Source of the DNA: Candidatus Nitrosotenuis chungbukensis
GTDB taxonomy: Archaea; Thermoproteota; Nitrososphaeria; Nitrososphaerales; Nitrosopumilaceae
Length of the DNA: 64,000 bases
Assembly: GCF_000685395.1 (NCBI RefSeq)
Contig: NZ_AVSQ01000017.1
Location: 62,001 to 126,000 of the forward strand
Reading direction: 5' to 3'
Positions 1-64,000 of this stretch are shown piece after piece (within the stretch, counting starts at the first letter, position 1; every line of letters begins with the position of its first letter). Made by a program: the position numbers and the translations under genes. Below the pieces are notes generated by a model. It saw only the letters and a list, made by a program, of their open reading frames with translations. It ran no database searches and had not been told where the DNA came from.

Positions 1-2
1 TA

Positions 3-767
3 AAGGTAACGCCTCCTGAGCGTCCGCGCGACGGAGCCAACGTCTTTGAATTCATGGGTAGCAGCAGCTCAAGTGAGAGGCCGACGCAGCACATTGCAAA
101 AAAGGTGGCTCAGGATATTTTCAAGACAAAAAAGGCAGGAGGAAAAATAATCATTGTCGGAGGACCGGCAATAGTCCACACCGGAGCAGCTGACTCTGTT
201 GCAGAATTAATCCGGATGGGATACATTGATGGGCTTTTGGCAGGAAACGCACTTGCGGTTCACGATGTGGAATATGCAACACTTGGAACGTCTCTTGGCA
301 TGAACGTCCATGATGGCTCGCTTGCAGTCAAGGGGCACCGAAACCACATGGAGGCAATCAACTCTGTCTTCAAGTCCGGCTCCATTGCAAATATGGTGAA
401 AACAAAAAAACTCACAAGAGGAATAATGTACGAGTGTGTAAAGCGAAAAATTCCATTTGTCTTGGCAGGCTCCATCCGAGATGACGGCCCACTCCCAGAT
501 GTCATAACTGACATGGCAGTTGCGCAGAAAAAATACAAAGAGGTGCTAAAGGGGGCAAAAATGGTCATCATGATATCGACAATGCTTCACTCAATAGCTA
601 CAGGAAACATGCTTCCGGCAAATGTCAAAGTAGTTGTAGTTGACATCAACCAGCCGACTGTAACCAAACTGATGGACAGGGGCACGTGGCAGGCACTTGG
701 AATTGTATCCGATGTTGGTGCGTTTTTGCCGCTAGTTGCGCAGGAATTAAAGCACCTCAAGCGCTAA
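3..767 (+). CDS. Archaeal ornithine cyclodeaminase / LOR-SDH (TIGR00300) family, C-terminal part
   Basis: The reading frame is open to the left edge, so the gene starts outside the window. The visible 254 codons include VTPPERPRDG, FMGSSSSSERP and a Rossmann-like IIIVGGPAIVHTGA segment, which match the C-terminal region of the LOR/SDH family. Characterised archaeal members convert ornithine to proline and ammonia using NAD. A first internal ATG at 54 exists, but the upstream codons are in frame and family-like, so it is unlikely to be the start. The stop overlaps the convergent acyl-CoA synthetase stop by 4 bases. Confidence 0.8.
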   Translation, partial: KVTPPERPRDGANVFEFMGSSSSSERPTQHIAKKVAQDIFKTKKAGGKIIIVGGPAIVHTGAADSVAELIRMGYIDGLLAGNALAVHDVEYATLGTSLGMNVHDGSLAVKGHRNHMEAINSVFKSGSIANMVKTKKLTRGIMYECVKRKIPFVLAGSIRDDGPLPDVITDMAVAQKKYKEVLKGAKMVIMISTMLHSIATGNMLPANVKVVVVDINQPTVTKLMDRGTWQALGIVSDVGAFLPLVAQELKHLKR

Positions 768-2689
768 ATCCGCTTTATCTCGTCTAGAACATGCGGGTTT
801 TCAAGCGCAGACGTATCGCCTATATCTTCGCCAAGCAGCTTTGCCCTAAGCAGGCGCCGCATCACCTTGCCTGTTCTGGTCTTTGGCATGTCTGATATGA
901 CAAGGACTGTCTTTGGCTTGGCAATCTTGCCTATTTTTTCAGAGATGAACTCTTCCATTTCAGGCTGAATGGTCTTTTGATCAGCCTTGTCCTTTAGCAC
1001 TACAAAGAGTGCAATCGCATTTCCCGTTATCTCGTCTGGAATTGAGATTGCCGCGGCATCTGCAATTTTCTTATGTGTTATCACCGCCTGCTCGATTTCA
1101 ACCGTGCTCAGTCTGTGCCCTGAGACATTGATGACATCATCCACTCTCCCGTACATGTACCATAGTCCGTCGTCATCAACCATGACGTAATCCCCGTGAA
1201 ACCACACGTCTTTGTACTGGCTCCAGTAGCTCTGGATGTATCTTTCAGGATCATTGAGCAAGCCCCTTGTCATGGTGGGCCAGGGGGACTTTATGATGAG
1301 GAATCCTTTTTTGTTCTTGACTGATTTTTTCGTTTCATCAATCACATCAAGATCAAACCCAGGACACGGTATGCCGACCGTGGTCGGCTTTAGCTTCATA
1401 CCTGGAAACACCGACAGCATCGCGCCGCCAATTTCTGTCCCGCCTGCCAAGTTCATGATTGGAGCTTTTTTGTTCCCTATTTTCTCATAGAGCCACCACC
1501 ACGATTCTTCGTCAATTGGCTCACCAGTTGTTGGAATTATCCTGATGTGGTCTAGGTTGAACTGCTTTCTTGGTTCTAGTCCAAGTTTTCTAAATATTCG
1601 AACCGCCGTTGGCGATATCCCAAAAATTGTTACCTCGTACTTTTCAAGCATTTTCCACAGTTTGTCAGGAGTCGGCCAGTCGATTGCCCCGTCATATATT
1701 ATCGCAGTTGCCCCAATTTCCAAAAGGCCGTAAACATTCCATGTCTGGCCCGTTATCCAGCCCATGTCTGCAGGCCAAAACAAAATGTCGTCTGGCTTCA
1801 TATCTATCAAATATGATGCCTGATGGCCGGCAAACACTGAAAAGCCTCCGTGCGTGTGAATTACCCCTTTTGGCCTGCCTGTCGTGCCCGAAGTATACAA
1901 AATAAACAGCGGATCCTCAGAATCCATTGACTCTGGCTTGTACGAGTCCGGCTGGTCTTCTACCAGTTTTGCATAATCTAAAACCGAGTCTGAAAAATCG
2001 TATCTGTCTACCCTCTTGTATGGCACCACGATCAGTTTTTCAATTTTTGTGTCCTGTATGGATTCTGGCAGCGTCTTTTTTTGCGACACCGGGTTTCCCT
2101 TTCTTGCAAACCCGTCTGAGACAAAAAGGACTTTGGCGTTGCAGTCCTGCAGCCTGATTTTTAGGGACTCTGTGCTGTATCCAGAAAAAATCACCGTCTG
2201 GACTGCGCCAATTTTTGCACACGCCAAAATGGCAACTATTGCTTCAAAAATCATCGGCATGTATATTGCGACAACGTCTCCTTTTTCCACGTCTAGTGAT
2301 TTTAGGGCGTTTGCTAGCTTGCTTACCTGAATTTCAAGCTGCGAATATGTGACCACTTTTTCCGTGCCGTCCTCAGACACAAAGCAGTATGCGATTTTGT
2401 TTGGCGTTTTTTCTGCAAATTTTTCCACAGTCGAGTTTACGATGTTTATCTTTCCGTCGGCAAACCATTTGGGCCACGGCTTGCCTTTTGAAAAGTCGGA
2501 AACTACTGTGTATTTCTTGTCCCACACTATCCCGATGTCGTCGTTTACCGCATTCCAGAACCAGTCAGAATCTGCCTTTGATTTTTTGGCAAGGTCTGCA
2601 AATGACGCGACACCGTGCTTTTTCATGAATCGGATAATGTTTGATTTTTCAATCTGATCCTTGGTTGGCTTGAAAATAAAATCACTCAC
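764..2689 (-). CDS. acs: AMP-forming acetyl-CoA/acyl-CoA synthetase
   Basis: This 641-residue protein belongs to the ANL superfamily and makes an acyl-adenylate and then acyl-CoA from a carboxylate, ATP and CoA. The phosphate-binding motif TSGTTGRPKG is at about residues 266-275. The C-terminal PKTRTGKVMRR motif holds the catalytic lysine near residue 608. An ACS-type N-terminal domain is present (WFWNAVND, about 43-50), which favours acetate or a similar short acid. In ammonia-oxidising archaea 3-hydroxypropionate activation is assigned to an ADP-forming enzyme, so acetate is the safer guess; propionate and 3-hydroxypropionate remain possible. It starts with GTG. A TATA-like stretch at 2715-2724 suggests its own promoter at the end of the aspS-gat operon. 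Confidence 0.85.
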   Translation of the reverse strand: MSDFIFKPTKDQIEKSNIIRFMKKHGVASFADLAKKSKADSDWFWNAVNDDIGIVWDKKYTVVSDFSKGKPWPKWFADGKINIVNSTVEKFAEKTPNKIAYCFVSEDGTEKVVTYSQLEIQVSKLANALKSLDVEKGDVVAIYMPMIFEAIVAILACAKIGAVQTVIFSGYSTESLKIRLQDCNAKVLFVSDGFARKGNPVSQKKTLPESIQDTKIEKLIVVPYKRVDRYDFSDSVLDYAKLVEDQPDSYKPESMDSEDPLFILYTSGTTGRPKGVIHTHGGFSVFAGHQASYLIDMKPDDILFWPADMGWITGQTWNVYGLLEIGATAIIYDGAIDWPTPDKLWKMLEKYEVTIFGISPTAVRIFRKLGLEPRKQFNLDHIRIIPTTGEPIDEESWWWLYEKIGNKKAPIMNLAGGTEIGGAMLSVFPGMKLKPTTVGIPCPGFDLDVIDETKKSVKNKKGFLIIKSPWPTMTRGLLNDPERYIQSYWSQYKDVWFHGDYVMVDDDGLWYMYGRVDDVINVSGHRLSTVEIEQAVITHKKIADAAAISIPDEITGNAIALFVVLKDKADQKTIQPEMEEFISEKIGKIAKPKTVLVISDMPKTRTGKVMRRLLRAKLLGEDIGDTSALENPHVLDEIKRI

Positions 2690-2724
2690 GTAACTCTTCT
2701 CAAAATTTGTTTGGCATAAATTGA

Positions 2725-2994
2725 TTATGATATGTTAATTCCAAGTCTCCTCGCACACGAGATCGCGGCTTTTCCGTCGTCCTCAGTTATGTTTGCCTCT
2801 CTGAACTTGGCAGTCCACACGGTGTCTGTCATGCGGGTGTTTTCAAAATAATACTCTCTTAGGACATCAGATATCGTATTGTTGATTTCGTGCCTGATTT
2901 TGGCAGGATCTGCCCCGTTTAGCCATGAAAATTCAGGCAAGTTTGACATTATCTTGACAATTTCTGCCTCGTCTGGCTCTAGTCTGGAGTCCAT
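2725..2994 (-). CDS. Conserved hypothetical protein downstream of gatB
   Basis: This 89-residue soluble protein starts directly after the gatB stop, with ATG at 2994 and the gatB stop at 2995-2997. It is therefore probably the last gene of the aspS-gatCAB transcript. It has an acidic N-terminus and a helical, charged body with a short DTVWTAKFREANI segment. No domain, signal peptide or membrane segment is recognised. The tight coupling suggests a translation-related or housekeeping role, but nothing in the sequence defines it. Confidence 0.6.
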   Translation of the reverse strand: MDSRLEPDEAEIVKIMSNLPEFSWLNGADPAKIRHEINNTISDVLREYYFENTRMTDTVWTAKFREANITEDDGKAAISCARRLGINIS

Positions 2995-4395
2995 TTATGA
3001 TGAAATTCTTTCTTTGAGGATTTTTAGTGTCAGGGTTGGATCTGCCGTTCCCTTTGTCTTTTGCATCACCTTCCCTACCAAATAGTTGATTGTCTGGGGG
3101 TTTTCCCTTGCCTGCTGCACTGCAGTCGGCTCTTGGGCCATCACGTCAGATATTATTTTTACAAGCTCTCTCTCGTCTGATATTTTAGCAAGGCCTGTCT
3201 GCGAAACAATCTCCGATACTGACTTGCCTGTCTTTACTATTTCCTGCAGCGCGTTTTTTGCAGAGCTGCGAGTTATTTTGCCGCTGTTTATTATCTCAAT
3301 TAAATCCGCAAGGTGCTTTGGCGTAAGCCTGCTTTGCTCTCTTTTCTCCCGGGTGTCTACCAAACCCATCAGGTCTGTCGTTATCATGTTTGCAACCTCT
3401 TTTGCGTTTGATTCCGTGTGGGCCTGCTCAAACAAGTCAGAATAATACTTGTCTGATGACAGTACGTCTGCTACCTGTGCCGGTATGGCATGCTTTGTAA
3501 TGTAGCGCTCTTTTTTTGAGCTGATGCTTTCTGGCATGTTCTTTTTCCATTTTTCAATCGACTCTGAATCCATAATCACCCATGGGATGTCTCCCTCAAG
3601 GATGTACCTGTAGTCCTCGTCCTCCTCTTTTGATCTTGACGAGATGGTGATTTTTCGCTTGTCGTCCCAATGCCTTGTCTCTTGTGCAATCGCTATCCCT
3701 CTTTCTGCAAGGCTCTGCTGCCTTGTCAGCTCAAAGTGGATTGATTTTTCCAAATCGTGGAACGAGCCGATGTTTTTGACCTCTACTCGCAATCCCCCCT
3801 CGATGGATACGTTTGCATCTGCACGCATTGCGCCCTCAAGTGACGGGTCGGAAACGCCGAGGTTTTCAAGCAAATCCGACAATATGTTTAGAAATATTCT
3901 GACCTGCCTTGGGTTGTCAAAGTCAGGCTCTGTCACGATTTCGACTAGCGGCGTGCCTGCCCGATTGTAATCGACAAGCGTGATCTGGGTTCGCTCAGAC
4001 GCCCCCTCGTAAATCAGCCTTCCGGGATCTTCTTCCAGCTGGATTCTTCGTATTCTGATTTCTTTTCCCTCGATTGACACCTTGCCCTGCTCGCCGATGC
4101 TTGTTGGACCATACATGTTAAGCTGGGTAATCTGAAAGTTTTTCGGCAAGTCCGGGTAAAAGTAATTTTTCCTAAAAAACCCAAGCCTCTGCGGCGTCTT
4201 GCAGTTTAGTGCCATTGCAATCATGCTTGCCTTTTCTACTGCCTTTTGGTTTAGTCTTGGCAGGGAGCCTGGCAGCCCCATGCAGACTGGGCAAATGTTT
4301 GTGTTTGGCTCAAACTCCCTATAGTTTGCCTTGCACGAGCAAAACAGCTTGCTTTGAAGATTTGTCAGCTGGCAGTGAATCTCTAGTCCTATCAT
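2995..4395 (-). CDS. gatB: Asp/Glu-tRNA amidotransferase subunit B
   Basis: GatB is the tRNA-binding and kinase subunit of GatCAB, which amidates Asp-tRNA(Asn) or Glu-tRNA(Gln). The 466-residue length is normal. The N-terminal GLEIHCQL signature is followed by a zinc-type pair of CxxC-like motifs (CSC, about 19-21; CPVC, about 35-38). RADANVSI and VEVKNIGSF in the middle are typical of GatB, and the C-terminus is the usual helical YqeY-like tail. The start ATG overlaps the gatA stop as ATGA. Archaea normally use GatDE for Gln-tRNA, so with aspS upstream the likely job is Asn-tRNA synthesis. Confidence 0.95.
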   Translation of the reverse strand: MIGLEIHCQLTNLQSKLFCSCKANYREFEPNTNICPVCMGLPGSLPRLNQKAVEKASMIAMALNCKTPQRLGFFRKNYFYPDLPKNFQITQLNMYGPTSIGEQGKVSIEGKEIRIRRIQLEEDPGRLIYEGASERTQITLVDYNRAGTPLVEIVTEPDFDNPRQVRIFLNILSDLLENLGVSDPSLEGAMRADANVSIEGGLRVEVKNIGSFHDLEKSIHFELTRQQSLAERGIAIAQETRHWDDKRKITISSRSKEEDEDYRYILEGDIPWVIMDSESIEKWKKNMPESISSKKERYITKHAIPAQVADVLSSDKYYSDLFEQAHTESNAKEVANMITTDLMGLVDTREKREQSRLTPKHLADLIEIINSGKITRSSAKNALQEIVKTGKSVSEIVSQTGLAKISDERELVKIISDVMAQEPTAVQQARENPQTINYLVGKVMQKTKGTADPTLTLKILKERISS

Positions 4396-5840
4396 AGCGG
4401 CGCTCCCGGAATACTCGTCGTTCCCTGCAATGCATGTGCTGCCTGCAAGAGCTGTTTTTCCTGCAACGAGTTTGCGTGAATCTGCACTCCTATTGGCAGG
4501 CCGTTGTGGATCTCAAACGGGACTGATATTGCCGGAATTCCAGTCAGGTTTGCAGTGACGGTGTTGATGTCTGCCATGTACATTGCCAGCGGGTCGTCAA
4601 TTTTTTCTCCAAACCTAAATGGCAAAATTGGAACCGTCGGGGAAATCAGAAAATCAAATTTTTTGAATGCCTCTAGGACCTGTCTTTTCAGTTTGCTCTT
4701 TACCTTGAGTGCCTTTAGCAGATACTTTCCTGCAAACCCAGCTGACGGTACAAACCCTCCTATGATCATTCTTCTTGTTACCTCCGGCCCGAAGTTTCTT
4801 CTTGCCTTTGATATGTATGATTTGAACTCGTATCCCTCCAAATCCATCGGGTATCCGTATCGTATGTTGTCATATCTTGAGAGGTTGCTTCCTGCCTCTG
4901 CAGTGGTCAGAACGTAATATGTCGCAACCGTGTACTCTACCATGTCTAGTGACATCTCCTCGACTTTTGCCCCCAGTTTTTCAAACGAGTCCACTGCGCG
5001 CCAGAATGCCGACTCTACGTTTTTGTCAAGCCCTGCGCCACGACTCATTTCCTTTATGATGCCTATCTTTTTCCCCTCTATGCCTGAATCTATTCCTGCA
5101 AGATAGTCCTGGCTTTGGTTGTCAACTGTGGTGTTGTCGTTTTGGTCCTTTCCTGCGATGTGATTTAGCAAAAACGCCACGTCTTCGACCTTTCTTGCAA
5201 TCGGGCCTATCTGCTCTATGCTGTTTGCATATGATACCAGCCCATATCTGGAAACTAGGCCGTATGTCGGCTTGAGCCCGACAACTGAGCAAAAACTTGC
5301 CGGATTTCTAACCGAGCCTCCGGTGTCTGAGCCAAGAGATGCCATACATTCAAGTGCTGAAACTGATGCCGCGCTCCCTCCGGACGATCCCCCCGGGACA
5401 TAGTCTGTGTTCCACGGGTTTTTGCTTGGGCCGAATGCGGAAAATTCTGTTGCGACTCCCATTGCAAACTCGTCAAGGTTTGCCTTTCCAATCAGTATCG
5501 CGTCTTGCGATTTTAGCTTTGATACGACGGTTGCATCGTACGGTGAAACATAGTCTGATAGCATCTTTGATGCGCATGTTGTCTTTCCGCCTTTGATTGA
5601 TATGTTGTCCTTGATTGATATCGGCATACCGTAGAATGCGCCGACTTTTTCCTTTGATTTTATTTTCTTATCTATCTCCCTTGCCTGATCAAGCGCTCTT
5701 TCGTTAATTGAGATAAACGCGTGTACCCTATCCTCGTGTTTTGATATTTGGTCAAGTGTTTTTGCGACAAACTCCTCTGCAGTGATGCTTCCGTTTTTTA
5801 CGCTGCTGATGTACTCTAGGGCGGAAATTGCAAGACTCAA
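4392..5840 (-). CDS. gatA: Asp/Glu-tRNA amidotransferase subunit A (amidase)
   Basis: GatA hydrolyses glutamine to supply ammonia to GatB. This 482-residue protein has the amidase-signature catalytic set: Lys77 in SIKDN, the Gly/Ser loop GGSSGGS at about 150-156, and the probable nucleophile Ser176 in GSDTGGS. The length matches bacterial and archaeal GatA. It starts with TTG two bases after the gatC stop region, and its TGA overlaps the gatB ATG, so translation is probably coupled. Confidence 0.95.
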   Translation of the reverse strand: MSLAISALEYISSVKNGSITAEEFVAKTLDQISKHEDRVHAFISINERALDQAREIDKKIKSKEKVGAFYGMPISIKDNISIKGGKTTCASKMLSDYVSPYDATVVSKLKSQDAILIGKANLDEFAMGVATEFSAFGPSKNPWNTDYVPGGSSGGSAASVSALECMASLGSDTGGSVRNPASFCSVVGLKPTYGLVSRYGLVSYANSIEQIGPIARKVEDVAFLLNHIAGKDQNDNTTVDNQSQDYLAGIDSGIEGKKIGIIKEMSRGAGLDKNVESAFWRAVDSFEKLGAKVEEMSLDMVEYTVATYYVLTTAEAGSNLSRYDNIRYGYPMDLEGYEFKSYISKARRNFGPEVTRRMIIGGFVPSAGFAGKYLLKALKVKSKLKRQVLEAFKKFDFLISPTVPILPFRFGEKIDDPLAMYMADINTVTANLTGIPAISVPFEIHNGLPIGVQIHANSLQEKQLLQAAHALQGTTSIPGAPL

Positions 5841-5841
5841 G

Positions 5842-6117
5842 TTAGTTCATCTTTGGTGCTCTGACAAAAGTTCCCTTGTAGTTTTTGAGATTGGTAATTA
5901 GTTTTGATTCAAACGGAATGAACTTGTCCTCTCGGAGTTCGCTTATTGTCACCTCTTGAACCGGGATTTCCTCCGACTCGATGTCTGCCTTGTCTAGGAT
6001 GTCAAAATAATTCATTATCTTTTGGATTCGCTCAAAATATTCATCAGGACTATCGATTTCTATTCTCATTAATTTTGCAACGTGTTCTATGTCTTCTTTG
6101 GTTACCAAATGTATCAC
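5842..6117 (-). CDS. gatC: Asp/Glu-tRNA amidotransferase subunit C
   Basis: GatC is the small belt subunit that stabilises the GatA-GatB interface. The 91 residues show the family pattern: an N-terminal helical pair with EDIEHVAKLMRIEI, a region rich in acidic residues, and a C-terminal LREDK and FVRAPKMN segment resembling the usual FLVPRVM-type ending. It starts with GTG immediately after the aspS stop. It lies between aspS and gatA, as expected for an Asn-tRNA transamidation operon. Confidence 0.9.
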   Translation of the reverse strand: MIHLVTKEDIEHVAKLMRIEIDSPDEYFERIQKIMNYFDILDKADIESEEIPVQEVTISELREDKFIPFESKLITNLKNYKGTFVRAPKMN

Positions 6118-7428
6118 CTAGGGTGTAAGCCTGTCTACGTCTCTTGGATAAAATGTAGTGTCTCTTATGTTTTCAGTGCCTGTGAGTGACATTATCAGCC
6201 TCTCAAGGCCGATTCCGCATCCTGCGTGTGGGGGAACCCCGTAATCAAATGCTCTCAAATGGTACTCAAAGGCGTCTGTTTTTAGTCCCTTGTTTTTCAT
6301 TCTCTCCTCTAGCTCTGAGCGTTTTTCAACCCTTGTGCTACCAGATGATAGCTCCAAGTCGCCAAACATCAGATCAAATGACTCTGAAACCTTTGGATCC
6401 TGCTTGCTGATTTTTACATAGAATGGTTTTGGTCCTGTCGGCCAATCCTTGATAAAGTAAAATCCGCCCAGTCCGATTTTTTTCAGGTTTGAGGGGTACA
6501 GGTCATCACCCCACTCTGTTTTAGCTCCTGCCTTTTGCATTTTTTCAACAAGTTCTGAATATGTGTACTGCGGGATGGCGCTTGGCATCTCCGGAACCAC
6601 AAACTCTGACTCGGGATTTTCTTTTGCATAATCTTGAACTGTCTTGATTGCGATTTTTATCATCTGCTCGATTCTTTTCATCACATCAGTATAGTCAATG
6701 TATGCCTCTTCCATGTCTATTGAGATTGCCTCAGAGAGGTGTCTGTTTGTCCTTGATGGTTCTGCTCGAAATATCGGCGCAATTTCAAATACCTTTTCAA
6801 AGCTCATTGTCAGCTGTTCTTTGTACAACTGGGGTGACTGGGCCAAGAACGCCTCCTTGTTGTAGTAAAATATCGGAAACAGTGCAGCTCCTCCCTCCGT
6901 TGCAGTTGCAATCATTTTTGGCGTATTGATTTCCAAAAATCCGTTATCGTAAAAATAATCCCTGATTGATTTTAGGACAAGGCTTCTTGCCTTGAATACG
7001 TGCTGGAGTGATTTTCGCTTAAGGTCGATTGGCCTGACCTCTAACCTGGTGTCTATGTTTTTGACAGTCTTTGCATATGGCTCAAACGGCGCTATTTTTT
7101 CTACCTCTGAGAACACCTTGAGCTCTTTTGGGATTATCTCTATTCCACGTGGTGCCTTTTCTGACGGCTTTACCGTACCGATTATGCCAATTGACGAGTG
7201 TGCCTTGAGGTGCGATATTTTTTCGCGAATTTCATCAGGGCAGCTTCCAGCCTTTGCAAGAACCTGGATCTCTCCCTCCTTGTCCTTTAGCATCATAAAC
7301 GAAATGTTGCCGTGCCCCCTGACACTTAGAACCCATCCCATTATGGTGACGTCTGTATCTGCCAATGCCGGTGATAACTGATTAGAATAATGAGTCCTGC
7401 GCCATTTTTCAAGATCTGTTCCTATCAT
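6118..7428 (-). CDS. aspS: Aspartyl-tRNA synthetase, probably non-discriminating
   Basis: This is an archaeal/eukaryal-type class II synthetase of 436 residues. An OB-fold anticodon domain comes first (VTIMGWVLSVRGHGNISFMML region), then the catalytic core ending in motif 3, GCGIGLERLIMSL. A TATA-like element at about 7451-7463 lies 26 bases before the ATG at 7428, which favours this start. A longer frame from a TTG at 7473 would add 15 unconvincing residues. Co-transcription with gatCAB suggests that it also charges tRNA(Asn) with Asp. No asparaginyl-tRNA synthetase gene is in the window, though one could lie elsewhere. Confidence 0.93.
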   Translation of the reverse strand: MIGTDLEKWRRTHYSNQLSPALADTDVTIMGWVLSVRGHGNISFMMLKDKEGEIQVLAKAGSCPDEIREKISHLKAHSSIGIIGTVKPSEKAPRGIEIIPKELKVFSEVEKIAPFEPYAKTVKNIDTRLEVRPIDLKRKSLQHVFKARSLVLKSIRDYFYDNGFLEINTPKMIATATEGGAALFPIFYYNKEAFLAQSPQLYKEQLTMSFEKVFEIAPIFRAEPSRTNRHLSEAISIDMEEAYIDYTDVMKRIEQMIKIAIKTVQDYAKENPESEFVVPEMPSAIPQYTYSELVEKMQKAGAKTEWGDDLYPSNLKKIGLGGFYFIKDWPTGPKPFYVKISKQDPKVSESFDLMFGDLELSSGSTRVEKRSELEERMKNKGLKTDAFEYHLRAFDYGVPPHAGCGIGLERLIMSLTGTENIRDTTFYPRDVDRLTP

Positions 7429-7544
7429 GTGATGTATTTTGCTCAGTTTTGAGGTATTTATTTGGCTCGTCAAATCTGAGTTGATTGATCTGACTCATCA
7501 CAATCCGCTCTGCATTTTTTGACTGCTTACGAACGGTTCACAAA

Positions 7545-8915
7545 TTACGACTTTTGTTCTGATACCTGTCTTTCGTCTTTGAACAATACGTCGTCAAGCG
7601 TTGTGATATTGAATTCGTTTAGCGATTTTTTCTTTATTTTGCCGACAAGTGTGATGTCTCGCTTAAAGAACAGGTTGACTGTCCAGTCCAGGGCGACTCT
7701 GCATTTTTTCTCAAACGTTGGAAGCATTGTAAGATAGTATGTCTTCCAAATCACCCATGCCACCGTGCCAGATATCTTGCATCCAAAAACAGATGCAATG
7801 CCGCTTCTTTTCCCAATCACTGCCATCATCCCCTTGCTCTCGTAGTTGAATTCTTTATCCTGATTCTTTCCGGTGATTGCCGACTTTAGATTGTGAGACA
7901 CAATCTTGCTTTCTCGCAACGCATGTTGCGCTGTTGGGGGATAGAGGTTGCCTGTTTTTGTATCCGTTATTGCAGCGCAGTCTCCAAGTACAAACACATT
8001 TTCATATTTTGGAATTCTTAGGTGGCTGTCAACTACTACCTTGCCTGCAGTGTGCTCACAGTCAAGGCCTGACACGACAGAATCAATTGTAACGCCTGCA
8101 GTCCAAATTATCGTGCTGCACGGGATTGTCTCGCCGTTACCCAAGAACACAAAATTGTCTCCGGCATCAACTGCCTTTGTGTTTGAAATTATTCTAATTC
8201 CTGCTTTCTGCAGGGATTCTGTGGCCTTTTTTGCAATGTCTGGATCAAGCTCAGGCAATATTCCGTCTTTTGCAGCAGACACTAGGACCATCTTGATGTT
8301 GCATTGAGGAATGTTTCGGTAAAAATGCCGTGCAGACTCTTTTACAAAGTCGTTTAGCTCGCCAATTGTCTCCACCCCCGCAAATCCGCCGCCAACTACC
8401 ACTAGGGTCATGAGTCTTTCTTGAACTGCCATGTCGTCTTCCTGGTCTGCTATCTCCATCATGTGGATCATGTGGCTCTTTATGGCAATTGCGTCTTGGA
8501 TTGTCTTCATCGTAAAAGAGTTCTTTTCAATTCTCTTGTTTCCAAAATAGTTTGTCGTGCTTCCAAGTGCGATTACCAGATAATCATAATCGAGAACCTT
8601 TACCTTGCCGTCAAATGCGCGGGTTATTGCGACAAGCTTGTTTTTCATGTCGATTGCAGATACCTTGGCCTGGTAGAATTTTTCATTTTTACAAAACGTT
8701 CGCAACGGAATCGAAATGTCGCTTGGGTGTATTATTCCAGATGCGATTTCAGGCAGCATTGGCGTGAACAGGAAAAAATTATCCTCGTTTACAAGACGAA
8801 TTTTCACACTTTTGTTGTTTTTGAAGATTTTTTGCAGCTGCTGCAGCACTGAAATTCCTGCAAACCCTCCGCCCAAAATCAGGATCCTTTTTTGGCTATC
8901 TGGTTCCAAGCGCAC
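7545..8915 (-). CDS. Type II NADH:quinone oxidoreductase (NDH-2 family)
   Basis: This 456-residue flavoprotein has an N-terminal FAD-binding Rossmann motif, ILGGGFAG (about 12-20), and a second NAD-binding motif, VVVGGGFAGVET, in the middle. ALGDCAAI (LGDCA) and PPTAQHALRE follow. The C-terminal hydrophobic stretch (TVAWVIWKTYYLTMLP) followed by ALDW and a basic tail is the membrane anchor region typical of NDH-2. It would pass electrons from NAD(P)H to quinone without pumping protons. Related archaeal enzymes may use other donors such as sulfide, but the anchor and length favour NDH-2. It starts with GTG. Confidence 0.85.
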   Translation of the reverse strand: MRLEPDSQKRILILGGGFAGISVLQQLQKIFKNNKSVKIRLVNEDNFFLFTPMLPEIASGIIHPSDISIPLRTFCKNEKFYQAKVSAIDMKNKLVAITRAFDGKVKVLDYDYLVIALGSTTNYFGNKRIEKNSFTMKTIQDAIAIKSHMIHMMEIADQEDDMAVQERLMTLVVVGGGFAGVETIGELNDFVKESARHFYRNIPQCNIKMVLVSAAKDGILPELDPDIAKKATESLQKAGIRIISNTKAVDAGDNFVFLGNGETIPCSTIIWTAGVTIDSVVSGLDCEHTAGKVVVDSHLRIPKYENVFVLGDCAAITDTKTGNLYPPTAQHALRESKIVSHNLKSAITGKNQDKEFNYESKGMMAVIGKRSGIASVFGCKISGTVAWVIWKTYYLTMLPTFEKKCRVALDWTVNLFFKRDITLVGKIKKKSLNEFNITTLDDVLFKDERQVSEQKS

Positions 8916-9222
8916 TCCCTCTTTTTTGAATTACAAAGTAGCTGCGAAACTCTTGATTTTTTCTTTGGTGATAAAACAGTACCCTGCTTTTTTCTGTGAT
9001 CAATACGCCAAAAATCCTAAGGACGTTTCTAACTTGGATTACCCAGTATGAAAAAAGCCCGCTTGGGGTATGTCTTACATAATGCATTGTGATTATTGGG
9101 GGTTTTGGCGTGGCAAAAGGCCTAGTCTGTTTGGGAAAAACGGACGAATTCAGCAATTTATGCGTGGTTCTCTTTATTGCGCGCTTGAAAAATTAATTAG
9201 CACTGCTTGGTTAGTTGAATTA
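8916..9222. other. Gene-poor intergenic stretch
   Basis: About 300 bases lie between the divergent NDH-2-like gene and the next small gene. Open frames on both strands cross it but lack a convincing start, domain or composition. Near its right end, aattaattag (9191-9200) is a plausible TATA element for the gene at 9223. I see no tRNA fold and no recognisable structural RNA, but an unrecognised non-coding RNA cannot be excluded by eye. Confidence 0.4.
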
Positions 9223-9450
9223 ATGGATGAAGATTCGGATTTGGGCGAATTTGTAAAGGAATTCAAAAAAGTTATTGCAGACAGCCTTGAAATTTTGTCC
9301 GACCTGGACTGCGATTTTGTTCAATCAAAAGAAGACGAACTAACCCCAATTGCCAATATGCAAGAGGTACGTGAGGCAACTGACGATATCACCCATTTTG
9401 CCAGGATCAAAAAGGCAGAATCCGAACTGGTTAGAAGAAAGTTTCAGTGA
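9223..9450 (+). CDS. Small acidic hypothetical protein
   Basis: This 75-residue protein is acidic and helical, starting MDEDSDLGEFVKEF, with no recognised domain. The frame extends upstream to 9070, but the extra 51 codons look like translated intergenic DNA (Trp, Cys and Tyr in odd places). The TATA-like aattaattag at 9191-9200 lies about 27 bases before the ATG at 9223, which supports the shorter form. The stop overlaps the convergent neighbour by 7 bases. Function unknown. Confidence 0.5.
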   Translation: MDEDSDLGEFVKEFKKVIADSLEILSDLDCDFVQSKEDELTPIANMQEVREATDDITHFARIKKAESELVRRKFQ

Positions 9451-10244
9451 GACTTGTAGAGGTTCTTTAGATATGCGTCTTCTGCCACAAGTTCGTTTAT
9501 TCCGGCTAGGACTCCCGTAATTATTGCGTCATTTAGGTTAAAGACTGGCTGAATTGTTTTTCCGTCCTTGTCCTTGTAGATAATCTCGATCATGAGATCG
9601 TGCTCATTTAGGCCCTTTTGCCTCGATATGATGCTTGCCTTGATGATGCCTTCTGCAGAAAATACGATCTCTCTTGAATCGCTAGACGTGAAAACAACTC
9701 GATGCTTTTCGTTCTTCTTGTGCTCAAGTACGAGCATTCCTCCAATGTTTGGCAGATCCCACCCGGGATACCCTTCGACATAGTCACATTGGTATTTCCT
9801 GAAATCTGATTTTGTAAAGTATTCCTTAGAATTGATTGCGCACGAGTCCTTTAGGTGGATTATCTGCTCTTTTATGTATCTCCATAGGTTGCTCTCGAAT
9901 CTTTTTGCAGTATAAAATTTCGTTAGTGTTGCAGCTATTCCTATCACCGGGATGACAAACAATGGTGCTGAAGATAGGAGGTTCTTTCCCCATTCACCCG
10001 TCCCTATTTCTATTTCGATATTATCGGGAGTTCCGTTTATTGAAATGTTTATGCTTCTCCTGGTTCCAGTAGTGGTTCTCAAGATCCCGTTCTTTCTTGC
10101 CTGAATAAAGCACCATGATGGGGGGTTTCCCTTGTCCTTTGATATGGCCACCTCAAAGCTATGCTCTTGCAAATATGTGGTGATCCTCGTTGTAAGCCTG
10201 TCGATATCAAGACAACAATCAAAAAATCGTTGCGTTTTTGTCAT
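9444..10244 (-). CDS. Hypothetical protein with one central membrane segment
   Basis: With the ATG at 10244 the product is 266 residues (MTKTQRFFDCC). The frame can be read from 10352, but that N-terminus is unlike the body and was rejected. A single hydrophobic stretch, APLFVIPVIGIAATL, lies at about residues 93-110. The C-terminal half is mixed alpha/beta and ends in a helical tail. The first half, with an amphipathic QARKNGILRTTTGTRR region, may be a small alpha/beta domain. No family is recognised. It is divergent from the Toprim gene at 10378. Confidence 0.6.
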   Translation of the reverse strand: MTKTQRFFDCCLDIDRLTTRITTYLQEHSFEVAISKDKGNPPSWCFIQARKNGILRTTTGTRRSINISINGTPDNIEIEIGTGEWGKNLLSSAPLFVIPVIGIAATLTKFYTAKRFESNLWRYIKEQIIHLKDSCAINSKEYFTKSDFRKYQCDYVEGYPGWDLPNIGGMLVLEHKKNEKHRVVFTSSDSREIVFSAEGIIKASIISRQKGLNEHDLMIEIIYKDKDGKTIQPVFNLNDAIITGVLAGINELVAEDAYLKNLYKSH

Positions 10245-10377
10245 TTTGTACTGGATCACTGTTATTGTGGATAAGAAGACTAGTCTGCATGTTATGAACA
10301 AAATATTTCTGAATTTGTGAACATTAGTACAATGTTCAATTTTAAATAGCAACTGTGATCATACTAGCACGTAAGCA

Positions 10378-10797
10378 ATGCAGGTTATAGAAAGCGAAAT
10401 CTATGGAATTAGGGAGTTCATAGATTCGTTGAATTCTGAAAAAGAAAGCGCTGTAATTGTCGAAGGAAAGCGCGACTCTGCAGCGCTCAAAAAACTAGGG
10501 TTCACTGAAAAAGTCTTGGAATTTCACAGATTTGGGGGATTGACAAAATTTGCAGACTCGGTATCGGATCATAAGAATCTGATCCTACTCTTTGATTCTG
10601 ACAGAAAAGGCAAGTACCTGACAAGAAGGGTAATTGAGCAATTGGAGCATAGAACAAGAATTGATCTGTCCTACAAGAAAAAACTGGCTCAAATCACAAA
10701 AGGCAAGGTTCGCACAATCGAAGAACTGGACCGATACGGGCAGTTTTTGTACGGCGCTGCCGACCATGGCCATTGGGAACCAAAAAATCCTTTTTAA
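10378..10797 (+). CDS. Toprim-domain protein (UPF0292 / RNase M5-like)
   Basis: This 139-residue protein carries a single Toprim fold: a glutamate in IVEGKRD (about 28-34) and the acidic DSD motif in LLFDSDRKGK (about 71-75). These are the metal-binding residues shared by primases, topoisomerases and RNase M5. Archaeal stand-alone members are assigned to UPF0292 and their substrate is unknown. The region caattttaaatagc just upstream may hold the promoter. The next gene's promoter overlaps this gene's 3' end. Confidence 0.8.
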   Translation: MQVIESEIYGIREFIDSLNSEKESAVIVEGKRDSAALKKLGFTEKVLEFHRFGGLTKFADSVSDHKNLILLFDSDRKGKYLTRRVIEQLEHRTRIDLSYKKKLAQITKGKVRTIEELDRYGQFLYGAADHGHWEPKNPF

Positions 10798-10820
10798 GCA
10801 ATACTGCCATTAATAGCGAG

Positions 10821-11033
10821 TTGAAGTTCTTTGGCCGTAACGACAACACGTGTGATAAGTGTAAGCAAAAATTCAAGACTCATGAAGAACTGATTCGTCA
10901 TGCGCGACACGACCACCATCAGGTCATCCCAAAATGTGCCGAATGTGGCAAGGAATTCATCCACGAAAAAGACCGACTGCATCACGCAAAAGAAGAGCGC
11001 CAAAAAAAGCTGTCAAAGCGCGGCTTGGACTGA
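10821..11033 (+). CDS. Small protein with two C2H2 zinc fingers
   Basis: The product has two fingers: CDKC-x12-HARHDH and CAEC-x12-H. Both fit the C2H2 pattern of nucleic-acid-binding microproteins. The frame could be read from an ATG at 10773 inside the Toprim gene. However, the TATA-like ctttttaag at about 10790 lies roughly 27 bases before a TTG at 10821, giving a leaderless 70-residue product that starts MKFFGRNDNTC. The C-terminus is strongly basic (RQKKLSKRG). DNA or RNA binding is plausible, but the target is unknown. Confidence 0.7.
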   Translation: MKFFGRNDNTCDKCKQKFKTHEELIRHARHDHHQVIPKCAECGKEFIHEKDRLHHAKEERQKKLSKRGLD

Positions 11034-11096
11034 AAAAATCTTTTATCAATTTAGTAAAAAATTATGCGTATTCCTTTTTAATCGGAAAAACGTAAT

Positions 11097-11171
11097 ATGT
11101 GCTCAGGCAAGCAGGACGATCTCTTGCTGAGAGTAAAATCGCAGCATCATGTGAACTTGTTTGCCTCCTGA
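11097..11171 (+). CDS. Possible 24-residue leaderless ORF
   Basis: An ATG at 11097 starts a 24-codon frame ending in TGA at 11169-11171. The TATA-like ctttttaatc at about 11074-11083 is correctly placed for a leaderless start. The peptide (MCSGKQDDLLLRVKSQ...) has no recognisable feature. The same promoter could instead drive a short non-coding RNA. Confidence 0.2.
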   Translation: MCSGKQDDLLLRVKSQHHVNLFAS

Positions 11172-11217
11172 ACTTTACAATCTTCTTAAAATTCATCATA
11201 TGAGCGTGTTTGACAGA

Positions 11218-12495
11218 TTAGGCTTGATCTATGATTTTGGGGATTCTAATGATGAATTTTGTCGGGTTGTTCTGTATTGTGATTTTTCCTTTGTGTGCAT
11301 CTACAATGTTTTTACAGCTCACCAGTCCAAGCCCGGTTCCATGAGGCTTTGTTGTAAATAACGGATCAAATATTTTGGGCATTATGTCGTCTTTGATTCC
11401 AGGACCAGAGTCCTCAACTTCGATTATGACATCATGTAAATCACTATCCCATCTGATGAATATTGCACCGTTTTTTTCCCCAATCGCCTGAACTGCGTTT
11501 GAAATGAGATTGCTCAACAACACCACTAATTGTTTTTGATCACATCTCAAGGTTACGTCATTTTCCGGTATGGTGAGTTGAATATTTGCTGGAATTTCTG
11601 TCGTTTTGGCAGCTGATGTGATTATTTCTCTTACCGAGTTTTCTCTGAGCTGTGGCTCTTTTGTTCTAACAAAATCCATCATGTCCTCTATCTGGCGATT
11701 CATTCTTTGCGCAGACATCTCGATCATTTTGTAGCGCTCTTTTGTTTTTTCATCAACGTTGCCTGATCTTGACACGAGTATCTCTGACGCCATCTTAATC
11801 ACCCCTAATGGATTCCTCAGATCATGTGCAAGACGTGCGGTCATTTCGCCAATCGTGTACATTCTCTCCATTTTCGTTAATCGCTCCGTGTCTTCTTTCA
11901 AAATTCTAAGGACCAACCACATCATGAAAAGATGAATTCCGATGTTTACGATGGCAAGTGTGATTTGGAGAAGAATCAGATTTGTGGACATTTTCTCTGC
12001 TTCCAGCCCTAGCTCCAAAGTCAGAGCATCGTTTTGCTCTACCAGTTTTTCTGCAATTTGATTAATTTCAAGCAGCTTGGACTTTGTTGTATCTATATCA
12101 AACTCTGATCCGATGAACTCCATTATCTTCTCATCGTATTTTGCAAATGAATCGTAAATTGCCTCCCATTGAGGATAAAACTTTGCGTCTAGCGGATCTA
12201 TTTTTAATCCCGATTCGCTCCCTCCGTTTTTGAGAAACATCAAGTTGTTTTCATAGTCTTTGAGAGCCAAAATCAGGTTCTCCTGTGATTCTCCATCGAT
12301 GTTATAGTTTTGTAGCTTGACAAGAACATTTACTGTAAGAAACCTGTCCTTCCCAGCTACGTTCACGGCGTTTCCTAGAAATATTTTTTCAGATTCTAAT
12401 GTCTGCAAAGAAAGGAAACTTGACAGTATTATTACAATTTGAATTGCAATGATTATGCTGATTTTTCTTGAGGCGTTAACTGGTTTTTTCGACAT
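11218..12495 (-). CDS. Membrane sensor histidine kinase
   Basis: This 425-residue kinase has an N-terminal membrane helix (about 12-30), an extracytoplasmic domain (about 31-172) and a second helix (about 173-197). The extracytoplasmic part begins with a PilJ-like NAVNVAGKDRFLT segment. The HisKA domain carries the phospho-acceptor His224 in RLAHDLRNPLG. The HATPase domain has its N box near 338 (NLISNAVQA) and the DSGPGI and GTGLGL ATP-lid motifs. No response regulator is adjacent. It lacks the palindromic box found before the other kinase gene at 49413. Confidence 0.9.
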   Translation of the reverse strand: MSKKPVNASRKISIIIAIQIVIILSSFLSLQTLESEKIFLGNAVNVAGKDRFLTVNVLVKLQNYNIDGESQENLILALKDYENNLMFLKNGGSESGLKIDPLDAKFYPQWEAIYDSFAKYDEKIMEFIGSEFDIDTTKSKLLEINQIAEKLVEQNDALTLELGLEAEKMSTNLILLQITLAIVNIGIHLFMMWLVLRILKEDTERLTKMERMYTIGEMTARLAHDLRNPLGVIKMASEILVSRSGNVDEKTKERYKMIEMSAQRMNRQIEDMMDFVRTKEPQLRENSVREIITSAAKTTEIPANIQLTIPENDVTLRCDQKQLVVLLSNLISNAVQAIGEKNGAIFIRWDSDLHDVIIEVEDSGPGIKDDIMPKIFDPLFTTKPHGTGLGLVSCKNIVDAHKGKITIQNNPTKFIIRIPKIIDQA

Positions 12496-12672
12496 CTGAA
12501 AGTACTACTCCCCTACCGTAGAAATCTCAGCATTATTATGAATACGTATTGCTTCTCATCTGAATATGTGCGAGTTGTCTTTTGACGAAACGTGTGGATT
12601 CTAATCTTATTTTTAATCACTCTGGAACACGCCACGATCGTATTTATCTAAACCAAAATACCAAACTCTGTA

Positions 12673-13353
12673 TTGAAAGCAGATTCGCCAAAGGATTTGG
12701 TTCCAGCATTTTTTGACAATACTGCACAAACCTATGATTCTGTGGTAAATTGGACAACCTTTGGAAAAGACAGATACTGGAAAAGGGAGATTCTCAAACA
12801 AATTCCTAACTGCGAAACAATACTTGACCTTGCTTGCGGGACAGGCATACTTACATTTCAGATGGCAAAACAGTTTCCGAATTCCAAAATAACTGGCATA
12901 GACATTACAGAAAGTTATCTGAACGTGGCAAAAAAGAAAAATCCGTATCAGAGTGTTTCTTTTCTAAAACAAGATGCAGAAAAACTAGATCTTTCACAAA
13001 AGTTTGACTGCATTGTATCATCGTACATTCCAAAATATTGTGACCCTAAAAGTCTCATTCCAGTGTGCCTGAATCACCTAAAACCTAATGGAAAGATAAT
13101 TTTGCATGATTTTACATATCCAAAAAGCAGCATCGTCAAGTCCTTGTGGAATACTTATTTTGTCATATTGAGTGTGGTTGGTTATTTTCTTCCATCATGG
13201 AAGAAAGTGTTTGCAGATCTTCCAAAACTGATACGGACTACAAAATGGCTAGATGATTATGAACAGGTCATGAAAGAACACGGTTTGGAAACCCACTTGC
13301 AGTCATTGACTTGGAACAGTTCAGCCATTCTGACAGGCATAAAGAAGATCTAG
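12673..13353 (+). CDS. Class I SAM-dependent methyltransferase
   Basis: This 226-residue protein has the SAM-binding motif I LDLACGTG (about 55-62), the acidic motif II in ITGIDIT and the post-motif QDAEKLD. It resembles UbiE/MenG-type enzymes, including an N-terminal FFDNTAQTYDSV segment, so a quinone or lipid substrate is possible but unproven. A hydrophobic stretch near residues 160-175 may contact the membrane. It starts with TTG; the TATA element tatttatcta (12641-12650) supports a leaderless start. The 3' end overlaps the convergent neighbour. Confidence 0.85.
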   Translation: MKADSPKDLVPAFFDNTAQTYDSVVNWTTFGKDRYWKREILKQIPNCETILDLACGTGILTFQMAKQFPNSKITGIDITESYLNVAKKKNPYQSVSFLKQDAEKLDLSQKFDCIVSSYIPKYCDPKSLIPVCLNHLKPNGKIILHDFTYPKSSIVKSLWNTYFVILSVVGYFLPSWKKVFADLPKLIRTTKWLDDYEQVMKEHGLETHLQSLTWNSSAILTGIKKI

Positions 13354-13701
13354 CCGTATTTCCTCTGAAACTTGAAACCAGACCGAACTATCTTGTACTA
13401 TTTCATAATCTCTTGTGATTTTTTTCCCATCAGTGCTTATTGTAATTACGATAGCGCGCCGATGTGCCACGACGTGGTGTTTTTGCAATATGGTGCCGAT
13501 TCCTTCTTTTTTCCTCAAGAGTTCTGCTAGTATGTGTCGCGGGATTGCCTTTGAGTCAAATCGCACCGTGGCAGAAACTATGGGAAATTGATCTGCTGAA
13601 ATGATTATTTTTCTTAGGTACTCGGTTTTACCTATTGGAGTTTGCTCAATTACGTTAAAACCGACATTTCTTTTTAGAATGTCTGCTACTGTTTGCTCCA
13701 T
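13321..13701 (-). CDS. Chorismate lyase-like (DUF98) fold protein
   Basis: With ATG at 13701 the product is 126 residues; a TTG at 13722 would add seven. The order of elements matches small chorismate-lyase/UTRA-like proteins: an N-terminal helix (VADILKRNVGF), a strand with YLRKIIIS, then IVSATVRFD, a LAELLRKKEGIGTIL segment and a final strand pair. In archaea this fold includes 4-hydroxybenzoate synthases and unassigned members. I infer the fold and do not claim the activity. It overlaps the methyltransferase gene tail to tail by 33 bases. Confidence 0.5.
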   Translation of the reverse strand: MEQTVADILKRNVGFNVIEQTPIGKTEYLRKIIISADQFPIVSATVRFDSKAIPRHILAELLRKKEGIGTILQKHHVVAHRRAIVITISTDGKKITRDYEIVQDSSVWFQVSEEIRLDLLYACQNG

Positions 13702-13780
13702 GTGACCAATAGGAGTATTCAAAATTGTTTCTGCTAAGATCTCTAGAGTGTTCGTATGATATTATACTCTGATCAATCAA

Positions 13781-14467
13781 TTAAAGATGTCTTACTATTA
13801 GATAGCATACCGTAATAACAATAACGCCGATGCTTGTGAGTTGCAATGTGATTTCTTTTCTACGTACCTTTGAATGATCTGAAGACTTACGCTTTAGCTC
13901 CTTGTATCTTCTTGAAGTAATTATCAGCAAGTAGCTCAGCGCGCCAGCTATTCCTGCCATCATGACTGTTTCAAATGATATTGAATTTGATTGAATTGCC
14001 GAGCCTGCAAACACTGGCAGTATGCCCCAGGATACAACAAACGTCAAGTTATTGTGGAATCGTCCTTTGAATAATTCCAAGTTATACGCAAAAAGAAAAA
14101 ATGACTCTAAAATTCCAATTGGGATCAATAGCGGCGAATCCAAAAATGCGTAATGCAGTCCTATTGCAAATGCTCCTCCCAATGAGAGCAGCGATATCGC
14201 CACCAGTTTTCTTTTAGATAAAAATCCCCACGGCTTGGTCTTACTCCCTATGGAATCAAGGCAGTGTGCTGTTACTCCAAGTGCAAGAAAATACAAGACG
14301 CAGATTGCCACAAGCCTGTCTGTGGAAAAATCAGTGGTAAACGAGCCCCATGCGGCAAAGGACACCACCATTCCAGTGTATGGCAAAAACAAGATTCCAA
14401 CGCTTATTCTAAAACTCTTTGAGCCAAACTTTGGGACAAACCATTCTGACGTTCTGTCTTTTTGCAT
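13781..14467 (-). CDS. Polytopic membrane protein, UbiA-like
   Basis: The 228-residue product (start MQKDRTSEWF) has about seven hydrophobic segments. The first loop, AHCLDSIGSKTKPWG, recalls the NDxxDxxxD loop of UbiA prenyltransferases but lacks the full acidic pattern. The second, YNLELFKGRFHNN, recalls the YNxxLK segment. It may be a divergent UbiA relative without clear catalytic residues. The start at 14467 was preferred over 14518 because a TATA-like atataag lies about 25 bases upstream. Confidence 0.6.
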   Translation of the reverse strand: MQKDRTSEWFVPKFGSKSFRISVGILFLPYTGMVVSFAAWGSFTTDFSTDRLVAICVLYFLALGVTAHCLDSIGSKTKPWGFLSKRKLVAISLLSLGGAFAIGLHYAFLDSPLLIPIGILESFFLFAYNLELFKGRFHNNLTFVVSWGILPVFAGSAIQSNSISFETVMMAGIAGALSYLLIITSRRYKELKRKSSDHSKVRRKEITLQLTSIGVIVITVCYLIVRHL

Positions 14468-14589
14468 AGTTCCTTTATGCACTTTCTTACTTATATTGTG
14501 GATTGGGTGTACAAACACTGCAGGTGTTCATTTTGTGCCGTATGGATTCATCTAAGATATTGCCAAAAAATAAAGAAAAGATTGGAAGG

Positions 14590-15372
14590 TTATTTGCTTC
14601 CAATCAAAAAGATTACGCTTGCTGATGTGCTGACGTCCTGGTCGGATGAAAACACTGGTGTTGGTGCCCTGGAATCCATGGCACTTTCTGCCTTTGCGTA
14701 ATAGTACGGCATTGGTGGTGGAGTTGAAAAACTATCCAAAATAACTGATTTTACGCCAATTATTTGGTAGTCTAGTGGAACTAATGCCTTGTCTGCTCGC
14801 TCTCTTGCGTTTTCGATTGCCTTTGACAACAAGTCATCACTTAGTTTCTTTTGTTTGTCAGGAGACAATGAAAAGTACACTGTGTCTACTCTGTTGACGC
14901 CTTGATCTACTGCTGCGTCTATGATGCTCGATACCAAATCAAGTTTTGCTGTTTTTACCTTGATTATGTTAGAGACGCTGTATCCGGTAAGCTTTTGCTT
15001 CCAAATCCCCGTCTCTTTTTCTTGGTATGACTCATACACTGGGTAGATGCTAAACTGGGCAGTGCTTATCTCAGATTCGGTTATACCTACTCCCTTGATT
15101 GCTGCTACTACTCCATTCATCATTTCAGAGTTTGCATCGAGTGCTTCTTTGGCAGTCGGTTTTTGAACTTCTACTCCGAACTGAACATTCACCAAATCCG
15201 GTTTTATCGTTGCAGTTGCGGTTCCGCTCACTGAGATTGTCTTTTCTCGTGATGGGTATGGGGTCGGCTCTGTCTGTGCTTCTGCTAGGCTTCCCGATGG
15301 GATTGCACCAAGAGCAAAGGCCATAACAAGAACGATTCCTGTCGCCGCTGCGATTGTCAATGTTTTGTTCAT
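14590..15372 (-). CDS. Secreted SIMPL-domain (DUF541) protein
   Basis: The 260-residue product begins with a signal peptide or membrane anchor (MNKTLTIAAATGIVLVMAFALGAI). A SIMPL domain follows, starting with EKTISVSGTATATIKPD and containing KAIENARERADKAL near residues 185-200. SIMPL proteins such as E. coli YggE are periplasmic and form oligomers; their role is linked to stress responses. The frame reaches back to 15450, but those extra codons are rejected in favour of the signal peptide. It is divergent from the membrane-anchored regulator gene at 15464, which may control it. Confidence 0.85.
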   Translation of the reverse strand: MNKTLTIAAATGIVLVMAFALGAIPSGSLAEAQTEPTPYPSREKTISVSGTATATIKPDLVNVQFGVEVQKPTAKEALDANSEMMNGVVAAIKGVGITESEISTAQFSIYPVYESYQEKETGIWKQKLTGYSVSNIIKVKTAKLDLVSSIIDAAVDQGVNRVDTVYFSLSPDKQKKLSDDLLSKAIENARERADKALVPLDYQIIGVKSVILDSFSTPPPMPYYYAKAESAMDSRAPTPVFSSDQDVSTSASVIFLIGSK

Positions 15373-15418
15373 GGTATGGTATCGGCATTTTGTGCTATAA
15401 CCTTTGATTAAAATAGAA

Positions 15419-15439
15419 TTTAATAGAAAATCTATTAAA
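15419..15439. promoter_or_regulatory. Perfect 9+9 palindrome in a divergent promoter
   Basis: The arms TTTAATAGA and TCTATTAAA are perfect inverted repeats separated by AAA. The right arm coincides with the position expected for the TATA box of the regulator gene at 15464, 25-32 bases before the ATG. The left side lies about 50 bases from the start of the SIMPL gene. This is a good candidate operator for autorepression by the ArsR-like protein encoded next to it. Confidence 0.6.
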
Positions 15440-15463
15440 GAAGCATCCAAATAGCCTTGTTTT

Positions 15464-16150
15464 ATGGGTGATTCAGAAGATCCGGTTGGAATTAATGATA
15501 AAATCGAAATTCTCTCAACTGATGATCAAAGAATAAAGGCAGTAGGCGAGCTTCTCAGCTCCGATTCTAGCAGAACAATTCTGCAGTTATTGTTCAATGA
15601 ACACATGACTGCAAACCAAATTGCGCAAAAAACTGAAACATCGTTGCCATTGGTGATGTATCATCTAAAGAAAATGCAAGATGCAGGTGTTGTTTCTGTA
15701 TCATCCACTGGAAAAAATACGAAATCACACAACATGAAGTATTACACCGTTGACAAGTTTGCAATCGTAATTTTACCATCCGGACTGTCAGAAAAGGCAA
15801 AATCAAGCAAGTCGCTGCATAATTCTTTTAATCGAATTTACAGATTTGCGACAATTGGTGGGGCCGCACTTGCAACGTGGTTTTCATCCCAGTTCATACA
15901 ACACCAACAGACGGCAGTATACGAATCATCACCAAGTGCTGACTCGATGATGAAGGCTGCCCCGGAAATGGCACAGAAAACATTACAGGCGCCTGAAGCA
16001 TCGCAAGCTGCACAAGAAACAGGAATTCAAATGTACCAAGCTACAACTGGCGAGCCAACCACTGACATCTACCTGTCCATAATTGTGACCCTGAGCGTGG
16101 TTGTCGTAGGGCTCATCATAGAGCGAATAATTCGTGCACGCAAAAAATAA
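15464..16150 (+). CDS. Membrane-anchored ArsR-like winged-helix regulator
   Basis: The 228-residue protein has an N-terminal winged-helix domain (about 20-105; AVGELLSSDSSRTILQLL, then the recognition helix TSLPLVMYHLKKM). One hydrophobic segment lies near residues 125-143 (FATIGGAALATWFSSQF). A Gln/Ala/Pro-rich linker follows, and a C-terminal membrane helix (about 203-220) ends in a basic tail. Two membrane spans would put the linker outside the cell, so this may be a one-component transmembrane regulator. The SIMPL gene is divergent, and a perfect palindrome overlaps this gene's own TATA position. Confidence 0.8.
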   Translation: MGDSEDPVGINDKIEILSTDDQRIKAVGELLSSDSSRTILQLLFNEHMTANQIAQKTETSLPLVMYHLKKMQDAGVVSVSSTGKNTKSHNMKYYTVDKFAIVILPSGLSEKAKSSKSLHNSFNRIYRFATIGGAALATWFSSQFIQHQQTAVYESSPSADSMMKAAPEMAQKTLQAPEASQAAQETGIQMYQATTGEPTTDIYLSIIVTLSVVVVGLIIERIIRARKK

Positions 16151-16182
16151 CACTAAAAACTACACTGATACCTCATGAAATC

Positions 16183-16401
16183 ATGGCTCTCACAAACAGG
16201 GAAAAGGCAATAGTTGCAGTATCAAACGCAATTTCAGTGTATTCGGTATACACGAAAAATCCCGACATGCTGCCAAAAAACATGTCAATGATTGACTTTA
16301 TTCTAAAATCCACCCCGGAACCTCTCAAAAAAGAGATCTCGATGGATCTAATTGACGAAATTTTTGCATATGTCTCCAATACGAAAACTGAACTTTCATA
16401 A
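16183..16401 (+). CDS. Small conserved-looking hypothetical protein
   Basis: This is a 72-residue helical protein (MALTNREKAIVAVSNAISVYSVY...) with no signal peptide, cysteine motif or known domain. It lies in the same direction between the ArsR-like gene and purP with short gaps (32 and 27 bases), so it may be co-transcribed with purP. The amino-acid composition is normal for a real protein. Function unknown. Confidence 0.6.
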   Translation: MALTNREKAIVAVSNAISVYSVYTKNPDMLPKNMSMIDFILKSTPEPLKKEISMDLIDEIFAYVSNTKTELS

Positions 16402-16428
16402 AGCCAGCAATTTAACAAAAATTAAAAG

Positions 16429-17454
16429 ATGACTACTATTGCAACGCTTGGCTCCCATTGTGCACTACAGGTTCTAAAGGGGGCAAAAGACGAGGGCCTC
16501 AAAACGCTTCTTGTCTGTGAAAAAAAGCGCGAGAGCCTGTACCGAAGATTTGGGTTTATCGACAAGTTAGTTCTGGTGGACTCGTTTTTAGACATTCTTG
16601 ATTCAAAATACTCGAAAATTCTGGAAAAAAACGATACTGTTTTGATTCCACATGGCACGCTGATTGCCCAGATGAGCACAGAACAGATTGAGTCAATCAA
16701 GGCTCCGATATTTGGCAACAAATGGATTCTAAGGTGGGAGTCTGACAGAAATCTAAAAGAAAAACTGATGCTTGAGGCAAATCTTGACGTCCCAAAATCA
16801 ATCCCAAATCCAAAAAACATCAAACGACTGACAATCGCCAAAAGACATGGTGCGGCTGGCGGCAAAGGCTACTTTCTTACGTCTAGCGAAAAAGACTATA
16901 TCAAAAAAAGAAACTACCTGATCAAGACGGGACTGATCAAAGGCGATAAGGACCTGTACCTGCAGGAATATGTGATGGGGGTTTTGGCATATCTACAATT
17001 CTTCTACTCTCCACTAAAAGACGAGCTAGAGTTCTTCGGAGTTGACAAAAGGCACGAATCTGATATTGAAGGGCTGGCAAGAATTCCATCCCAGCAACAA
17101 ATGGGAATGGATTACATTTCCTCGTTTAATGTCATAGGGAACAGCCCGATGGTGCTGCGAGAATCATTGCTTGACGCAGTATATGGTATGGGTGAGAGAT
17201 TCGTCAAAGCATCAAAGAGACTAGTCAAACCTGGGATGAACGGCCCGTTTTGCATAGAGGGCGTGTATGATCAGGATGGCAAATTTTGGACATTTGAGTT
17301 TTCAGCACGTATCGTTGCTGGAACGAACATCTACATGGATGGCTCGCCATATTCCACATTACTGTATGACGTCCCAATGAGCATGGGCAGAAGAATAGCT
17401 AGGGAAGTAAAAACAGCAACAAAACAAAAGAAACTGGATAAAATTACTACCTAA
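16429..17454 (+). CDS. purP: FAICAR synthetase (5-formaminoimidazole-4-carboxamide ribotide synthetase)
   Basis: PurP is the archaeal ATP-grasp enzyme that formylates AICAR with formate and ATP, the penultimate step of purine synthesis. The 341-residue length is typical. Family features are the N-terminal TLGSHCALQVLKGAKDEG, the ATP-grasp KRHGAAGGKGYFL loop (about 138-150), FYSPLKDELEFFGVDKR, and the C-terminal GPFCIEGVYD and FEFSARIVAGTN. The 3' end overlaps the convergent PEFG-CTERM gene by 8 bases. Confidence 0.93.
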   Translation: MTTIATLGSHCALQVLKGAKDEGLKTLLVCEKKRESLYRRFGFIDKLVLVDSFLDILDSKYSKILEKNDTVLIPHGTLIAQMSTEQIESIKAPIFGNKWILRWESDRNLKEKLMLEANLDVPKSIPNPKNIKRLTIAKRHGAAGGKGYFLTSSEKDYIKKRNYLIKTGLIKGDKDLYLQEYVMGVLAYLQFFYSPLKDELEFFGVDKRHESDIEGLARIPSQQQMGMDYISSFNVIGNSPMVLRESLLDAVYGMGERFVKASKRLVKPGMNGPFCIEGVYDQDGKFWTFEFSARIVAGTNIYMDGSPYSTLLYDVPMSMGRRIAREVKTATKQKKLDKITT

Positions 17455-17923
17455 AGCGCATCAGTTTTGTTCTAGAGAACATTATTGCCATGGTAGAAAC
17501 AATTCCCATTATTGCCAACACTCCGAGCGGGAATTCTGGAATTACACTCGTTCCGATGATTTCAATTTCTTCAGTTGCGATAGGAATTACAAATGATATC
17601 TCTGTCGTGTCTTCAGTATGTGCAATGGAATAAACAGTTTCAGCGCCGTCGAGCAGTATGATGAATTCGTCGTTTTCTGCACCGATTAATTCTGATGGAA
17701 ACGATAGTTCAAACGTTGATTCGTCCACATTTGCGGTTCCAATCAAAAGAGAGGGCAGTTCCTTATCGATATCCATAGAAATTACCTCCCCATCAAAACT
17801 GTAAGCCAGATTGAACGTTCCTTCATCTATCTCAAGATCATAACTTCCAGACTCTGAAAAGGAGAGCGGAACCATCGACAAAATCACAATCGTGCTGATA
17901 GCAAAAAGATAATTTTTCAACAC
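17447..17923 (-). CDS. Secreted protein with PEFG-CTERM-like sorting signal
   Basis: The 158-residue product has an N-terminal signal peptide (about 1-23), a beta-rich acidic body, and a C-terminal tripartite signal: IPEFPLG, a hydrophobic helix (about 134-150) and a basic end (RTKLMRFR). This is the architecture of archaeosortase substrates in Thaumarchaeota (PEFG-CTERM). The motif here is PEFP-L-G rather than canonical PEFG. The protein is expected to be processed and lipid-anchored or linked at the cell surface. No archaeosortase gene is in the window. Confidence 0.75.
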   Translation of the reverse strand: MLKNYLFAISTIVILSMVPLSFSESGSYDLEIDEGTFNLAYSFDGEVISMDIDKELPSLLIGTANVDESTFELSFPSELIGAENDEFIILLDGAETVYSIAHTEDTTEISFVIPIATEEIEIIGTSVIPEFPLGVLAIMGIVSTMAIMFSRTKLMRFR

Positions 17924-17962
17924 CTTTTGTTAACCTATAACAATATAGATTTTTCCGTATTT

Positions 17963-20083
17963 TTAGTTTGTTTCGACTATTATTGCTGCTTTTTCAGAGT
18001 TGTCAAGCTCTTGTTGTACCGCGTTTAGGATGTGCGATACTGACGTCAGGCTTGAAAAGTCAACTAGTTTTAGGTTGTTCAAAAGGTACACCTGCGGCGC
18101 AATGTCGTTGTTTCTGGACTCTAAAAAGTCGTCTAATTCTTCTAGAATCGATATCTTTCCACCCTGGAATATTTTTGCATTTTTGTGCGATAATTTCATT
18201 CGGCCGAATCTGTCTAATACCAAGACATGGTGTCTGTTTTTCTTTGAAAACAGCTTTTTTTCTGAAACGTGTCCTGTGAATACAAAGTAATGATCAGTTT
18301 CAAAGCTCAACTCTACAAGATCCTTGCCGACTTCCATCATCTCGCTTGCCCTGATGAGCGCCTCATCAAGTGTAAAGATGTTCTTTGCGTTCTCCGCGCT
18401 GTCAAGTTCCACATTTCCTGTTGCAGACACTCTGAGTAGCGCTTTTTCTGAAATATACTCGCTGTTTATCAGAATTGATTCTGGCACTGCCCCCTTGTCA
18501 ATCATGATTGCGTGAATTTTTTTGTGCATCTCAGATATTTGCTCAGGTGTCGGGTTGGATATTGTGTGCTCTATTTCCTCCTGAATCATCGAGGATGCGA
18601 CTCCTATTGACGATATGACCTCGGCATGCTCTGCTTTTTTGTACGGCACTCCGAGCTGTTTTGCGACAAAAGGAACCAGCACTGATGCCCCTCCGCCACC
18701 GCCTATTATCTGGGTCTTTGCCTTTTCCATCTTGAACTCTTTTATGATTTTCGAAATTGCCTTTGTTATCTCAAACGATGCTGTCTGGATTACAGACATT
18801 GCCGCCTCAGGACCAGTTACCTTGAGCTCGCGTCCGAGCATCTCCATTGCAATTTTTGCAGAGGTTTGGTTTGCAAATGAATAATCGTCCTTTTCTATCA
18901 TACCAAGTGCGTTTGCGGCACACGTGTTTGTGATTGCAAATGTTTCAGTGTCGCATTTTATTGCAACGTACGGCTCAACGTCGTTTTCCTTGGGTTTTAT
19001 TGTGATGATTTTTCCTTTTTTCAAAACGTCCGGGTCTGCAAAACAGGCATACTTTAAACCTGCAATGTGGGCGCTTCGCGGACCCACCTTCCAAACCCGC
19101 CCGTCCTTTATCTTTATCATACTGCCTCCAGCCACGCCTAAAATGCGAACATCCATTGAACGGATGCACGTTGGATGGTCTTTTATCGTAACATAACGAA
19201 TCTCAGGCTTGCCATTTTTTATTATGCAGATGTTGGTGCTCGTTCCGCCAACTTCGACAAATATTCCATTTGTTACCTTGAGATACAGCAAGGCACCTGC
19301 AACACTGGCAGCCGGTCCTGAAAGAATGGTTAGAATTGGCTTTGTCCTAAACGTGTCCATGTTTGTAACTCCGCCGTCTCCTTTCATGATCATTAACGGT
19401 GCGTTGACTCCTGCGTTTCTAATGGCCTCCTCTACAAAGTTTGCGACCTCGACTGTTTTTGGAAGGACGCTTGCGTTGATTGCCGCAGTCAGCGTCCTAA
19501 TTTCAAGGCCGTAAATTCCAGAAATTTCATGCGACGCAGTGGCTGGAATGTTTCCCTGCATCGCATTTTTCATTACAAACATTTCATTTGACGGATCATC
19601 CACTCCAAACGCTTCTGTTGCGACAATTACCTTGACTCCTCTGTCCTTTAGGGAATTGATTGCATGGTGTACCTCTTTTTCTGAAATCAGGTGAGATGTA
19701 TCAAGAAAGACATGTTCTGTCTTTAGGCTTTGATCAGAGTTAAATGTGGCATCCTGTAGATTTGTTCTTTTTATGACGTCGCCTTTTTCTGGCGTCACAC
19801 CCATTGCAATTATGCCGACCTTTGCAGTGTCGGATTCAAGCAGCGCGTTAATTGCCTGAGTGGTACTGTGTGCAATTAATTCGATTTCGGATAACTCTAT
19901 TTTTGATTCATTAACTAGCTGGGATAGTGCAAGCACGATTCCTTCCGAGACGCCTTTTTGCGCCTTGTGTGTGGTGGGGGTAGTTGACTTGCCGATAAGC
20001 TGCCCAGTTTTGATGTCTATTGCTATTGCCTTTGTGAACGTGCCGCCTACATCAATTCCTACTCTAATGCGTCGTTGACTCAT
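17963..20083 (-). CDS. Hydantoinase/oxoprolinase A-like protein (HyuA family)
   Basis: This 706-residue member of the acetate/sugar kinase-like ATPase fold begins RVGIDVGGTFTKAIA, the nucleotide-binding phosphate-1 motif. It continues with HSTTQAINALLE, GDGGVTNMDTF, LSGPAASVAGA and IGGGGGASVLVPFVA. Family members hydrolyse hydantoins or 5-oxoproline with ATP, usually with a HyuB partner. No hyuB gene is adjacent here. A C-terminal extension of about 130 residues after the ATPase core is of unclear function. Its start overlaps the end of the FTR1-like gene by 20 bases, so the two are probably co-transcribed. Confidence 0.8.
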   Translation of the reverse strand: MSQRRIRVGIDVGGTFTKAIAIDIKTGQLIGKSTTPTTHKAQKGVSEGIVLALSQLVNESKIELSEIELIAHSTTQAINALLESDTAKVGIIAMGVTPEKGDVIKRTNLQDATFNSDQSLKTEHVFLDTSHLISEKEVHHAINSLKDRGVKVIVATEAFGVDDPSNEMFVMKNAMQGNIPATASHEISGIYGLEIRTLTAAINASVLPKTVEVANFVEEAIRNAGVNAPLMIMKGDGGVTNMDTFRTKPILTILSGPAASVAGALLYLKVTNGIFVEVGGTSTNICIIKNGKPEIRYVTIKDHPTCIRSMDVRILGVAGGSMIKIKDGRVWKVGPRSAHIAGLKYACFADPDVLKKGKIITIKPKENDVEPYVAIKCDTETFAITNTCAANALGMIEKDDYSFANQTSAKIAMEMLGRELKVTGPEAAMSVIQTASFEITKAISKIIKEFKMEKAKTQIIGGGGGASVLVPFVAKQLGVPYKKAEHAEVISSIGVASSMIQEEIEHTISNPTPEQISEMHKKIHAIMIDKGAVPESILINSEYISEKALLRVSATGNVELDSAENAKNIFTLDEALIRASEMMEVGKDLVELSFETDHYFVFTGHVSEKKLFSKKNRHHVLVLDRFGRMKLSHKNAKIFQGGKISILEELDDFLESRNNDIAPQVYLLNNLKLVDFSSLTSVSHILNAVQQELDNSEKAAIIVETN

Positions 20084-22286
20084 CGATTTCCCTTCTTGAT
20101 TTGCGCATTGTGGCTATTTTCTCTTCCCTTCTTGGCTTCAAAACAAGCACATATGATGCCGCTACCAGATATATTCCAAGCATGATTGCCTGTGCAATTA
20201 TTGTCTCAAGTGTCGGATAAATTCCAGTCATCTTTGCCATGTTGATATCGAGTCTTGGAACAATTCCAAGAAGGCTGGTAAACGGCAAAATGTCAAGTGT
20301 TTGTAACTCCCTTACGGCATTGCCCAAAAATGCAATTGAAAGATATGCGCCGACTCCCATCGTAAGGCCAAAAAGCATCTTGAGCGGCAGTCTTTTCCCC
20401 AGTTTTCTTGTTACAAAGTATACTCCGAGCAGGGTTGCAATTCCTGCGACAAATCCCAACCCGACATACGTTTCCATGTATTTTGCAAATCCAAACATCG
20501 CTTCATAGAACAACACTGTCTCAAATCCTTCCCGGTATACTGTGAAAAATGAAAGCATCACAAACACAGCTGTTCCACCCGTGGTTGATGCCTGCCAGAC
20601 CTTGGCTTTTACAAACTCCATCCATTTTTTATGCTCTATTTTATTTAGAATCCAAAAACTCACATAAAACAATACTGCGGTTGCGGAAAGTGCCGCAATT
20701 GCCTCGATTAGCTCCCTGTTTGCACCAGATATTCTGATGATATATGATGCAATAAACCACGTTACGGCAGTTGCTCCAATTGCCAAGACTATTCCATAGT
20801 ATACGAATCGCTTGAACTTTACATTCCTTGACGCTTCAAGATAAGTAAGGATGGCGCCAAGAATCAGAACTGACTCTAGTCCCTCTCGGAAAATAACCGC
20901 AAACGATGATGTAAACGCAATTGTTGGAGCAAGCTGGCCGGTTCCCGTGACTAGCCTTTCTGATTCATCGAGGCTTCGCCTTACTGAAATTGTAGCCTGC
21001 TCAATTTTGTCATAATCTGCCTTCTGGTTTATCAAACTTCGAAGCTCTGCAAACTGAAGTTCCACTTGTAATGTAAAGTCAGGATCAATTGTTCGCAGTG
21101 GGATTTCTACGTGTTCATAGCTGTCCAAATACGCGGTTCTTGCAGAGACAAATGCAGCCTGGGTATTGCCTTCCTTGTACTGGCTTAGCATTGTCTGGAG
21201 GGTCATTCGAATAAAGTCAATCTGGCTTCGTACGACTGACTTTTGGTCTTCTGTGGCTGAGCCCATTTCATTTGTTACTTTTTCCAGTTCAATTCCGGAC
21301 ACTGTCTGACTGGCAAGTGATGATTCTGAAATCAGATTTTCCGTATTGTCAAGGTCTACAAGTATTGGATCATTGATAAAGGACTGTATCTCATCATATG
21401 ATTTTTTTTCTTGTACCATCGCTCGCAAATTTTCCCTCATGTTTAATTCCATTTTGTGCAAGAGTGCCTCATCTGCCTTACCGATGTCCGCTTCGAGATA
21501 CTCAAAGTTGTCAAGATATGCTGCAATGACATGTTCTTCTGCTTTTGCGTAATTGCCGTCTTTGATTTCAGCCAATGTTCGGTCATAATGCTGCCTTATC
21601 ATGGCATACAAATGTTCATGATCTGATGATGCAGAGTCAGTCCCAGTAAGGTCGCGCTGTATTGTCGTGATCAGTTTTCCGACGGAGACAAAATCCTGTT
21701 TTTGGGCAATCTTTATTTTTAGCTCGTCAAAAAATGACGCAAGTTCGCCAGTCTGTCTTTCGTCAAATGACGAGTCTGACATAAACAGTTGAACTGCTTT
21801 ATCGACAAGTGACACCGACATCAAATGGTGCTCAATGTCGTTTTCTGAAATTGCGATTTGATAACTCTCGTCTGCTGCAGTCAGCAAATCAGACACAACA
21901 AATGGGACTTGCTGTGATTTTGGAAACTCGCTTACCAGTTGCTCTGCCACTGCGACATCTGCCAGTATTTCACCTGATGGCGCATTGCTTTCTATTTTGG
22001 AATGTATGTCAAGTAGCACCAAGTGCAGATCGTCTGCCTGCTTCACATTTGCCTCTCGGAGCTGGCTTATTTGGTGACCGTAAACACCGGTAGTAAACTT
22101 GGAATACTTTGCAGCTTGTCCGTAATCGTTGCCTGCTATGCTTGTTTTTACAAGGCCAATCCCAATCTGAACTATTTCGCCTGTAGACTGGATTGAGTGG
22201 TCAGTTTCGGCCTGTGCAAAGGATGCCTGACTGACCGATAAAATGGAAACCATTGCAATTGAAAGAAGAATTTGTTTGGGGGTCAC
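20064..22286 (-). CDS. FTR1-family iron permease with large extracytoplasmic N-terminal domain
   Basis: The 740-residue protein starts with a signal peptide (about 1-27). A helical extracytoplasmic region of roughly 430 residues made of repeat-like units follows, then a seven-helix FTR1 permease. The REGxE iron-binding motifs occur twice: REGLES near residue 468 and REGFET near 585. FTR1/EfeU proteins import ferric iron or relay it after oxidation. It starts with GTG; a TATA-like TTTTAAATACC about 27 bases upstream supports this. A 22-base inverted repeat at 22330-22351 precedes that TATA. Confidence 0.9.
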   Translation of the reverse strand: MTPKQILLSIAMVSILSVSQASFAQAETDHSIQSTGEIVQIGIGLVKTSIAGNDYGQAAKYSKFTTGVYGHQISQLREANVKQADDLHLVLLDIHSKIESNAPSGEILADVAVAEQLVSEFPKSQQVPFVVSDLLTAADESYQIAISENDIEHHLMSVSLVDKAVQLFMSDSSFDERQTGELASFFDELKIKIAQKQDFVSVGKLITTIQRDLTGTDSASSDHEHLYAMIRQHYDRTLAEIKDGNYAKAEEHVIAAYLDNFEYLEADIGKADEALLHKMELNMRENLRAMVQEKKSYDEIQSFINDPILVDLDNTENLISESSLASQTVSGIELEKVTNEMGSATEDQKSVVRSQIDFIRMTLQTMLSQYKEGNTQAAFVSARTAYLDSYEHVEIPLRTIDPDFTLQVELQFAELRSLINQKADYDKIEQATISVRRSLDESERLVTGTGQLAPTIAFTSSFAVIFREGLESVLILGAILTYLEASRNVKFKRFVYYGIVLAIGATAVTWFIASYIIRISGANRELIEAIAALSATAVLFYVSFWILNKIEHKKWMEFVKAKVWQASTTGGTAVFVMLSFFTVYREGFETVLFYEAMFGFAKYMETYVGLGFVAGIATLLGVYFVTRKLGKRLPLKMLFGLTMGVGAYLSIAFLGNAVRELQTLDILPFTSLLGIVPRLDINMAKMTGIYPTLETIIAQAIMLGIYLVAASYVLVLKPRREEKIATMRKSRREIDESTTH

Positions 22287-22329
22287 TGTGTGGTTAGGGC
22301 TAGCTAACGGTATTTAAAACAGAGATACG

Positions 22330-22351
22330 TTCTAAGAATCTAGAATGAGAA
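22330..22351 (-). promoter_or_regulatory. Candidate operator upstream of the FTR1-like gene
   Basis: Read on the minus strand it begins TTCTCATTCTA and ends TTAGAA. It lies just upstream of the TATA element, centred about 55 bases before the GTG start. The site at 23078-23099 has the same distance from its gene. The two match at 16 of 22 positions and both start TTCTCATT, which suggests a shared regulator, most simply one of the tandem winged-helix proteins. Confidence 0.55.
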
Positions 22352-22360
22352 TATGAAAAA

Positions 22361-22687
22361 CTAATTTGATTGCAAGTTCAATGTCGGATTTATTCCGCCG
22401 ACTATGATTTCTGCTTTCTTAATTCTGCTTTTGTAATACTTGATTTTTTTTCCGGCGTTTGAGATCTCGAATTTGTCCACATAAACAAGTGCAAGTACCT
22501 CAAGATTTGACAATATCTTGTAGACTGTGGAGATCGACATCTTTTGCTCGTCTGCAATTTTTTGTGCATCTTTTGCTTTTGTCGTGATTGAAAACAGCAC
22601 GGATCTAGAGTAAACATTTGTCAGTGTTTCTATGATTTGCTGCGTTACATCATACTGGCTGAGCTGAAAAACGGTATTTTTTTTCAT
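22361..22687 (-). CDS. Winged-helix transcriptional regulator (tandem copy 2)
   Basis: This 108-residue DNA-binding protein has a winged helix at about residues 17-95 (DAQKIADEQKMSISTVYKILSNLEVLALV, then a wing with ISNAGKKIKYYKSRI). It is clearly a paralogue of the next upstream gene, sharing YDVTQ-IIE-L, SVYK-LS-LE and a YKSRI-KA-I ending. It is 16 bases downstream of that gene and upstream of the FTR1-like permease gene. A role in metal-responsive control is inferred from context only; there is no obvious metal-binding Cys/His cluster. Confidence 0.8.
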   Translation of the reverse strand: MKKNTVFQLSQYDVTQQIIETLTNVYSRSVLFSITTKAKDAQKIADEQKMSISTVYKILSNLEVLALVYVDKFEISNAGKKIKYYKSRIKKAEIIVGGINPTLNLQSN

Positions 22688-22703
22688 AATTCATACCCTC
22701 TGT

Positions 22704-23033
22704 TTAATTCGGCGCCAAAACAAGAGTTGGCTCTGGCTTTTTGATACTTATGTCTGCCTTACTTATTCTGCTTCGATAGACTTTGAATTTTCTGCCCTTG
22801 TCAGATATCATCCAGCGCTCTACGCGAATCAGTGTCAAGTCTTCAAGATCCGACAGTTTTTTGTAAACTGAGCTTAATGGAATCTTGTATTTGTCTGAAA
22901 TTTCTGCAGCAGTTCTGCCTTGCTTGATTAGTGAAAACAGAATAGTCCTGGACTCTGCATCTGCCAGCGCCTCAATTACTTTTTGCGTTACGTCGTATTT
23001 CTTTAATTGTGGAAGTGTAAATTTGCGACCCAA
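22704..23033 (-). CDS. Winged-helix transcriptional regulator (tandem copy 1)
   Basis: This 109-residue winged-helix protein is a paralogue of the gene just downstream. The DNA-binding core is TAAEISDKYKIPLSSVYKKLSDLEDLTL, followed by a basic wing (ISDKGRKFKVYRSRI). It starts with TTG; the TATA-like gttatttaaataa (centre about 23060) lies 26-27 bases upstream, so the mRNA is probably leaderless. A near-perfect inverted repeat at 23078-23099 precedes this TATA. The site resembles the one before the FTR1-like gene, so autoregulation is likely. Confidence 0.82.
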   Translation of the reverse strand: MGRKFTLPQLKKYDVTQKVIEALADAESRTILFSLIKQGRTAAEISDKYKIPLSSVYKKLSDLEDLTLIRVERWMISDKGRKFKVYRSRISKADISIKKPEPTLVLAPN

Positions 23034-23077
23034 GACACTGTTCTACTTTGTATTGTTATTTAAATAAAATGTTATCC

Positions 23078-23099
23078 TTCTCATTCTATAAAATGAGAA
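23078..23099. promoter_or_regulatory. 8+8 inverted repeat, candidate operator of the tandem regulators
   Basis: The arms TTCTCATT and AATGAGAA are perfect inverted repeats around a 6-base spacer. The site lies just upstream of the TATA element of the first tandem winged-helix gene, centred about 55 bases before its TTG start. A related site at the same distance precedes the FTR1-like gene (22330-22351). Confidence 0.6.
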
Positions 23100-23145
23100 C
23101 AATTCAAAATAAGAATTCGAAAACAATGACACATGACCAAATAAC

Positions 23146-23874
23146 TTACTGGAATTTTGTCTGTTTTACTCTGTCTGGTTGTAGTTTCTGCCACAGTGCC
23201 CCGAGGATCAAACCGACAGATAGCCAAAATGCCGTGACTCCAACCAAAGACATTGCTCTAAACCCATTTACTAGGTCAGTTGGGGCAGTTACTGCATCTG
23301 GGTTTTGAGGCATCAATGCAAACACCATTCCAATGAACCCCGCATATCCTAAAACTGCGACGAATCTCTTGCTCCTGAGTCGCCTGAAAATCAGATAAAA
23401 CCCAAGTGCGCCAAACCCCGAAATCGCAATAAATGAAACATACAACATCTGCCTTAGGAGAATCGTTTCTGGGTCTCCAACTGTTGGTGGGTTTGCAGGA
23501 TATTTTGCAAACGGTATTAGATACAATGTAATCCACATGATTGCTGCAAGAACTAGTGCTTTTTTGGCAAAACTGTTTCCAGGAAGAATGTTTCTCGCAT
23601 ACCCGAAAACGATTCCAAACAATGCCCCAATCGCAGTGCCAAGCATTGCGCCTGCCAGCAACTGTCCTCCCTTCTGCCACGCCCTATACGAGTAATACTC
23701 TGCCCAAAACTGCGGAGTGTCTTTTGCCTCGCCAGACGTAAACATGTGCTGATTTTCAATCCCAATTGCCCTGTCCAAATACGGTTCTACAAGTGCCAAA
23801 TTTACCAGACCGTGGATGACTCCAGCTGAGCATCCAGATAGCAAGATGATTGCAATAAAAAGAGACGTCCTCAT
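23146..23874 (-). CDS. cbtA: CbtA-family predicted cobalt transporter subunit
   Basis: This 242-residue membrane protein has about five hydrophobic helices. It carries the CbtA signature FAKYPANPPTVGDPETI in the middle and an N-terminal GVIHGLVNLALVEPYLDRAIG. CbtAB genes in other prokaryotes are often under B12 or cobalt control and predicted to import cobalt; direct evidence is limited. It follows cbtB at a short distance (9 bases). Ammonia-oxidising archaea make cobalamin, so cobalt uptake would make sense. Confidence 0.88.
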   Translation of the reverse strand: MRTSLFIAIILLSGCSAGVIHGLVNLALVEPYLDRAIGIENQHMFTSGEAKDTPQFWAEYYSYRAWQKGGQLLAGAMLGTAIGALFGIVFGYARNILPGNSFAKKALVLAAIMWITLYLIPFAKYPANPPTVGDPETILLRQMLYVSFIAISGFGALGFYLIFRRLRSKRFVAVLGYAGFIGMVFALMPQNPDAVTAPTDLVNGFRAMSLVGVTAFWLSVGLILGALWQKLQPDRVKQTKFQ

Positions 23875-23883
23875 GACTTGTCA

Positions 23884-24099
23884 CTAGTGGCAGGGAAATC
23901 CTGCTGCATGTCTCATGTCATGGGTCAGTTCATGTATGTACATGTCTGCATATGCTTGTTCGCCAAAGACGATGCTGAATAATTGTCCCTGATCAAACCC
24001 TACCTCAAATATTCCAAATGCAAAAATTGTAGCTAATACAAGTAGTGCAACCTTTGGAACACTTGATTTTGAGATTGTAATCTCTTTTGAGAAAGACAT
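23884..24099 (-). CDS. cbtB: CbtB-family predicted cobalt transporter subunit
   Basis: The 71-residue protein has one membrane helix (about 15-35). A histidine-rich C-terminus follows: HELTHDMRHAAGFPCH, the typical CbtB metal-binding tail. It is the first gene of a cbtB-cbtA pair. A TATA-like gtatttaaattc (24121-24132) is placed for a leaderless start at 24099. The divergent DUF4443 gene is a candidate regulator. Cobalt specificity is inferred from the family. Confidence 0.88.
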   Translation of the reverse strand: MSFSKEITISKSSVPKVALLVLATIFAFGIFEVGFDQGQLFSIVFGEQAYADMYIHELTHDMRHAAGFPCH

Positions 24100-24132
24100 G
24101 GAATCTAAGCCTGAATGAATGTATTTAAATTC

Positions 24133-24149
24133 TTGGATGAATCGTCCAA
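24133..24149. promoter_or_regulatory. Short inverted repeat between cbtB and the DUF4443 regulator gene
   Basis: TTGGA (24133-24137) and TCCAA (24145-24149) form a 5-base inverted repeat with a 7-base spacer. It lies directly upstream of the cbtB TATA element in the divergent intergenic region. It could be a binding site for the divergently encoded HTH protein. The arms are short, so chance is possible. Confidence 0.3.
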
Positions 24150-24160
24150 TATTTAACTAA

Positions 24161-24805
24161 ATGAACACCACCCAACAAGTGCAAACACTGCAAAACATTG
24201 TATCGCGAAAAGGATCAAGCAAGGTCCTGACATTCTCAGTGCCGCACGTGTTCAAGGCATTGCAATTGTTGCATGAAAATGAATACGTGAGCAGATCAAG
24301 TTTTTGCCAGAACTTACACATGGGGGAGGGGGCCGTCAAGACAATGATCATGCACCTAAAGAAAGAATCCATGGTAGATTCGACAAAATCCGGAACCTTT
24401 CTTACTGCAAAGGGGAAGGCATTCATAAAAAATCTCCTGGAGATAATCTTTGCAGAGTGCGATATTAAAAAATGCCAAATTGCACAGGGAAGATTCAATC
24501 ACGCAGTCATTTTGAAAAATTATTCATTTGCGACAAAGACGGGGGTTGAGCAACGAGATTACACCATACTGTATGGCGCATCTGGGGCAACAACTCTTCT
24601 TTACAAGGAGGACAGGTTCGTTTTTCCAAACGAGAATATTGACTGCCTTCTAAATGATCAAAAAACCAGGAACTTGTTGACAGGTGAACTGCATCCAAAA
24701 AACGGAGATATGATAATAATTGCATCTGCAAGTGACCCGTTTGTTGCAGAGATTGCGGCAAAAAACTCTGCGCTGTGGACACTTGCCACGCACGGCAGAC
24801 AGTAA
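24161..24805 (+). CDS. HTH regulator with DUF4443-type C-terminal domain
   Basis: The 214-residue protein has an N-terminal winged helix (about 20-85; SRSSFCQNLHMGEGAVKTMIMHLKK) and a C-terminal alpha/beta domain. The C-terminal part, with YTILYGASGATTLLYKEDRFVFP, resembles archaeal DUF4443 proteins that are thought to bind small ligands or metals. Divergence from cbtBA suggests control of cobalt uptake. ATG at 24161 is used. A GTG at 24179 fits better with the TATA-like atatttaacta at 24149-24159, so the true N-terminus may be six residues shorter. Confidence 0.7.
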   Translation: MNTTQQVQTLQNIVSRKGSSKVLTFSVPHVFKALQLLHENEYVSRSSFCQNLHMGEGAVKTMIMHLKKESMVDSTKSGTFLTAKGKAFIKNLLEIIFAECDIKKCQIAQGRFNHAVILKNYSFATKTGVEQRDYTILYGASGATTLLYKEDRFVFPNENIDCLLNDQKTRNLLTGELHPKNGDMIIIASASDPFVAEIAAKNSALWTLATHGRQ

Positions 24806-24824
24806 ACTATTTGAAGCGTGCATA

Positions 24825-25490
24825 ATGTGTGAGTCTGTGGCAAAATATTACCTTCTTGCAATTCCAGCAGTCATTGGAATAATCGGAGGGTTATTTGCAG
24901 TCACGTATTTTGGAAACCAGGATGGTTCACAAGACGACGATACTTTTACAGTGCAACAATTAATTGAAAACGGTTCCCCATACGAAGGAAACCCGTCAGC
25001 ACCAATCACAATTGTCGAGTGGGGCGATTATCAGTGTACTTTTTGCCATTTGTTTCATGACTCAAGCCTTGGAACAATCAAGGAAGAATACGTCCAGTCA
25101 GGCAAGGCAAACTTTGTTTTTAGGGACTTTGCATTAAACGGCCCGAACTCAGTTCTTGCAGCAGAGGCATCTCATTGTGCAAAAGACCAAGGAAAATTCT
25201 GGGAGTATCACGATGAGGTGTACGATAACTGGGATGGCGAAAACACCGGCTGGGTGAGCAAGGACTCGCTAAACAGATTTGCTCAAAACATAGGGTTGGA
25301 TGCTGATCAGTTCAAGTCATGCCTTGATTCGTCAAAATACAAACAAGCGGTCCTTGACACATATGATTTTGGGCAAAAAATCGGAATCGATGCAACACCA
25401 TCATTTCTTATCATAAAGGGCGACAAGATTGTCAAGATTACTGGAAATCAGCCAATCGATGTGTTTAGAAAAACACTTGACGACATGTAA
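24825..25490 (+). CDS. Membrane-anchored DsbA-like thioredoxin-fold oxidoreductase
   Basis: With ATG at 24825 the product is 221 residues: an N-terminal membrane helix (about 8-28), then a thioredoxin fold. The active site is CTFC (Cys71 and Cys74), and the cis-proline loop DATPSF is near residue 190. This is the DsbA/Thioredoxin_4 type found as several copies in ammonia-oxidising archaea. It probably forms or isomerises disulfides outside the membrane. The frame extends upstream to 24720 inside the previous gene, but that part lacks the anchor pattern. It starts 19 bases after the DUF4443 gene, so the two may be co-transcribed. Confidence 0.88.
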   Translation: MCESVAKYYLLAIPAVIGIIGGLFAVTYFGNQDGSQDDDTFTVQQLIENGSPYEGNPSAPITIVEWGDYQCTFCHLFHDSSLGTIKEEYVQSGKANFVFRDFALNGPNSVLAAEASHCAKDQGKFWEYHDEVYDNWDGENTGWVSKDSLNRFAQNIGLDADQFKSCLDSSKYKQAVLDTYDFGQKIGIDATPSFLIIKGDKIVKITGNQPIDVFRKTLDDM

Positions 25491-25862
25491 TTATTTTTCC
25501 AATTTGTGCAAGTCGTTTGCAATTTGATTGTCATATTTTGGATTAGAGTCGAGCAGTCCTCTTAACACCATGCTCTTGATGCAGTGTGCAACGTATTCTG
25601 GCTCGACGCCTCCGTATTTTGCTGCCTTTTTTGATACGTCCTGGAACAATGTCTCGTTGTCCATTTTCATCGTTTGACACATGTTGACGCGCAACAACAT
25701 GCCGAGTTGAACTAGTTTGTACATCGAAATCTCTTTTCCCTCCAGGTAAATCTGTGATATGATCTCTTCCATGTGGCAGAACCCCTGAGGAGTTACTCGG
25801 TACCGGAATAGTTTTGGATAGTCTTCCAATTCGATGCAATATGGCAGCATATTTTTTTCCAC
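25491..25862 (-). CDS. Hypothetical helical protein
   Basis: This protein of about 123 residues is mostly helical and has four cysteines (YCIEL, GFCHM, NMCQT, AHCIK). They do not form a clear zinc motif. No membrane segment or known domain is seen. GTG at 25862 is preferred because the TATA-like TAATTAATCA (25881-25890) lies about 24 bases upstream; TTG at 25871 and ATG at 25850 are alternatives. It is tail to tail with the DsbA-like gene with no gap. Function unknown. Confidence 0.55.
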   Translation of the reverse strand: MEKNMLPYCIELEDYPKLFRYRVTPQGFCHMEEIISQIYLEGKEISMYKLVQLGMLLRVNMCQTMKMDNETLFQDVSKKAAKYGGVEPEYVAHCIKSMVLRGLLDSNPKYDNQIANDLHKLEK

Positions 25863-25976
25863 GTACCGCAAACCACGGCTTGATTAATTATCAGTTCGGC
25901 ACTTTGCGACAAAAATAGATTCCATTTTGGAATGTTTGCCCAAACTTCTTAATACTGAATCCATAGAGGTCAAATA

Positions 25977-27251
25977 ATGGGCAAAATTACGATTGAGAAG
26001 CAGGATTCTGTCAAACTTTACAAAATAAAAAAAACACTTGACGAGCTTTCACGCATATCTGGCAGGGGAACCGAACTGATTTCAGTATACGTTCCAAAAG
26101 GTAAGCAGCTCCACATGGTCATAAACACGCTAAGAGAGGAGCAGGGAACTGCAGACAACATAAAGTCCGATCTCACAAGAACTCACGTAGTTGACTCGCT
26201 ATCACGGGTACAGCAGAGACTAAAGCTGTACAAAAACACCCCAGACCACGGCCTTGTGATATTTTGTGGCGCAGTCCCACCTGAGGGCGGCGGGCCTATT
26301 GGCAGCGAAGTAATCAAGGTCTGGGAGATAGAGCCGCCAAAGGATCTTACCACGTTTCTGTACCGCTGTGATGATCATTTTCACGTTGACATTTTAAAGG
26401 ACATGTTAAAGGACGACAACCTGATTGGATTTTTGGCAATTGACACAAAGGATGCCGGATGGGGGCTTCTTTATGGAAACAAAATCGAGGTACTAAGGGA
26501 AACAAGCTCAGGTGTTGCCGGAAAACACCGACAGGGTGGCCAGTCCGCAAGGAGATTTGAAAGGCTTCGAGAAATGGAACTTACGTATTATTACAATAGG
26601 ATTGCAGAGGTAACAAAGGAATTTTTTATCGACATTTACCCAATAAAGGGGCTAATTGTATCTGGACCTGGTCCAACAAAGGAAGACTTTCTAAAATCAA
26701 ACTATCTTGAATATCGACTGCAGAACATGGTGATTGCTGTTTTGGACACATCGTATTCCGGTTCAGAGGGAATTCGCGAAGCGTTCGTAAAGGCAAGTGA
26801 TGTATTGTCAGACTTTAGACTGTCTGAAGAAAAAATACTCGTTGAGAAACTGTTTCGTGAAGTCAATTCCCATTCCGGTAAGGGCATGTACGGCCTCAAA
26901 GATGTAATACAGTATTTGAAAAATAATGTTGTCGAGACGCTGCTAATCACGGATGACACAAACCTGTACCGATTGGAAATAAAGTGCAACAGGTGCCAAA
27001 ACCTACAGGAAGAAATCGTCGACAGATTAAAGCTGATTCCTCGAAAAACCGAACTTCTAAACAAGCCGTGCCCTAGCTGCAAAAGTACAGACCAAGAGGC
27101 AATATCACAAGATTTAGTTGATTACCTGTCGCTTATTGCAGCTCAGGTAGGAACAAAAGTCGAGGTTATTTCAGGTGTCACAGAGTATGGCGCAATGCTG
27201 TCTAGCCTAGGTAAGGTTGGAGCCGTACTCAGATACAACCCAAATCAATAG
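25977..27251 (+). CDS. prf1: Peptide chain release factor aRF1
   Basis: The 424-residue protein is the archaeal class I release factor, which reads all three stop codons and triggers peptide release. The stop-codon recognition motif NIKS is at residues 61-64, the catalytic GGQ at 187-189 (KHRQGGQSARRF), and the C-terminal domain carries CNRC and CPSC zinc-type pairs. Length and domain order match eukaryotic eRF1 and archaeal aRF1. It starts with ATG. Its stop is one base from the convergent response-regulator gene. Confidence 0.96.
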   Translation: MGKITIEKQDSVKLYKIKKTLDELSRISGRGTELISVYVPKGKQLHMVINTLREEQGTADNIKSDLTRTHVVDSLSRVQQRLKLYKNTPDHGLVIFCGAVPPEGGGPIGSEVIKVWEIEPPKDLTTFLYRCDDHFHVDILKDMLKDDNLIGFLAIDTKDAGWGLLYGNKIEVLRETSSGVAGKHRQGGQSARRFERLREMELTYYYNRIAEVTKEFFIDIYPIKGLIVSGPGPTKEDFLKSNYLEYRLQNMVIAVLDTSYSGSEGIREAFVKASDVLSDFRLSEEKILVEKLFREVNSHSGKGMYGLKDVIQYLKNNVVETLLITDDTNLYRLEIKCNRCQNLQEEIVDRLKLIPRKTELLNKPCPSCKSTDQEAISQDLVDYLSLIAAQVGTKVEVISGVTEYGAMLSSLGKVGAVLRYNPNQ

Positions 27252-27252
27252 A

Positions 27253-27723
27253 CTACCTTATTGCCGCACTGTCTTGCGTAGCTGTCATTACATTGCCGTC
27301 TTGTGCATTGATTATTCTATTTTTGATGCTTGACCCCTCAATTTTTTTAATCAAAAAGGTCAGCGAGAATGGTTTTTGAATTATCTGAATTGTTTCGTCT
27401 TTTAGGTCCTGGAGTTTTTGCATTATTCCCTGCCCGTATGCTGAAAGAAAGATCAGCCTTTGGCTAGGTCGGTATTCTAGTATTTCTCTTGCAGCGTCTG
27501 CCCCAGTTTTTCTTGGCATGTCGTGGTCCAGTAGAACCAAGTCAAACGGTGGCGCCCTGCTTTTCCTAAACAGCTCGTCATATTTTGCCTCATTTATGTA
27601 ATAATCGATACACTCCACTCCGTCTTTTGCCATTGTGACTTTGTGGTTTCTCTTCTCAAGTGCGATTTTGTATTGCTTTGCGGTAAACTCGTTATCTTCT
27701 GCAATAAGTATGTCAAGTGGCAT
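27253..27723 (-). CDS. Response regulator receiver protein (RR1)
   Basis: The 156-residue product has one receiver domain. Acidic residues are in IAEDNE (about 9-12), the phospho-acceptor is Asp66 in LVLLDHDMP, and the conserved lysine is in IQKPFS. A C-terminal tail of about 30 residues follows with no output domain. ATG at 27723 begins the receiver fold (MPLDILIAEDN) and has a TATA-like TCTTAAAACA centred 27 bases upstream; the longer frame from 27777 was rejected. A palindromic box is centred 48 bases upstream of the start. Confidence 0.9.
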   Translation of the reverse strand: MPLDILIAEDNEFTAKQYKIALEKRNHKVTMAKDGVECIDYYINEAKYDELFRKSRAPPFDLVLLDHDMPRKTGADAAREILEYRPSQRLIFLSAYGQGIMQKLQDLKDETIQIIQKPFSLTFLIKKIEGSSIKNRIINAQDGNVMTATQDSAAIR

Positions 27724-27761
27724 GAAAATCTCTAACGAAAATACGTGTTTTAAGACTAGTT

Positions 27762-27780
27762 TTTTTGTTTCAAACAAACA
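27762..27780 (-). promoter_or_regulatory. Palindromic signalling box upstream of RR1
   Basis: On the coding strand it reads TGTTTGTTTGAAACAAAAA. It matches 17 of the 18 non-central positions of the palindrome TGTTTGTTT-N-AAACAAACA. It is centred 48 bases before the RR1 start codon and about 21 bases upstream of the TATA centre, the usual place for an archaeal activator site. Confidence 0.65.
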
Positions 27781-27809
27781 TCATCAAAAGACGCCGTATA
27801 GAATTCCAA

Positions 27810-28214
27810 TTAAGTATGATCACGAATTTGTTTTGCCAAGACTTTGAGCTCGTCCTGTGAAAGAATCACTCTTTTTGTCCATATGGCACCTGCATCGTTG
27901 TATCTTGGAATGATGTGGACGTGGACGTGAGGTATGATCTGTTTTGCAGCCCTGCCGTTGTTCTGGGCAATGCTAAATGCGTCTGCCTTTGTCGCGGCAA
28001 GTATTTTGCTTGCAATGTGAGGTATTTTAGAAAAAAGATTCCCAACGTCACCTGATTCCATATCTGTGATTTTTTCATAGTGTTTTTTTGGCACAACCAA
28101 GGTGTGGCCTTTATCGATTGGATACTTGTCCAAAAATGCCACATGATCTGCATCTTCGTAGATAAAGTGCCCCTCTCTATTTCCAGATATGATGTCACAA
28201 AATATGCAGTGCAA
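27810..28214 (-). CDS. HIT-family hydrolase
   Basis: The 134-residue protein has the histidine triad HVHVH at residues 96-100, with Cys3 and Cys6 near the N-terminus (CIFC) as in Hint-type proteins. It is expected to hydrolyse nucleoside phosphoramidates or Ap4A-like dinucleotides. It starts with TTG; the TATA-like stretch at about 28231-28248 is 26 bases upstream, which fits a leaderless mRNA. Confidence 0.92.
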   Translation of the reverse strand: MHCIFCDIISGNREGHFIYEDADHVAFLDKYPIDKGHTLVVPKKHYEKITDMESGDVGNLFSKIPHIASKILAATKADAFSIAQNNGRAAKQIIPHVHVHIIPRYNDAGAIWTKRVILSQDELKVLAKQIRDHT

Positions 28215-28350
28215 TGATTACAACGCGGTCAAACAATTTATTATATTATCGATCGTTTCCGCAAATTGCCCCAACCAACTTATCATTCCCACAAAACTGG
28301 GACTAGCATCGATTGATTAATTAGTCCTAATTTTAGAGTGTGAGTGTTTC

Positions 28351-28959
28351 ATGGGCAAAAAAGACAGAGAAGTAAAAGAAGAACGTCGTGAAAGTTTTGT
28401 AGATAGACAGTCAAGGCAAAAACGAAAAAACATGCTAATCGGAATAGGAGTTTTGGCAATAATTGTAGGAATTATAGCATTTGCAAGTTATCACTTTATA
28501 ACAAAAACACAGTCAAGCCCGATGAATGCTCCAGAAGGGGCAGGGAAACTTGGAGATGAGCATGAACATGCATCACTACTAGTTAGAATCTTTGGCGACA
28601 AGTTCGATTTCTCGCAGCAGCTATACCAGGTAAAAAGCCCGTTCATTCACTTTGAAGGCGAGGATGGCAACACTATTCACAGACATGCGTCAAATATCAA
28701 ACTGGGCTATCTGTTTGACACGATAAAAGTCGATGTTACAGATGAGTGCTTTACATTCCCAGACAAAAAGCCAGAGCACACGTTCTGTACAAACGAAGAT
28801 TACTCGCTCAAGTTCTTTGTCAACCATCAAAAAGTAGACAGCATCAGAGACTATGTCATAAACGAGGACGATAGGATACTGATTTCATACGGCAATGAAA
28901 ACCAAACCGGAATAGATGCACAACTACTGGAACTTGACGGCCAGCTAATCAAAAAATAA
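28351..28959 (+). CDS. Membrane-anchored His-rich protein, thaumarchaeal type
   Basis: The 202-residue protein has a basic cytoplasmic N-terminus (about 1-28), one membrane helix (about 29-50) and an outer domain. The outer domain contains HEHA (about 71-74) and HRHA (about 111-114), plus two cysteines (DECFTF and TFCTN, about ten residues apart) that could form a disulfide. It is not a recognised enzyme. The paired His motifs suggest metal binding. A small inverted repeat (AATTAG-TC-CTAATT, 28319-28332) lies just upstream. Confidence 0.7.
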   Translation: MGKKDREVKEERRESFVDRQSRQKRKNMLIGIGVLAIIVGIIAFASYHFITKTQSSPMNAPEGAGKLGDEHEHASLLVRIFGDKFDFSQQLYQVKSPFIHFEGEDGNTIHRHASNIKLGYLFDTIKVDVTDECFTFPDKKPEHTFCTNEDYSLKFFVNHQKVDSIRDYVINEDDRILISYGNENQTGIDAQLLELDGQLIKK

Positions 28960-29019
28960 CTCCGCAGTTTGAGAATCCAAAATATACTAATATAGCAAAA
29001 CCAATCATGTCGTCATATC

Positions 29020-30708
29020 ATGAATAACACCGATATTTCCAGCAGGAATGTAGTCGAAGGAACGTCAAGATCCCCCCACAGAGCGATGTACAAGGCAATG
29101 GGGCTAACAGACGAGGATCTCAGTCGCAAATTCATCGGAGTGTCCCATACTGGAAATGAGGCCACGCCGTGTAACATTCACCTTGGAAGGCTGGCACAAA
29201 AAGCAAAGGAAGGAGTTTATGATGCAGGTGCGACACCAAGAGAATTCAGCACCATTGCAGTAAGCGACGGAATTGCAATGGGGCATGAGGGAATGAAATC
29301 ATCCCTTGTCAGCAGGGAAGTTATCGCAGATTCAATTGAATTAATGGTCAGGGCTCATCAGTACGACGGTCTTGTTGGAATTGCAGGGTGCGACAAAAGC
29401 TTACCTGGTACAATGATGGCAATGGCAAGACTAAACCTTCCATCTGTTTTCGTATATGGCGGGACAATAATGCCGGGCTACTATAACGGCAAACAGCTAA
29501 CTGTTCAAGATGTGTATGAGGCAGTAGGGGCATTTGATGCAGGCCAATTATCACTTGAGGCATTAAAGAACATTGAAAACTATGCCTGTCCAACTGCAGG
29601 CTCCTGCGGAGGAATGTTTACTGCAAATACAATGGCATCAATTTCCGAAGCATTGGGAATATCATTACCTGGTAGCGCAAGCCCTCCCGCAGAGGATGAG
29701 AGGAGGGAGAAAATGGTATACGATACAGGAGTTGCAGCTACAAAACTTTTAGAACTAAACATCAAACCAAGGGATATTTTGACGTTTGAGGCATTTGAGA
29801 ACGCCATAACAATACTAAACGCAATTGGCGGCTCTACAAACGCAATATTGCACCTATTGGCAATTTCAAACGAGTCCAGAGTAAAGCTTACGTACGACGA
29901 TTTTGAGCGAGTTAGGAAAAAGGTTCCACACATTGCAGACCTCAAGCCAGGCGGAATGTATGTCATGAATGATTTAGACAAGATAGGCGGAGTTCCACTG
30001 ATGCTCAAAAAACTATTGGATAGAAAACTGCTTCATGAAGACGTCATAACGGTTACCGGAAAGACGATGAAACAAAACCTTGACGCAATAACAATTCCGC
30101 CTCCAGCAAATGCAGATATTGTCAGACCTCTTGGCACTCCACTCCACAAGGTTGGAACCGCAGTTGTACTCAAAGGCTCACTTGCGCCAGACGGTGCAGT
30201 TGTAAAAATCGCAGGGGTCAAGATTGACAAATTCACTGGAAAGGCCAAGGTATTTGACAGAGAAGAGGATGCATTTGACGCAGTATCAAAAAACGAAGTC
30301 AAAGAAGGCGACGTGGTTGTAATCAGATATGAGGGTCCAAAGGGTGGCCCTGGAATGCGAGAGATGCTTGCAGTAACTGCAGCAATAGTCGGACAGGGAT
30401 TGGGCGAAAAAGTCGCACTTGTTACAGACGGCAGATTCTCAGGCGCAACACGTGGATTCATGATTGGGCATGTCGCACCAGAGGCATACGTTGGAGGAAA
30501 TATTGCACTTGTAAAAAACGGAGACCGAATCATAATCAATACGGAGACGAACATAATTGATCTTGACGTTCCAAAAGAAGAACTAGACCAAAGAAGAAAA
30601 GAATGGAAGCCAAGAAAGCCAAACTATGAGACCGGCGCGCTTGCAAAATATGCATCCCTCGTAGGATCTGCCGCACAGGGCGCAATTACAAGCCCAATCT
30701 GGCAATAA
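29020..30708 (+). CDS. ilvD: Dihydroxy-acid dehydratase
   Basis: IlvD removes water from 2,3-dihydroxy-isovalerate or -methylvalerate in valine and isoleucine synthesis. The 562-residue length is normal. Cys51, Cys124 (GCDKSLPG) and Cys196 (TAGSCGGMF) are placed to bind the Fe-S cluster. [19 protein letters not shown] near the C-terminus is a family signature. It is a single gene here with its own upstream region; the other branched-chain genes are not in the window. Confidence 0.96.
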
Positions 30709-30719
30709 TTAGAAAAACA

Positions 30720-30920
30720 CTAGTTGTGCAAACTGCATACAAGAATTGTCTTGTCAGCAATTCTTTTTGCCGTAAGACCTAGCCCTTCACCTAGCTCCTT
30801 TTTGCAAACATGACATGTTGCTTCACTTACTGTGCTGTGCAGGTGGATTTCGGGTTTTGTAAAATGTAGGTCATAGTACAGAGTTTGAGTTTTTGGCTTT
30901 GTTGCAAGGATCTGACTCAT
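30720..30920 (-). CDS. Small zinc-binding hypothetical protein
   Basis: With ATG at 30920 the product is 66 residues (MSQILATKPKTQT...). CHVC and a C-terminal CSLHN could form a zinc site. The TATA-like ctttatatgc (30941-30950 region) lies 26 bases before this ATG, so the longer frame from 31013 is unlikely. It is convergent with ilvD and divergent from trpE. The function is unknown; the treble-clef-like pattern suggests nucleic-acid or protein binding. Confidence 0.6.
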   Translation of the reverse strand: MSQILATKPKTQTLYYDLHFTKPEIHLHSTVSEATCHVCKKELGEGLGLTAKRIADKTILVCSLHN

Positions 30921-31061
30921 GGGTACAATACGCCCAGATCGCATATAAAGGTACCGTACCATACCGTAATTCATATAATCCCGTGCCCAAACCATGCTCA
31001 AAATAAGAGGCATTTTGAGAATATCGCGTTAATTTCAACCAAAGACTAAAACTTGTTTAAA

Positions 31062-31070
31062 AGTTATAAA
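31062..31070 (+). promoter_or_regulatory. TATA box of the trp operon
   Basis: A strong TATA element (ttataaata) is centred about 24-25 bases before the TTG start of trpE at 31090. This supports a leaderless trp transcript. No attenuator-like structure or leader peptide fits in the available space. Confidence 0.6.
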
Positions 31071-31089
31071 TATCCCACGGCTGCCTTGA

Positions 31090-32448
31090 TTGACATGGGT
31101 GGCCTTCTTTGGAAATTCCAGTCCTACAATAATACCTCTAGAGATATCGGGCTCACAGTTTGAAATTTATTCTAAAATAGAAAAAAATTATTCGCATACG
31201 TTTCTGTTTGAATCGCTTACAGGTCCTGAGGAGCTTGCAGAAACATCGCTAATCGGATTTGATCCAGACGTCGTTTTGCAAGGATATGAGGACAGAATAG
31301 TTTTGCAGTACCGCGACGGTTCAACTAAGACAATAACCACCACTGACCCAATAGCAGAGATAAAAAATCTAATTGGACATACAGATGACACCTCGTTTAG
31401 GTATCTTGGCGGGGCAGTCGGGATAATTAATTATGATGCAGTAAAATTATACGAAAAAATTCCAATTAAAAGTAATCGTGCTCCACTGATGGAGTTTGGG
31501 ATTTACCAAGACGGAATCCTATATGACAACAAAACAAGAAAACTGCTCTACTTTTATTATGATGAGAATAGAATCAACGACATAAAATTATCAGAGCCAA
31601 ACTTTGGCAAATTGGAAATTTCCGATATTTCTGTAAACATGGATGAGAAAAAATTCTCAGAAATTGTCAACAAGGCAAAAAAATACATCCATGACGGAGA
31701 TATTTTTCAGGTAGTGCTATCCAGAAGATTCAATTTCGGCATCAAGGGAAACCATCTGAGAATTTACAAGGAACTCCGCTCACTAAACCCGTCTCCATAT
31801 CTGTATCACATGAAGTTTGGACAAAAAACATTCATTGGCTCAAGCCCTGAAATGCTGGTCCGAGTCACTGGAAGTGAGGTGGAAACATTCCCAATTGCAG
31901 GTACAAGAAAAATCACCGAAGATGAGGGGAAAAACGAGATGCTAAAACAAGAACTCTTAAACGACGAAAAAGAGATCGCCGAGCACACGATGCTAGTTGA
32001 TCTTGGAAGAAACGACATAGGCAGGGTCTGCAAATACGGAAGCGTACGCGTAACTGAACTGATGCAGGTAAAACGATTCTCACACGTCCAGCACATAGTA
32101 TCTCATGTTGTAGGCACGCTTGATTCAAAACACAACATGTTTACGGCATTTGAGGCGGTTTTTCCAGCTGGAACAGTAACTGGCGCGCCAAAGGTCAGGG
32201 CAATGGAAATAATCAACGAACTGGAGGAAGACGTCAGGGGCCAGTATGCCGGAGCAGTAGGCTATTTTTCAAACAACGGCTGCTGCGATTTTGCAATAGC
32301 CATACGTAGCATATTCATTGATGGCGAATCTGGTTTTGCCCAGAGTGGCGCCGGAATTGTGGCCGACTCCACGCCAGAAAACGAATTCAAGGAAACAGAG
32401 CACAAAGTTGGGGCGATGCTTGCCGCATTAAAGGAGGCAACAAAATGA
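31090..32448 (+). CDS. trpE: Anthranilate synthase component I
   Basis: TrpE makes anthranilate from chorismate, using ammonia from TrpG. The 452-residue protein has the chorismate-binding core motifs: [26 protein letters not shown], and the C-terminal [18 protein letters not shown] and CDFAIAIRS. It is the first gene of a tightly packed operon. TTG at 31090 fits the TATA spacing; GTG at 31099 is an alternative. The N-terminal regulatory part contains LLES-like residues (LFESLTG), so feedback by tryptophan is plausible. Confidence 0.94.
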
Positions 32449-33032
32449 AATTCCTAATTCTAGACAATTACGATTCTTTTGTGTACAACATAGCTCAGGT
32501 TTTAGGAGAGCTTGGGGTGGAGTCAGACGTAATTAGAAATGACAAAATAACAATAGAGCAAATACAAAAAAACAATTACGACGCAATAATCATATCTCCA
32601 GGGCCCGGTACCCCGGAAGACAAAAAGTATTTCGGAGTTTGCTCCGACGTAATTAGAAAACTCGGACCTACGACCCCGATTCTCGGCGTGTGTCTTGGGC
32701 ACCAGGGAATAATTCACGAGTTTGGCGGCAAGGTAGTAAACGCAGGAAACGTAAGGCATGGAAAAACAAGCCAGATCAAACATTCAGACGAGTCGATTTT
32801 TCATGGGGTGAAGAACCCGTTTAGGGCGACAAGATATCATTCCCTTGTGGGCGACAAGACAATCATTCCGGATGTTCTCAAGATAACTGCAGTGGCGGAG
32901 GATGACGGTGAGGTGATGGGCGTAAGCCACAAAGAATACCTAATCGAGGGAGTGCAGTTCCACCCAGAATCCATTTTGACTACCGAGGGGAAAAAAATAT
33001 TCCAAAACTTCATCAACATGATAAAGAAATGA
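32445..33032 (+). CDS. trpG: Anthranilate synthase component II (glutamine amidotransferase)
   Basis: This 195-residue class I amidotransferase provides ammonia to TrpE. The catalytic triad is Cys83 (GVCLGHQG), His173 and Glu175 (FHPES). It starts in an ATGA overlap with the trpE stop, so translation is probably coupled. It could also serve p-aminobenzoate synthesis if a PabB partner exists, but the operon points to tryptophan. Confidence 0.95.
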   Translation: MKFLILDNYDSFVYNIAQVLGELGVESDVIRNDKITIEQIQKNNYDAIIISPGPGTPEDKKYFGVCSDVIRKLGPTTPILGVCLGHQGIIHEFGGKVVNAGNVRHGKTSQIKHSDESIFHGVKNPFRATRYHSLVGDKTIIPDVLKITAVAEDDGEVMGVSHKEYLIEGVQFHPESILTTEGKKIFQNFINMIKK

Positions 33033-34072
33033 TCACAAAATACACCGAAATTCTCCAGAGGGGCCAAGACTTGACGTTAGACGAAATGTCAACTGCGATG
33101 GATGATCTTCTAAACGACAAAATTTCGGATTCTGAAAAGGCAGATTTTCTAAAAAACTTGTCAAAAAAAGGAGAGACTGACGAGGAGCTTTATGCAATGC
33201 TAAATGAGATTGATAGGCACGGAATTCACATCAATCCAGCATGCAATGGCACGATAATAGACGTCTGCGGAACAGGCGGCGATAAATTACAAACTTTCAA
33301 CATTTCGACTACCGCGGCGTTTGTTATTGCTGCGTCTGGTGGAATAGTCGCAAAGCACGGCAACAGATCAGTCTCTGGCATCTCGGGTAGTGCAGATATT
33401 TTTGAATACTTTGGGTATGATCTTAACGCACCGCCTGAAAAAATTACAAAAATAATTGAAAAGTTTGGAATCGGGTTTATGTTTGCACAGAAATTTCACC
33501 CATCAATGAAAAACGTTGCAAATGCAAGAAAAATGATAGGGGCAAGAACCGCGTTTAACTTGCTTGGGCCATTATGCAATCCAGCGCAGGTGAAAAATCA
33601 GCTAATTGGTGTATTTGCAGAAGACTACCTTGAAAGAATAATCAGAATTTTGAAAAAAAGAGGAGCGCAAAACATCATGACTGTTCGCTCAAACGACGGA
33701 CTAGACGAGCTATCCACTACTGGAAAAAACAAGGTCTGCTTTCTAAAAAATGGCAAGACTGAAACAATGATAATTGATCCAGAAAAATTTGGCTTGCACA
33801 AGGCCTCAATTAATGACATTCAGATTTCGTCAAAGGCCCATGCAATTCAAGCGTTTTTATCGGTGCTAAATGGCACAGCAAATCGTTCAATGCTAGAAAT
33901 TACAGTTCTCAATGCAGCCGGCGGGTTGATGGTGTCTAATATTGCAGAAAACTTTACAGATGCAATAGAAATTGCCAGACAGACAATAAAAAATGAAAAG
34001 GCATACTCTCTTCTGACAGATTTTGTGAGATCGTGCGGGCAAGTTGAAAAACTAAGAGAGGCAGAATCATGA
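33029..34072 (+). CDS. trpD: Anthranilate phosphoribosyltransferase
   Basis: TrpD joins anthranilate to PRPP. The 347-residue protein has the family loop VCGTGGDKLQTFNIST (about 78-93), the KHGNRSVS segment and FMFAQKFHPSMKNVANARKMIG-type residues. It overlaps trpG by 4 bases (ATGA) and trpC by 4 bases. Length and motif order are normal, with no fusion to another trp domain. Confidence 0.95.
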   Translation: MITKYTEILQRGQDLTLDEMSTAMDDLLNDKISDSEKADFLKNLSKKGETDEELYAMLNEIDRHGIHINPACNGTIIDVCGTGGDKLQTFNISTTAAFVIAASGGIVAKHGNRSVSGISGSADIFEYFGYDLNAPPEKITKIIEKFGIGFMFAQKFHPSMKNVANARKMIGARTAFNLLGPLCNPAQVKNQLIGVFAEDYLERIIRILKKRGAQNIMTVRSNDGLDELSTTGKNKVCFLKNGKTETMIIDPEKFGLHKASINDIQISSKAHAIQAFLSVLNGTANRSMLEITVLNAAGGLMVSNIAENFTDAIEIARQTIKNEKAYSLLTDFVRSCGQVEKLREAES

Positions 34073-34842
34073 GTGATGTTTTAAAAAAACTCGTAAAGAA
34101 TTCCCAAACTGCCATAAGCGATGGAATTTATGAAATTTCAGAACGACTGCCAAATTCAGGCGTGGATCTTGCAGATTCTATCCGAAATAACCAGCATGCG
34201 TCTCTCATAACTGAGATAAAATTCGCATCTCCATCACTGGGAGAAATCAGAAAAGTCTCAGACCCAGTATCGATTGCCAAGGCAATGGTACGAGGAGGTG
34301 CAGTGGGACTATCTGTCCTTACCCAGCCCTATCTGTTTAGCGGCTCGCCAAAGTATTTTATGGAGGTCAGACGTCAAGTCAAAGTTCCGATGCTGATGAA
34401 AGATATCATTATTGACAAAATCCAAATTGACGCTGCAAAAAAAATCGGTGCAGACTATATGTTGCTAATACAATCACTATTTGACATGGGCCACCTAAGA
34501 GAAATTGACGAGTTCATATCCTATGGCCATAAAAACGGCTTGAAGGTACTAGTCGAGGCGCACACAGAATCAGAATTTGTAAATTCGATGAAAACAGATG
34601 CAGACGTCGTCGGCATAAACAACAGAAATCTAGACACGCTTGAAATCGACATAAACACCACAAAAAAACTATTAGAGAACCAGAAAAAATCAAAAATAAC
34701 ATTGTCTGAAAGCGGAATTAATTCTCCCGACGATATCAAATTCCTAAAAAAGTGCGGCGCCGACGCGTTTTTGATTGGCTCAAGCATAATGAAAAGCGAC
34801 AACATTGAAGAAAATGTCAGAGGACTGGTAAACGCAATATGA
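34069..34842 (+). CDS. trpC: Indole-3-glycerol-phosphate synthase
   Basis: This 257-residue TIM-barrel enzyme makes indole-3-glycerol phosphate from CdRP. Characteristic segments are [57 protein letters not shown] and [11 protein letters not shown]. It is a single-domain TrpC with no TrpF fusion. The ATGA overlaps with trpD and trpB indicate one operon. The isomerase that should supply its substrate (TrpF) is not encoded between these genes. Confidence 0.95.
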
Positions 34843-36038
34843 AATCAAGGTTTCCAAAAGACGGCAGATTTGGGGAATTTGGAGGAAAATACATTCCAGA
34901 AACGCTTGTTCCTGCAATTGAGGAGCTTGAAGAGAATTATCTAAAAATTAAAAACGATAAAAGTTTCAAAAAAGAGCTAAACTATTACCTTACAGAATAT
35001 GCCGGGCGCCCGACCCCGCTTTACTTTGCAAAAAACCTCACTGAGAAAATAGGAGGGGCGAAAATTTATCTCAAAAGGGAGGATCTTCTCCATGGCGGGG
35101 CACACAAGATCAACAATACGTTAGGCCAGGCGCTGCTTGCCAAAAGAATGAAGAAAAAACGAATCATTGCAGAAACTGGTGCAGGACAGCACGGAGTCGC
35201 AACCGCGATGGCATGCGCATGCCTAGGACTGACGTCTGAGGTATACATGGGATACAAGGACACCATAAGGCAAAAGCTGAACGTATACAGAATGAATCTC
35301 CTGGGAAGTAAGGTCCATCCCGTAAAATCAGGTTCACAGACACTAAAGGATGCAATCAACGAGGCGATAAGAGACTGGATTACAAACGTAAAAGACACAT
35401 ACTATCTGCTTGGCTCTGCAGTCGGCCCACACCCATATCCCGTAATGGTCCGTGACTTTCAGTCAGTAATTGGCACGGAAATAATACAGCAGATGAAAAA
35501 AATAAACAAGAAAGCCCCCGACACTGTAGTTGCATGTGTCGGAGGAGGGTCAAATGCAATTGGAACATTTTATCCGTTAATTGACAGCGATACTGAAATC
35601 GTTGGAGTCGAAGCAGCAGGAAAGGGGCTGAAAACAGAATTTCATTCTGCCACACTGAGTGCGGGATCAAAGGGGGTCTTGCATGGGATGATGACCTACC
35701 TGTTGCAGGACAAGGAGGGGCAGATAAAAGAAACCCACAGCATATCTGCAGGACTTGATTATCCAGGTGTTGGCCCGGAGCACGCTTTTCTAAAGGACGT
35801 AAATCGCGTAAAATACCGCAGTGCCACGGATAAAGAAGTAATCGAAGCGTTTTTGCTGCTGACGCGAACTGAGGGGATAATTCCAGCGCTTGAATCATCA
35901 CATGCGATTGCAGAGGCAGTCAAAATTGCAAAGTCAAAACCAAAGTCAGAGTCAATAGTTGTCACACTGTCAGGCAGGGGTGACAAAGACGTCGAAGTAG
36001 TTGAGGAATATGTCAGGAACATCAAGAATTCAAGATAA
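34839..36038 (+). CDS. trpB: Tryptophan synthase beta chain
   Basis: TrpB is the PLP enzyme that condenses indole with serine. The 399-residue length matches the TrpB1 class that partners with TrpA. The PLP lysine is Lys90 in GGAHKINN, the phosphate-binding loop is GGGSNAIG, and [12 protein letters not shown] precedes the active site. The close overlap with trpA supports a standard alpha2-beta2 complex. Confidence 0.96.
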
Positions 36039-36825
36039 ATTTTTAGAACTTGATTCTAAAAATGAAAAAGCCCTAATAATGTATGCCGTAGTTGGGTATC
36101 CAAATGAAAAAGACACACTTGCAGTAATCCGTGGGCTGATAAAGGGAGGTGCAGATATAATTGAGTTAGGTTTTCCGTTTTCTGATCCTCTGGCAGACGG
36201 CCTGGTAATACAAAATGCAAGTATGCTGTCACTTGACAAGGGAACCAATCTTGGGCAATTTTTTAGACTTGTGAGAAAAATTAGGCAGGAAAGCAACATC
36301 CCGCTCGTATTGATGACATACACAAACATCCTGTACCATCAAAACTATGAAAAGTTCTTCAAGGAGATAAAAAACGCAGGAATTGACGGGGTCATCACCC
36401 CAGACATGACGATTGAAGAGTCAAAAGAGTACCTAAAAGCAGCCAGAAGTAATGCAATTGATACAATATTTCTAGTCTCACCAAACACTGACAAAAAAAG
36501 ACTGGGAAGAATAATCAGGCAGACAACGGGTTTTCTATACCTGGTGGCAGTGTACGGAACTACAGGAGTTCAAAACAAAATTCAGCAATACACGATTGAC
36601 GCTCTCAGGAACACAAAAAAAATAGTTGACAGAAAAATTCCAGTTGGAATCGGATTTGGCATTTCAACTCCAGAAGATGTCGGGCATTTCATAAAACAGG
36701 GAGCAGACGCAGTCATAATTGGCAGTGCACTAATAAAACTGGTGGAAAAAACTCCAACTTCAAAACTTGAAAAAACGGTCACTGAGTTTACAAAAAAACT
36801 AAAAAGCACGACAAAGATTATCTGA
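36010..36825 (+). CDS. trpA: Tryptophan synthase alpha chain
   Basis: TrpA cleaves indole-3-glycerol phosphate to indole. The 271-residue TIM barrel has [14 protein letters not shown] (with the catalytic Glu and Asp region) and [11 protein letters not shown] with IIGSALI near the end. The ATG at 36010 overlaps trpB by 29 bases; an in-frame TTG at 36001 would add three residues. It is the last gene of the operon. Confidence 0.94.
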
Positions 36826-36828
36826 GTT

Positions 36829-37101
36829 TTACTTTCTTGAATATTTTATCTTCATGCCAAGCAGTGTCAAATTAAAAATCAAGATTGCTATGTTGACCCC
36901 GACTATTATTTTATCATTGATCTCGACTCCATAAAAAATCCACAAAACAGATCCTGTGGAAATCAAAATCATGAGATAGTACGAGACATCAGAGAGGCTT
37001 TTTGTTTTATAGCCGCGAATAATTTGAGGAATCCATCCGACAGTAACCATTACTGACGCGATAGTTCCAAGGATGATTATCCAGATTCCTTCAAAAAACA
37101 C
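36829..37101 (-). CDS. SemiSWEET / PQ-loop family small transporter
   Basis: This 90-residue protein has three membrane helices and the PQ-loop motif VGWIPQIIRGYKTKS (about 22-36). That matches bacterial SemiSWEET proteins, which dimerise to transport sugars. It is convergent with trpA. Archaeal members are rarely characterised, so the substrate is uncertain. Confidence 0.85.
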   Translation of the reverse strand: MFFEGIWIIILGTIASVMVTVGWIPQIIRGYKTKSLSDVSYYLMILISTGSVLWIFYGVEINDKIIVGVNIAILIFNLTLLGMKIKYSRK

Positions 37102-37179
37102 TTCTTTCAGACCAAATAATTGGTATTAGAATTTTGTCCCAGTATAAAGAATTAAAAACACCGATTTCCACTTGTAAAT

Positions 37180-38778
37180 GTGCAGACAAAGTTCATTTTC
37201 GTTACTGGCGGTGTTATGTCTGGGCTTGGCAAAGGCGTGATGACGTCATCTATTGCCAAACTATTACAGTTATCAAATCAAAAGGTTTCCTGCGTAAAAA
37301 TAGACCCTTACCTGAACTACGATGCAGGGACAATGAACCCAATTGCTCACGGCGAGGTCTTTGTCACAGAGGATGGGGGCGAATGCGACATGGACATTGG
37401 CAATTATGAACGATTTTTGAACCAAAACATACCAAAGACGCACAACATCACAACTGCCCAGATTTACTCAACGGTAATCGAGGCAGAAAGACGCGGGGAG
37501 TATCTTGGCGCCTGCGTCCAAATAATTCCACACGTCACAGACGAAATCAAGCGAAGGATTAGAAAAATCGCAGAAGATGAAAAACTTGACATCCTAGTTG
37601 TGGAATGCGGCGGAACTGTAGGTGACATTGAAAGTCTTCCATTTTTAGAAGCACTAAGGCAGCTAAGACTTGAGGAAGGCTCACAAAACGTGATATTTGT
37701 CCACGTGACACTTACGCCCTCACTTGATGTCGTAGGGGAACAAAAGACAAAACCGACACAGCACAGTGTACAAGAATTAAGGAGAATTGGTATCCAGCCA
37801 GACATCATCGCTGCAAGATGTTCCAGCCCCTTACACGAGTCTACAAAAAAGAAAATATCCATGTTTACAAACGTTACAACTCGTGATGTGTTTTCATGTC
37901 ATGATGTAGAATCAATTTTCATGGTTCCACAAATTCTGTATGATCAGGGAATAGTTGATACAATATTTACCAAGTTTGGCAAATTTGGACTAGTCAACAC
38001 CTCTGCAAATTGGGACAAATGGAACTCCATAGTGAACTCGCTCCAGACAGCACAAGGCAATGTCAAAATCGCAATGGTTGGAAAATATGTCACGCTTACA
38101 GACAGCTATGTTAGTGTAAACCATGCTCTAAAACATGCTGGAGCAAAAATTGGCAAGGTGGTTTCAATCGACTGGATTGACTCTGAAACAATCAACGGAA
38201 ATGTCGATGATCTATCAAAATATGACGGGGTGATAGTGCCAGGGGGATTTGGCTCAAGGGGGGCAGAGGGAATAATCAAAACTGCAAATTACACTAGAGA
38301 GAAAAACATACCATACTTTGGCATTTGCTTTGGTTTTCAGCTTGCGGCAGTTGCCTTTGGAAGACACGTATGCGACTTCAAAGACGCAAACTCGACTGAG
38401 CTTGACCAAAACACCACAAACCCAATAGTTGATTTGCTCCCAGAACAAAAAACTGTCTCAAACATGGGGGGATCATTGAGGCTGGGGGCACATGAAATTC
38501 TAGTAAAAGGCAACACACTTGCACACAAGACATACAATTCCGACAAGGTGATACGACGACACAGGCACAGATATGAAATCAACAAAAAATACATAGACAT
38601 TTTTGAAAAGAACGGAATGGTTTTCTCAGCGGAAAGCGACAACGCCAAAAGAATGGAGATGCTGGAGATTCCGTCTCACAAGTTCTATTTTGGAGTGCAG
38701 TTCCATCCTGAATTTAACAGTAGGCCGGGCTACCCTGAAGAGGCATTTGAAGCATTTATCAGTGCCGCGTCAAAGTGA
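37180..38778 (+). CDS. pyrG: CTP synthase
   Basis: PyrG aminates UTP to CTP with glutamine and ATP. The 532-residue protein has the synthetase domain (FVTGGVMSGLGKGVMTSSI at the N-terminus, then DPYLNYDAGTMNP) and a C-terminal class I amidotransferase domain with the nucleophile in FGICFGFQ and the HPE motif (QFHPEFNS). It starts with GTG at 37180. The small ABM-domain gene follows after 6 bases, probably in the same transcript. Confidence 0.96.
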   Translation: MQTKFIFVTGGVMSGLGKGVMTSSIAKLLQLSNQKVSCVKIDPYLNYDAGTMNPIAHGEVFVTEDGGECDMDIGNYERFLNQNIPKTHNITTAQIYSTVIEAERRGEYLGACVQIIPHVTDEIKRRIRKIAEDEKLDILVVECGGTVGDIESLPFLEALRQLRLEEGSQNVIFVHVTLTPSLDVVGEQKTKPTQHSVQELRRIGIQPDIIAARCSSPLHESTKKKISMFTNVTTRDVFSCHDVESIFMVPQILYDQGIVDTIFTKFGKFGLVNTSANWDKWNSIVNSLQTAQGNVKIAMVGKYVTLTDSYVSVNHALKHAGAKIGKVVSIDWIDSETINGNVDDLSKYDGVIVPGGFGSRGAEGIIKTANYTREKNIPYFGICFGFQLAAVAFGRHVCDFKDANSTELDQNTTNPIVDLLPEQKTVSNMGGSLRLGAHEILVKGNTLAHKTYNSDKVIRRHRHRYEINKKYIDIFEKNGMVFSAESDNAKRMEMLEIPSHKFYFGVQFHPEFNSRPGYPEEAFEAFISAASK

Positions 38779-38784
38779 TTAGCC

Positions 38785-39069
38785 ATGTATGTAGCACTAA
38801 TAGATATCGAGCTAAAAGAAAACGCCGAAGATGAATTCAAGGCATGGATTGCTGAAACAAACAAGGTGCTATTGAAATTGCCTGGATTCGTTAACCGAAG
38901 GCTGATAAAATCAGACGATGGAAAACACGGGTTAATAGTAGAATTTGCAGACAAGGAATCACACGCAAAGATACACCAGACAAAAGAACACGATGAGATC
39001 CGCAGGCAGCTGACTGGTTTTCTCAAAAAAGCACCATCGCCAAACTTCTACCAAGTTATCTCGCAATAA
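38785..39069 (+). CDS. ABM-domain (antibiotic biosynthesis monooxygenase-like) protein
   Basis: The 94-residue protein has a single ferredoxin-like alpha/beta barrel half: MYVALIDIELKENAEDEFKAWI, then LPGFVNRRLI and a helix with ESHAKIHQT. ABM domains dimerise and include monooxygenases and heme-degrading enzymes, but most are uncharacterised. It follows pyrG closely. No catalytic assignment is possible from sequence. Confidence 0.75.
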   Translation: MYVALIDIELKENAEDEFKAWIAETNKVLLKLPGFVNRRLIKSDDGKHGLIVEFADKESHAKIHQTKEHDEIRRQLTGFLKKAPSPNFYQVISQ

Positions 39070-39103
39070 AGAATCAGTTAAGATGAATGATCTTTTGCAA
39101 TCC

Positions 39104-40201
39104 CTAGTAGTCTTTTATTGCTTTTAGCAGTTCGGCATCAGAAAATATGATGTGCTCAGGATAGCAGTTTAGCATTTTTCCGTTTTTGACTTTGGTAAAG
39201 CTCCAGTTTTTGCATGTTGTGTCATATTCCAGCTTGCTGTTGTCAAATTTCCAGTCAAATCCATTTCCAACCGTACTTGTGGGGTAGTGATGGCCTCGAA
39301 CCAGTGTTATTGTATCAGTTTGGTAGTTGGCAGACACTTTAGCATACAGCGCATTTGGATAAAGATACAACACGCGGGGATGGCTGGTTATTGCGTCAAA
39401 CTCGGCCTGCGTCACGTATTCGTTGTGCAAGACAATTACTTTTTTGTATTTGGAGAGAATTTTTGGGTTTGAATCTACCGCAACATCGGTGTTGGTGTGA
39501 TACCCAAGCAAGTTCAAGACCTTTATCGCATTAGAAGAGCTGGAATAGCCATGGGGCGCAGTGTATTTGATTTGTTTTGTTAGGCATTTTGTGTCACATT
39601 CACCACGATAGTATGTGTAAAACCCAGGCTCGTCATATGCGGATTTAGTAAAAATCGGAACTATGACAATTGCGTCTTTCTCATTTACCATTAGTCTTTT
39701 GTACATCTCGGTTTGGTTTGAGCGCAGTTCAAATTGTATGTCTCTTGGGGTCTTCTCGCCGTTCACAGTTATGAAGTCTTTTTTGTATGCAAACGTCCTA
39801 AAAAGCGGCGAATGTCCTGAGAATTCATGCTCCTTGTAGTCATTTATGTTGAATTTTGATTTTGAGGAAATCTTAATTGAGCCGTCTTTGAGCCCCGACT
39901 TTATTTTGTTAAAAAACTCTGCGTCGGAAAGTTCCCCAAGATTCCATTTTTTTGTATCTCTTTTTATGACATCTGGGATTTGGGATGGGCCATCAACTAG
40001 GGTCATCTTGATTTTTTCTCTTACGCCAATCCACAACAATGATGATTCGATCTGGGCGGTAGGTATCTTGTCGTTGGCCCACCACCTAAGATTCTGGATT
40101 ATCCAGTACGGGACCCTTGTCTCTGCAAACGCAGTAGAACTAAAGGTCACACACAGTAAAAGTAAGACAGTTGCAATAGAAATGAGCTTGATATGCGTCA
40201 T
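39104..40201 (-). CDS. Secreted hypothetical protein with thaumarchaeal WW-type helical motifs
   Basis: The 365-residue product starts with a signal peptide (about 1-26). Two short helical units follow, VPYWIIQNLRWWANDKIP (about 30-47) and KWNLGELSDAEFFNKIKSGL (about 89-108). They resemble the W-G-x-IxDxEF repeats common in secreted thaumarchaeal proteins. The C-terminal half is mixed alpha/beta, with DVAVDSNPKILSKYKKVIVLHNEYVT-like features recalling class I GATase-like or dimethylformamidase-like folds; that part is uncertain. It starts 2 bases after the NAD kinase stop and is probably co-transcribed with it. Confidence 0.65.
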   Translation of the reverse strand: MTHIKLISIATVLLLLCVTFSSTAFAETRVPYWIIQNLRWWANDKIPTAQIESSLLWIGVREKIKMTLVDGPSQIPDVIKRDTKKWNLGELSDAEFFNKIKSGLKDGSIKISSKSKFNINDYKEHEFSGHSPLFRTFAYKKDFITVNGEKTPRDIQFELRSNQTEMYKRLMVNEKDAIVIVPIFTKSAYDEPGFYTYYRGECDTKCLTKQIKYTAPHGYSSSSNAIKVLNLLGYHTNTDVAVDSNPKILSKYKKVIVLHNEYVTQAEFDAITSHPRVLYLYPNALYAKVSANYQTDTITLVRGHHYPTSTVGNGFDWKFDNSKLEYDTTCKNWSFTKVKNGKMLNCYPEHIIFSDAELLKAIKDY

Positions 40202-40203
40202 GA

Positions 40204-41196
40204 CTAATTGGAAATCTCGTATATTTTCTGCCTTGCGTCCCTAATTGAGATCTTCTTTTTGACATAACCCTTGTCTAAAAGGTGCCTCAGGGCAAGGCGC
40301 ACCGTTCTGTCCGGAAGCAAGGTTTTAGCCGCAAGCTCCCTCTGTGTCAGTATTCCTTCGTATTCCAGGGTCTTTAGCAATAGCTTTGAGCTTGGAGGCA
40401 TGTTGAGCAGATCCTCTGCAAGCCTTACTTTCTTTGTGAGGGCAGATACTGCCGATGAATCTTTTTTCATTTTTATGATTCTTGCAGGCGGGTCAGATTT
40501 TGTGCATTCTAAGGTATTTACTATTTTGAATCTGTCAATGCCGTCAAGAATTACTTCACAGTACAGTCTTGCAGAGATGTCGTCTATTTCCACCACGCTT
40601 GTGTCTGGCACTATGAGCGGTCTTCTTGTGATGTCAAGCGAGTTTACCGAAACAATTCCAAACACTGGCGAGTCCTGAAATATCATTGGCCCTCCAGCTG
40701 ACATCGAGTATGCCGAGGAGCCAATAGGTGTAGATATGATTATTCCGTCACTGCTGTCATGCCACACTTCCTCTCGGTTTACCCGAAGTATGTGCTCCAT
40801 CAGCATTGCGCTTTTTGATGGAAATACAGCTACATCGTTTAGCACCGAAGATACGGGCTTTCCATCTATTTTGACCCCAAGTCTTGTAAATTCACTTGTC
40901 TCATAATCTTGTTTTTTTATGCGATTGACGTAAGATGAGAACTCTTTTAGATCAACTTGTGCCAAAAATCCACTTGTCTCAGATTCACTCACACCTAGAA
41001 TTGGGATTTGAGGGTCCTGCGTTTTATGAAAATAATTTCTAACTCCCTTGTCCCCGCCGGTGACAATAATGCAATCGACGTCTTTTCTTGACTTGTTGCC
41101 GACATACACTGAATCCATCCCATAATCATCGAGGACTGTTTTGATGGTTTTTACCGCAAGGTCAGACGGAGTGGAGCCTGAAATTCCAATATGCAC
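40204..41196 (-). CDS. NAD kinase fused to a C-terminal winged helix
   Basis: Residues 1-250 are a NAD kinase. TGGDK (46-50) holds the catalytic Asp49, LNDVAV has Asn120-Asp121, and DGIIISTPIGSSAYSMSAGGP (about 150-170) binds NAD. The usual GGDGT is altered to GGDKG. Residues about 255-330 form a winged helix: LLLKTLEYEGILTQRELAAKTLLPDRTVRLALRHL, then a wing with KKKISIRDA. NAD kinase alone makes NADP; the fusion suggests DNA binding or control by NAD state. It starts with GTG. Confidence 0.85.
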   Translation of the reverse strand: MHIGISGSTPSDLAVKTIKTVLDDYGMDSVYVGNKSRKDVDCIIVTGGDKGVRNYFHKTQDPQIPILGVSESETSGFLAQVDLKEFSSYVNRIKKQDYETSEFTRLGVKIDGKPVSSVLNDVAVFPSKSAMLMEHILRVNREEVWHDSSDGIIISTPIGSSAYSMSAGGPMIFQDSPVFGIVSVNSLDITRRPLIVPDTSVVEIDDISARLYCEVILDGIDRFKIVNTLECTKSDPPARIIKMKKDSSAVSALTKKVRLAEDLLNMPPSSKLLLKTLEYEGILTQRELAAKTLLPDRTVRLALRHLLDKGYVKKKISIRDARQKIYEISN

Positions 41197-41226
41197 AAAG
41201 ACACAACTACCAATTACAATAAAAGC

Positions 41227-42099
41227 TTAGACATCTGTAAACTTCATTATATTATAGTAATACGAGGCATTTGTTTGGACTTCGCCCTTTGTAGGGACCT
41301 TGTCAAGGCCAATCTGTTTTGATTCTAACGCCGCCTGTGCGGCCCCGCCTGCAAAGCTAAACGCCCAGAGAATGTCTCGTTCCTTTAGCAAGGTACAGCA
41401 AAATGCGGCAGTAAAAATGTCACCGACTCCAGATGTGTCAGCAATTTCCATGTTTGGCAGTTGGATAGAATAAAGCCTGTTTTTTGACAGAAGGGAGACG
41501 TCTCGCTTGTTCGTGTACAGCACGTGCTCGACGCCGCGTTTTTGCAAATCGAGTGCTCCCTCTACCCCTGTCATGCCAGTCAAGCTCTGGACTTCGCTTG
41601 GGTCAGACTTTATCGCGGTGATTTTTGACAAGTCCAGTTCTGTTCTGTCAAGCGATATTTTTTTTTGAGAATCAACTCGCCTCAGAAATCCCTGCGGATC
41701 TAAAAACGTCATCTCGGAATTTTTTTTGATTTTATCCAAAGTTTCTTTTGATATCTCATCAAATACAGGACTTACAAGCACGCCATCTGCATCAGAGTCA
41801 GAATAAGGAATCTTCTCGCAGACATTTTCCAGCCAGAGGTTTCTTTCAGAGTCTTTTACTTCCAAGGTAAATTTTGTTGTTGGCTTACTAGATAGGGCAT
41901 TATCAAACTTTATTTTATTTTTCTGCAATTCCGTTGTAAATGTAAAATCAGGGCCAAATTTCGTAAACAGTTCAACATCAAAACCCAGCCTTCTTGCGGC
42001 AAGACCGCAATAGCATGCAGGCCCACCGGGTCGCTCGTATGAGTCCGTGCCGATTTTTATTTGATCTATTGTGCAGTGAGAAAATATTCCGAGCTTCAT
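41227..42099 (-). CDS. PfkB-family carbohydrate/nucleoside kinase
   Basis: The 290-residue ribokinase-fold protein has PGGPACYCGLAARRLG near the N-terminus. The catalytic anion-hole motif DTSGVGDIFTAAF is at about residues 223-235. The substrate cannot be told from sequence; sugar, nucleoside and inositol kinases share this pattern. It starts 12 bases after a small zinc-protein gene, so the two are likely co-transcribed. Confidence 0.85.
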   Translation of the reverse strand: MKLGIFSHCTIDQIKIGTDSYERPGGPACYCGLAARRLGFDVELFTKFGPDFTFTTELQKNKIKFDNALSSKPTTKFTLEVKDSERNLWLENVCEKIPYSDSDADGVLVSPVFDEISKETLDKIKKNSEMTFLDPQGFLRRVDSQKKISLDRTELDLSKITAIKSDPSEVQSLTGMTGVEGALDLQKRGVEHVLYTNKRDVSLLSKNRLYSIQLPNMEIADTSGVGDIFTAAFCCTLLKERDILWAFSFAGGAAQAALESKQIGLDKVPTKGEVQTNASYYYNIMKFTDV

Positions 42100-42111
42100 T
42101 TTATAGAGTCT

Positions 42112-42225
42112 TTATCCTGCGGATTTAGTTTTTTGCATTTTTAAACAGGATTTGCAGAGGATCTTCCCTTTTTCGATTACCAATTCCACGTTTGAGGTAA
42201 GGCAGACATGACACAGTCCTCGCAT
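42112..42225 (-). CDS. 37-residue zinc-ribbon-like microprotein
   Basis: ATG at 42225 starts a frame with two CxxC pairs, CHVC and CKSC, 15 residues apart. A TATA-like GATTTATGC is centred 26 bases upstream (about 42251), so a leaderless mRNA is expected. The gene lies directly before the PfkB kinase gene. It probably folds around one zinc ion. Its size and motif resemble other microproteins in this window, and the function is unknown. Confidence 0.6.
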   Translation of the reverse strand: MRGLCHVCLTSNVELVIEKGKILCKSCLKMQKTKSAG

Positions 42226-42267
42226 AGCATCATGTAGCACCCACTAGCATAAATCCCGATTGAAAAT

Positions 42268-44064
42268 TTGAGAAAAGGAGATATTCTGACACGCTTGGAA
42301 AAAGTCATGCGGTTTTCAAATTCTCTTACGCTTGATAAAAAACTGGTCACTTTGGCCATATTTGTATCTGTTATAGGAATCGGGGTAACGATAGTACTGT
42401 CATTTCATTATTCAAACATCATACTCGAGGAAAGGATAATGGACCAACTGCTCAGCGAATCCACAATCCGGGGAGACTCGGTCAGAAGCCTGTTCAACTC
42501 AAGACTGCAGCAAATACAGGTGATTGGAACCGACCCGATGATAAGAAACCTCATCAACGAACTTAACGCCATTGATGATGACTCTGTGCTGAGTGCGAAA
42601 ATATCTGAGAAAAGAATAGACTTTCTTATTCAGATTCAAGCATTTGAGACTACCATCGGCGGCTTAAACGAGCTTGAAAACGTGGAAATCATCGGCAAAA
42701 ACGGCAAGGACTTGTTCTTACTGATCAACGTCAAAAACAAAAAGAACTTTCTGACCGATGAAAAATTCGTAAAAGGAGTAATGGAGCCATATGCAGAGAT
42801 AATACTTGGAAAAGACGGCAAGCGGAAGTTGGTGACAGTCACTCCAATTTTTGACAAGCCAAAAGATACAGAGCCAATCGGAATTGCCATTGTTACTGCA
42901 AACACGCAATCAATTGATCAGATTTTGCTAAACAGGTTCGGGCTTGGGAATACTGGTGAAGCATACTTGGTAAACAAAAACAAAATGATGATCACAGAGT
43001 CGAGATTCATAGAAGGTGCACCATTTCATCAAATCGTTGATACACCGTCAGTAAGCGAGTGTTTTGACAACAAGAAAAACTTTCACGGACAGTATCTGGA
43101 TTACCGGCAGGAAGTCATCCTTGGAAGCTCAAACTGCATGTATGATTTGGGCCTTGTACTTCTTGTAGAAATCGACGATAACGAAGTCTTTCAGCCAGTC
43201 AAAAGCTTGCAAGAAAAGATCATAGTTCTTGGAATTGTCATGACCATTGTCGTAGGCGCAGCTGCGTTCTTTTTGTCAAAATTGATTTCAAGGCCAATAA
43301 TCAAGCTTAGAAACGCGGCAAATAAAATCGCAGGTGGGGATTTTGACGTGAGGACAAACATTTCAACTAGGGACGAAATCGGGGAGCTATCACAATCATT
43401 TGATCAGATGGCTGAAAAGATTCAGGACTCGTTAATTAAAATCACAGAGCGTGAAGACATAATCAAGCAGCAAAAAAACATACTTCTCCAATTCTCAGAA
43501 TACAGTTCCAACTACTGCGTGTGTTTTGTCGATATTGTAAGCTCCACCAAACTTACTGCCAAGCTGTCAGACCTTGAGACAAGCAAGTTTTACTCCATAT
43601 TTCTCAATTCCATGGCAACAATAGTCACTCAGTACGGTGGGGTGGTAGTAAAGAACATCGGGGACGCATTATTGTATTATTTCCCAAAAACAGACACTGA
43701 TGACATGGAACCGTTTGAAAACATGCTAAAATGCTCCATGGATATGCTAGAATCAAGAGTCAAAATAAATGAAAGAATGACGCTTGAAAGGCTTCCAGAG
43801 GTAAGTTACAGGATAAGCGCGACATTTGGTCCAGTCAGAGTAGCCATAGTTGCCACATCTACAATTGATGACATATTTGGTGCAACAGTTAACACGTGCG
43901 CAAAAATAAACACACTTGCAAGCCCAAACACGTTGATCATGGGGGAGTCGTTGTACAACAAGATAAAGGACGTAAAGGGATACAGTTTTGAAAAAATCAC
44001 CGAGTACGACATCGACTTGGAAAACAAGCTCGGTGTCTATTTGGTAAAACAAAAGACAGATTGA
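42268..44064 (+). CDS. Membrane receptor with Cache-like, HAMP and class III cyclase-like domains
   Basis: The 598-residue protein has two membrane helices (about 27-47 and 318-338) flanking an extracytoplasmic Cache-like sensor. A HAMP domain (about 339-392) and a class III nucleotidyl cyclase domain (about 415-595) follow. The metal-binding residues are Asp422 (FVDIVSST) and Asp466 (IGDALLYYF). The transition-state pair reads Asn542 and Lys546 (VNTCAK) where active cyclases have Arg. It may make cAMP or be a degenerate signalling domain. It starts with TTG at 42268; ATG at 42307 is an alternative. Confidence 0.85.
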   Translation: MRKGDILTRLEKVMRFSNSLTLDKKLVTLAIFVSVIGIGVTIVLSFHYSNIILEERIMDQLLSESTIRGDSVRSLFNSRLQQIQVIGTDPMIRNLINELNAIDDDSVLSAKISEKRIDFLIQIQAFETTIGGLNELENVEIIGKNGKDLFLLINVKNKKNFLTDEKFVKGVMEPYAEIILGKDGKRKLVTVTPIFDKPKDTEPIGIAIVTANTQSIDQILLNRFGLGNTGEAYLVNKNKMMITESRFIEGAPFHQIVDTPSVSECFDNKKNFHGQYLDYRQEVILGSSNCMYDLGLVLLVEIDDNEVFQPVKSLQEKIIVLGIVMTIVVGAAAFFLSKLISRPIIKLRNAANKIAGGDFDVRTNISTRDEIGELSQSFDQMAEKIQDSLIKITEREDIIKQQKNILLQFSEYSSNYCVCFVDIVSSTKLTAKLSDLETSKFYSIFLNSMATIVTQYGGVVVKNIGDALLYYFPKTDTDDMEPFENMLKCSMDMLESRVKINERMTLERLPEVSYRISATFGPVRVAIVATSTIDDIFGATVNTCAKINTLASPNTLIMGESLYNKIKDVKGYSFEKITEYDIDLENKLGVYLVKQKTD

Positions 44065-44145
44065 TCTTACAAAACAATCACTTTATCTGATTTGAGTGTG
44101 GCAAAAACGCACCAAGATTATAAAGAGGCAGTTTACAGGATTTCC

Positions 44146-44433
44146 ATGCCACTAAAGCGTGCAAGTAGAGGAAGACGAAAGGGCGGAAAAGGTTCGTCAG
44201 ACCGAATCCAGTGCACAAACTGTGGCGCAACAGTGCCAAAAGACAAAGCAAAGAAAGTCACATCAAGACTGAGCCTAGTTGAACACTCGCTTGCAAAAGA
44301 GCTAAGAGCCCAGGGGGCATACATTGCATCACCATCAGTTCTAAAATGGTACTGCATATCATGCGCAATTCACTTTGGCATATTGAAAATCAGATCAGCA
44401 TCATCAAGAAGACAGACGGGAAGACTCCGTTAA
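44146..44433 (+). CDS. rps26e: Ribosomal protein S26e
   Basis: With ATG at 44146 the product is 95 residues and begins MPLKRASRGRRKGG, as S26e proteins do. Zinc pairs CTNC and CISC are present. S26e sits near the mRNA exit on the small subunit and is known from eukaryotes, Crenarchaeota and Thaumarchaeota. A TATA-like ttataaaga lies 24-28 bases upstream, so the longer frame from 44092 was rejected. It overlaps the convergent CDP-alcohol gene by 4 bases. Confidence 0.94.
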   Translation: MPLKRASRGRRKGGKGSSDRIQCTNCGATVPKDKAKKVTSRLSLVEHSLAKELRAQGAYIASPSVLKWYCISCAIHFGILKIRSASSRRQTGRLR

Positions 44434-45011
44434 TCCTGAATGTTTTTTGAAGTAACAATTATTCTTTGAATAAACGTTATTGCCGCAATAATTATCACTA
44501 TCACCACAGCATAAGGCATAAGGCCAATCATTCCAATTAACGCAATTACAAGCAGCCTTTCTGCCCGTTCGCCTATTCCTATTCCTTGGAGTTTTACTCC
44601 TAACGACTCTGCTCTGGAACGAGAATAGCTTACAAGAAGGGACAAAGTGATTGCCAAAAATACCAAATACGGCTCCGTAAAATTTCCAACTAAAATTCCC
44701 AAAAATATTGAAACCTCAGCTATTTTGTCAAATACCGAATCAAGAAAGCCCCCCCGCTTTGAAGTCTTTTTAGTGAATCTGGCAACTTGGCCATCTACCA
44801 CATCAAAAAATCCCGAAACAAGCAAGAGAACACCTCCGGCTATTGCGGCATAGTGAGGATACTGCAAATTCAGTCCATATGCGATTGATGCCAAGAATGC
44901 AAACCCAAGCCCGATGGATGTCCAAAAATTAGGCGAAAGTCCAGTAGAGGCAAAGCCTTTGCCGATTTTTTCAAGATGGGGTTTTAACGACTCTCGGAAA
45001 TTGTTTAGCAT
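44430..45011 (-). CDS. CDP-alcohol phosphatidyltransferase (archaetidylinositol phosphate synthase-like)
   Basis: The 193-residue membrane protein carries the family motif DGQVAR-x8-GGFLD-x3-D (about 72-94) and several hydrophobic helices. It joins a CDP-archaeol or CDP-diacylglycerol-type lipid to a head group. In archaea this length often fits archaetidylinositol phosphate synthase, but glycerol or serine transfer cannot be ruled out. Confidence 0.85.
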   Translation of the reverse strand: MLNNFRESLKPHLEKIGKGFASTGLSPNFWTSIGLGFAFLASIAYGLNLQYPHYAAIAGGVLLLVSGFFDVVDGQVARFTKKTSKRGGFLDSVFDKIAEVSIFLGILVGNFTEPYLVFLAITLSLLVSYSRSRAESLGVKLQGIGIGERAERLLVIALIGMIGLMPYAVVIVIIIAAITFIQRIIVTSKNIQD

Positions 45012-45039
45012 TTATGTTTCCTGATCATACCAAATGATT

Positions 45040-45906
45040 CTATTTAATATTCATAGCAATCATTGTCGAGATTAGTTTTGCCGCAAGGGATGCAGTCGCA
45101 CCTGTATCATACGTGGGGTTTAACTCTACCACGTCTAGGCATGCTATTTTGTGTCCTTCCATGGCATATATCATGTCAAACAGCTCACGCGATGTGATTC
45201 CCACGGCCTCAGGATTTCCAACTCCTGGCGCAAATGCAGGATCAAGCACATCAAGGTCGACACTCACGTATGTTTTTTTGAACGTGGACAGCATATCGTT
45301 TACCAGTTTTGGGCCTTTTCCATCTCGAATGTCTCTTTCTGTGATTGTTTTGATTTTGTGTTCTTTTAGAAATGCGAGTTCTTCACCTACAAAAGAGCGG
45401 GCCCCGACATGAATGATGTTCTCCGCACCATTTTTTTCCACAACTCGTCTCAGATATGCGGCATGGCTGAGTCGCACTCCTGCATATTCGGACCTAAGGT
45501 CAAAATGGGCATCAAATACAATGTAGCCTGTGTCTTTTGGGAATGCAGTGTATGTGCCGTACGTAAGGGAGTGCTCGCCGCCCAGAATTACCAAAAGCTT
45601 GTCTTTTTTGATCAGCTCGCCAGTTAGCTTGTTGACCATCTCAGTCATCTCTTCAACGTTTACAGTATGATGTATGTTTCCAAGATCCTGAATGTTTACA
45701 GATGCCAAGTCGATTTGAAACTGGGGATGAAAAATCTCAATATTGTTAAACGCGTCGCGTATCGCATCAGGCCCGAATCTGGTTCCGGGCTTGTACGAGT
45801 GGGTGGAATCAAACGGTATTCCGTAGATGATTGCAGCGGGATCACTGTCTTCGCTTGGGCTAATTATCAGGGGGGATTTGCTCAGATACAGATCACGGTA
45901 ACTCAA
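45040..45906 (-). CDS. speB: Agmatinase / ureohydrolase
   Basis: The 288-residue protein has the arginase-family metal-binding motifs GGEHSLTYG (about 108-116), DAHFDLR (about 131-137) and DLDVLDPAFAPGVGNPE (about 216-232). Agmatinase makes putrescine from agmatine in polyamine synthesis. The family also includes arginases and guanidinobutyrases, so agmatine is inferred from archaeal context. It starts with TTG. Confidence 0.88.
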   Translation of the reverse strand: MSYRDLYLSKSPLIISPSEDSDPAAIIYGIPFDSTHSYKPGTRFGPDAIRDAFNNIEIFHPQFQIDLASVNIQDLGNIHHTVNVEEMTEMVNKLTGELIKKDKLLVILGGEHSLTYGTYTAFPKDTGYIVFDAHFDLRSEYAGVRLSHAAYLRRVVEKNGAENIIHVGARSFVGEELAFLKEHKIKTITERDIRDGKGPKLVNDMLSTFKKTYVSVDLDVLDPAFAPGVGNPEAVGITSRELFDMIYAMEGHKIACLDVVELNPTYDTGATASLAAKLISTMIAMNIK

Positions 45907-45954
45907 TTCTTCTCACAAATACTCAAAACCACTAGAAAATAAATTAATAGGAAT

Positions 45955-46389
45955 TCAGGAATCTGAGAATAGTTTTGCAGATGGTTGGTACTTTATGCCG
46001 CCGTCTAATTGTGTGAGCCCCTCAACTTTGTTTATCAGGTCTATCGAATTAAACGGCTTTTGAATCAATCCGACGTTTGACCCCTTAAAGTCCATCTTTG
46101 TCAGAATTTCGTCGCCAAATGCGGTAATGAACAAAATCTTTTGACTCGGCGTGATGTTTAGAATTTCTCTTGCAGTTTCAAAGCCGTTCTTTTTAGGCAT
46201 CTCATAATCAAGTATCACTGCATCATACGGGTGTGTCGTGTTGTTTTTTCTTGCCTTTGCCTCATTTGCATATGCAGTGAGGCATTCAAGGCCGTCATTT
46301 GTTATTACCACCGTGTGGCCTCTGGATTCAAATATTTTCTGGTATAGCAAGGCGTATGCCTGACTGTCCTCTGCAACCAAAATCATCAT
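45955..46389 (-). CDS. Response regulator receiver protein (RR2)
   Basis: This 144-residue single receiver domain has acidic residues in VAEDSQ, phospho-acceptor Asp61 in AVILDYEMP and Lys in IQKPFN. It resembles RR1 (ILxAEDxxx, G-x-EC, E-MP-K-G). No output domain is present. A perfect 19-base palindrome is centred 49 bases upstream of the start (46429-46447). Two adjacent ATG codons (46389 and 46386) are possible starts. Confidence 0.9.
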   Translation of the reverse strand: MMILVAEDSQAYALLYQKIFESRGHTVVITNDGLECLTAYANEAKARKNNTTHPYDAVILDYEMPKKNGFETAREILNITPSQKILFITAFGDEILTKMDFKGSNVGLIQKPFNSIDLINKVEGLTQLDGGIKYQPSAKLFSDS

Positions 46390-46428
46390 ACGAATGTTTT
46401 ATGTGGGATTTGTTATTCTGTTTTGACT

Positions 46429-46447
46429 TGTTTGTTTTAAACAAACA
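46429..46447 (-). promoter_or_regulatory. Perfect palindromic signalling box upstream of RR2
   Basis: The coding strand reads TGTTTGTTTAAAACAAACA, a perfect 9+1+9 palindrome. It is centred 49 bases before the RR2 start and upstream of the expected TATA position (about 46411-46420). It lies between RR2 and the end of thrS and is the best match of the four boxes in the window. Confidence 0.7.
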
Positions 46448-46450
46448 CGG

Positions 46451-48337
46451 CTAGACCATTATCTGTGGTCGTTTTGTCATGTATCTTGACAGATTTAGTC
46501 TTGTAAACGGTTTTTCCTTTGTTTGTTCTCTGATATCTGCAACAAAATCGTCAAACGGTATCTCTGTAACGTTACCCGAAATCCTGTCTCGGACGGAAAG
46601 ATTTGGCTGATTTACTTCTTTTTCCCCAATCACAAGGCTGTACCTTATCCATTCGGTTTCTGATTCGCGTACTCTTTTTCCAATGGTTTCGTTTCGGTCG
46701 TCAATATCTACTCGAATGTCTTGCTTAGTCAACCTGTCTGCAAGGGCCTCACAGTGTTGTAGAAATTCTTCCTTTAGTGGAATGATTCGCACCTGTGTCG
46801 GGGCAAGCCACAGTGGGAGACTTGCCTTTCTGCCCTCTTTTTGATCTAATGCCGCCTTTTCAAGAAGGACATAGATTACTCGCTCAATGGCACCGCTTGG
46901 CGAATTGTGCAGGATTATCGGATGGTGTGGGACGTTGTTTTCGTCAAAATATTTGATTCCGTATCGCATACCGTTTTCAACATCGATTTGATCAGTAGAC
47001 AGTGCAGACGCCTTTCCAAGACTGTCAACATAATTGAATTCCCATTTCAATACAAAATAAAAGAATCTCTCCTTCCACATTTCGACAAGTACTGGCTTGC
47101 CAAGCTTTTTGACGAGATTGTGAATTACCGACTTGTGTTCGTTGTAGAATTCCTCTGTAAATCGAATTGCCATCTCATAGTCAGATTCGTTTATTCCGAC
47201 TTGTTTGAGGACATTTCGAGACAGTTCAAATCGTTTTGTCATCTCTTCTACTGCCTGCGGTATGTCGGTGCAAAACGCATGGCAATCAGGCATCGTAAAT
47301 GCCCGTAATCGTCGCAGACCAACAAGCTCGCCTGACTGCTCTCGCCTAAAGCTGTATCTTGTAAGCTCGTACAGTTTTAGAGGCATGTTGCGATAAGATA
47401 TTTGGAAATCATTTGCCATGAGGAATTGCCCAAAACACGCCGCAAATCGCAAGAACAGCTGCTTTCCTTCGGTATTGATGTTGTACTGTCGTGCGGGAAA
47501 TCGGTTAAAGTAACTCTCCATGCTTGGATGGTGTGAGTCATACATGATTGGGGTTTCTACCTCAAGGCCACCATACTCTTTTACTTGATCATTTACGAAT
47601 CGCTCAAGAAGTGATTTGATAAGTCTGCCATTTGGATAAAATCGCATGTTGCCAGAATCAGATGCGGGTTCGTAGTCTGCAATTGCCATTTTTTTCATTA
47701 GCTTTACATGTGGTGGGGGTTCGTCGACTGCTCTCTTCTTTGCAGATTCGTACTTGGATAATATTTCTAATTTTTCATGTTTTGCAAAATTAAACTTGCC
47801 AACTTCGTGCATTTCCCCCTCTGGTGTCATGATGTACCAAAAGGACTGGATTTTTGACTCGGACTTGAGCGCATCAGACGTATGGCCCTCATCGTGCGTG
47901 TGGCCTTCGTGGGAATGCATTTCCCCCACAGATTCGTTGACGATGGTCTTTGAGCTTTCTGCCAACGGGTGTCCCTTTACCTTGACGTTGTAAGATTTGG
48001 TCCATCCAAATGGGGCATGCGACACATCATAGCCCACTGCAAGGGATTCCATTTCTTTTAGCAGGCTTAGTGCCAGACTCGGGGATGCAAGGTTTGAGCT
48101 TAGGTGCGCGTATGGATATAGCAGTAATTTCTTACATCCGACCTTGTCCATTGAGGCAGTTATTTCCACAATTGCCTTTTTTGCAGTCTGGGAATCATCT
48201 CCTTGCTCCATCGCAACAAAGGCAACTACCACTTCGTCTAGTTTTTTTGATTCTGGAACGATATCCTCGGCGGACTTGATTTCCTTTTTTGTCGGGGTAA
48301 ATTCTATACTGTCACAGTGTAATTGGAGTATGCGCAC
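46451..48337 (-). CDS. thrS: Threonyl-tRNA synthetase, archaeal type
   Basis: This class II synthetase of about 628 residues has an archaeal N-terminal editing-like domain, then the catalytic core and a C-terminal anticodon-binding domain (PTQVRIIPLKEEF). The start is taken as a GTG at 48337 (MRILQLHCDSIEF), because archaeal ThrRS begin this way and a TATA-like stretch lies about 28 bases upstream. An ATG at 48349 would add four residues. A His-rich linker (HSHEGHTHDEGHTSD, about 145-159) is unusual. Confidence 0.94.
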   Translation of the reverse strand: MRILQLHCDSIEFTPTKKEIKSAEDIVPESKKLDEVVVAFVAMEQGDDSQTAKKAIVEITASMDKVGCKKLLLYPYAHLSSNLASPSLALSLLKEMESLAVGYDVSHAPFGWTKSYNVKVKGHPLAESSKTIVNESVGEMHSHEGHTHDEGHTSDALKSESKIQSFWYIMTPEGEMHEVGKFNFAKHEKLEILSKYESAKKRAVDEPPPHVKLMKKMAIADYEPASDSGNMRFYPNGRLIKSLLERFVNDQVKEYGGLEVETPIMYDSHHPSMESYFNRFPARQYNINTEGKQLFLRFAACFGQFLMANDFQISYRNMPLKLYELTRYSFRREQSGELVGLRRLRAFTMPDCHAFCTDIPQAVEEMTKRFELSRNVLKQVGINESDYEMAIRFTEEFYNEHKSVIHNLVKKLGKPVLVEMWKERFFYFVLKWEFNYVDSLGKASALSTDQIDVENGMRYGIKYFDENNVPHHPIILHNSPSGAIERVIYVLLEKAALDQKEGRKASLPLWLAPTQVRIIPLKEEFLQHCEALADRLTKQDIRVDIDDRNETIGKRVRESETEWIRYSLVIGEKEVNQPNLSVRDRISGNVTEIPFDDFVADIREQTKEKPFTRLNLSRYMTKRPQIMV

Positions 48338-48471
48338 AAATTCAAACAAACGGCATTATTGAATTAAATGTTTTGTGAAATTATCGCAGATCAACAGAAC
48401 GGATCGGAAATATCTGAGATTTCGCCATATTTTTTGCTAAAAGGCTTTTGGATGCGGATGTTTTATGAGTT

Positions 48472-49413
48472 TCAATTTTTTAACGCCCTTTCTTGGCTGC
48501 CAAGATACATACTGTCAAATTCGGATTCTTTTGGAAGCCTGATCTTGATCGTAGTTCCTTTGCCAAAAGTGCTATCTATGTCTATGTAACCACCGTGTTC
48601 TTTGACTATGCTCTTGCAGCTGACCAAGCCCAATCCGGTCCCAGTTTGTTTTATTGTAAAAAACGGCTCAAACAGTTTATCTGACATGTTTGGCGGCACG
48701 CCGCATCCAGAATCCCGAACCATGATTTGCACGTATTTCGGATCAGGGTCGTCAGATATTGTGATATCAATTGAACCGTTATTGCTGCCAATTGCCTGAA
48801 TAGCATTTGTCAACAGATTTACAAAAACTATCTCAATTTGTTCATAATCACAATAAATTGTCGAGCCCACAAGCGGCGGATGAACCTCAATGTTACTTGG
48901 AATCTCCATTCTTTCCAGCACGTCTGATAAAATACTTGCAATTACGTGTTTTTTTCTTTCCAATGTGGGCGGTTTTACAAAACCGAGAACATTGTCAATT
49001 TGATGCGACATTCTTGCAACCGCACGATCAAGCCGCGACCACTGTGCCTTGGATTTCTCATCTAGGTGTTTGTCCAGATTTATACGTAAAATTTGTGACG
49101 AGTTCTTGATAATGGACAGTGGGTTGTTCAGATCATGTGCCGCTCTTGCCGTAAAGTTTCCCAACAATGATACTCTCTCAAGGTTTAGCAGATCCTCGGT
49201 TTTTTGCTTGACCTCGTCTTGTAGCATTTTTCTATTACGAAGCAATTCGCCTTGCGTGTTTTTTAGCTCTTTTACGGTATTTTGCAATTGTAAGTTCAGA
49301 TTTGCAGTTGTGTCTTTTTCAGACTTTAATTCCTTTATTTTTTGCGCCAAGATCTTTACGAGATCCTCGGTCGGGACCTCTTTTATGAAAAAATACGGAT
49401 TAACTCCAGACAT
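48472..49413 (-). CDS. Soluble histidine kinase with N-terminal coiled coil
   Basis: The 313-residue kinase has no membrane segment. A coiled coil (about 20-85) leads to HisKA with His93 in AAHDLNNPLS, then HATPase motifs: NLLTNAIQA, DSGCGVPP and GTGLGL. The sensing input is probably a partner protein or a cytoplasmic signal. A degenerate copy of the signalling palindrome is centred 47 bases before its ATG, the same spacing as in the three response-regulator genes, so it may be co-regulated with them. Confidence 0.88.
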   Translation of the reverse strand: MSGVNPYFFIKEVPTEDLVKILAQKIKELKSEKDTTANLNLQLQNTVKELKNTQGELLRNRKMLQDEVKQKTEDLLNLERVSLLGNFTARAAHDLNNPLSIIKNSSQILRINLDKHLDEKSKAQWSRLDRAVARMSHQIDNVLGFVKPPTLERKKHVIASILSDVLERMEIPSNIEVHPPLVGSTIYCDYEQIEIVFVNLLTNAIQAIGSNNGSIDITISDDPDPKYVQIMVRDSGCGVPPNMSDKLFEPFFTIKQTGTGLGLVSCKSIVKEHGGYIDIDSTFGKGTTIKIRLPKESEFDSMYLGSQERALKN

Positions 49414-49450
49414 TACAGAAATACTTTCAATTGGTAAAACTATGAAGATT

Positions 49451-49469
49451 TGTCTGTTTTTTACAAACG
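49451..49469 (-). promoter_or_regulatory. Degenerate signalling box upstream of the histidine kinase gene
   Basis: The coding strand reads CGTTTGTAAAAAACAGACA, matching 14 of the 18 non-central positions of TGTTTGTTT-N-AAACAAACA. It is centred 47 bases before the kinase ATG. The match is weaker than at the response-regulator genes, but the spacing is the same. Confidence 0.45.
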
Positions 49470-49511
49470 AATAATCTTAACTTTTCAAGTAGGAAGCGCG
49501 TGCATTACTAC

Positions 49512-49934
49512 CTATTTTTCCAGTTCTTGGTTTAGATAAATGATAGAGCGCAGAATTATCCCCGACAGGCCCAGGTTATTTAAGATAAAGGTTGCCGCCC
49601 TCTCCAAAGCGTTTTCCCCACGGAATCCCTCGTCATATATCATCTCAACTTGGCCTTTGTCAGTATCAACGAATGAGGTGATAAGGGAGTAAGGTCCTAA
49701 CTTCTCGTCTGTTTTTTCCACAAATTGACGTAATTCGATTAGTTTTATGGTAATTCCTTGTTCTACAAACATACCCGAAAGAAGTTTGAATGTCTTATCT
49801 GGTCGACGATTGATTCTATTTGGGTTTACGTTGTCGGTTATTTTCAAGCCTATAAGATCATGATCGTTTATTTTTAAGAGTCTATTGGCAGTTTGGTTTA
49901 AGCGGTATTGATAGATACATCTGTTTTCAGGCAT
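49512..49934 (-). CDS. Hypothetical protein
   Basis: This 140-residue soluble protein is mixed alpha/beta and has a C-terminal helix pair (AATFILNNLGLSGIILRSIIYLNQELEK). No domain is recognised. It lies downstream of the gene-poor stretch and upstream of the kinase gene in the same direction, but the 98-base gap and separate box suggest separate transcription. Function unknown. Confidence 0.55.
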   Translation of the reverse strand: MPENRCIYQYRLNQTANRLLKINDHDLIGLKITDNVNPNRINRRPDKTFKLLSGMFVEQGITIKLIELRQFVEKTDEKLGPYSLITSFVDTDKGQVEMIYDEGFRGENALERAATFILNNLGLSGIILRSIIYLNQELEK

Positions 49935-50281
49935 TCGTTGCCAAAGGACTTTTGCCTGATGATGCCACCTAGGTAGTCAGGATTCAAATTTATGGTCTTG
50001 AATAGGCGGTGCTACTTGTCGATACCCAAATCATCATACAGAACGTTAGCCTTTACAAACAAAATCAAGTCCAAAGTTTAGTAAATTCACTAAATAATTT
50101 TGGGCACCTTTTCAATATCCTTAGGAGTTTTTCTTGGAATATTCTTCAAGCGTGTCTTTTTCCATGACCAAATAGGTCGCTGAGCTATTTAAAATGTGAA
50201 AACTTTGTCGTGCTTGGGTCGTGACAAGTTAGCAGAACATGGTTAAATTAATTTTATAAGCGATGAACGCATATTGGTTCC
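49935..50281. other. Gene-poor stretch with a possible tiny leaderless ORF
   Basis: No normal-sized gene is seen. It contains a 6+6 inverted repeat (TTTAGT, 50077-50082; ACTAAA, 50089-50094). A minus-strand TATA-like box at about 50187-50195 is correctly spaced for a 14-codon ORF. The right end holds the TATA box (50253-50259) of the microprotein gene at 50282. A short non-coding RNA is an alternative reading. Confidence 0.35.
50121..50165 (-). CDS. Possible 14-residue leaderless peptide ORF
   Basis: ATG at 50165 follows a TATA-like TTTAAATAG by 26 bases and encodes MEKDTLEEYSKKNS before TAA. The length is extreme and the peptide is not recognisable. The promoter could instead drive a non-coding transcript. 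Confidence 0.2.
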   Translation of the reverse strand: MEKDTLEEYSKKNS

Positions 50282-50380
50282 ATGAGTTTTCGAAAATGCA
50301 TCCATTGCGGCAGGGAATATGAAAATATATTCAATAAACGAGTCTGCTCAATACAATGTGCACTCGAAATTACCAATTAG
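50282..50380 (+). CDS. 32-residue zinc-finger microprotein
   Basis: ATG at 50282 begins MSFRKCIHCGREYEN. The cysteines CIHC and CSIQC, about 12 residues apart, could bind one zinc ion, as in rubredoxin-knuckle or small ribbon motifs. The TATA-like attttataag (50251-50260) is 25 bases upstream. It is the first of four microprotein genes in the same direction, each with its own promoter. Confidence 0.6.
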   Translation: MSFRKCIHCGREYENIFNKRVCSIQCALEITN

Positions 50381-50485
50381 CCTCCTAATCGCTTAAAAGA
50401 CACGTGCCCTGTTTTGAGCCGTTTGAAAACCCCCTTATCGACCTTTCAGAAATAATAATAACACCAAGTTTTCAACCAATAGGAA

Positions 50486-50650
50486 ATGGGCTTGTTCAAA
50501 AAAAAGACAGATGCAAATGAAACAAAGTGCAAAAATTGTGGACTAGAACTGCCCGACCCAGAACGTCTAAAAAGACACATGAAAAAAGCACACGGAAACT
50601 TACCCGTTAAGAAAATGGATCCAAACAACAGCGAAGGAAGCCTCTGGTAA
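50486..50650 (+). CDS. 54-residue C2H2-finger microprotein
   Basis: ATG at 50486 encodes a basic peptide with one clear C2H2 finger: CKNC-x12-HMKKAH. A charged tail follows. An AT-rich aataataata stretch at 50451-50460 is about 29 bases upstream. The motif is like the fingers of the protein at 10821, so nucleic-acid binding is plausible. Confidence 0.7.
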   Translation: MGLFKKKTDANETKCKNCGLELPDPERLKRHMKKAHGNLPVKKMDPNNSEGSLW

Positions 50651-50693
50651 AGATCAAACCTGACTTATATGTACGTGAAAATCCGGATCAGAC

Positions 50694-50792
50694 ATGCTAA
50701 GTAAGATAATTGCAAAACTGAAGTCTTGTTCTTGTAGCAAGAAATCGCCTGACGACGCAAGCACACTCGAATCTGAGAAGAAATCAGATTAA
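50694..50792 (+). CDS. 32-residue Cys-containing microprotein
   Basis: ATG at 50694 encodes MLSKIIAKLKSCSCSKKSPDD and an acidic tail. Two cysteines (CSC) are the only notable residues; the N-terminus is an amphipathic helix. The TATA-like cttatatg (50664-50671) is centred 27 bases upstream. It could bind metal as a dimer or be a regulatory peptide. The coding status is supported mainly by promoter spacing. Confidence 0.4.
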   Translation: MLSKIIAKLKSCSCSKKSPDDASTLESEKKSD

Positions 50793-50895
50793 AACAAAGA
50801 ATCAAAGGATGTTAGATTCTAAAACGCTCTTTTTACACTTAGTTGTCGCCTAAACTCATAATTTCTTAATATACTTGGTTTGACCTATGATGAGC

Positions 50896-51006
50896 ATGAA
50901 GTACTGTCATGATTGTTTAACTCCGATTAGCCGCAATTCGTCAGATGAATACTGCGCTTTCTGTAAAAGAGATAGAGCGATTAAAAAAAACAGCTCTGTT
51001 GCCTAG
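50896..51006 (+). CDS. 36-residue zinc-ribbon microprotein
   Basis: The product MKYCHDCLTPISRN... has two knuckles, CHDC and CAFC, 13 residues apart, and a basic C-terminus (KRDRAIKK), the pattern of a small zinc ribbon. ATG at 50896 fits the TATA-like cttaatata (50865-50873); ATG at 50887 would add three residues. It is the fourth member of the cluster. Confidence 0.65.
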   Translation: MKYCHDCLTPISRNSSDEYCAFCKRDRAIKKNSSVA

Positions 51007-51060
51007 ATCATATTTTCAACATAAATTAGAAAAACAAAAACAGGCCAAGATAAAGCGGCT

Positions 51061-51273
51061 CTAAAACCTGCTAAATCTCGCTCGTTCGATATCTCGGTCT
51101 TCTTTAGTTTCCTTTTTCCATTCTTTATAGTGCTCTTTGCAAAGTACGGTGTGTTTTCCAGAAGACGCTACTCGCAATCCTGCGCTTTCTACTTTTGAGG
51201 TGTTAATTGAGCGAGCTCCGTCGTTGCTACAGCCATCAACATTACATTTTGCTCCTTTTGAAACAATTCCCAT
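51061..51273 (-). CDS. 70-residue zinc-binding protein
   Basis: The product has CNVDGC near the N-terminus and CKEHYKEW further on, which together could form a C-C-C-H zinc site. The C-terminal tail is highly charged. A strong TATA-like CTATAAATATC at about 51295-51305 is 26 bases before ATG 51273. It faces the microprotein cluster and is convergent with it. The role is unknown; nucleic-acid or ribosome association is possible. Confidence 0.7.
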   Translation of the reverse strand: MGIVSKGAKCNVDGCSNDGARSINTSKVESAGLRVASSGKHTVLCKEHYKEWKKETKEDRDIERARFSRF

Positions 51274-51401
51274 ACTGGTATGCCCAATTAATGATATTTA
51301 TAGTTGAAACCGATTTTGAGGCAAACCTTACCTTGAATTGCCGCACGGTTATCTTTCACAATACTAGCAAATCCCCATGTTTGTTCATAGTAAACTAACT
51401 A

Positions 51402-52307
51402 TTGGATAAAATTACGAATTTTATTAAAAATTTATTGAAAACAGCTAGACGTGCACAGATAATCTGCGATGACGGCGTATCAGACATTGCAAATACTGAC
51501 ATCATAAAACTGCAAAAAGACAATACTCTTCAAGATATCATATCTTGCCTTTCAATGAACAAGATAAGCAAGATTTTCATTTACGATGATGCAAAACCGG
51601 TCGGAGTAGTTACAGACAAAGACATCATAAGATTTTTGTACATTGATAAAAGTGGCAGAAACCTGAATCAAATTCTTGCCACCGAATTGATGAACAACAT
51701 CTGCTTTGTGAATAAAGGACTAACATGTCAACAGGCTGCCCAGCTCATGCTTCTCAACAAGATAGGCACCCTCGGAGTTGGGAGTAAAGAAAATCTAGCA
51801 GGCATAATAACAAAGTCAGACCTCATAAAATACTACATAACAAGGCAGCATGACACTAGCAAAGTGTCAGATTATATGACAATTAGTTATTTTTCGGCTG
51901 GAATAAACGACAGGGTGTACGAACTGATTAAAAAGATGATAGCTTTTGACATATCGCGTGTAGTGATAACAGATGATGATAAAAAACCGGTCGGAATGAT
52001 TACAGCTGGAGACCTGTTCAATTTGACAATAGAGACAAACAAGCTAAGCATAGTGCAGTCAAGCATTGCCAATTATTTAGAAAAGGATGGATTGTGGTCA
52101 GAGACTGGCTTTGTCGGCTCCCAAATTGCAGGAGAAATAATGACTCCCGGAATAATCACAACAGGTCCGTCTGTTGACATGGTGGATGCGGCAAAGGTAA
52201 TCTTGGAAAAAAGAATAGACAGTCTTGGGATAAGCGATGAAAGTAATACGCTGCTTGGAATTATCAGCAAGAGAAACATACTGCTTGCACTGGCAAAAGA
52301 CACGTGA
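51402..52307 (+). CDS. Protein with four CBS domains
   Basis: The 301-residue protein consists of two CBS pairs. Repeated units are seen: KISKIFIYDDAKPVGVVTDKDI, KIGTLGVGSKENLAGIITKSDL, DISRVVITDDDKKPVGMITAGDL and RIDSLGISDESNTLLGIISKRNI. CBS pairs bind adenine nucleotides or SAM and often control partner enzymes. No catalytic domain is attached. It lies between the microprotein cluster and RR3. It starts with TTG. Confidence 0.85.
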   Translation: MDKITNFIKNLLKTARRAQIICDDGVSDIANTDIIKLQKDNTLQDIISCLSMNKISKIFIYDDAKPVGVVTDKDIIRFLYIDKSGRNLNQILATELMNNICFVNKGLTCQQAAQLMLLNKIGTLGVGSKENLAGIITKSDLIKYYITRQHDTSKVSDYMTISYFSAGINDRVYELIKKMIAFDISRVVITDDDKKPVGMITAGDLFNLTIETNKLSIVQSSIANYLEKDGLWSETGFVGSQIAGEIMTPGIITTGPSVDMVDAAKVILEKRIDSLGISDESNTLLGIISKRNILLALAKDT

Positions 52308-52358
52308 TTTGCAGGCGCATTATAAAATAGCAATCAAGGAACCAGATTTACGACCTTT

Positions 52359-52377
52359 TGTTTGTTTCAAACACACT
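52359..52377 (+). promoter_or_regulatory. Palindromic signalling box upstream of RR3
   Basis: The sequence TGTTTGTTTCAAACACACT matches 16 of 18 non-central positions of the palindrome and keeps one arm perfect. It is centred 47 bases before the RR3 ATG (52415). Unlike the other three sites it is on the plus strand, but the arrangement relative to the gene is the same. Confidence 0.65.
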
Positions 52378-52414
52378 AGTGCATAATTCCGCTTATTAGT
52401 GAAAATCCATAGTA

Positions 52415-52798
52415 ATGAGCGAAGAAGATGACGAGCCCATCATAATGATAGTAGACGATGCGTCATTTATGAGAAAAGCATTAAGAAAAATAATTGAATC
52501 CGCAAGAATCACCACCAAAATTATTGAGGCTGCAGATGGGATAGAGGCAGTGATGAAATACAAAGAGTATCGACCGTATCTGGTGACCATGGACGTGTTG
52601 ATGCCAAAGGCAGACGGGATACAAGCGTTGCGCGCCATAAAGAAAATAGACCCAGACGCCAAAGTAATCATGGTTTCGTCAAGTGCAAAGAACCACATAG
52701 TTCAGGATGCAATGAAGCTTGGCGCGTTAGACTATGTCTTAAAACCATTTGACAGCGCAAGAATGAACGTGATCCTTAGCAGACATGCGAGAGTTTAA
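52415..52798 (+). CDS. CheY-like response regulator (RR3)
   Basis: The 127-residue receiver domain has acidic residues in MIVDDASFMRKALR, phospho-acceptor Asp60 (VTMDVLMP) and lysine in VLKPFD. The DDA-F-R-LR start is typical of CheY, so a link to taxis is possible, but no che or archaellum operon is adjacent. It is a single-domain regulator. The signalling box at 52359-52377 suggests common control with RR1, RR2 and the kinase at 48472. Confidence 0.9.
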   Translation: MSEEDDEPIIMIVDDASFMRKALRKIIESARITTKIIEAADGIEAVMKYKEYRPYLVTMDVLMPKADGIQALRAIKKIDPDAKVIMVSSSAKNHIVQDAMKLGALDYVLKPFDSARMNVILSRHARV

Positions 52799-52828
52799 TC
52801 AAATCCCAATTGTGAAATACTGGCCTTT

Positions 52829-53311
52829 CTAAGGTTCCTCTAACGTGTTTTTCTTTTTTTCCGACGGTTCTTTTGATGCCAGATCCCGCATCTGAGTCTC
52901 AAATGTTTTTTGCATTTCCTTTAGATCATCTACACGTAACTGCTGCTTGCCAAGATGATCATTGACAAGTTTAATGTACTGACTTGTTTCTTCTGCAGTA
53001 CGACACAATTCGTTCATCTGTTCATTGATAACGTCGCTAACCGATTTTGGATCAGCATACAGATCTTGTAGGAAGATCATTCTCTTTGATGACAGAGTAT
53101 CCTCAAATTCTGGGATTTTCGGACCCTTTTCAGTAATGTACTTGTCAAACTCACTGTCACGAGCTAACCGTTTAAATCGCTCCTTTGTTTTGCGATCCAA
53201 ATACCGTCTGGCCAATATCGATATTACATGATTGTCATATACTAAGTGGCGTTTGTAAAATAAACGCAAACAGTTTTCTTGCCCACAAGACTGAGATTCA
53301 CAACACGTCAT
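52829..53311 (-). CDS. Hypothetical helical protein with Cys-rich N-terminus
   Basis: The 160-residue product starts with a Cys-rich MTCCESQSCGQENC and continues as a charged helical protein with coiled-coil potential (about 110-150, VNDHLGKQQLRVDDLKEMQ). The N-terminal cysteines may bind metal if the ATG at 53311 is right. It is divergent from rps25e across a 33-base gap. Function unknown. Confidence 0.6.
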   Translation of the reverse strand: MTCCESQSCGQENCLRLFYKRHLVYDNHVISILARRYLDRKTKERFKRLARDSEFDKYITEKGPKIPEFEDTLSSKRMIFLQDLYADPKSVSDVINEQMNELCRTAEETSQYIKLVNDHLGKQQLRVDDLKEMQKTFETQMRDLASKEPSEKKKNTLEEP

Positions 53312-53344
53312 TCGTTTATAAATGGAATAATTTTGCAGTAAAAC

Positions 53345-53659
53345 ATGGGCGGATCAAAGAAGAAATCTCCAGCGCAGATGGACAAATCTCAAACCGACGA
53401 AAAGAAAGAGTCCAAAGGCAAGAAAGACAAAAAGCAGGAAAAGACCGAAAAGAAAGCAGAGATCACGGTCATAGTAAATGAGGATCAAGCGCTAAAATTA
53501 ATCAAATCAAATAACTACATCACAGTTCAAGAGCTTGCAAAACAAACAGGTGTCAAAATTTCTGCCGCAAACGCATGCCTTGTGAGTCTGACAAAAAAAG
53601 GCACACTCAAAAGAGCTGGCGGATTTAGCGGACACTGGATTTATCAGCTAACTGCCTGA
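53345..53659 (+). CDS. rps25e: Ribosomal protein S25e
   Basis: The 104-residue protein has a lysine-rich N-terminal tail (about 1-38) and a winged-helix-like core (NEDQALKLIKSNNYITVQELAKQ), as in S25e. It is a small-subunit protein shared by eukaryotes and some archaea. A TATA-like gtttataaatgg is about 23 bases upstream. It overlaps the convergent cyclophilin-like gene by 16 bases. Confidence 0.93.
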   Translation: MGGSKKKSPAQMDKSQTDEKKESKGKKDKKQEKTEKKAEITVIVNEDQALKLIKSNNYITVQELAKQTGVKISAANACLVSLTKKGTLKRAGGFSGHWIYQLTA

Positions 53660-54030
53660 GAAACCGCAATCACGTCTCCTGATTTTACATCACTTAGCAT
53701 CCCAACATCAGAAGTAATTTTCCCAATAGGAGTCATGGATTTTGTCAATATCACATCAGATAAGAAAAAACAGATGCTTCCACCCGCTGGAGAAAACGCA
53801 ATGTCGCCTTTTTTGAATTCCTTTCTTTGTCTTTCCACCCCTGAGTTTATCATGGTCTCAAAATACACAATGTTTTGCCCAAGAAAGTGAGCATTGCCTT
53901 CAAGCGGCAATGATCGCAGTATTGAGCTGACAGTTTTTGGCGACAGATGACGCTTTAGATCACAAGTTAACTTGGATTTGCCCCTAATCTCAATAATTAG
54001 CTGAAAACTCGATACAGAGCCAGCACTCAT
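53644..54030 (-). CDS. Cyclophilin-like fold protein (Cyclophil_like family)
   Basis: With ATG at 54030 the product is 128 residues. It is all-beta, with SILRSLPLEGNAHFLGQNIVYF and FKKGDIAFSPAGGSICFFLSD matching the TM1367-type cyclophilin-like family. Prolyl isomerase activity has not been shown for that family as far as I know. The TATA-like TTATATATTC (54047-54057) suits this start and also the divergent rpoK, so the longer frame from 54081 is unlikely. Confidence 0.7.
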   Translation of the reverse strand: MSAGSVSSFQLIIEIRGKSKLTCDLKRHLSPKTVSSILRSLPLEGNAHFLGQNIVYFETMINSGVERQRKEFKKGDIAFSPAGGSICFFLSDVILTKSMTPIGKITSDVGMLSDVKSGDVIAVSQAVS

Positions 54031-54046
54031 CCCCGTCGCTTTGGCG

Positions 54047-54057
54047 TATGAATATAT
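54047..54057. promoter_or_regulatory. TATA element shared by two divergent genes
   Basis: The near-palindromic gaatatataac lies about 23 bases from the ATG of the cyclophilin-like gene on the minus strand and about 29 bases from the TTG of rpoK on the plus strand. A single TATA box may serve both directions, since the two starts are only 51 bases apart. Confidence 0.4.
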
Positions 54058-54081
54058 AACCGTATTAGAGAATTTTTTCAA

Positions 54082-54585
54082 TTGTCAGATCCTGAAGAAG
54101 CCGAAGTTGAGATTACCGAAGAGGTTGAAGAGGAACCAGAGTTTGCAAGGCCAGTTGGCGTAGAAGAGGCTGCAGAAGACACCTCAATGGAAGACGCGGT
54201 GGCAGCATACAAAAAAATCTTCGAGACCAAAGAACTAACAGATGATGAACGAGTCGAGCTAGACAAAAAGGTAAAGGAGATGGAGCAGCGGGAAATAGTT
54301 GACACAGATCCAGTTCACGATGCCATAGAAATTCCACTTGCAGGAAAAGGCAAGATAGCAATCGGCCCACCAACACTAACAAGATTTGAGAAGGCAAGAA
54401 TTCTAGGCGCGCGAGCATTACAGTTGTCATTAGGAGCACCGCCATTCATAACAATCCCAGCAAATGCCAGAACATCGCTTGACATAGCACTAAAAGAACT
54501 CGAAGATCGAGTAATTCCAATTGTTATTAGACGAAAACTGCCAAACGGCGATTACCAAAACATTCCAATTGACTTTTTCAATTAA
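54082..54585 (+). CDS. rpoK: RNA polymerase subunit RpoK (Rpb6 homologue)
   Basis: The C-terminal half is a typical RpoK/Rpb6: LTRFEKARILGARALQLSLGAPPFI (about 92-116) and VIPIVIRRKLPNGD. The N-terminal 85 residues form an acidic extension (EEVEEEPEFARPVGVEEAAED) longer than in most archaea and like eukaryotic Rpb6. It helps assemble RNA polymerase. It starts with TTG. Confidence 0.93.
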   Translation: MSDPEEAEVEITEEVEEEPEFARPVGVEEAAEDTSMEDAVAAYKKIFETKELTDDERVELDKKVKEMEQREIVDTDPVHDAIEIPLAGKGKIAIGPPTLTRFEKARILGARALQLSLGAPPFITIPANARTSLDIALKELEDRVIPIVIRRKLPNGDYQNIPIDFFN

Positions 54586-54637
54586 TGGACAAATCGTCGA
54601 CAAAACTTAAAAGAACTACATTTTTTGAAAAAATGGA

Positions 54638-54955
54638 ATGATCAGCATGGAAGAGACAAAGCAAAACACAGAGCCCGCAAAGCAAACTGATCAGCCCCAC
54701 GTGTTCTATGTAAGAAACGAACCGATAATGCCTGCCGCACTTGACGTCTTTATGCTAATCAACAAACATGGAAAGGGACTGCTAAAGGCAAAGGGAAACA
54801 CAATCCCAAGTGCAGTTGCAATTGCAAACATCATCGTGGAAAAAATGCTTCACAATGCAGCGTCCATAGAGCGCATAACACTTGACAGCGAAAACACAGA
54901 TGCGTTTGGAAAGAGAATGCTATCCACAATAGAAATTTCTATTATCAAGAACTAG
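54638..54955 (+). CDS. albA: Alba-family nucleic-acid-binding protein
   Basis: The 105-residue protein has the Alba fold: VFYVRNEPIMPAALDVFMLI, then a basic loop with KGKGLLKAKGNTIPSAVAIANII and a C-terminal strand IERITLDSE. Alba coats DNA or RNA in archaea. An N-terminal Gln/Lys-rich tail (about 1-20) precedes the fold. It starts at ATG 54638, with a TATA-like cttaaaaga about 26-30 bases upstream. It overlaps the convergent XRE gene by 4 bases. Confidence 0.92.
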   Translation: MISMEETKQNTEPAKQTDQPHVFYVRNEPIMPAALDVFMLINKHGKGLLKAKGNTIPSAVAIANIIVEKMLHNAASIERITLDSENTDAFGKRMLSTIEISIIKN

Positions 54956-55368
54956 TAAATACTGCCAGGCCCCTTTAGCAACATGTTTTCACATTCTTTG
55001 CACACTGCTTCGTCAATGTTTGATTCCAAGTTGTGGTGAATCTCACAAATCAAAAGACTTGATTTTATGTAATTGCAAAGACTGATGAATTTTGCAAGGC
55101 TGGACGGGGTGTACGCCATATCGGATGCAAGGCTATCACTTAGGGTGTTTATCAGTTGAGACACCTGTTCGTCGGCTATGAGTTTCTGAATGAGTTTTGG
55201 ATCACCGCGTGTTCCTCGAATGTAGTTGCTTATTGCAGCCTGCGTTACCCCTAGCATTTTTGAGATTTCGTCCTCTCTGATTTGGTGCTCTTCGGCAAGC
55301 TTTTTTGCCAAAATCGCACGTAACGCTGGAATTAGTGTTTTTGATTCGATTTCTGCAGGAAGTAACAA
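54952..55368 (-). CDS. XRE-type HTH transcriptional regulator
   Basis: The 138-residue protein has an N-terminal lambda-repressor-like HTH (about 25-60; IREDEISKMLGVTQAAISNYIRGTRG). A C-terminal helical part carries a CKEC motif and a CEIHHN segment (about 105-130), possibly a zinc site. It resembles archaeal regulators of the COG2522 type. It starts with TTG; a TATA-like element (ctatttaaag) is 26 bases upstream, consistent with leaderless mRNA. Confidence 0.8.
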   Translation of the reverse strand: MLLPAEIESKTLIPALRAILAKKLAEEHQIREDEISKMLGVTQAAISNYIRGTRGDPKLIQKLIADEQVSQLINTLSDSLASDMAYTPSSLAKFISLCNYIKSSLLICEIHHNLESNIDEAVCKECENMLLKGPGSIY

Positions 55369-55510
55369 CGATGGAAAATCGGTCTACAATCTATTTAAAG
55401 TTAACAATGTACAAAATCAAATCACGTCAGGCAAATTAATTTCATGCAAAAAATAGCTGAAGCTAATTTCGCTACTCAAAGCTTAATTTGTTTATCATAC
55501 AAAAAAAAAT

Positions 55511-56455
55511 GTGAGCCAAGTCATCAGCCAAACTTATCAAATCATAGAAAAAGCAGTTTTGCAAAGCAGCACAGACTGTTTGTCGCTATCAGGCGGGCTG
55601 GATAGCACCATTTTGGCATACTTTCTTAGAGATAGAAAAATCGGCACCGTATCAATAATAGCAAAAGACTTTCTTGCAAACGATCTGACGTATTGCCAGC
55701 TTGCTGCAAGCAAGTTCAACCTCCCACTAAACATCAGATTCTGCGGGACAGACGAGATCTATTCTGGAATCGAAGAGACCATAAAAATTCTAAAGAACTT
55801 TAACGATATCGAAATACGGAACAACGTTGTAATGTACCTTGCATTGTCTGTTGCAAAAGAACTTGGATTTAGCAAGGTAATGACTGGGGACGGAGCAGAC
55901 GAGATCTTTGCAGGATATAACTTCCTACTAAACAAAAGCGCAGACGAACTTGAATCAGACCTGAAAAGGATTGGCAGAATCATGCACTTTCCGTCACAGA
56001 AAATAGGAAAGGCGCTTGGAATAGACGTAGTGTCACCGTTTTGCAACAAAGAGGTAGTAGAATTTGCAAAAACAATACCTGCAGATCTCAAAGTGCACGA
56101 AGAGGGCGGCAAGAAATTTGGCAAGTGGATTCTAAGGAAGGCATTTGAGGGGAAAATACCAAATGCGATCACGTGGAGGCAAAAATCTCCCATGCAGGAC
56201 GGTGCTGGAACCCAAAGCCTTACTGAGTTTTTCAATAGCGCGATTCCAGATCCCATATTTAATGAAAAGGCAAAAAAAATCAAAGACAAAGACGGCGTGA
56301 TAATTAGGACCAAAGAATCTCTCCAGTATTATGAAATTTATCGCAGGTATAACGAGCCTAAAACCGGCGATTCAGGCATCACGTGTCCTGACTGCAGACA
56401 CAGTATTGAGGAAGACTCAAAATTCTGTAGAATGTGTGGAAGGTTTCCACTCTAG
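55511..56455 (+). CDS. Asparagine synthetase-like protein without glutaminase domain
   Basis: The 314-residue protein matches the synthetase half of AsnB: PP-loop SGGLDST (27-33), MTGDGADEIFAGYN and RQKSPMQDGAG. The N-terminal glutamine-amidotransferase domain is absent; a C-terminal zinc ribbon (CPDC, CRMC, about 293-311) is present. It might use free ammonia, a separate glutaminase, or modify another molecule. It starts with GTG at 55511 (ATG-TGA just before is out of frame). Confidence 0.85.
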   Translation: MSQVISQTYQIIEKAVLQSSTDCLSLSGGLDSTILAYFLRDRKIGTVSIIAKDFLANDLTYCQLAASKFNLPLNIRFCGTDEIYSGIEETIKILKNFNDIEIRNNVVMYLALSVAKELGFSKVMTGDGADEIFAGYNFLLNKSADELESDLKRIGRIMHFPSQKIGKALGIDVVSPFCNKEVVEFAKTIPADLKVHEEGGKKFGKWILRKAFEGKIPNAITWRQKSPMQDGAGTQSLTEFFNSAIPDPIFNEKAKKIKDKDGVIIRTKESLQYYEIYRRYNEPKTGDSGITCPDCRHSIEEDSKFCRMCGRFPL

Positions 56456-56598
56456 GTATTTTTCTTCCATTTTTTTGGCTTCTTTTTGAAGATGCGCCTG
56501 CACCCGTTACAGCAGAAAAAATATTTCTTTTCTTCATATTCATATACCACCGCTAGGCTTTCATCCATTTCAATTCCGCAGACGGGATCCACTGGCAT
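56452..56598 (-). CDS. YHS-domain microprotein
   Basis: The 48-residue product begins MPVDPVCGIEMDE and continues with EYEEKKYFFCCNGCRRIF, the complete YHS pattern (DPVCGM, YFC, C, F). YHS domains bind metal and occur in copper or mercury proteins and in stand-alone form. ATG at 56598 has a TATA-like TATAAATAG centred 26 bases upstream. It overlaps the asnB-like stop by 4 bases. Confidence 0.8.
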   Translation of the reverse strand: MPVDPVCGIEMDESLAVVYEYEEKKYFFCCNGCRRIFKKKPKKWKKNT

Positions 56599-56646
56599 AA
56601 CTAGGCCTAACAATTTTTCTATTTATACATAATGCAGATCAGGTGA

Positions 56647-57603
56647 TCAGTAGGATGCTTCGACAATTATGGATTTTAGATCATCGACTGTTTTTGCAAG
56701 CATGATTTGTGGTCGCAGTTTTGCCGCGTGCATTATTCCCTTGGTAAAGCGCATTGCCTGCTGCCGAATATTTGAAAATTTTATGTTATAGTTTATCGCA
56801 AAATCAGCATATTTCAAAAACATTTCAAGCCGATGCTTTGCAGAATATTCCTGATAACTTCCGGATTTCAGATAGTCGTTTATCTGTCTGAACAGAAACG
56901 GATTTCCCATTGCACCCCTGCCAACCATCACATAGTCACAGCCGGTTTCATCAATCATTGCCTTTGCAAGCTCCGGGCTTGTGACGTCACCATTGCCAAC
57001 AATTGGGATGTCAACCATTTCCTTTAATTCCTTAATTAAAGTCCAGTCTGATTTTCCAGAATATCCCTGACGTACAGTTCTAGCGTGAAGGGTTATCATT
57101 TTAATTCCCTCCTTTTGTGCCACGCTTGCAATATCCTTAAACAGATACTGGTCATTTACGCCTGCGCGCATCTTGAGTGTCACCGGTTTTTTTACAGATG
57201 AGACCAGCGTTTTGAAGATCTTTTGCGTCAAGTCTATGTTTTGGAGTAGTGCCCCTCCTGCCATTTGTTGTGTGATGTGCGGTGCTGGGCACCCCATATT
57301 GTAATCAATTATGTCAAAAAACGGCTCGACTATTTTTGCGGCTTTTGCCAACGCCTCAAGATCCGAGCCAAAGAGCTGCACCGACAAGGGTCGCTCTTTT
57401 TCCGAAAATTCGATGAATTCGCTTATCTTTTTATTTTCCACCTGTAGTTGTTTTTCCTTTGCGATTATGGCATGTATGCTTGTCAGCTCGCTCACAACTA
57501 GGCCTGCGCCCATTTCCTTGCACAACAGTCGCAGTGCAGGATCGCTGACTCCTGCCATCGGAGCCAGAAATACTCGGCTAGAGAATTTTGGCAGGTCACT
57601 CAC
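56647..57603 (-). CDS. dus: tRNA-dihydrouridine synthase
   Basis: The 318-residue TIM-barrel flavoenzyme has LAPMAGVSDPALRLLCKEMG at the N-terminus, the catalytic cysteine in YNMGCPAPHITQQMAGGALL (about 102-121), and VGNGDVTSPELAKAM and VMVGRGAMGNPFLF. It reduces uridine to dihydrouridine in tRNA. It starts with GTG. Which position it modifies cannot be read from sequence. Confidence 0.92.
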   Translation of the reverse strand: MSDLPKFSSRVFLAPMAGVSDPALRLLCKEMGAGLVVSELTSIHAIIAKEKQLQVENKKISEFIEFSEKERPLSVQLFGSDLEALAKAAKIVEPFFDIIDYNMGCPAPHITQQMAGGALLQNIDLTQKIFKTLVSSVKKPVTLKMRAGVNDQYLFKDIASVAQKEGIKMITLHARTVRQGYSGKSDWTLIKELKEMVDIPIVGNGDVTSPELAKAMIDETGCDYVMVGRGAMGNPFLFRQINDYLKSGSYQEYSAKHRLEMFLKYADFAINYNIKFSNIRQQAMRFTKGIMHAAKLRPQIMLAKTVDDLKSIIVEASY

Positions 57604-57701
57604 AGAGTGTGAAAAATTTCAATAATATATAAAAGAAATCAGGTTATTCGTTCAGCTCAAACATACTATAAAAGATAGTCAGATCATTTGCAGAAAAAAC
57701 A

Positions 57702-58397
57702 TTGAACTTTACAAAACATAGGGGCATGGTATTTTGGCACCATGCCGCGCTAGCTACTTTTGCGCTAATTACGATAGCTCTGACAGGTACCATTATGAGT
57801 GCGGGTTTTTCATCAAGTGAGGCAGTAAAGGACGTCTTGGAAAAATCAGTGACAAAGTCATCAGTTGCGGTAAAAGTAATTGGGAAAATGATTGGAACCA
57901 CCCAGATAACAGAAAACAGGGTCACCACCACTGCAACCCCAGTTACTGTCACAGCAGACAGTTTTGTCAACCTGGATCCGGAATTCCTCCACGTGACATA
58001 CAAGATAATCAAGGACTCAAGCCACATAATCACGTATGACAACATCTATTCTGGGGCATTAATTGGGGAATCCTACAACTCGGTAAATGAGGCGATGAAG
58101 GCTGCAAAAGAAAAAGGCCTCATCAAGGTAAACCCATTGACTGATTCTGAAAAACCAGATACGACTAGCGCCTTCTTTTACTGGGTGATCAATCAAGACT
58201 CGAATAAATTCTTGCAGAATAACGAAATTGCAAATCTTGTTGTGGTTTATGCAGATAAGGACAGGCCGGCAACTAGTGAATACATAAAAGTTCAGGTCTT
58301 TGATAGGGAAGGCGTCATTTTAGAATTGGAGAGAACCATTCCAAATATCTCAAGCTCAATTCTTGACTTGGGTGGAAAGGTAAAGGTGAAGACTTAG
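57702..58397 (+). CDS. Archaellin-like / type IV pilin-like secreted protein
   Basis: The 231-residue protein begins with a short basic KHRG, then a hydrophobic helix (VFWHHAALATFALITIALTGTI), like class III signal peptides. A VTTTATPVTVTA stretch follows, and the C-terminal VQVFDREGVILELERTIPNISS resembles archaellin ends. It may be a minor archaellin or pilin. No fla/arl operon is nearby. It starts with TTG and has a TATA-like actataaaag about 30 bases upstream. Confidence 0.65.
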   Translation: MNFTKHRGMVFWHHAALATFALITIALTGTIMSAGFSSSEAVKDVLEKSVTKSSVAVKVIGKMIGTTQITENRVTTTATPVTVTADSFVNLDPEFLHVTYKIIKDSSHIITYDNIYSGALIGESYNSVNEAMKAAKEKGLIKVNPLTDSEKPDTTSAFFYWVINQDSNKFLQNNEIANLVVVYADKDRPATSEYIKVQVFDREGVILELERTIPNISSSILDLGGKVKVKT

Positions 58398-59494
58398 GAC
58401 GTCAGTTTTTTTAACAATGAGTAAAACTCGTCTTGTTTAAGCGGCGGAATTTTCATAATTTCCAAATTTTCCTCAACATGTGATGGGGTTTTTTGCCCGA
58501 CGAGCGGAGCTAAAACGCCGGGAGTGGAGCGTATAAACTGAAGGCATTTGAGGGACGGCTTGAGATCAATGTAATCGGGAAGCACGCCGGGCGAAAGCAG
58601 CTTGCCCTGCATTAGCGGAACGCTTGTAAAAACACCAATCCCGTTGCTTTGCGCTGCTTCAAGAATCGAAACATCTGCCCCGTTTGATGGTTGATTTTTT
58701 AGCATGAGCGCCTGATCAAGATACAGATTGTACGGGAGCTGGATGAATCTGAATCCGTGATTCTCCCCACCTATCTCCTTGGCAATTTGCAACACGTCTA
58801 AAATGGAAAGATGTTGGGGGTTTTCCTTTGGAACCCTAAAGCACTCCCATGTTGCCATTCCATAGTATTTGATTTTCCCTTCTTTTCGTTTCTGCTCGTA
58901 TAGACTAATCACGTCTTTCAGGTTTTTCATGAATTGTTCTTTTGAAATGTCTTGGATTTGCCCTTCAATTGAGTTGTGCAGGTAAATCAGGTCGACGCAT
59001 TCCAGTCCAAGGTTTTTGAGGCTACGGTTTAGCTGGTCCTCAAGGTAGGGTATAGTCATACAGTGATATCCAGACGAGATGTCGTTTGGCTTTACGATTC
59101 CAGGCTTTGCGTATTCTCTTTGCACGTATGCCCAAAAGTCTTCTTTGATGTCGCCGTCGTTTGTCACATAACCGTTTTTTGTGCTTACAAATATCGAGTC
59201 GCGCGTAATTTTTCCATCTTGAATTAAATCAGATATTGCGGTTCCCACTGCGCGCTCTGCCTTTTGCGCCCGGTAGTTTATGGCAGTGTCAATTACGTTG
59301 ATTCCTGCAAGGACGGATTTTTTTATTGCGTCAATTACCAAAAGATCTGTCTGGGAGTCAGGAGTTCCAAGGTACGTGCCGATTCCGACGTTCGATAAAG
59401 CAAGGCCTTGCGCAAGCACATAATTGTCAGATACCGCGCCATATTTTGCGGCAAACTTTTTCGTTCCCTCGGGCGTGGCACATCCAGAAATCAT
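58394..59494 (-). CDS. Aldo/keto reductase
   Basis: The 366-residue TIM-barrel protein has GIGTYLGTPDSQTD, the catalytic region DTAINYRAQKAERAVG, and LIYLHNSIEG. Aldo/keto reductases use NAD(P)H to reduce carbonyls. This group is longer than typical, with inserts around residues 105-145. The substrate is unknown. It is convergent with the archaellin-like gene (4-base overlap) and in the same direction as the UbiA gene. Confidence 0.8.
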   Translation of the reverse strand: MISGCATPEGTKKFAAKYGAVSDNYVLAQGLALSNVGIGTYLGTPDSQTDLLVIDAIKKSVLAGINVIDTAINYRAQKAERAVGTAISDLIQDGKITRDSIFVSTKNGYVTNDGDIKEDFWAYVQREYAKPGIVKPNDISSGYHCMTIPYLEDQLNRSLKNLGLECVDLIYLHNSIEGQIQDISKEQFMKNLKDVISLYEQKRKEGKIKYYGMATWECFRVPKENPQHLSILDVLQIAKEIGGENHGFRFIQLPYNLYLDQALMLKNQPSNGADVSILEAAQSNGIGVFTSVPLMQGKLLSPGVLPDYIDLKPSLKCLQFIRSTPGVLAPLVGQKTPSHVEENLEIMKIPPLKQDEFYSLLKKLTS

Positions 59495-59518
59495 GTGATA
59501 AATCTAAGATTGTGCGAT

Positions 59519-60421
59519 TTAATTGTTGTTTGCTATGATGCCAACCAAAAACCCGATTACAAAAAGCGCACCAGTTATTCTGCTAAAGAGCAGGGCAGAT
59601 TTCATTACGGAGACAAACTTGTCGGAATCGTCAAAATGCCTTCGTAAATTCAGTCCAGATTTCATCATGAGTGGGATTGTTGCAAGGGACATCAGGCAAA
59701 AAACAGGAAACAAGTGCAGTATGACTCCAGATACGATTATTCCGTAACTGACAAATGGAAATGCCCAAAAAACATTTGATGCTCTTTTTTTGCCAAGCAT
59801 TATGACAAGTGTTTTTCTTCCCTTTTGCTTGTCCGCATCAAGGTCGGGAAATGACGTAATGTACAGGACTAGTGAGGATAAAGCGCCGACGACTATCCCG
59901 CCTAACATGCTTGACGGAGTGATTTGCTGCGTCTGTATGAAATACGTGCCAAGTACTATCATGGTGCCCTTTATTCCAACAAATATTTCTCCAAGGCCAG
60001 AGTCAACTATTTTTGTAGAGTAAAAGTAGATTGACAAAATTGCAAAGCCAAGTATTACTGCAATAATCCAGCCGTAAATGACAATAAAGTACAGTCCGGC
60101 AAGCGAGCCGAGAATTAAAAACGCAATACCTGCCATATACACGTGAGACGGCTTGAGCAATCCTTCTGGTAGGACACCGGTTCCACCGCTGAATTTTGTT
60201 CGTTTTGTAATGGTGTCGATTCCTCGTTTGTAGTCCCAAAAGTCATTTAGAAGATCAACACTTGCGTGCAAGGAGATTACACCGGCCATTGTGATGACAG
60301 AATGCATCACATCCAGTCTCCCAGTGTGCCAGTATGACATGGCAAGCCCGAGTGACACTGCAATTACAGACGCCAAAAGAAATTTGATTCGAATTACGCG
60401 AAGCCAGACAGATATGTTCAT
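59519..60421 (-). CDS. UbiA-family prenyltransferase (MenA-like)
   Basis: The 300-residue protein has about eight membrane helices and both acidic motifs: NDFWDYKRGID (first, about 60-70) and FPDLDADKQKGRKTL (second). It attaches a prenyl chain to an aromatic ring, most likely in menaquinone or a related quinone, or a similar lipid. It lies downstream of the DUF2203 gene. The lack of men genes nearby leaves the substrate open. Confidence 0.85.
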   Translation of the reverse strand: MNISVWLRVIRIKFLLASVIAVSLGLAMSYWHTGRLDVMHSVITMAGVISLHASVDLLNDFWDYKRGIDTITKRTKFSGGTGVLPEGLLKPSHVYMAGIAFLILGSLAGLYFIVIYGWIIAVILGFAILSIYFYSTKIVDSGLGEIFVGIKGTMIVLGTYFIQTQQITPSSMLGGIVVGALSSLVLYITSFPDLDADKQKGRKTLVIMLGKKRASNVFWAFPFVSYGIIVSGVILHLFPVFCLMSLATIPLMMKSGLNLRRHFDDSDKFVSVMKSALLFSRITGALFVIGFLVGIIANNN

Positions 60422-60440
60422 ATCAAATTATTGCAGGCGC

Positions 60441-60842
60441 CTATACTAAAGATTCATCGCTTACATCAAGCGGCTTGCGGCCCATAAAGCCAACGTCCTT
60501 TTCGTGCCAGAACTTTATCTCCTTTTCACCCTCCTTCCAGCAGAGCCAGACCTCCTCATCGAACCTCTTTGATGGAAAGTCAAGCAGTCCCTCCTCGACG
60601 CTCTTTAGGACGACGCCCGTGTTTTCCAGATCTTCGATTGCCTCGTAAAATCTTGTAATTGCAGAATTGAGATTTTGCTTCAGGACCACATAGTCTGCAA
60701 AGTTAAACGATGCGGACATTTGCGCGTTCATTTCAGCCTCCAGTTTTAGGATTTCTTGTTTTTTCTTTTGAAGGTTCTTGAATTTTTCAATTACTTGAGG
60801 CAGTACAGCGTTAGCAGTTGCTATGGTAAAATACGAGAACAT
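60441..60842 (-). CDS. DUF2203 family protein
   Basis: With ATG at 60842 the product begins MFSYFTIATANAVLPQVIEKF and ends with VWLCWKEGEKEIKFWHEKDVGFMGRKPL, both typical of DUF2203 proteins. The middle is a long helical hairpin. Function unknown. A TATA-like GCTTTTAATGG is 26 bases upstream of this ATG, so the longer frame from 60884 was rejected. Confidence 0.85.
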   Translation of the reverse strand: MFSYFTIATANAVLPQVIEKFKNLQKKKQEILKLEAEMNAQMSASFNFADYVVLKQNLNSAITRFYEAIEDLENTGVVLKSVEEGLLDFPSKRFDEEVWLCWKEGEKEIKFWHEKDVGFMGRKPLDVSDESLV

Positions 60843-60926
60843 GATTTGACTGTAAATCGATGCCATTAAAAGCATTTTTGTCATTTCAGATGCAAATTTT
60901 ATTACCTGTCAGATTTACTGAAAAAC

Positions 60927-61211
60927 ATGAGCGAAGAGGAACTAGTAGAACAGCTAATCACGCAGACACTTGACGGTGCACTGCAGACAATTCCAATCTA
61001 TATGGCAGAGATTGAGCAAAACAAATCAGAACTGCAAGTCGAAAATACAAAAGAGTTTGCCTATGGGGTGATAATGGGAATGGCGCTTGGAATGGCAGGC
61101 GCTGCAATTGCAGCCATAAGAAACGGAATGCCCTCAGAAGAGGATCAAGTCAAGGTTCGAGACATGGTGTATTCTAAAATTCCGCAAATAAGAGAAAGGA
61201 TCTTCAGTTGA
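60927..61211 (+). CDS. Small conserved-looking hypothetical protein
   Basis: The 94-residue protein is acidic at the N-terminus and has one hydrophobic stretch near residues 45-63 (FAYGVIMGMALGMAGAAIAAI), which may be a membrane helix. It is first in a likely three-gene transcript with the PNPOx-like and parvulin genes (TTGA overlap with the next). No domain recognised. Confidence 0.65.
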   Translation: MSEEELVEQLITQTLDGALQTIPIYMAEIEQNKSELQVENTKEFAYGVIMGMALGMAGAAIAAIRNGMPSEEDQVKVRDMVYSKIPQIRERIFS

Positions 61212-61606
61212 TACAGTTTACAGAAAAAGAAAAAAAGTTTCTAGCATCAATTGAGGAAGCAAGATTTGCCACGGCAAACAAGTCAATGCCGCACGTAAAA
61301 CCAGTGTCATTTATTTTTCAGGACAATTCGTTTTACATTGCAACTGATTATACCACTGTAACGTACAAAAACATCAAGAAAAACCAGCATGCTGCCATCA
61401 CAGTTGACATTTACGACCCAGGCAAGCACAAGGCAGTACTTGCGCAGGGAGAAGTAAAGATAATCGAAGACGGGCCAGAATTTAAAAAAATCTATGCCAA
61501 ATTTTTTGAAAAATTCGCGTGGGTCAGAAAAGACCCGTGGAAAGAAAAAGAGGCACCGTTTCTAAGGCTTGTTCCAAAGCACAAGGCTTCGTGGGGCCTG
61601 GCATAA
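61208..61606 (+). CDS. Pyridoxamine 5'-phosphate oxidase-like FMN-binding protein
   Basis: The 132-residue split-barrel protein has [22 protein letters not shown] and a long C-terminal part with [13 protein letters not shown]. It is expected to bind FMN or F420. Specific activity cannot be assigned. It starts with TTG overlapping the stop of the preceding gene. Confidence 0.8.
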
Positions 61607-61637
61607 GATTTTTCAAACGGCTAGTTTTGGAGAAATC

Positions 61638-61916
61638 ATGGCAGATAAAATAAAGTGCTCACACATTTTGGTAGAAAAACAAGGCCAAGCGCTTGCAATC
61701 TTGGAGAGGCTAAAGAAAGGAGAAAAGTTTGCAGAACTTGCAAAGGAATTATCGCTTGACTCTGGAAGCGGCAAGAGGGGCGGAGAACTGGGATATTTTG
61801 GGCGAGGAAAGATGGTAAAACCCTTTGAGACAGCGGCGTTTAAGCTTGCAGTTGGAGAAATCTCAGAGCCCGTAAAGACAGAATACGGATATCACATAAT
61901 CAAAAGGTATTCGTAA
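61638..61916 (+). CDS. Parvulin-type peptidyl-prolyl isomerase
   Basis: The 92-residue product is a free-standing PpiC/parvulin domain: [27 protein letters not shown] and EYGYHIIKR. Thaumarchaeal parvulins such as NmPin of Nitrosopumilus maritimus are known single-domain enzymes that associate with the membrane. ATG at 61638 gives the complete domain; the in-frame extension from 61569 was rejected. Confidence 0.93.
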
Positions 61917-61918
61917 TA

Positions 61919-63421
61919 TCAGAAATATGCATCAAGTGCTGACTTTGGTACGCCGTTTTGTTTTTGCAAGTCTCTTGTTAGCTTGTCGCCCATGCCTTGC
62001 GCTGCCTTAATTTTTCGCTGCCCCACCCAGTAATAGGCTTCATCTATTGTGTCCTTTGCTATCAAGACAAACAGTTTTCCAACAGACTTGCGCCCCGTTC
62101 TTCCCTTTCGTTGCACAAATCGAATTGAGCTTGGAACGTTATCAAAAAATATCACATTATTTACTTCGGATATGTCAAGTCCTTCTTCGCCGACGCGCGT
62201 TGCAATTAATACCTGGTATGTCCCTTCTCGGAATTTTTGCACCGTTTCGATTTGCTTTTTTTGTTTTAGCCCAGTCTCGCCTGCCTTTCCGATAAGAAAC
62301 CCTGCGGCGATTCCCATCTCGACTAGCTTTTGGTGGATGATGTCAACCGAGTCCCGATAGCTTGTAAACACAATTGCCTTTCCTTTGATTATCTTGATTA
62401 ATTCGGCAAGCTTTACTATTTTGCTGTGCTCGATTCCTTTTTCCTGCGCATCCTTTGCATGTGCTAGTGCCCTCAAAAAGTTCGAGTCGTTTTCAAAAAG
62501 ATCTTTTATTCCAGCGCCTTTTTTCTCCTTGGTTCTCTCACAGAACCTTAGAAATGATGTTATTCCGTGTGATTCCAAAATGTTTAGTGCATAATGCAGT
62601 CGGATTGCAGTAAAGAGTGGCATGGCTGCCCTTTGGTTTTGACGCAGGACGAAATCACGTGCTCTTAAAAGCTGTGACAGTGATACGTTTCCAGACAGCC
62701 TCAGACCGCACCTTTGCAGTTCGTTGTGCCTCACCGCAAGTGCCTTTCTCAAATAGAACTGAACTTCTTTTAGTTCGTGCGGCAATTCTACTTTTATCCA
62801 CTCGGTGTCTGTCTTTTGGATGTATGGCATTACGTCCGGGCTTGATTCGTTTCGTTCTGCAACGCTTGCGACTCGGAGCGTGGTGATGATCTCAGTTGCC
62901 TTTTCCTTTTCGCTTGGGAGTGTGGCAGTCATGCCCATTATTCTGGCGTTTGAAACTGCAAATCTGTGAGCGATTGAGGAATACGCGTAATCGCCGACAG
63001 TCCTGTGCGCCTCATCAAATATCACCAAGACAAACTGGTCTGTAGACACGATTCCACGATCCAGATCATTTTTTGTTATTTCAGGCGTTGCACAGATTAC
63101 ACTGTTTGCCCAGAGCTTTTTCCTTTTTGTAACAGTGTCTTCGCCAGTTAGTAACGCAATGTCTTCAATGGTAAGATTATTTTTTAAAAACTCATAGTGC
63201 TGGTTTGCTAGGACTCGGGTAGGCGCCATAAACAAGATTCCTCCAGTTCCCTTTGACAGATATTCGGCTATTACTTGCAGTGCGACAGTCGTCTTGCCAA
63301 GACCTGTTGGCAAAACAACGAGGCAGTTTTCTGATGCGGCCTGTTTTGCAAGCGATATTTGGTATTCGCGTGCTTCAACGATGTTGGGCTTGATGTATCT
63401 ATGTTGAATGTAATCTGACAA
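61919..63421 (-). CDS. Hef-type DEAH helicase without nuclease domain
   Basis: The 500-residue protein has Walker A PTGLGKTT (38-45), the DEAH box (136-139), the SF2 motif MTATLPS, and helicase motif VI QRKGRTGRKSVGK. It matches the helicase half of archaeal Hef and eukaryotic FANCM/Mph1. The C-terminal XPF-like nuclease is missing. It may unwind forks or DNA with branches. It starts with TTG, the only usable start after the last upstream stop. Confidence 0.9.
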   Translation of the reverse strand: MSDYIQHRYIKPNIVEAREYQISLAKQAASENCLVVLPTGLGKTTVALQVIAEYLSKGTGGILFMAPTRVLANQHYEFLKNNLTIEDIALLTGEDTVTKRKKLWANSVICATPEITKNDLDRGIVSTDQFVLVIFDEAHRTVGDYAYSSIAHRFAVSNARIMGMTATLPSEKEKATEIITTLRVASVAERNESSPDVMPYIQKTDTEWIKVELPHELKEVQFYLRKALAVRHNELQRCGLRLSGNVSLSQLLRARDFVLRQNQRAAMPLFTAIRLHYALNILESHGITSFLRFCERTKEKKGAGIKDLFENDSNFLRALAHAKDAQEKGIEHSKIVKLAELIKIIKGKAIVFTSYRDSVDIIHQKLVEMGIAAGFLIGKAGETGLKQKKQIETVQKFREGTYQVLIATRVGEEGLDISEVNNVIFFDNVPSSIRFVQRKGRTGRKSVGKLFVLIAKDTIDEAYYWVGQRKIKAAQGMGDKLTRDLQKQNGVPKSALDAYF

Positions 63422-63567
63422 TGGCTGTTTTAGTAAGGCATGATCTGTTAATTTGATACTTTCGAGTAGCGAATAGTAGCTTGTTGCTTAATTCTTGATT
63501 AAGTGATGTGATATAGATCCCGCCATACACAGAACCATCTAAATAGGAAATAATCGCTGATCCCAAC

Positions 63568-64000
63568 ATGGACAAAAACTTTGAGCGTCCAAGCTGGGAT
63601 GAGTATTTCATGCTGCAGGCAGAGCTTGCCAAGCTTCGCTCAAACTGCATGACGCGACAGGTTGGAGCAGTAATAGTACGAAACAACAGGCAGATTGCCA
63701 CAGGGTACAACGGAACGCCGCCCGGTGTAAAAAACTGCTTTGAGGGAGGATGCAAGAGATGCACGCTTCGAATGGAGGGAAAAATAGAGTCAGGTGCGGC
63801 ACTTGACAGATGTCTCTGCAATCACGCCGAGGCAAACGCAATCATGCACTGTGCCATAATGGGAATAGAGGCAGGCTCAAAGGGCGCCATACTGTATACC
63901 ACGTTTGTTCCGTGCCTAGAATGCACCAAAATGGCAATAACAATTGGAATTAAGAAAATAATTTGCCTTGACACTTATCCTGAAACGGATTACGACCTAA
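63568..64000 (+). CDS. dCMP deaminase-like protein, 5' part (continues past the edge)
   Basis: ATG at 63568 opens a frame that runs out of the window (144 codons visible). It has the cytidine/deoxycytidylate deaminase zinc motif HAE (86-88) and PCLEC (115-119), and an N-terminal LQAELAKLRSNCMTRQVGAVIV typical of ComEB/dCMP deaminases. CFEGGCKRC (about 57-65) adds cysteines that may bind a second zinc. A TATA-like tctaaatag lies 22-29 bases upstream. Confidence 0.85.
   Translation, partial: MDKNFERPSWDEYFMLQAELAKLRSNCMTRQVGAVIVRNNRQIATGYNGTPPGVKNCFEGGCKRCTLRMEGKIESGAALDRCLCNHAEANAIMHCAIMGIEAGSKGAILYTTFVPCLECTKMAITIGIKKIICLDTYPETDYDL

Follow-up and report, generated by a model that had tools for sequence, protein, structure and literature searches.

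Introduction

Autoregulators of the ArsR type, such as Phr, have a palindromic site ahead of their own gene, and iron repressors of the DtxR/IdeR/MDR1 type have a TTAG...CTAA box that follows closely on the TATA box in transporter promoters. Features reminiscent of both types occur together at one locus of Candidatus Nitrosotenuis chungbukensis, which lies in the stretch of 64,000 nucleotides analyzed here (the window). The first of 2 tandem winged-helix genes at this locus, wHA, encodes a protein that is predicted to share the fold and the size of its DNA-binding domain with the ArsR-type proteins Phr, NolR and SmtB/CzrA, and wHA likewise has a palindromic site ahead of it. It differs from them in that wHA and its neighbor wHB are a tandem pair of paralogs, lack Cys and His in this genome and score under the curated cut-offs, and in that the site precedes the TATA box. 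As in the DtxR/IdeR/MDR1 systems, a TTAG...CTAA box follows the TATA box of a transporter gene and DtxR-family genes are present; in contrast to those systems, the box makes up only half of a composite promoter, whose other operator differs in sequence and presumably serves another class of regulator. The transporter gene encodes a protein that resembles FTR1/EfeU permeases in its PF03239 domain and 2 REGxE motifs, and differs from them in its long N-terminal extension and in having a promoter with 2 putative operators. Finally, the PhnD-C-E-type transporters that we describe below from related archaea are similar to PhnCDE/PtxABC importers in subunit make-up and sequence family, but they have an iron-type composite promoter, are interchangeable with FTR1, and do not reach the equivalog cut-offs for PhnD and PhnC.

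Iron uptake in this group of archaea has been approached mainly through Nitrosopumilus maritimus, for which 2 studies of physiology and genomes report that iron-specific importers of any known kind are absent (PMC6776035, PMC9723733); one of them leaves a 'hitherto uncharacterised' iron importer possible (PMC9723733). In the open-licence literature we found no description of an operator, regulon or iron role of the present kind in these archaea.

Results

Putative operators and genes of the locus

The original prediction for this DNA placed 2 inverted repeats of 22 bases ahead of the FTR1-like gene (site 1) and wHA (site 2), and we found both sites at the predicted positions, with the duplicated winged-helix genes between them and a TATA box downstream of each (Table 1). 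In the coding direction, site 1 reads TTCTCATTCTAGATTCTTAGAA and site 2 reads TTCTCATTTTATAGAATGAGAA. Alignment confirmed the predicted identity at 16 of 22 positions in that direction, and the figure is 17 of 22 when one site is reverse-complemented. The site centers are 54.5 and 55.5 nt, and the edges 43 and 44 nt, ahead of the start codons, so that the predicted distance of about 55 bases is right for the centers. Site 2 deserves the term inverted repeat: it is truly palindromic, with 10 of 11 pairs matching, and is the sole perfect repeat with 8-nt arms and a 6-nt spacer within the window. For site 1, in which 6 of 11 pairs match, the term is generous.

Table 1. Features of the locus discussed in the text (positions within the window)
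Feature	Positions	Strand	Remarks
Hydantoinase/oxoprolinase-like gene	17963..20083	-	overlaps FTR1 3' end, travels with FTR1
FTR1-like iron permease gene	20064..22286	-	740 aa; PF03239; two REGxE motifs; long N-terminal extension
Putative DtxR/IdeR-type box, GTTAGCTAGCCCTAAC	22293..22308	-	adjoins FTR1 TATA box, downstream side
TATA box of FTR1 (TTTAAATA)	22311..22318	-	
Putative operator, FTR1 promoter (site 1)	22330..22351	-	asymmetric, TTCTCATTCTA-N5-T-N-AGAA; kept before FTR1 orthologs
wHB, second winged-helix gene	22361..22687	-	108 aa, wHA paralog
wHA, first winged-helix gene	22704..23033	-	109 aa, predicted ArsR-like fold, without Cys/His
TATA box of winged-helix operon (TTTAAATA)	23057..23064	-	
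Putative operator, wHA promoter (site 2)	23078..23099	-	near-perfect palindrome; kept in 56/60 loci
CbtA gene, upstream neighbor	23146..23874	-	cbtBA without operator of this type ahead
CbtB gene, upstream neighbor	23884..24099	-	

Elsewhere in the window there was no second 22-mer with at least 16 matches to site 2. When the 1.76-Mb genome was searched with the pattern CTCATTCTANNNNNTNAGAAY, allowing at most 1 mismatch, the only 2 matches were the window sites, and a backward control gave 0. A looser palindrome pattern matched at 25 places, against 14 in its control, and a loose palindrome search would therefore mislead.

All genes of the locus are on the minus strand; in the direction of transcription, genes and sites follow one another as cbtB, cbtA, site 2, wHA, wHB, site 1, FTR1 and the hydantoinase-like gene. 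The FTR1-like protein matched PF03239 with 66.2 bits (cut-off 25.3), and its translation has the REGxE motifs FREGLE and YREGFE. Where the flank of an FTR1 locus is long enough, the hydantoinase/oxoprolinase-like gene almost always comes after FTR1, other genera included, a partnership that hints at some tie to the metabolism of iron or chelators. Some genera also have, between wHB and FTR1, a gene for a secreted-looking protein of ~520 aa that is similar to part of the FTR1 protein (L069, L072, L078).

The winged-helix proteins

An AlphaFold model of wHA (pLDDT 90) was searched with Foldseek, and the best match was Phr of Pyrococcus furiosus (PDB 2p4w); NolR, PH1932, HlyU, SmtB and CzrA were also among the best. 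The modeled protein thus resembles an ArsR-like winged helix. Neither wHA nor wHB reached a curated family cut-off, and the ArsR-family scores were 22.6 bits for NF033788 (cut-off 55) and 16.0 bits for PF01022 (cut-off 22). The 2 proteins are paralogs with 46% identity. Their tandem arrangement is common in the family Nitrosopumilaceae, where 143 of 151 genomes had a match to the wHB query. We observed no Cys or His metal ligands in the translations of wHA and wHB from this genome; a conserved Cys is present in wHB of most other genera. Because both proteins of this genome are without Cys and His, an iron-sensing site is not evident in them and direct sensing of soft metals by them would seem unlikely, and the suggestion that these particular regulators sense metal was not borne out.

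Conservation and placement of the operator

A site scoring at least 14 was present before wHA in 56 of 60 loci (the exceptions being L089, L091, L092 and L093), a figure that is partly circular, as are all scores at wHA and FTR1, since the motif model was built on 35 sites from these 2 places. In a comparison that used no weight matrix, 48 of 59 wHA upstream regions beat all 300 of their shuffles (the 60th locus, L076, was set aside for a run of N); here too the result is partly circular, the consensus having been read off the same promoters. The common core of the sites is TTCTCATTCTA-N5-T-N-AGAA, which was found in either orientation. We rejected a purely symmetric palindrome as the description of the operator; the site is near-perfect in this sense only at wHA of the closest relatives, and elsewhere it is asymmetric and occurs in both orientations.

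FTR1 orthologs were found in 49 of 151 family genomes. The original prediction had staked itself on conservation of the sites before FTR1 genes of related species, and they are conserved there: 21 of 29 testable loci have a site no more than 140 nt from the start of the FTR1 match (30 loci were fetched, of which L184, a fragment without promoter, was left out), and some of the remainder (loci of G014 and G048) have a recognizable site with a lower score. In the genus of the present organism, 13 of the 14 FTR1 loci fetched besides the window have a site scoring at least 12, L043 being without one.

Among 55 wHA promoters, 53 had a gap of 10–12 nt between the end of the 26-mer operator and the TATA box, and in 45 of them it was 11 nt. 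The gap measured 9 nt in 15 of 21 FTR1 promoters, and for the PhnD-like genes considered below it was 22 nt at 25 of 30 promoters, so that the wHA and PhnD placements are about one helical turn apart. A near-fixed distance upstream of TATA (11 nt at wHA, 9 nt at FTR1 and 22 nt at PhnD) would be in keeping with an activator, or with a regulator in contact with the basal machinery.

A second box in the FTR1 promoter

The sequence that adjoins the FTR1 TATA box on its downstream side, GTTAGCTAGCCCTAAC, resembles the DtxR/IdeR operator consensus, and it may be the box of a DtxR-type regulator. The pattern of a TATA box plus a GTTAGCTAGCCCTAAC-type box is unique within the genome, which has 2 PF01325 (DtxR-family) matches above cut-off. 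In its strict form the pattern was present in 15 of 30 FTR1 loci; the wHA promoter of this genome is without a DtxR-type box. The prediction that the winged-helix regulators control both their own operon and the permease gains from the finding that the same operator stands before both and is conserved in relatives, but it needs amending in that FTR1 would not be under this operator alone.

The putative regulon across genomes

With the motif model at E ≤ 0.003, the operator was found in 108 of 151 family genomes, and a column-reversed model found it in 0 of 151. In a class-wide draw of 200 genomes, 81 had the motif, 79 of which belong to the family; close orthologs of wHA occur within the family, and outside it only distant relatives. 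Two motif-bearing genomes (G020 and G212) had no wHA match, perhaps as a result of assembly gaps. A link between loss of the motif and loss of wHA was considered and did not come out cleanly, the genomes without a wHA match being mostly incomplete.

These distributions bear on whether the operator belongs to another regulator, e.g., a DtxR paralog or a global factor, with the winged-helix genes merely 2 of its targets. Autoregulation is read from position alone, the motif stands ahead of many genes away from the winged-helix locus, and this explanation would accommodate both the 2 DtxR-family genes of the genome and the 2 motif-bearing genomes that lack a wHA match. Yet wHA is the very place where the motif is most constant, hardly any genome with the motif lies outside the clade that has close wHA orthologs, and the DtxR-type sequence is a separate and different box. 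We consider another regulator unlikely, though it is the foremost competitor of regulation by the winged-helix pair.

Grouped by nearest gene, 40 distant regions with the motif comprised 11 at ferredoxin genes (in g6 and g9 the ferredoxin site is nearer a divergent parvulin-like gene, which is not so in g19), 7 at PhnD/PhnC, 4 at SufB or SufC, 2 at nitrite/sulfite-reductase family genes, 10 at TFB genes, 2 at a gene for a 103-aa protein without family, and 4 that were other or unclear. Thus, 24 of the 40 are ahead of ferredoxin, Suf, siroheme-reductase-type or PhnDC genes; the 10 at TFB genes, and the 6 with a gene of unassigned function or no gene after them, count against an iron regulon. 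In G076 a ferritin-like gene comes after a weaker site (L168), and in G037 another such gene is divergent to a TFB gene (L255). Most weak matches at the genus level led nowhere, the exceptions being L168 with its ferritin-like gene, the TFB loci L155, L095, L107 and L114, and the 103-aa gene of G116 (L154).

The organism's own genome has strong sites only at the 2 positions in the window. Its weaker matches (E of 0.02 and above) revealed no site scoring at least 15 in the 4 regions fetched (L157, L158, L169 and L172), and we rejected a wide regulon in this genome; with 2 strong sites, the iron link here rests on FTR1. The expectation of the motif before other iron or metal genes was realized elsewhere in the family, at ferredoxin, Suf and similar genes. 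The scarcity of strong copies (2 in 1.76 Mb) and the concentrated set of target genes also speak against the idea that the repeats are an upstream promoter element of constitutive kind, served by no regulator of its own. We regard this as extremely improbable; the fixed spacing from TATA would agree with it.

Two groups of sites recurred. In several genera the operator stands before genes for the basal factor TFB (L155, L229, L238, L241, L243, L245, L246, L247, L255, L260 and L267; also L095, L107 and L114), and in some of these cases a TTAG...CCTA box adjoins it, as if a general transcription factor shared the same control. A conserved protein of ~103 aa, which starts MSQ...LW.LVSSLKE, is encoded after the operator at L154:489, L242:1992, L253:2993, L254:1609, L256:1876 and L260:2999; the L253 copy had no Pfam or NCBIfam match.

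A PhnD-C-E-type transporter in place of FTR1

For most of the other genera, the operon that follows wHB contains genes for a binding protein similar to PhnD, an ATPase similar to PhnC and a permease similar to PhnE. PhnD-like orthologs were present in 61 of 151 family genomes and FTR1 in 49, with both in 4 (G030, G049, G098 and G138) and neither in 45. The mutual exclusion held when stratified by genus (CMH p = 1.4e-6; within-genus permutation P = 5e-5); the 2 kinds did not overlap inside g4, g15 or g19, and overlapped in 3 of 21 inside g12.

We kept 80 named PhnD-like loci, N. maritimus SCM1 not among them, and counted the 73 with at least 400 nt upstream. Of these, 67 had the motif, 64 a TTAG box with its TATA box, and 61 had motif and box together; among 1431 random stretches taken from these loci, 50 had the motif and 1 had the box. 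The PhnD promoters had no part in building the motif model. The iron reading of the original prediction is supported by comparative genomics, more widely than the first sequence could show, with the correction that the site-bearing neighbor in most genera is this transporter, and not FTR1.

Several Marine Group I PhnD loci retain motif and box with wHA absent from the fetched flank, and the site therefore follows the gene and not the locus alone. The same loci speak against the idea that the winged-helix pair regulates cobalt uptake via the adjacent cbtBA genes. CbtA and/or CbtB are encoded just upstream of wHA in 55 of 60 loci, a strong neighborhood, yet a site scoring at least 17 was found before cbtB in 0 of 60; the site lies after cbtA and points to wHA. 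We rejected cobalt regulation as very unlikely. Divergent to cbtB, at 24161-24805 in the window, is a gene for a DUF4443 protein with a CggR-like N-terminal DNA-binding domain, which is conserved there in many loci and is a possible regulator on the cobalt side.

The PhnD-like protein scored 140.9 bits with TIGR01098 (phosphate/phosphite/phosphonate binding protein), above the subfamily cut-off of 112.05, and the permease scored 258.2 bits with the PhnE equivalog TIGR01097, above its cut-off of 216.7; the PhnD equivalog TIGR03431 (102.1 bits, cut-off 261.1) and the PhnC equivalog TIGR02315 (200.9 bits, cut-off 266.1) were missed. The closest solved relatives of the PhnD-like proteins are, by name, phosphite/phosphonate binders, e.g., PtxB, and the PhnD-like proteins retain a serine-rich loop like that of the PtxB-type family. 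Loop and kinship argue for an oxyanion over iron as ligand.

We have weighed the explanation that the regulon answers to phosphorus or phosphonate, with PhnD-C-E a true phosphonate/phosphite importer and FTR1 incidental. Besides the 2 scores above cut-off and the proximity of PtxB, it has on its side that PMC6697440 takes PhnD of ammonia-oxidizing archaea to serve phosphonate import and to be a possible indicator of phosphate limitation; PMC8788347 also lists it. However, the other targets are FTR1, ferredoxin, SufB, SufC, siroheme-reductase-type and ferritin-like genes, the transporter promoter has a DtxR-type box, FTR1 and PhnD-like genes substitute for each other, and the PhnD and PhnC equivalog cut-offs are missed. 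Also, the survey PMC9381506 reports archaeal methylphosphonate producers to be without capacity for phosphonate catabolism. A phosphorus regulon appears to us quite unlikely, more so than control of the operator by another regulator.

One genome with neither FTR1 nor the PhnD-like operon (G070) has a weaker site (L153, 1501-1526) that is flanked on one side by an argininosuccinate-synthase-like gene and on the other by a divergent gene for an ABC-type binding protein, both named by eye; sites akin to it occur in G034 and G088 (L162, L163).

Discussion

We put at about 60% the probability that the 2 sites are operators of one regulon, in which an autoregulated ArsR-like winged-helix pair and a DtxR-type regulator control iron supply. 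The sites and how they are conserved, their spacing, the genes that they precede, and the fact that PhnDCE takes the place of FTR1 are observations; from them we infer the identity of the binder and that it does bind, the sign of control, the ligand, and iron as the substrate carried by PhnDCE. Most likely, the wHA and wHB proteins, as homodimers or a heterodimer, would bind both sites. The winged-helix operon would control itself, and the same protein would act at the next promoter on an iron-uptake system, namely FTR1 in this genus and the PhnD-C-E-type ABC importer in most other genera. A DtxR-type iron repressor would be expected at the box after the transporter TATA, where initiation would be blocked, and uptake would need both low iron (DtxR off) and a second signal, read by the winged-helix proteins.

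A further proposal is offered tentatively, at rather less than even odds: the PhnD-C-E-type transporter, annotated as a phosphonate importer, may be the missing high-affinity importer of iron, or of an iron complex, in marine ammonia-oxidizing archaea. It and FTR1 would be interchangeable at their shared locus, and a composite switch, made up of the ArsR-like pair upstream and a DtxR-type repressor downstream of TATA, may run the two.

The iron uptake of marine ammonia-oxidizing archaea is an open problem, for which the promoter logic described here names a concrete candidate importer. The composite promoter is a DNA signature for finding iron-regulated genes in uncultured relatives, and the winged-helix proteins are a proposed regulator pair for an archaeal group with few characterized transcription factors. 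If the proposal is true, the 'phosphonate' annotation that has been used to infer phosphorus stress, e.g., in PMC6697440, would mislead.

Follow-up and report, generated by a model that had tools for sequence, protein, structure and literature searches.

Do the very short ORFs packed into about a kilobase of the Candidatus Nitrosotenuis chungbukensis genome represent genuine genes, and do those genes belong together? The window, that is the whole stretch of DNA analysed (C17:62001-126000, 64,000 nt of a 1.76 Mb genome), carries four plus-strand ORFs, here called p1 to p4, and a minus-strand ORF, p5, at the coordinates and with the cysteine/histidine patterns originally predicted. These ORFs and the neighbouring genes to which the text refers are the following.

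46451..48349, minus strand: threonyl-tRNA synthetase (ThrRS), with the Pfam domains tRNA-Thr_ED, tRNA-synt_2b and HGTP_anticodon
49512-49934, minus strand: 140-residue protein with no Pfam match
50282..50380, plus strand: p1, 32 aa, predicted zinc-finger micro-protein, C-x2-CG...C-x3-C
50486..50650, plus strand: p2, 54 aa, predicted classical C2H2 zinc finger, C-x2-C-x12-H-x4-H
50694..50792, plus strand: p3, 32 aa peptide ORF, CSC motif not conserved
50896..51006, plus strand: p4, 36 aa, predicted zinc ribbon, C-x2-C...C-x2-C, starting at the third ATG
51061..51273, minus strand: p5, 70 aa, predicted treble-clef-like zinc protein, C-x4-C...C-x2-H, facing p1-p4
51402-52798, beside p5: CBS-domain protein, then a single receiver-domain protein

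A further small ORF of 37 aa with two C-x2-C pairs (MRGLCHVCLTSNVELVIEKGKILCKSCLKMQKTKSAG) lies on the minus strand at 42115-42225 of the window. No Rfam family was found in the window.

The 1.05 kb region holds three plus-strand ORFs of 30-75 aa with a two-pair Cys/His pattern; among 1000 dinucleotide shuffles of the same region, 979 contained no zinc-pattern ORF and 21 contained one. A search for the same peptides in related genomes recovered orthologues of p1-p5, and selection was assessed on codon alignments with these relatives by means of dN/dS and the excess of changes at third codon positions. As the original prediction had it, p1, p2, p4 and p5 are real protein-coding genes, and they are under strong purifying selection: dN/dS is at most about 0.1, third-position changes dominate, and the predicted zinc ligands are invariant in all aligned relatives. 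For p1, dN/dS is 0.016-0.055 (third-position excess, P=2e-5), and C6, C9, C22 and C26 as well as H8 are unchanged in 25 sequences. The corresponding values for p2, present in 75 of 121 relatives, are 0.025-0.10 (P=4e-6), with C15, C18, H31 and H36 unchanged in 28 sequences and a conserved tail ending in G-x-L/M/T-W. In p4 (dN/dS at most 0.07, P=2e-5) all four cysteines are invariant in 9 sequences, and in p5 (dN/dS at most 0.08, P=1e-11) the ligands C10, C15, C45 and H48 are invariant in 47 members spanning the phylum. Neither p1 nor p2 had a match in the phage collection.

The start of p4 required separate consideration, as its first in-frame ATG is at 50887. Both upstream ATGs are not conserved in relatives, whose p4 orthologues begin with MKYC or, in one case, with VKYC from a GTG. 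The 36-codon form starting at the third ATG (50896) is the right one, as proposed earlier, because the orthologues begin there and the first ATG lies too near the TATA box.

The weak member of the group is p3. Its frame is open in five genomes (the host and four relatives), which retain the stretch IIAKLKSCS, and every indel has a length divisible by three. On the other side, dN/dS is 0.4-0.5 against the relatives G007, G008 and G006 (0.12 against the near-identical G009) and third-position changes show no significant excess (P=0.15). The second cysteine of the CSC motif is replaced by Tyr in G007 (SCSY) and by Arg in G006 (SCSR), so that p3, which had been grouped with the zinc-protein genes, is not to be counted as a zinc protein. 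Judged by its sequence, p3 probably encodes a short peptide that has no conserved metal site.

No TATA motif emerged from an expectation-maximisation promoter model that had been trained on long ORFs of the window, probably because the start codons of the training ORFs are unreliable. This model was dropped, and the promoter boxes were instead defined by comparison of orthologues, which gave the elements below (distances are from the start codon).

50253..50259, plus strand: TATA box of p1 (TTTATAA), -29 to -23
50452..50461, plus strand: TATA-like box of p2 (ATAATAATAA), -34 to -25, less canonical here
50664..50671, plus strand: TATA box of p3 (CTTATATG), -30 to -23
50866..50873, plus strand: TATA box of p4 (TTAATATA), -30 to -23
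51295..51302, minus strand: TATA box of p5 (TATAAATA), -29 to -22
51030..51040, minus strand: T-rich, terminator-like stretch after p5, two T5 runs 21-31 nt past the stop codon

Each ORF does have a TATA-like box of its own, about 23-34 bases upstream of the start, and the distance is conserved in orthologues, with the box at about -30 to -23. The p1 box keeps its spacing in G009, G007 and G008 and also in G016, where p1 sits at another locus, and 17 p1 upstream regions are 100% A/T at -28 to -25. Orthologues of p2 have TTTATAA-type boxes at -31 to -25, and their upstream regions (n=29) are 97-100% A/T at -30 to -26. The p3 promoter sequence CTGACTTATAT is identical in five genomes, and the p4 promoter block CATAATTTCTTAATATACTTGGTTT is nearly unaltered in six; the p4 box also recurs at the same spacing at loci L068 and L069, where p4 sits elsewhere. 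Positions -28 to -23 are 100% A/T both in nine p4 upstream regions and in 85 distinct p5 upstream regions. Across orthologues the upstream DNA diverges while the A/T block keeps a fixed distance to the start codon. This conserved distance leaves room for a very short leader at most, which makes leaderless transcripts the natural reading; the prediction of leaderless transcription is well supported for p1, p2, p4 and p5. A leaderless archaeal unit would have its TATA box some 25-30 nt ahead of the start codon and begin transcription at that codon, and the position of the boxes agrees with this. Leaderless transcripts are common in archaea (review PMC7531240), and the comparison yields a set of promoters of the leaderless type. 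T-runs occur after p3 as well as after p5, consistent with separate transcription.

The grouping of p1-p4 is a recent, lineage-specific juxtaposition and no functional module. All four genes occur together only in the host genome (G000), G009, G007 and G008; G006, where the contig breaks off, has p2-p4. Even among these genomes the spacing varies, with 1.6 kb between p1 and p2 in G008 and a deoxyhypusine synthase gene between p4 and p5 in G007 and G006. In other genomes p1, p2 and p4 lie at scattered, unrelated places, and many p2 orthologues adjoin a HIT-family gene (named from its sequence, without a profile search). The gene order in G012, G013 and G002 is simply CBS, p5, 140-residue protein and ThrRS; together with the scattered positions of p1, p2 and p4, this bare order makes the plus-strand genes look inserted into an older p5-to-ThrRS stretch. 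The functional cluster that had been proposed is thus not borne out, as p1-p4 co-occur only in a few close relatives. Nor does the suggested link to a signalling region hold: p5 is tied to ThrRS and not to the CBS gene, and the CBS and response-regulator genes, which accompany p5 in just a part of the genus (nine loci), are incidental neighbours. As a separate observation, other Nitrosopumilaceae genera often carry several copies of p2-like C2H2 genes (L031-L060), up to five per genome.

The most important gene of the five is p5, which is ancient. The family was found in 110 of 121 relatives, and a profile search across the phylum Thermoproteota recovered it from 238 of 398 genomes, nearly always with one match per genome. 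We selected 44 distant p5 loci from 29 taxonomic families solely for holding p5. At 36 of these 44 loci outside the Nitrosopumilaceae, representing 22 families, ThrRS lies directly downstream of p5 on the same strand and within 300 bp. Within the Nitrosopumilaceae, p5 usually has ThrRS on its own strand at a distance of 1-5 kb downstream, S25e is commonly found just upstream of p5, and deoxyhypusine synthase is often nearby. Gene order can persist without shared function. Many genomes without p5 have a full-length, normal ThrRS, and no p5-like ORF was seen next to ThrRS at the 16 loci of p5-less genomes that were examined; p5 is therefore not an obligate part of ThrRS, nor an essential subunit everywhere. 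A pairing of p5 with the fused, editing-domain form of ThrRS was also considered and was rejected, since many p5-less genomes carry the full-length enzyme. Two side observations concern the genes around p5. In most of the Nitrosopumilaceae loci examined, the gene for the 140-residue protein separates p5 from ThrRS and shares their strand. Deoxyhypusine synthase adjoins p5 in most Nitrosopumilaceae loci, and the host genome has two adjacent genes for it (L306 and L307; G000:C2:130114-132133), away from p5.

None of 47 diverse p5 members reached a curated Pfam or NCBIfam cut-off; below threshold, the Pfam matches were to TtuA_LIM_N (best 0.0027) and THAP (best 0.006). A profile search against solved structures in the PDB gave nothing significant (E >= 0.3), and neither did a Foldseek structural search with the p5 model, whose sole zinc-finger match was SAP30 (2kdp; TM 0.44, E=4.7). 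The fold is predicted with moderate confidence (pLDDT 70, pTM 0.49) as strand, helix, strand and long helix, with Cys45 and His48 where the long helix begins, the arrangement of treble clefs. The protein has a net charge of +5, and its C-terminal helix is long and basic. We found no description of p5, or of a ThrRS-linked zinc protein, in a literature search of incomplete coverage.

Taken together, these data are probably best explained by five independently promoted small genes, of which p1, p2, p4 and p5 would encode one-finger zinc proteins and p3 a short peptide, with p5 linked to translation. From the TATA box of each gene, transcription would begin on the start codon or only a few bases away from it, and the conserved spacing suggests that all five mRNAs are leaderless. 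Each of p1, p2, p4 and p5 is expected to bind zinc through a single finger. The first three are most likely adaptors or small nucleic-acid-binding regulators, by analogy with haloarchaeal micro-proteins, and p5 is most likely a housekeeping, translation-linked protein that would bind RNA (tRNA or the ribosome) or ThrRS. More tentatively, the translation apparatus of much of the Thermoproteota may include p5 as a component not described before, in the form of a treble-clef zinc protein that works with ThrRS, tRNA or the ribosome; its small size of 70 residues and the lack of a matching family model would explain why it was overlooked.

Other readings of the locus deserve to be weighed against this one. 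It is very improbable that the short ORFs of the plus strand are open by chance or left over as remnants: p1, p2 and p4 combine dN/dS of 0.1 or less with third-position P values of 2e-5 or less and full invariance of the ligands, and shuffling the sequence hardly ever produced a zinc-pattern ORF. The points in favour of such a reading concern p3 only, namely the P value of 0.15, the dN/dS of 0.4-0.5 against three relatives and the loss of the second cysteine in two, and even for p3 the frame, the start and the TATA box are conserved in five genomes. A functional module, in which p1-p5 form a co-regulated zinc-protein or signalling cluster that works with the CBS protein and the response regulator next to them, would suit the tight packing of the genes, their individual TATA boxes and the nine loci of the genus at which the CBS, response-regulator and p5 genes stand together. 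We nevertheless regard it as improbable, given that p1-p4 are united in just four or five close relatives, that elsewhere p2 is often beside the HIT-family gene and p1 and p4 are at unrelated places, and that p5 occurs phylum-wide without CBS nearby.

A closer competitor concerns p5 itself, which could be a DNA-binding transcription regulator, for instance of the ThrRS gene, and not a translation component. The basic, treble-clef-like character of p5 with its charge of +5, its place as the first gene before ThrRS across most of the phylum and the faint similarity of 20 of the 47 members to THAP-type fingers, which stays below threshold, would all agree with such a role. It appears unlikely, however, as the Nitrosopumilaceae p5 is strongly conserved although it stands apart from ThrRS, and the THAP scores fall well short of the family cut-off and might be obtained with any treble clef. 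For the locus as a whole we retain the reading of five independently promoted genes with a translation-linked p5. Four ORFs spotted by eye prove to be real genes for predicted zinc-finger proteins, and one of them, p5, represents an unnamed 70-residue family of much of the phylum that is tied to ThrRS and whose role is directly testable.

Among known systems, the TtuA LIM-like N-terminus, THAP and the SAP30 zinc finger are possible distant kin of p5, with a last pair C-x2-H at the start of a helix. In contrast to these, p5 is free-standing and located next to ThrRS, and no match to them is significant. The spacing of p2, C-x2-C-x12-H-x4-H, falls within the C2H2 pattern C-x2-4-C-x12-H-x3-5-H and is that of a single classical finger. 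Among classical C2H2 fingers of archaea, the AFV1p06 family is the nearest parallel; the study of that family reported no homologue of it in Thaumarchaeota (PMC3541406). The match of p2 to Pfam zf-C2H2 (E=4e-4, 21.1 bits) is below the curated cut-off of 25.2. Unlike the AFV1p06 family, p2 is chromosomal, occurs throughout the Nitrosopumilaceae and has its own conserved tail.

The closest parallels to p1 and p4 are the haloarchaeal C(P)XCG micro-proteins (for example HVO_0758, HVO_2753 and Brz of Halobacterium; PMC11241148, PMC10716476, PMC2253796), which likewise are archaeal, single-domain proteins; they have two Cys pairs in fewer than 70 aa, and each has a gene of its own. They differ in that p1 and p4 belong to another phylum and share no common family model with them; moreover, p1 has C-x3-C as its second pair, and Gly is absent from both pairs of p4. 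The definition of C(P)XCG-like proteins, fewer than 70 aa with two Cys pairs, allows P or G to be absent and the spacing to be three residues (PMC11241148), and both p1 (CIHCG, CSIQC) and p4 (CHDC, CAFC) fall within it. Several C(P)XCG-like proteins are zinc-free (PMC11241148), and the motif alone is therefore no proof of zinc binding. For the haloarchaeal micro-proteins, phenotypes were reported in 12 of 16 deletions (PMC6562870).
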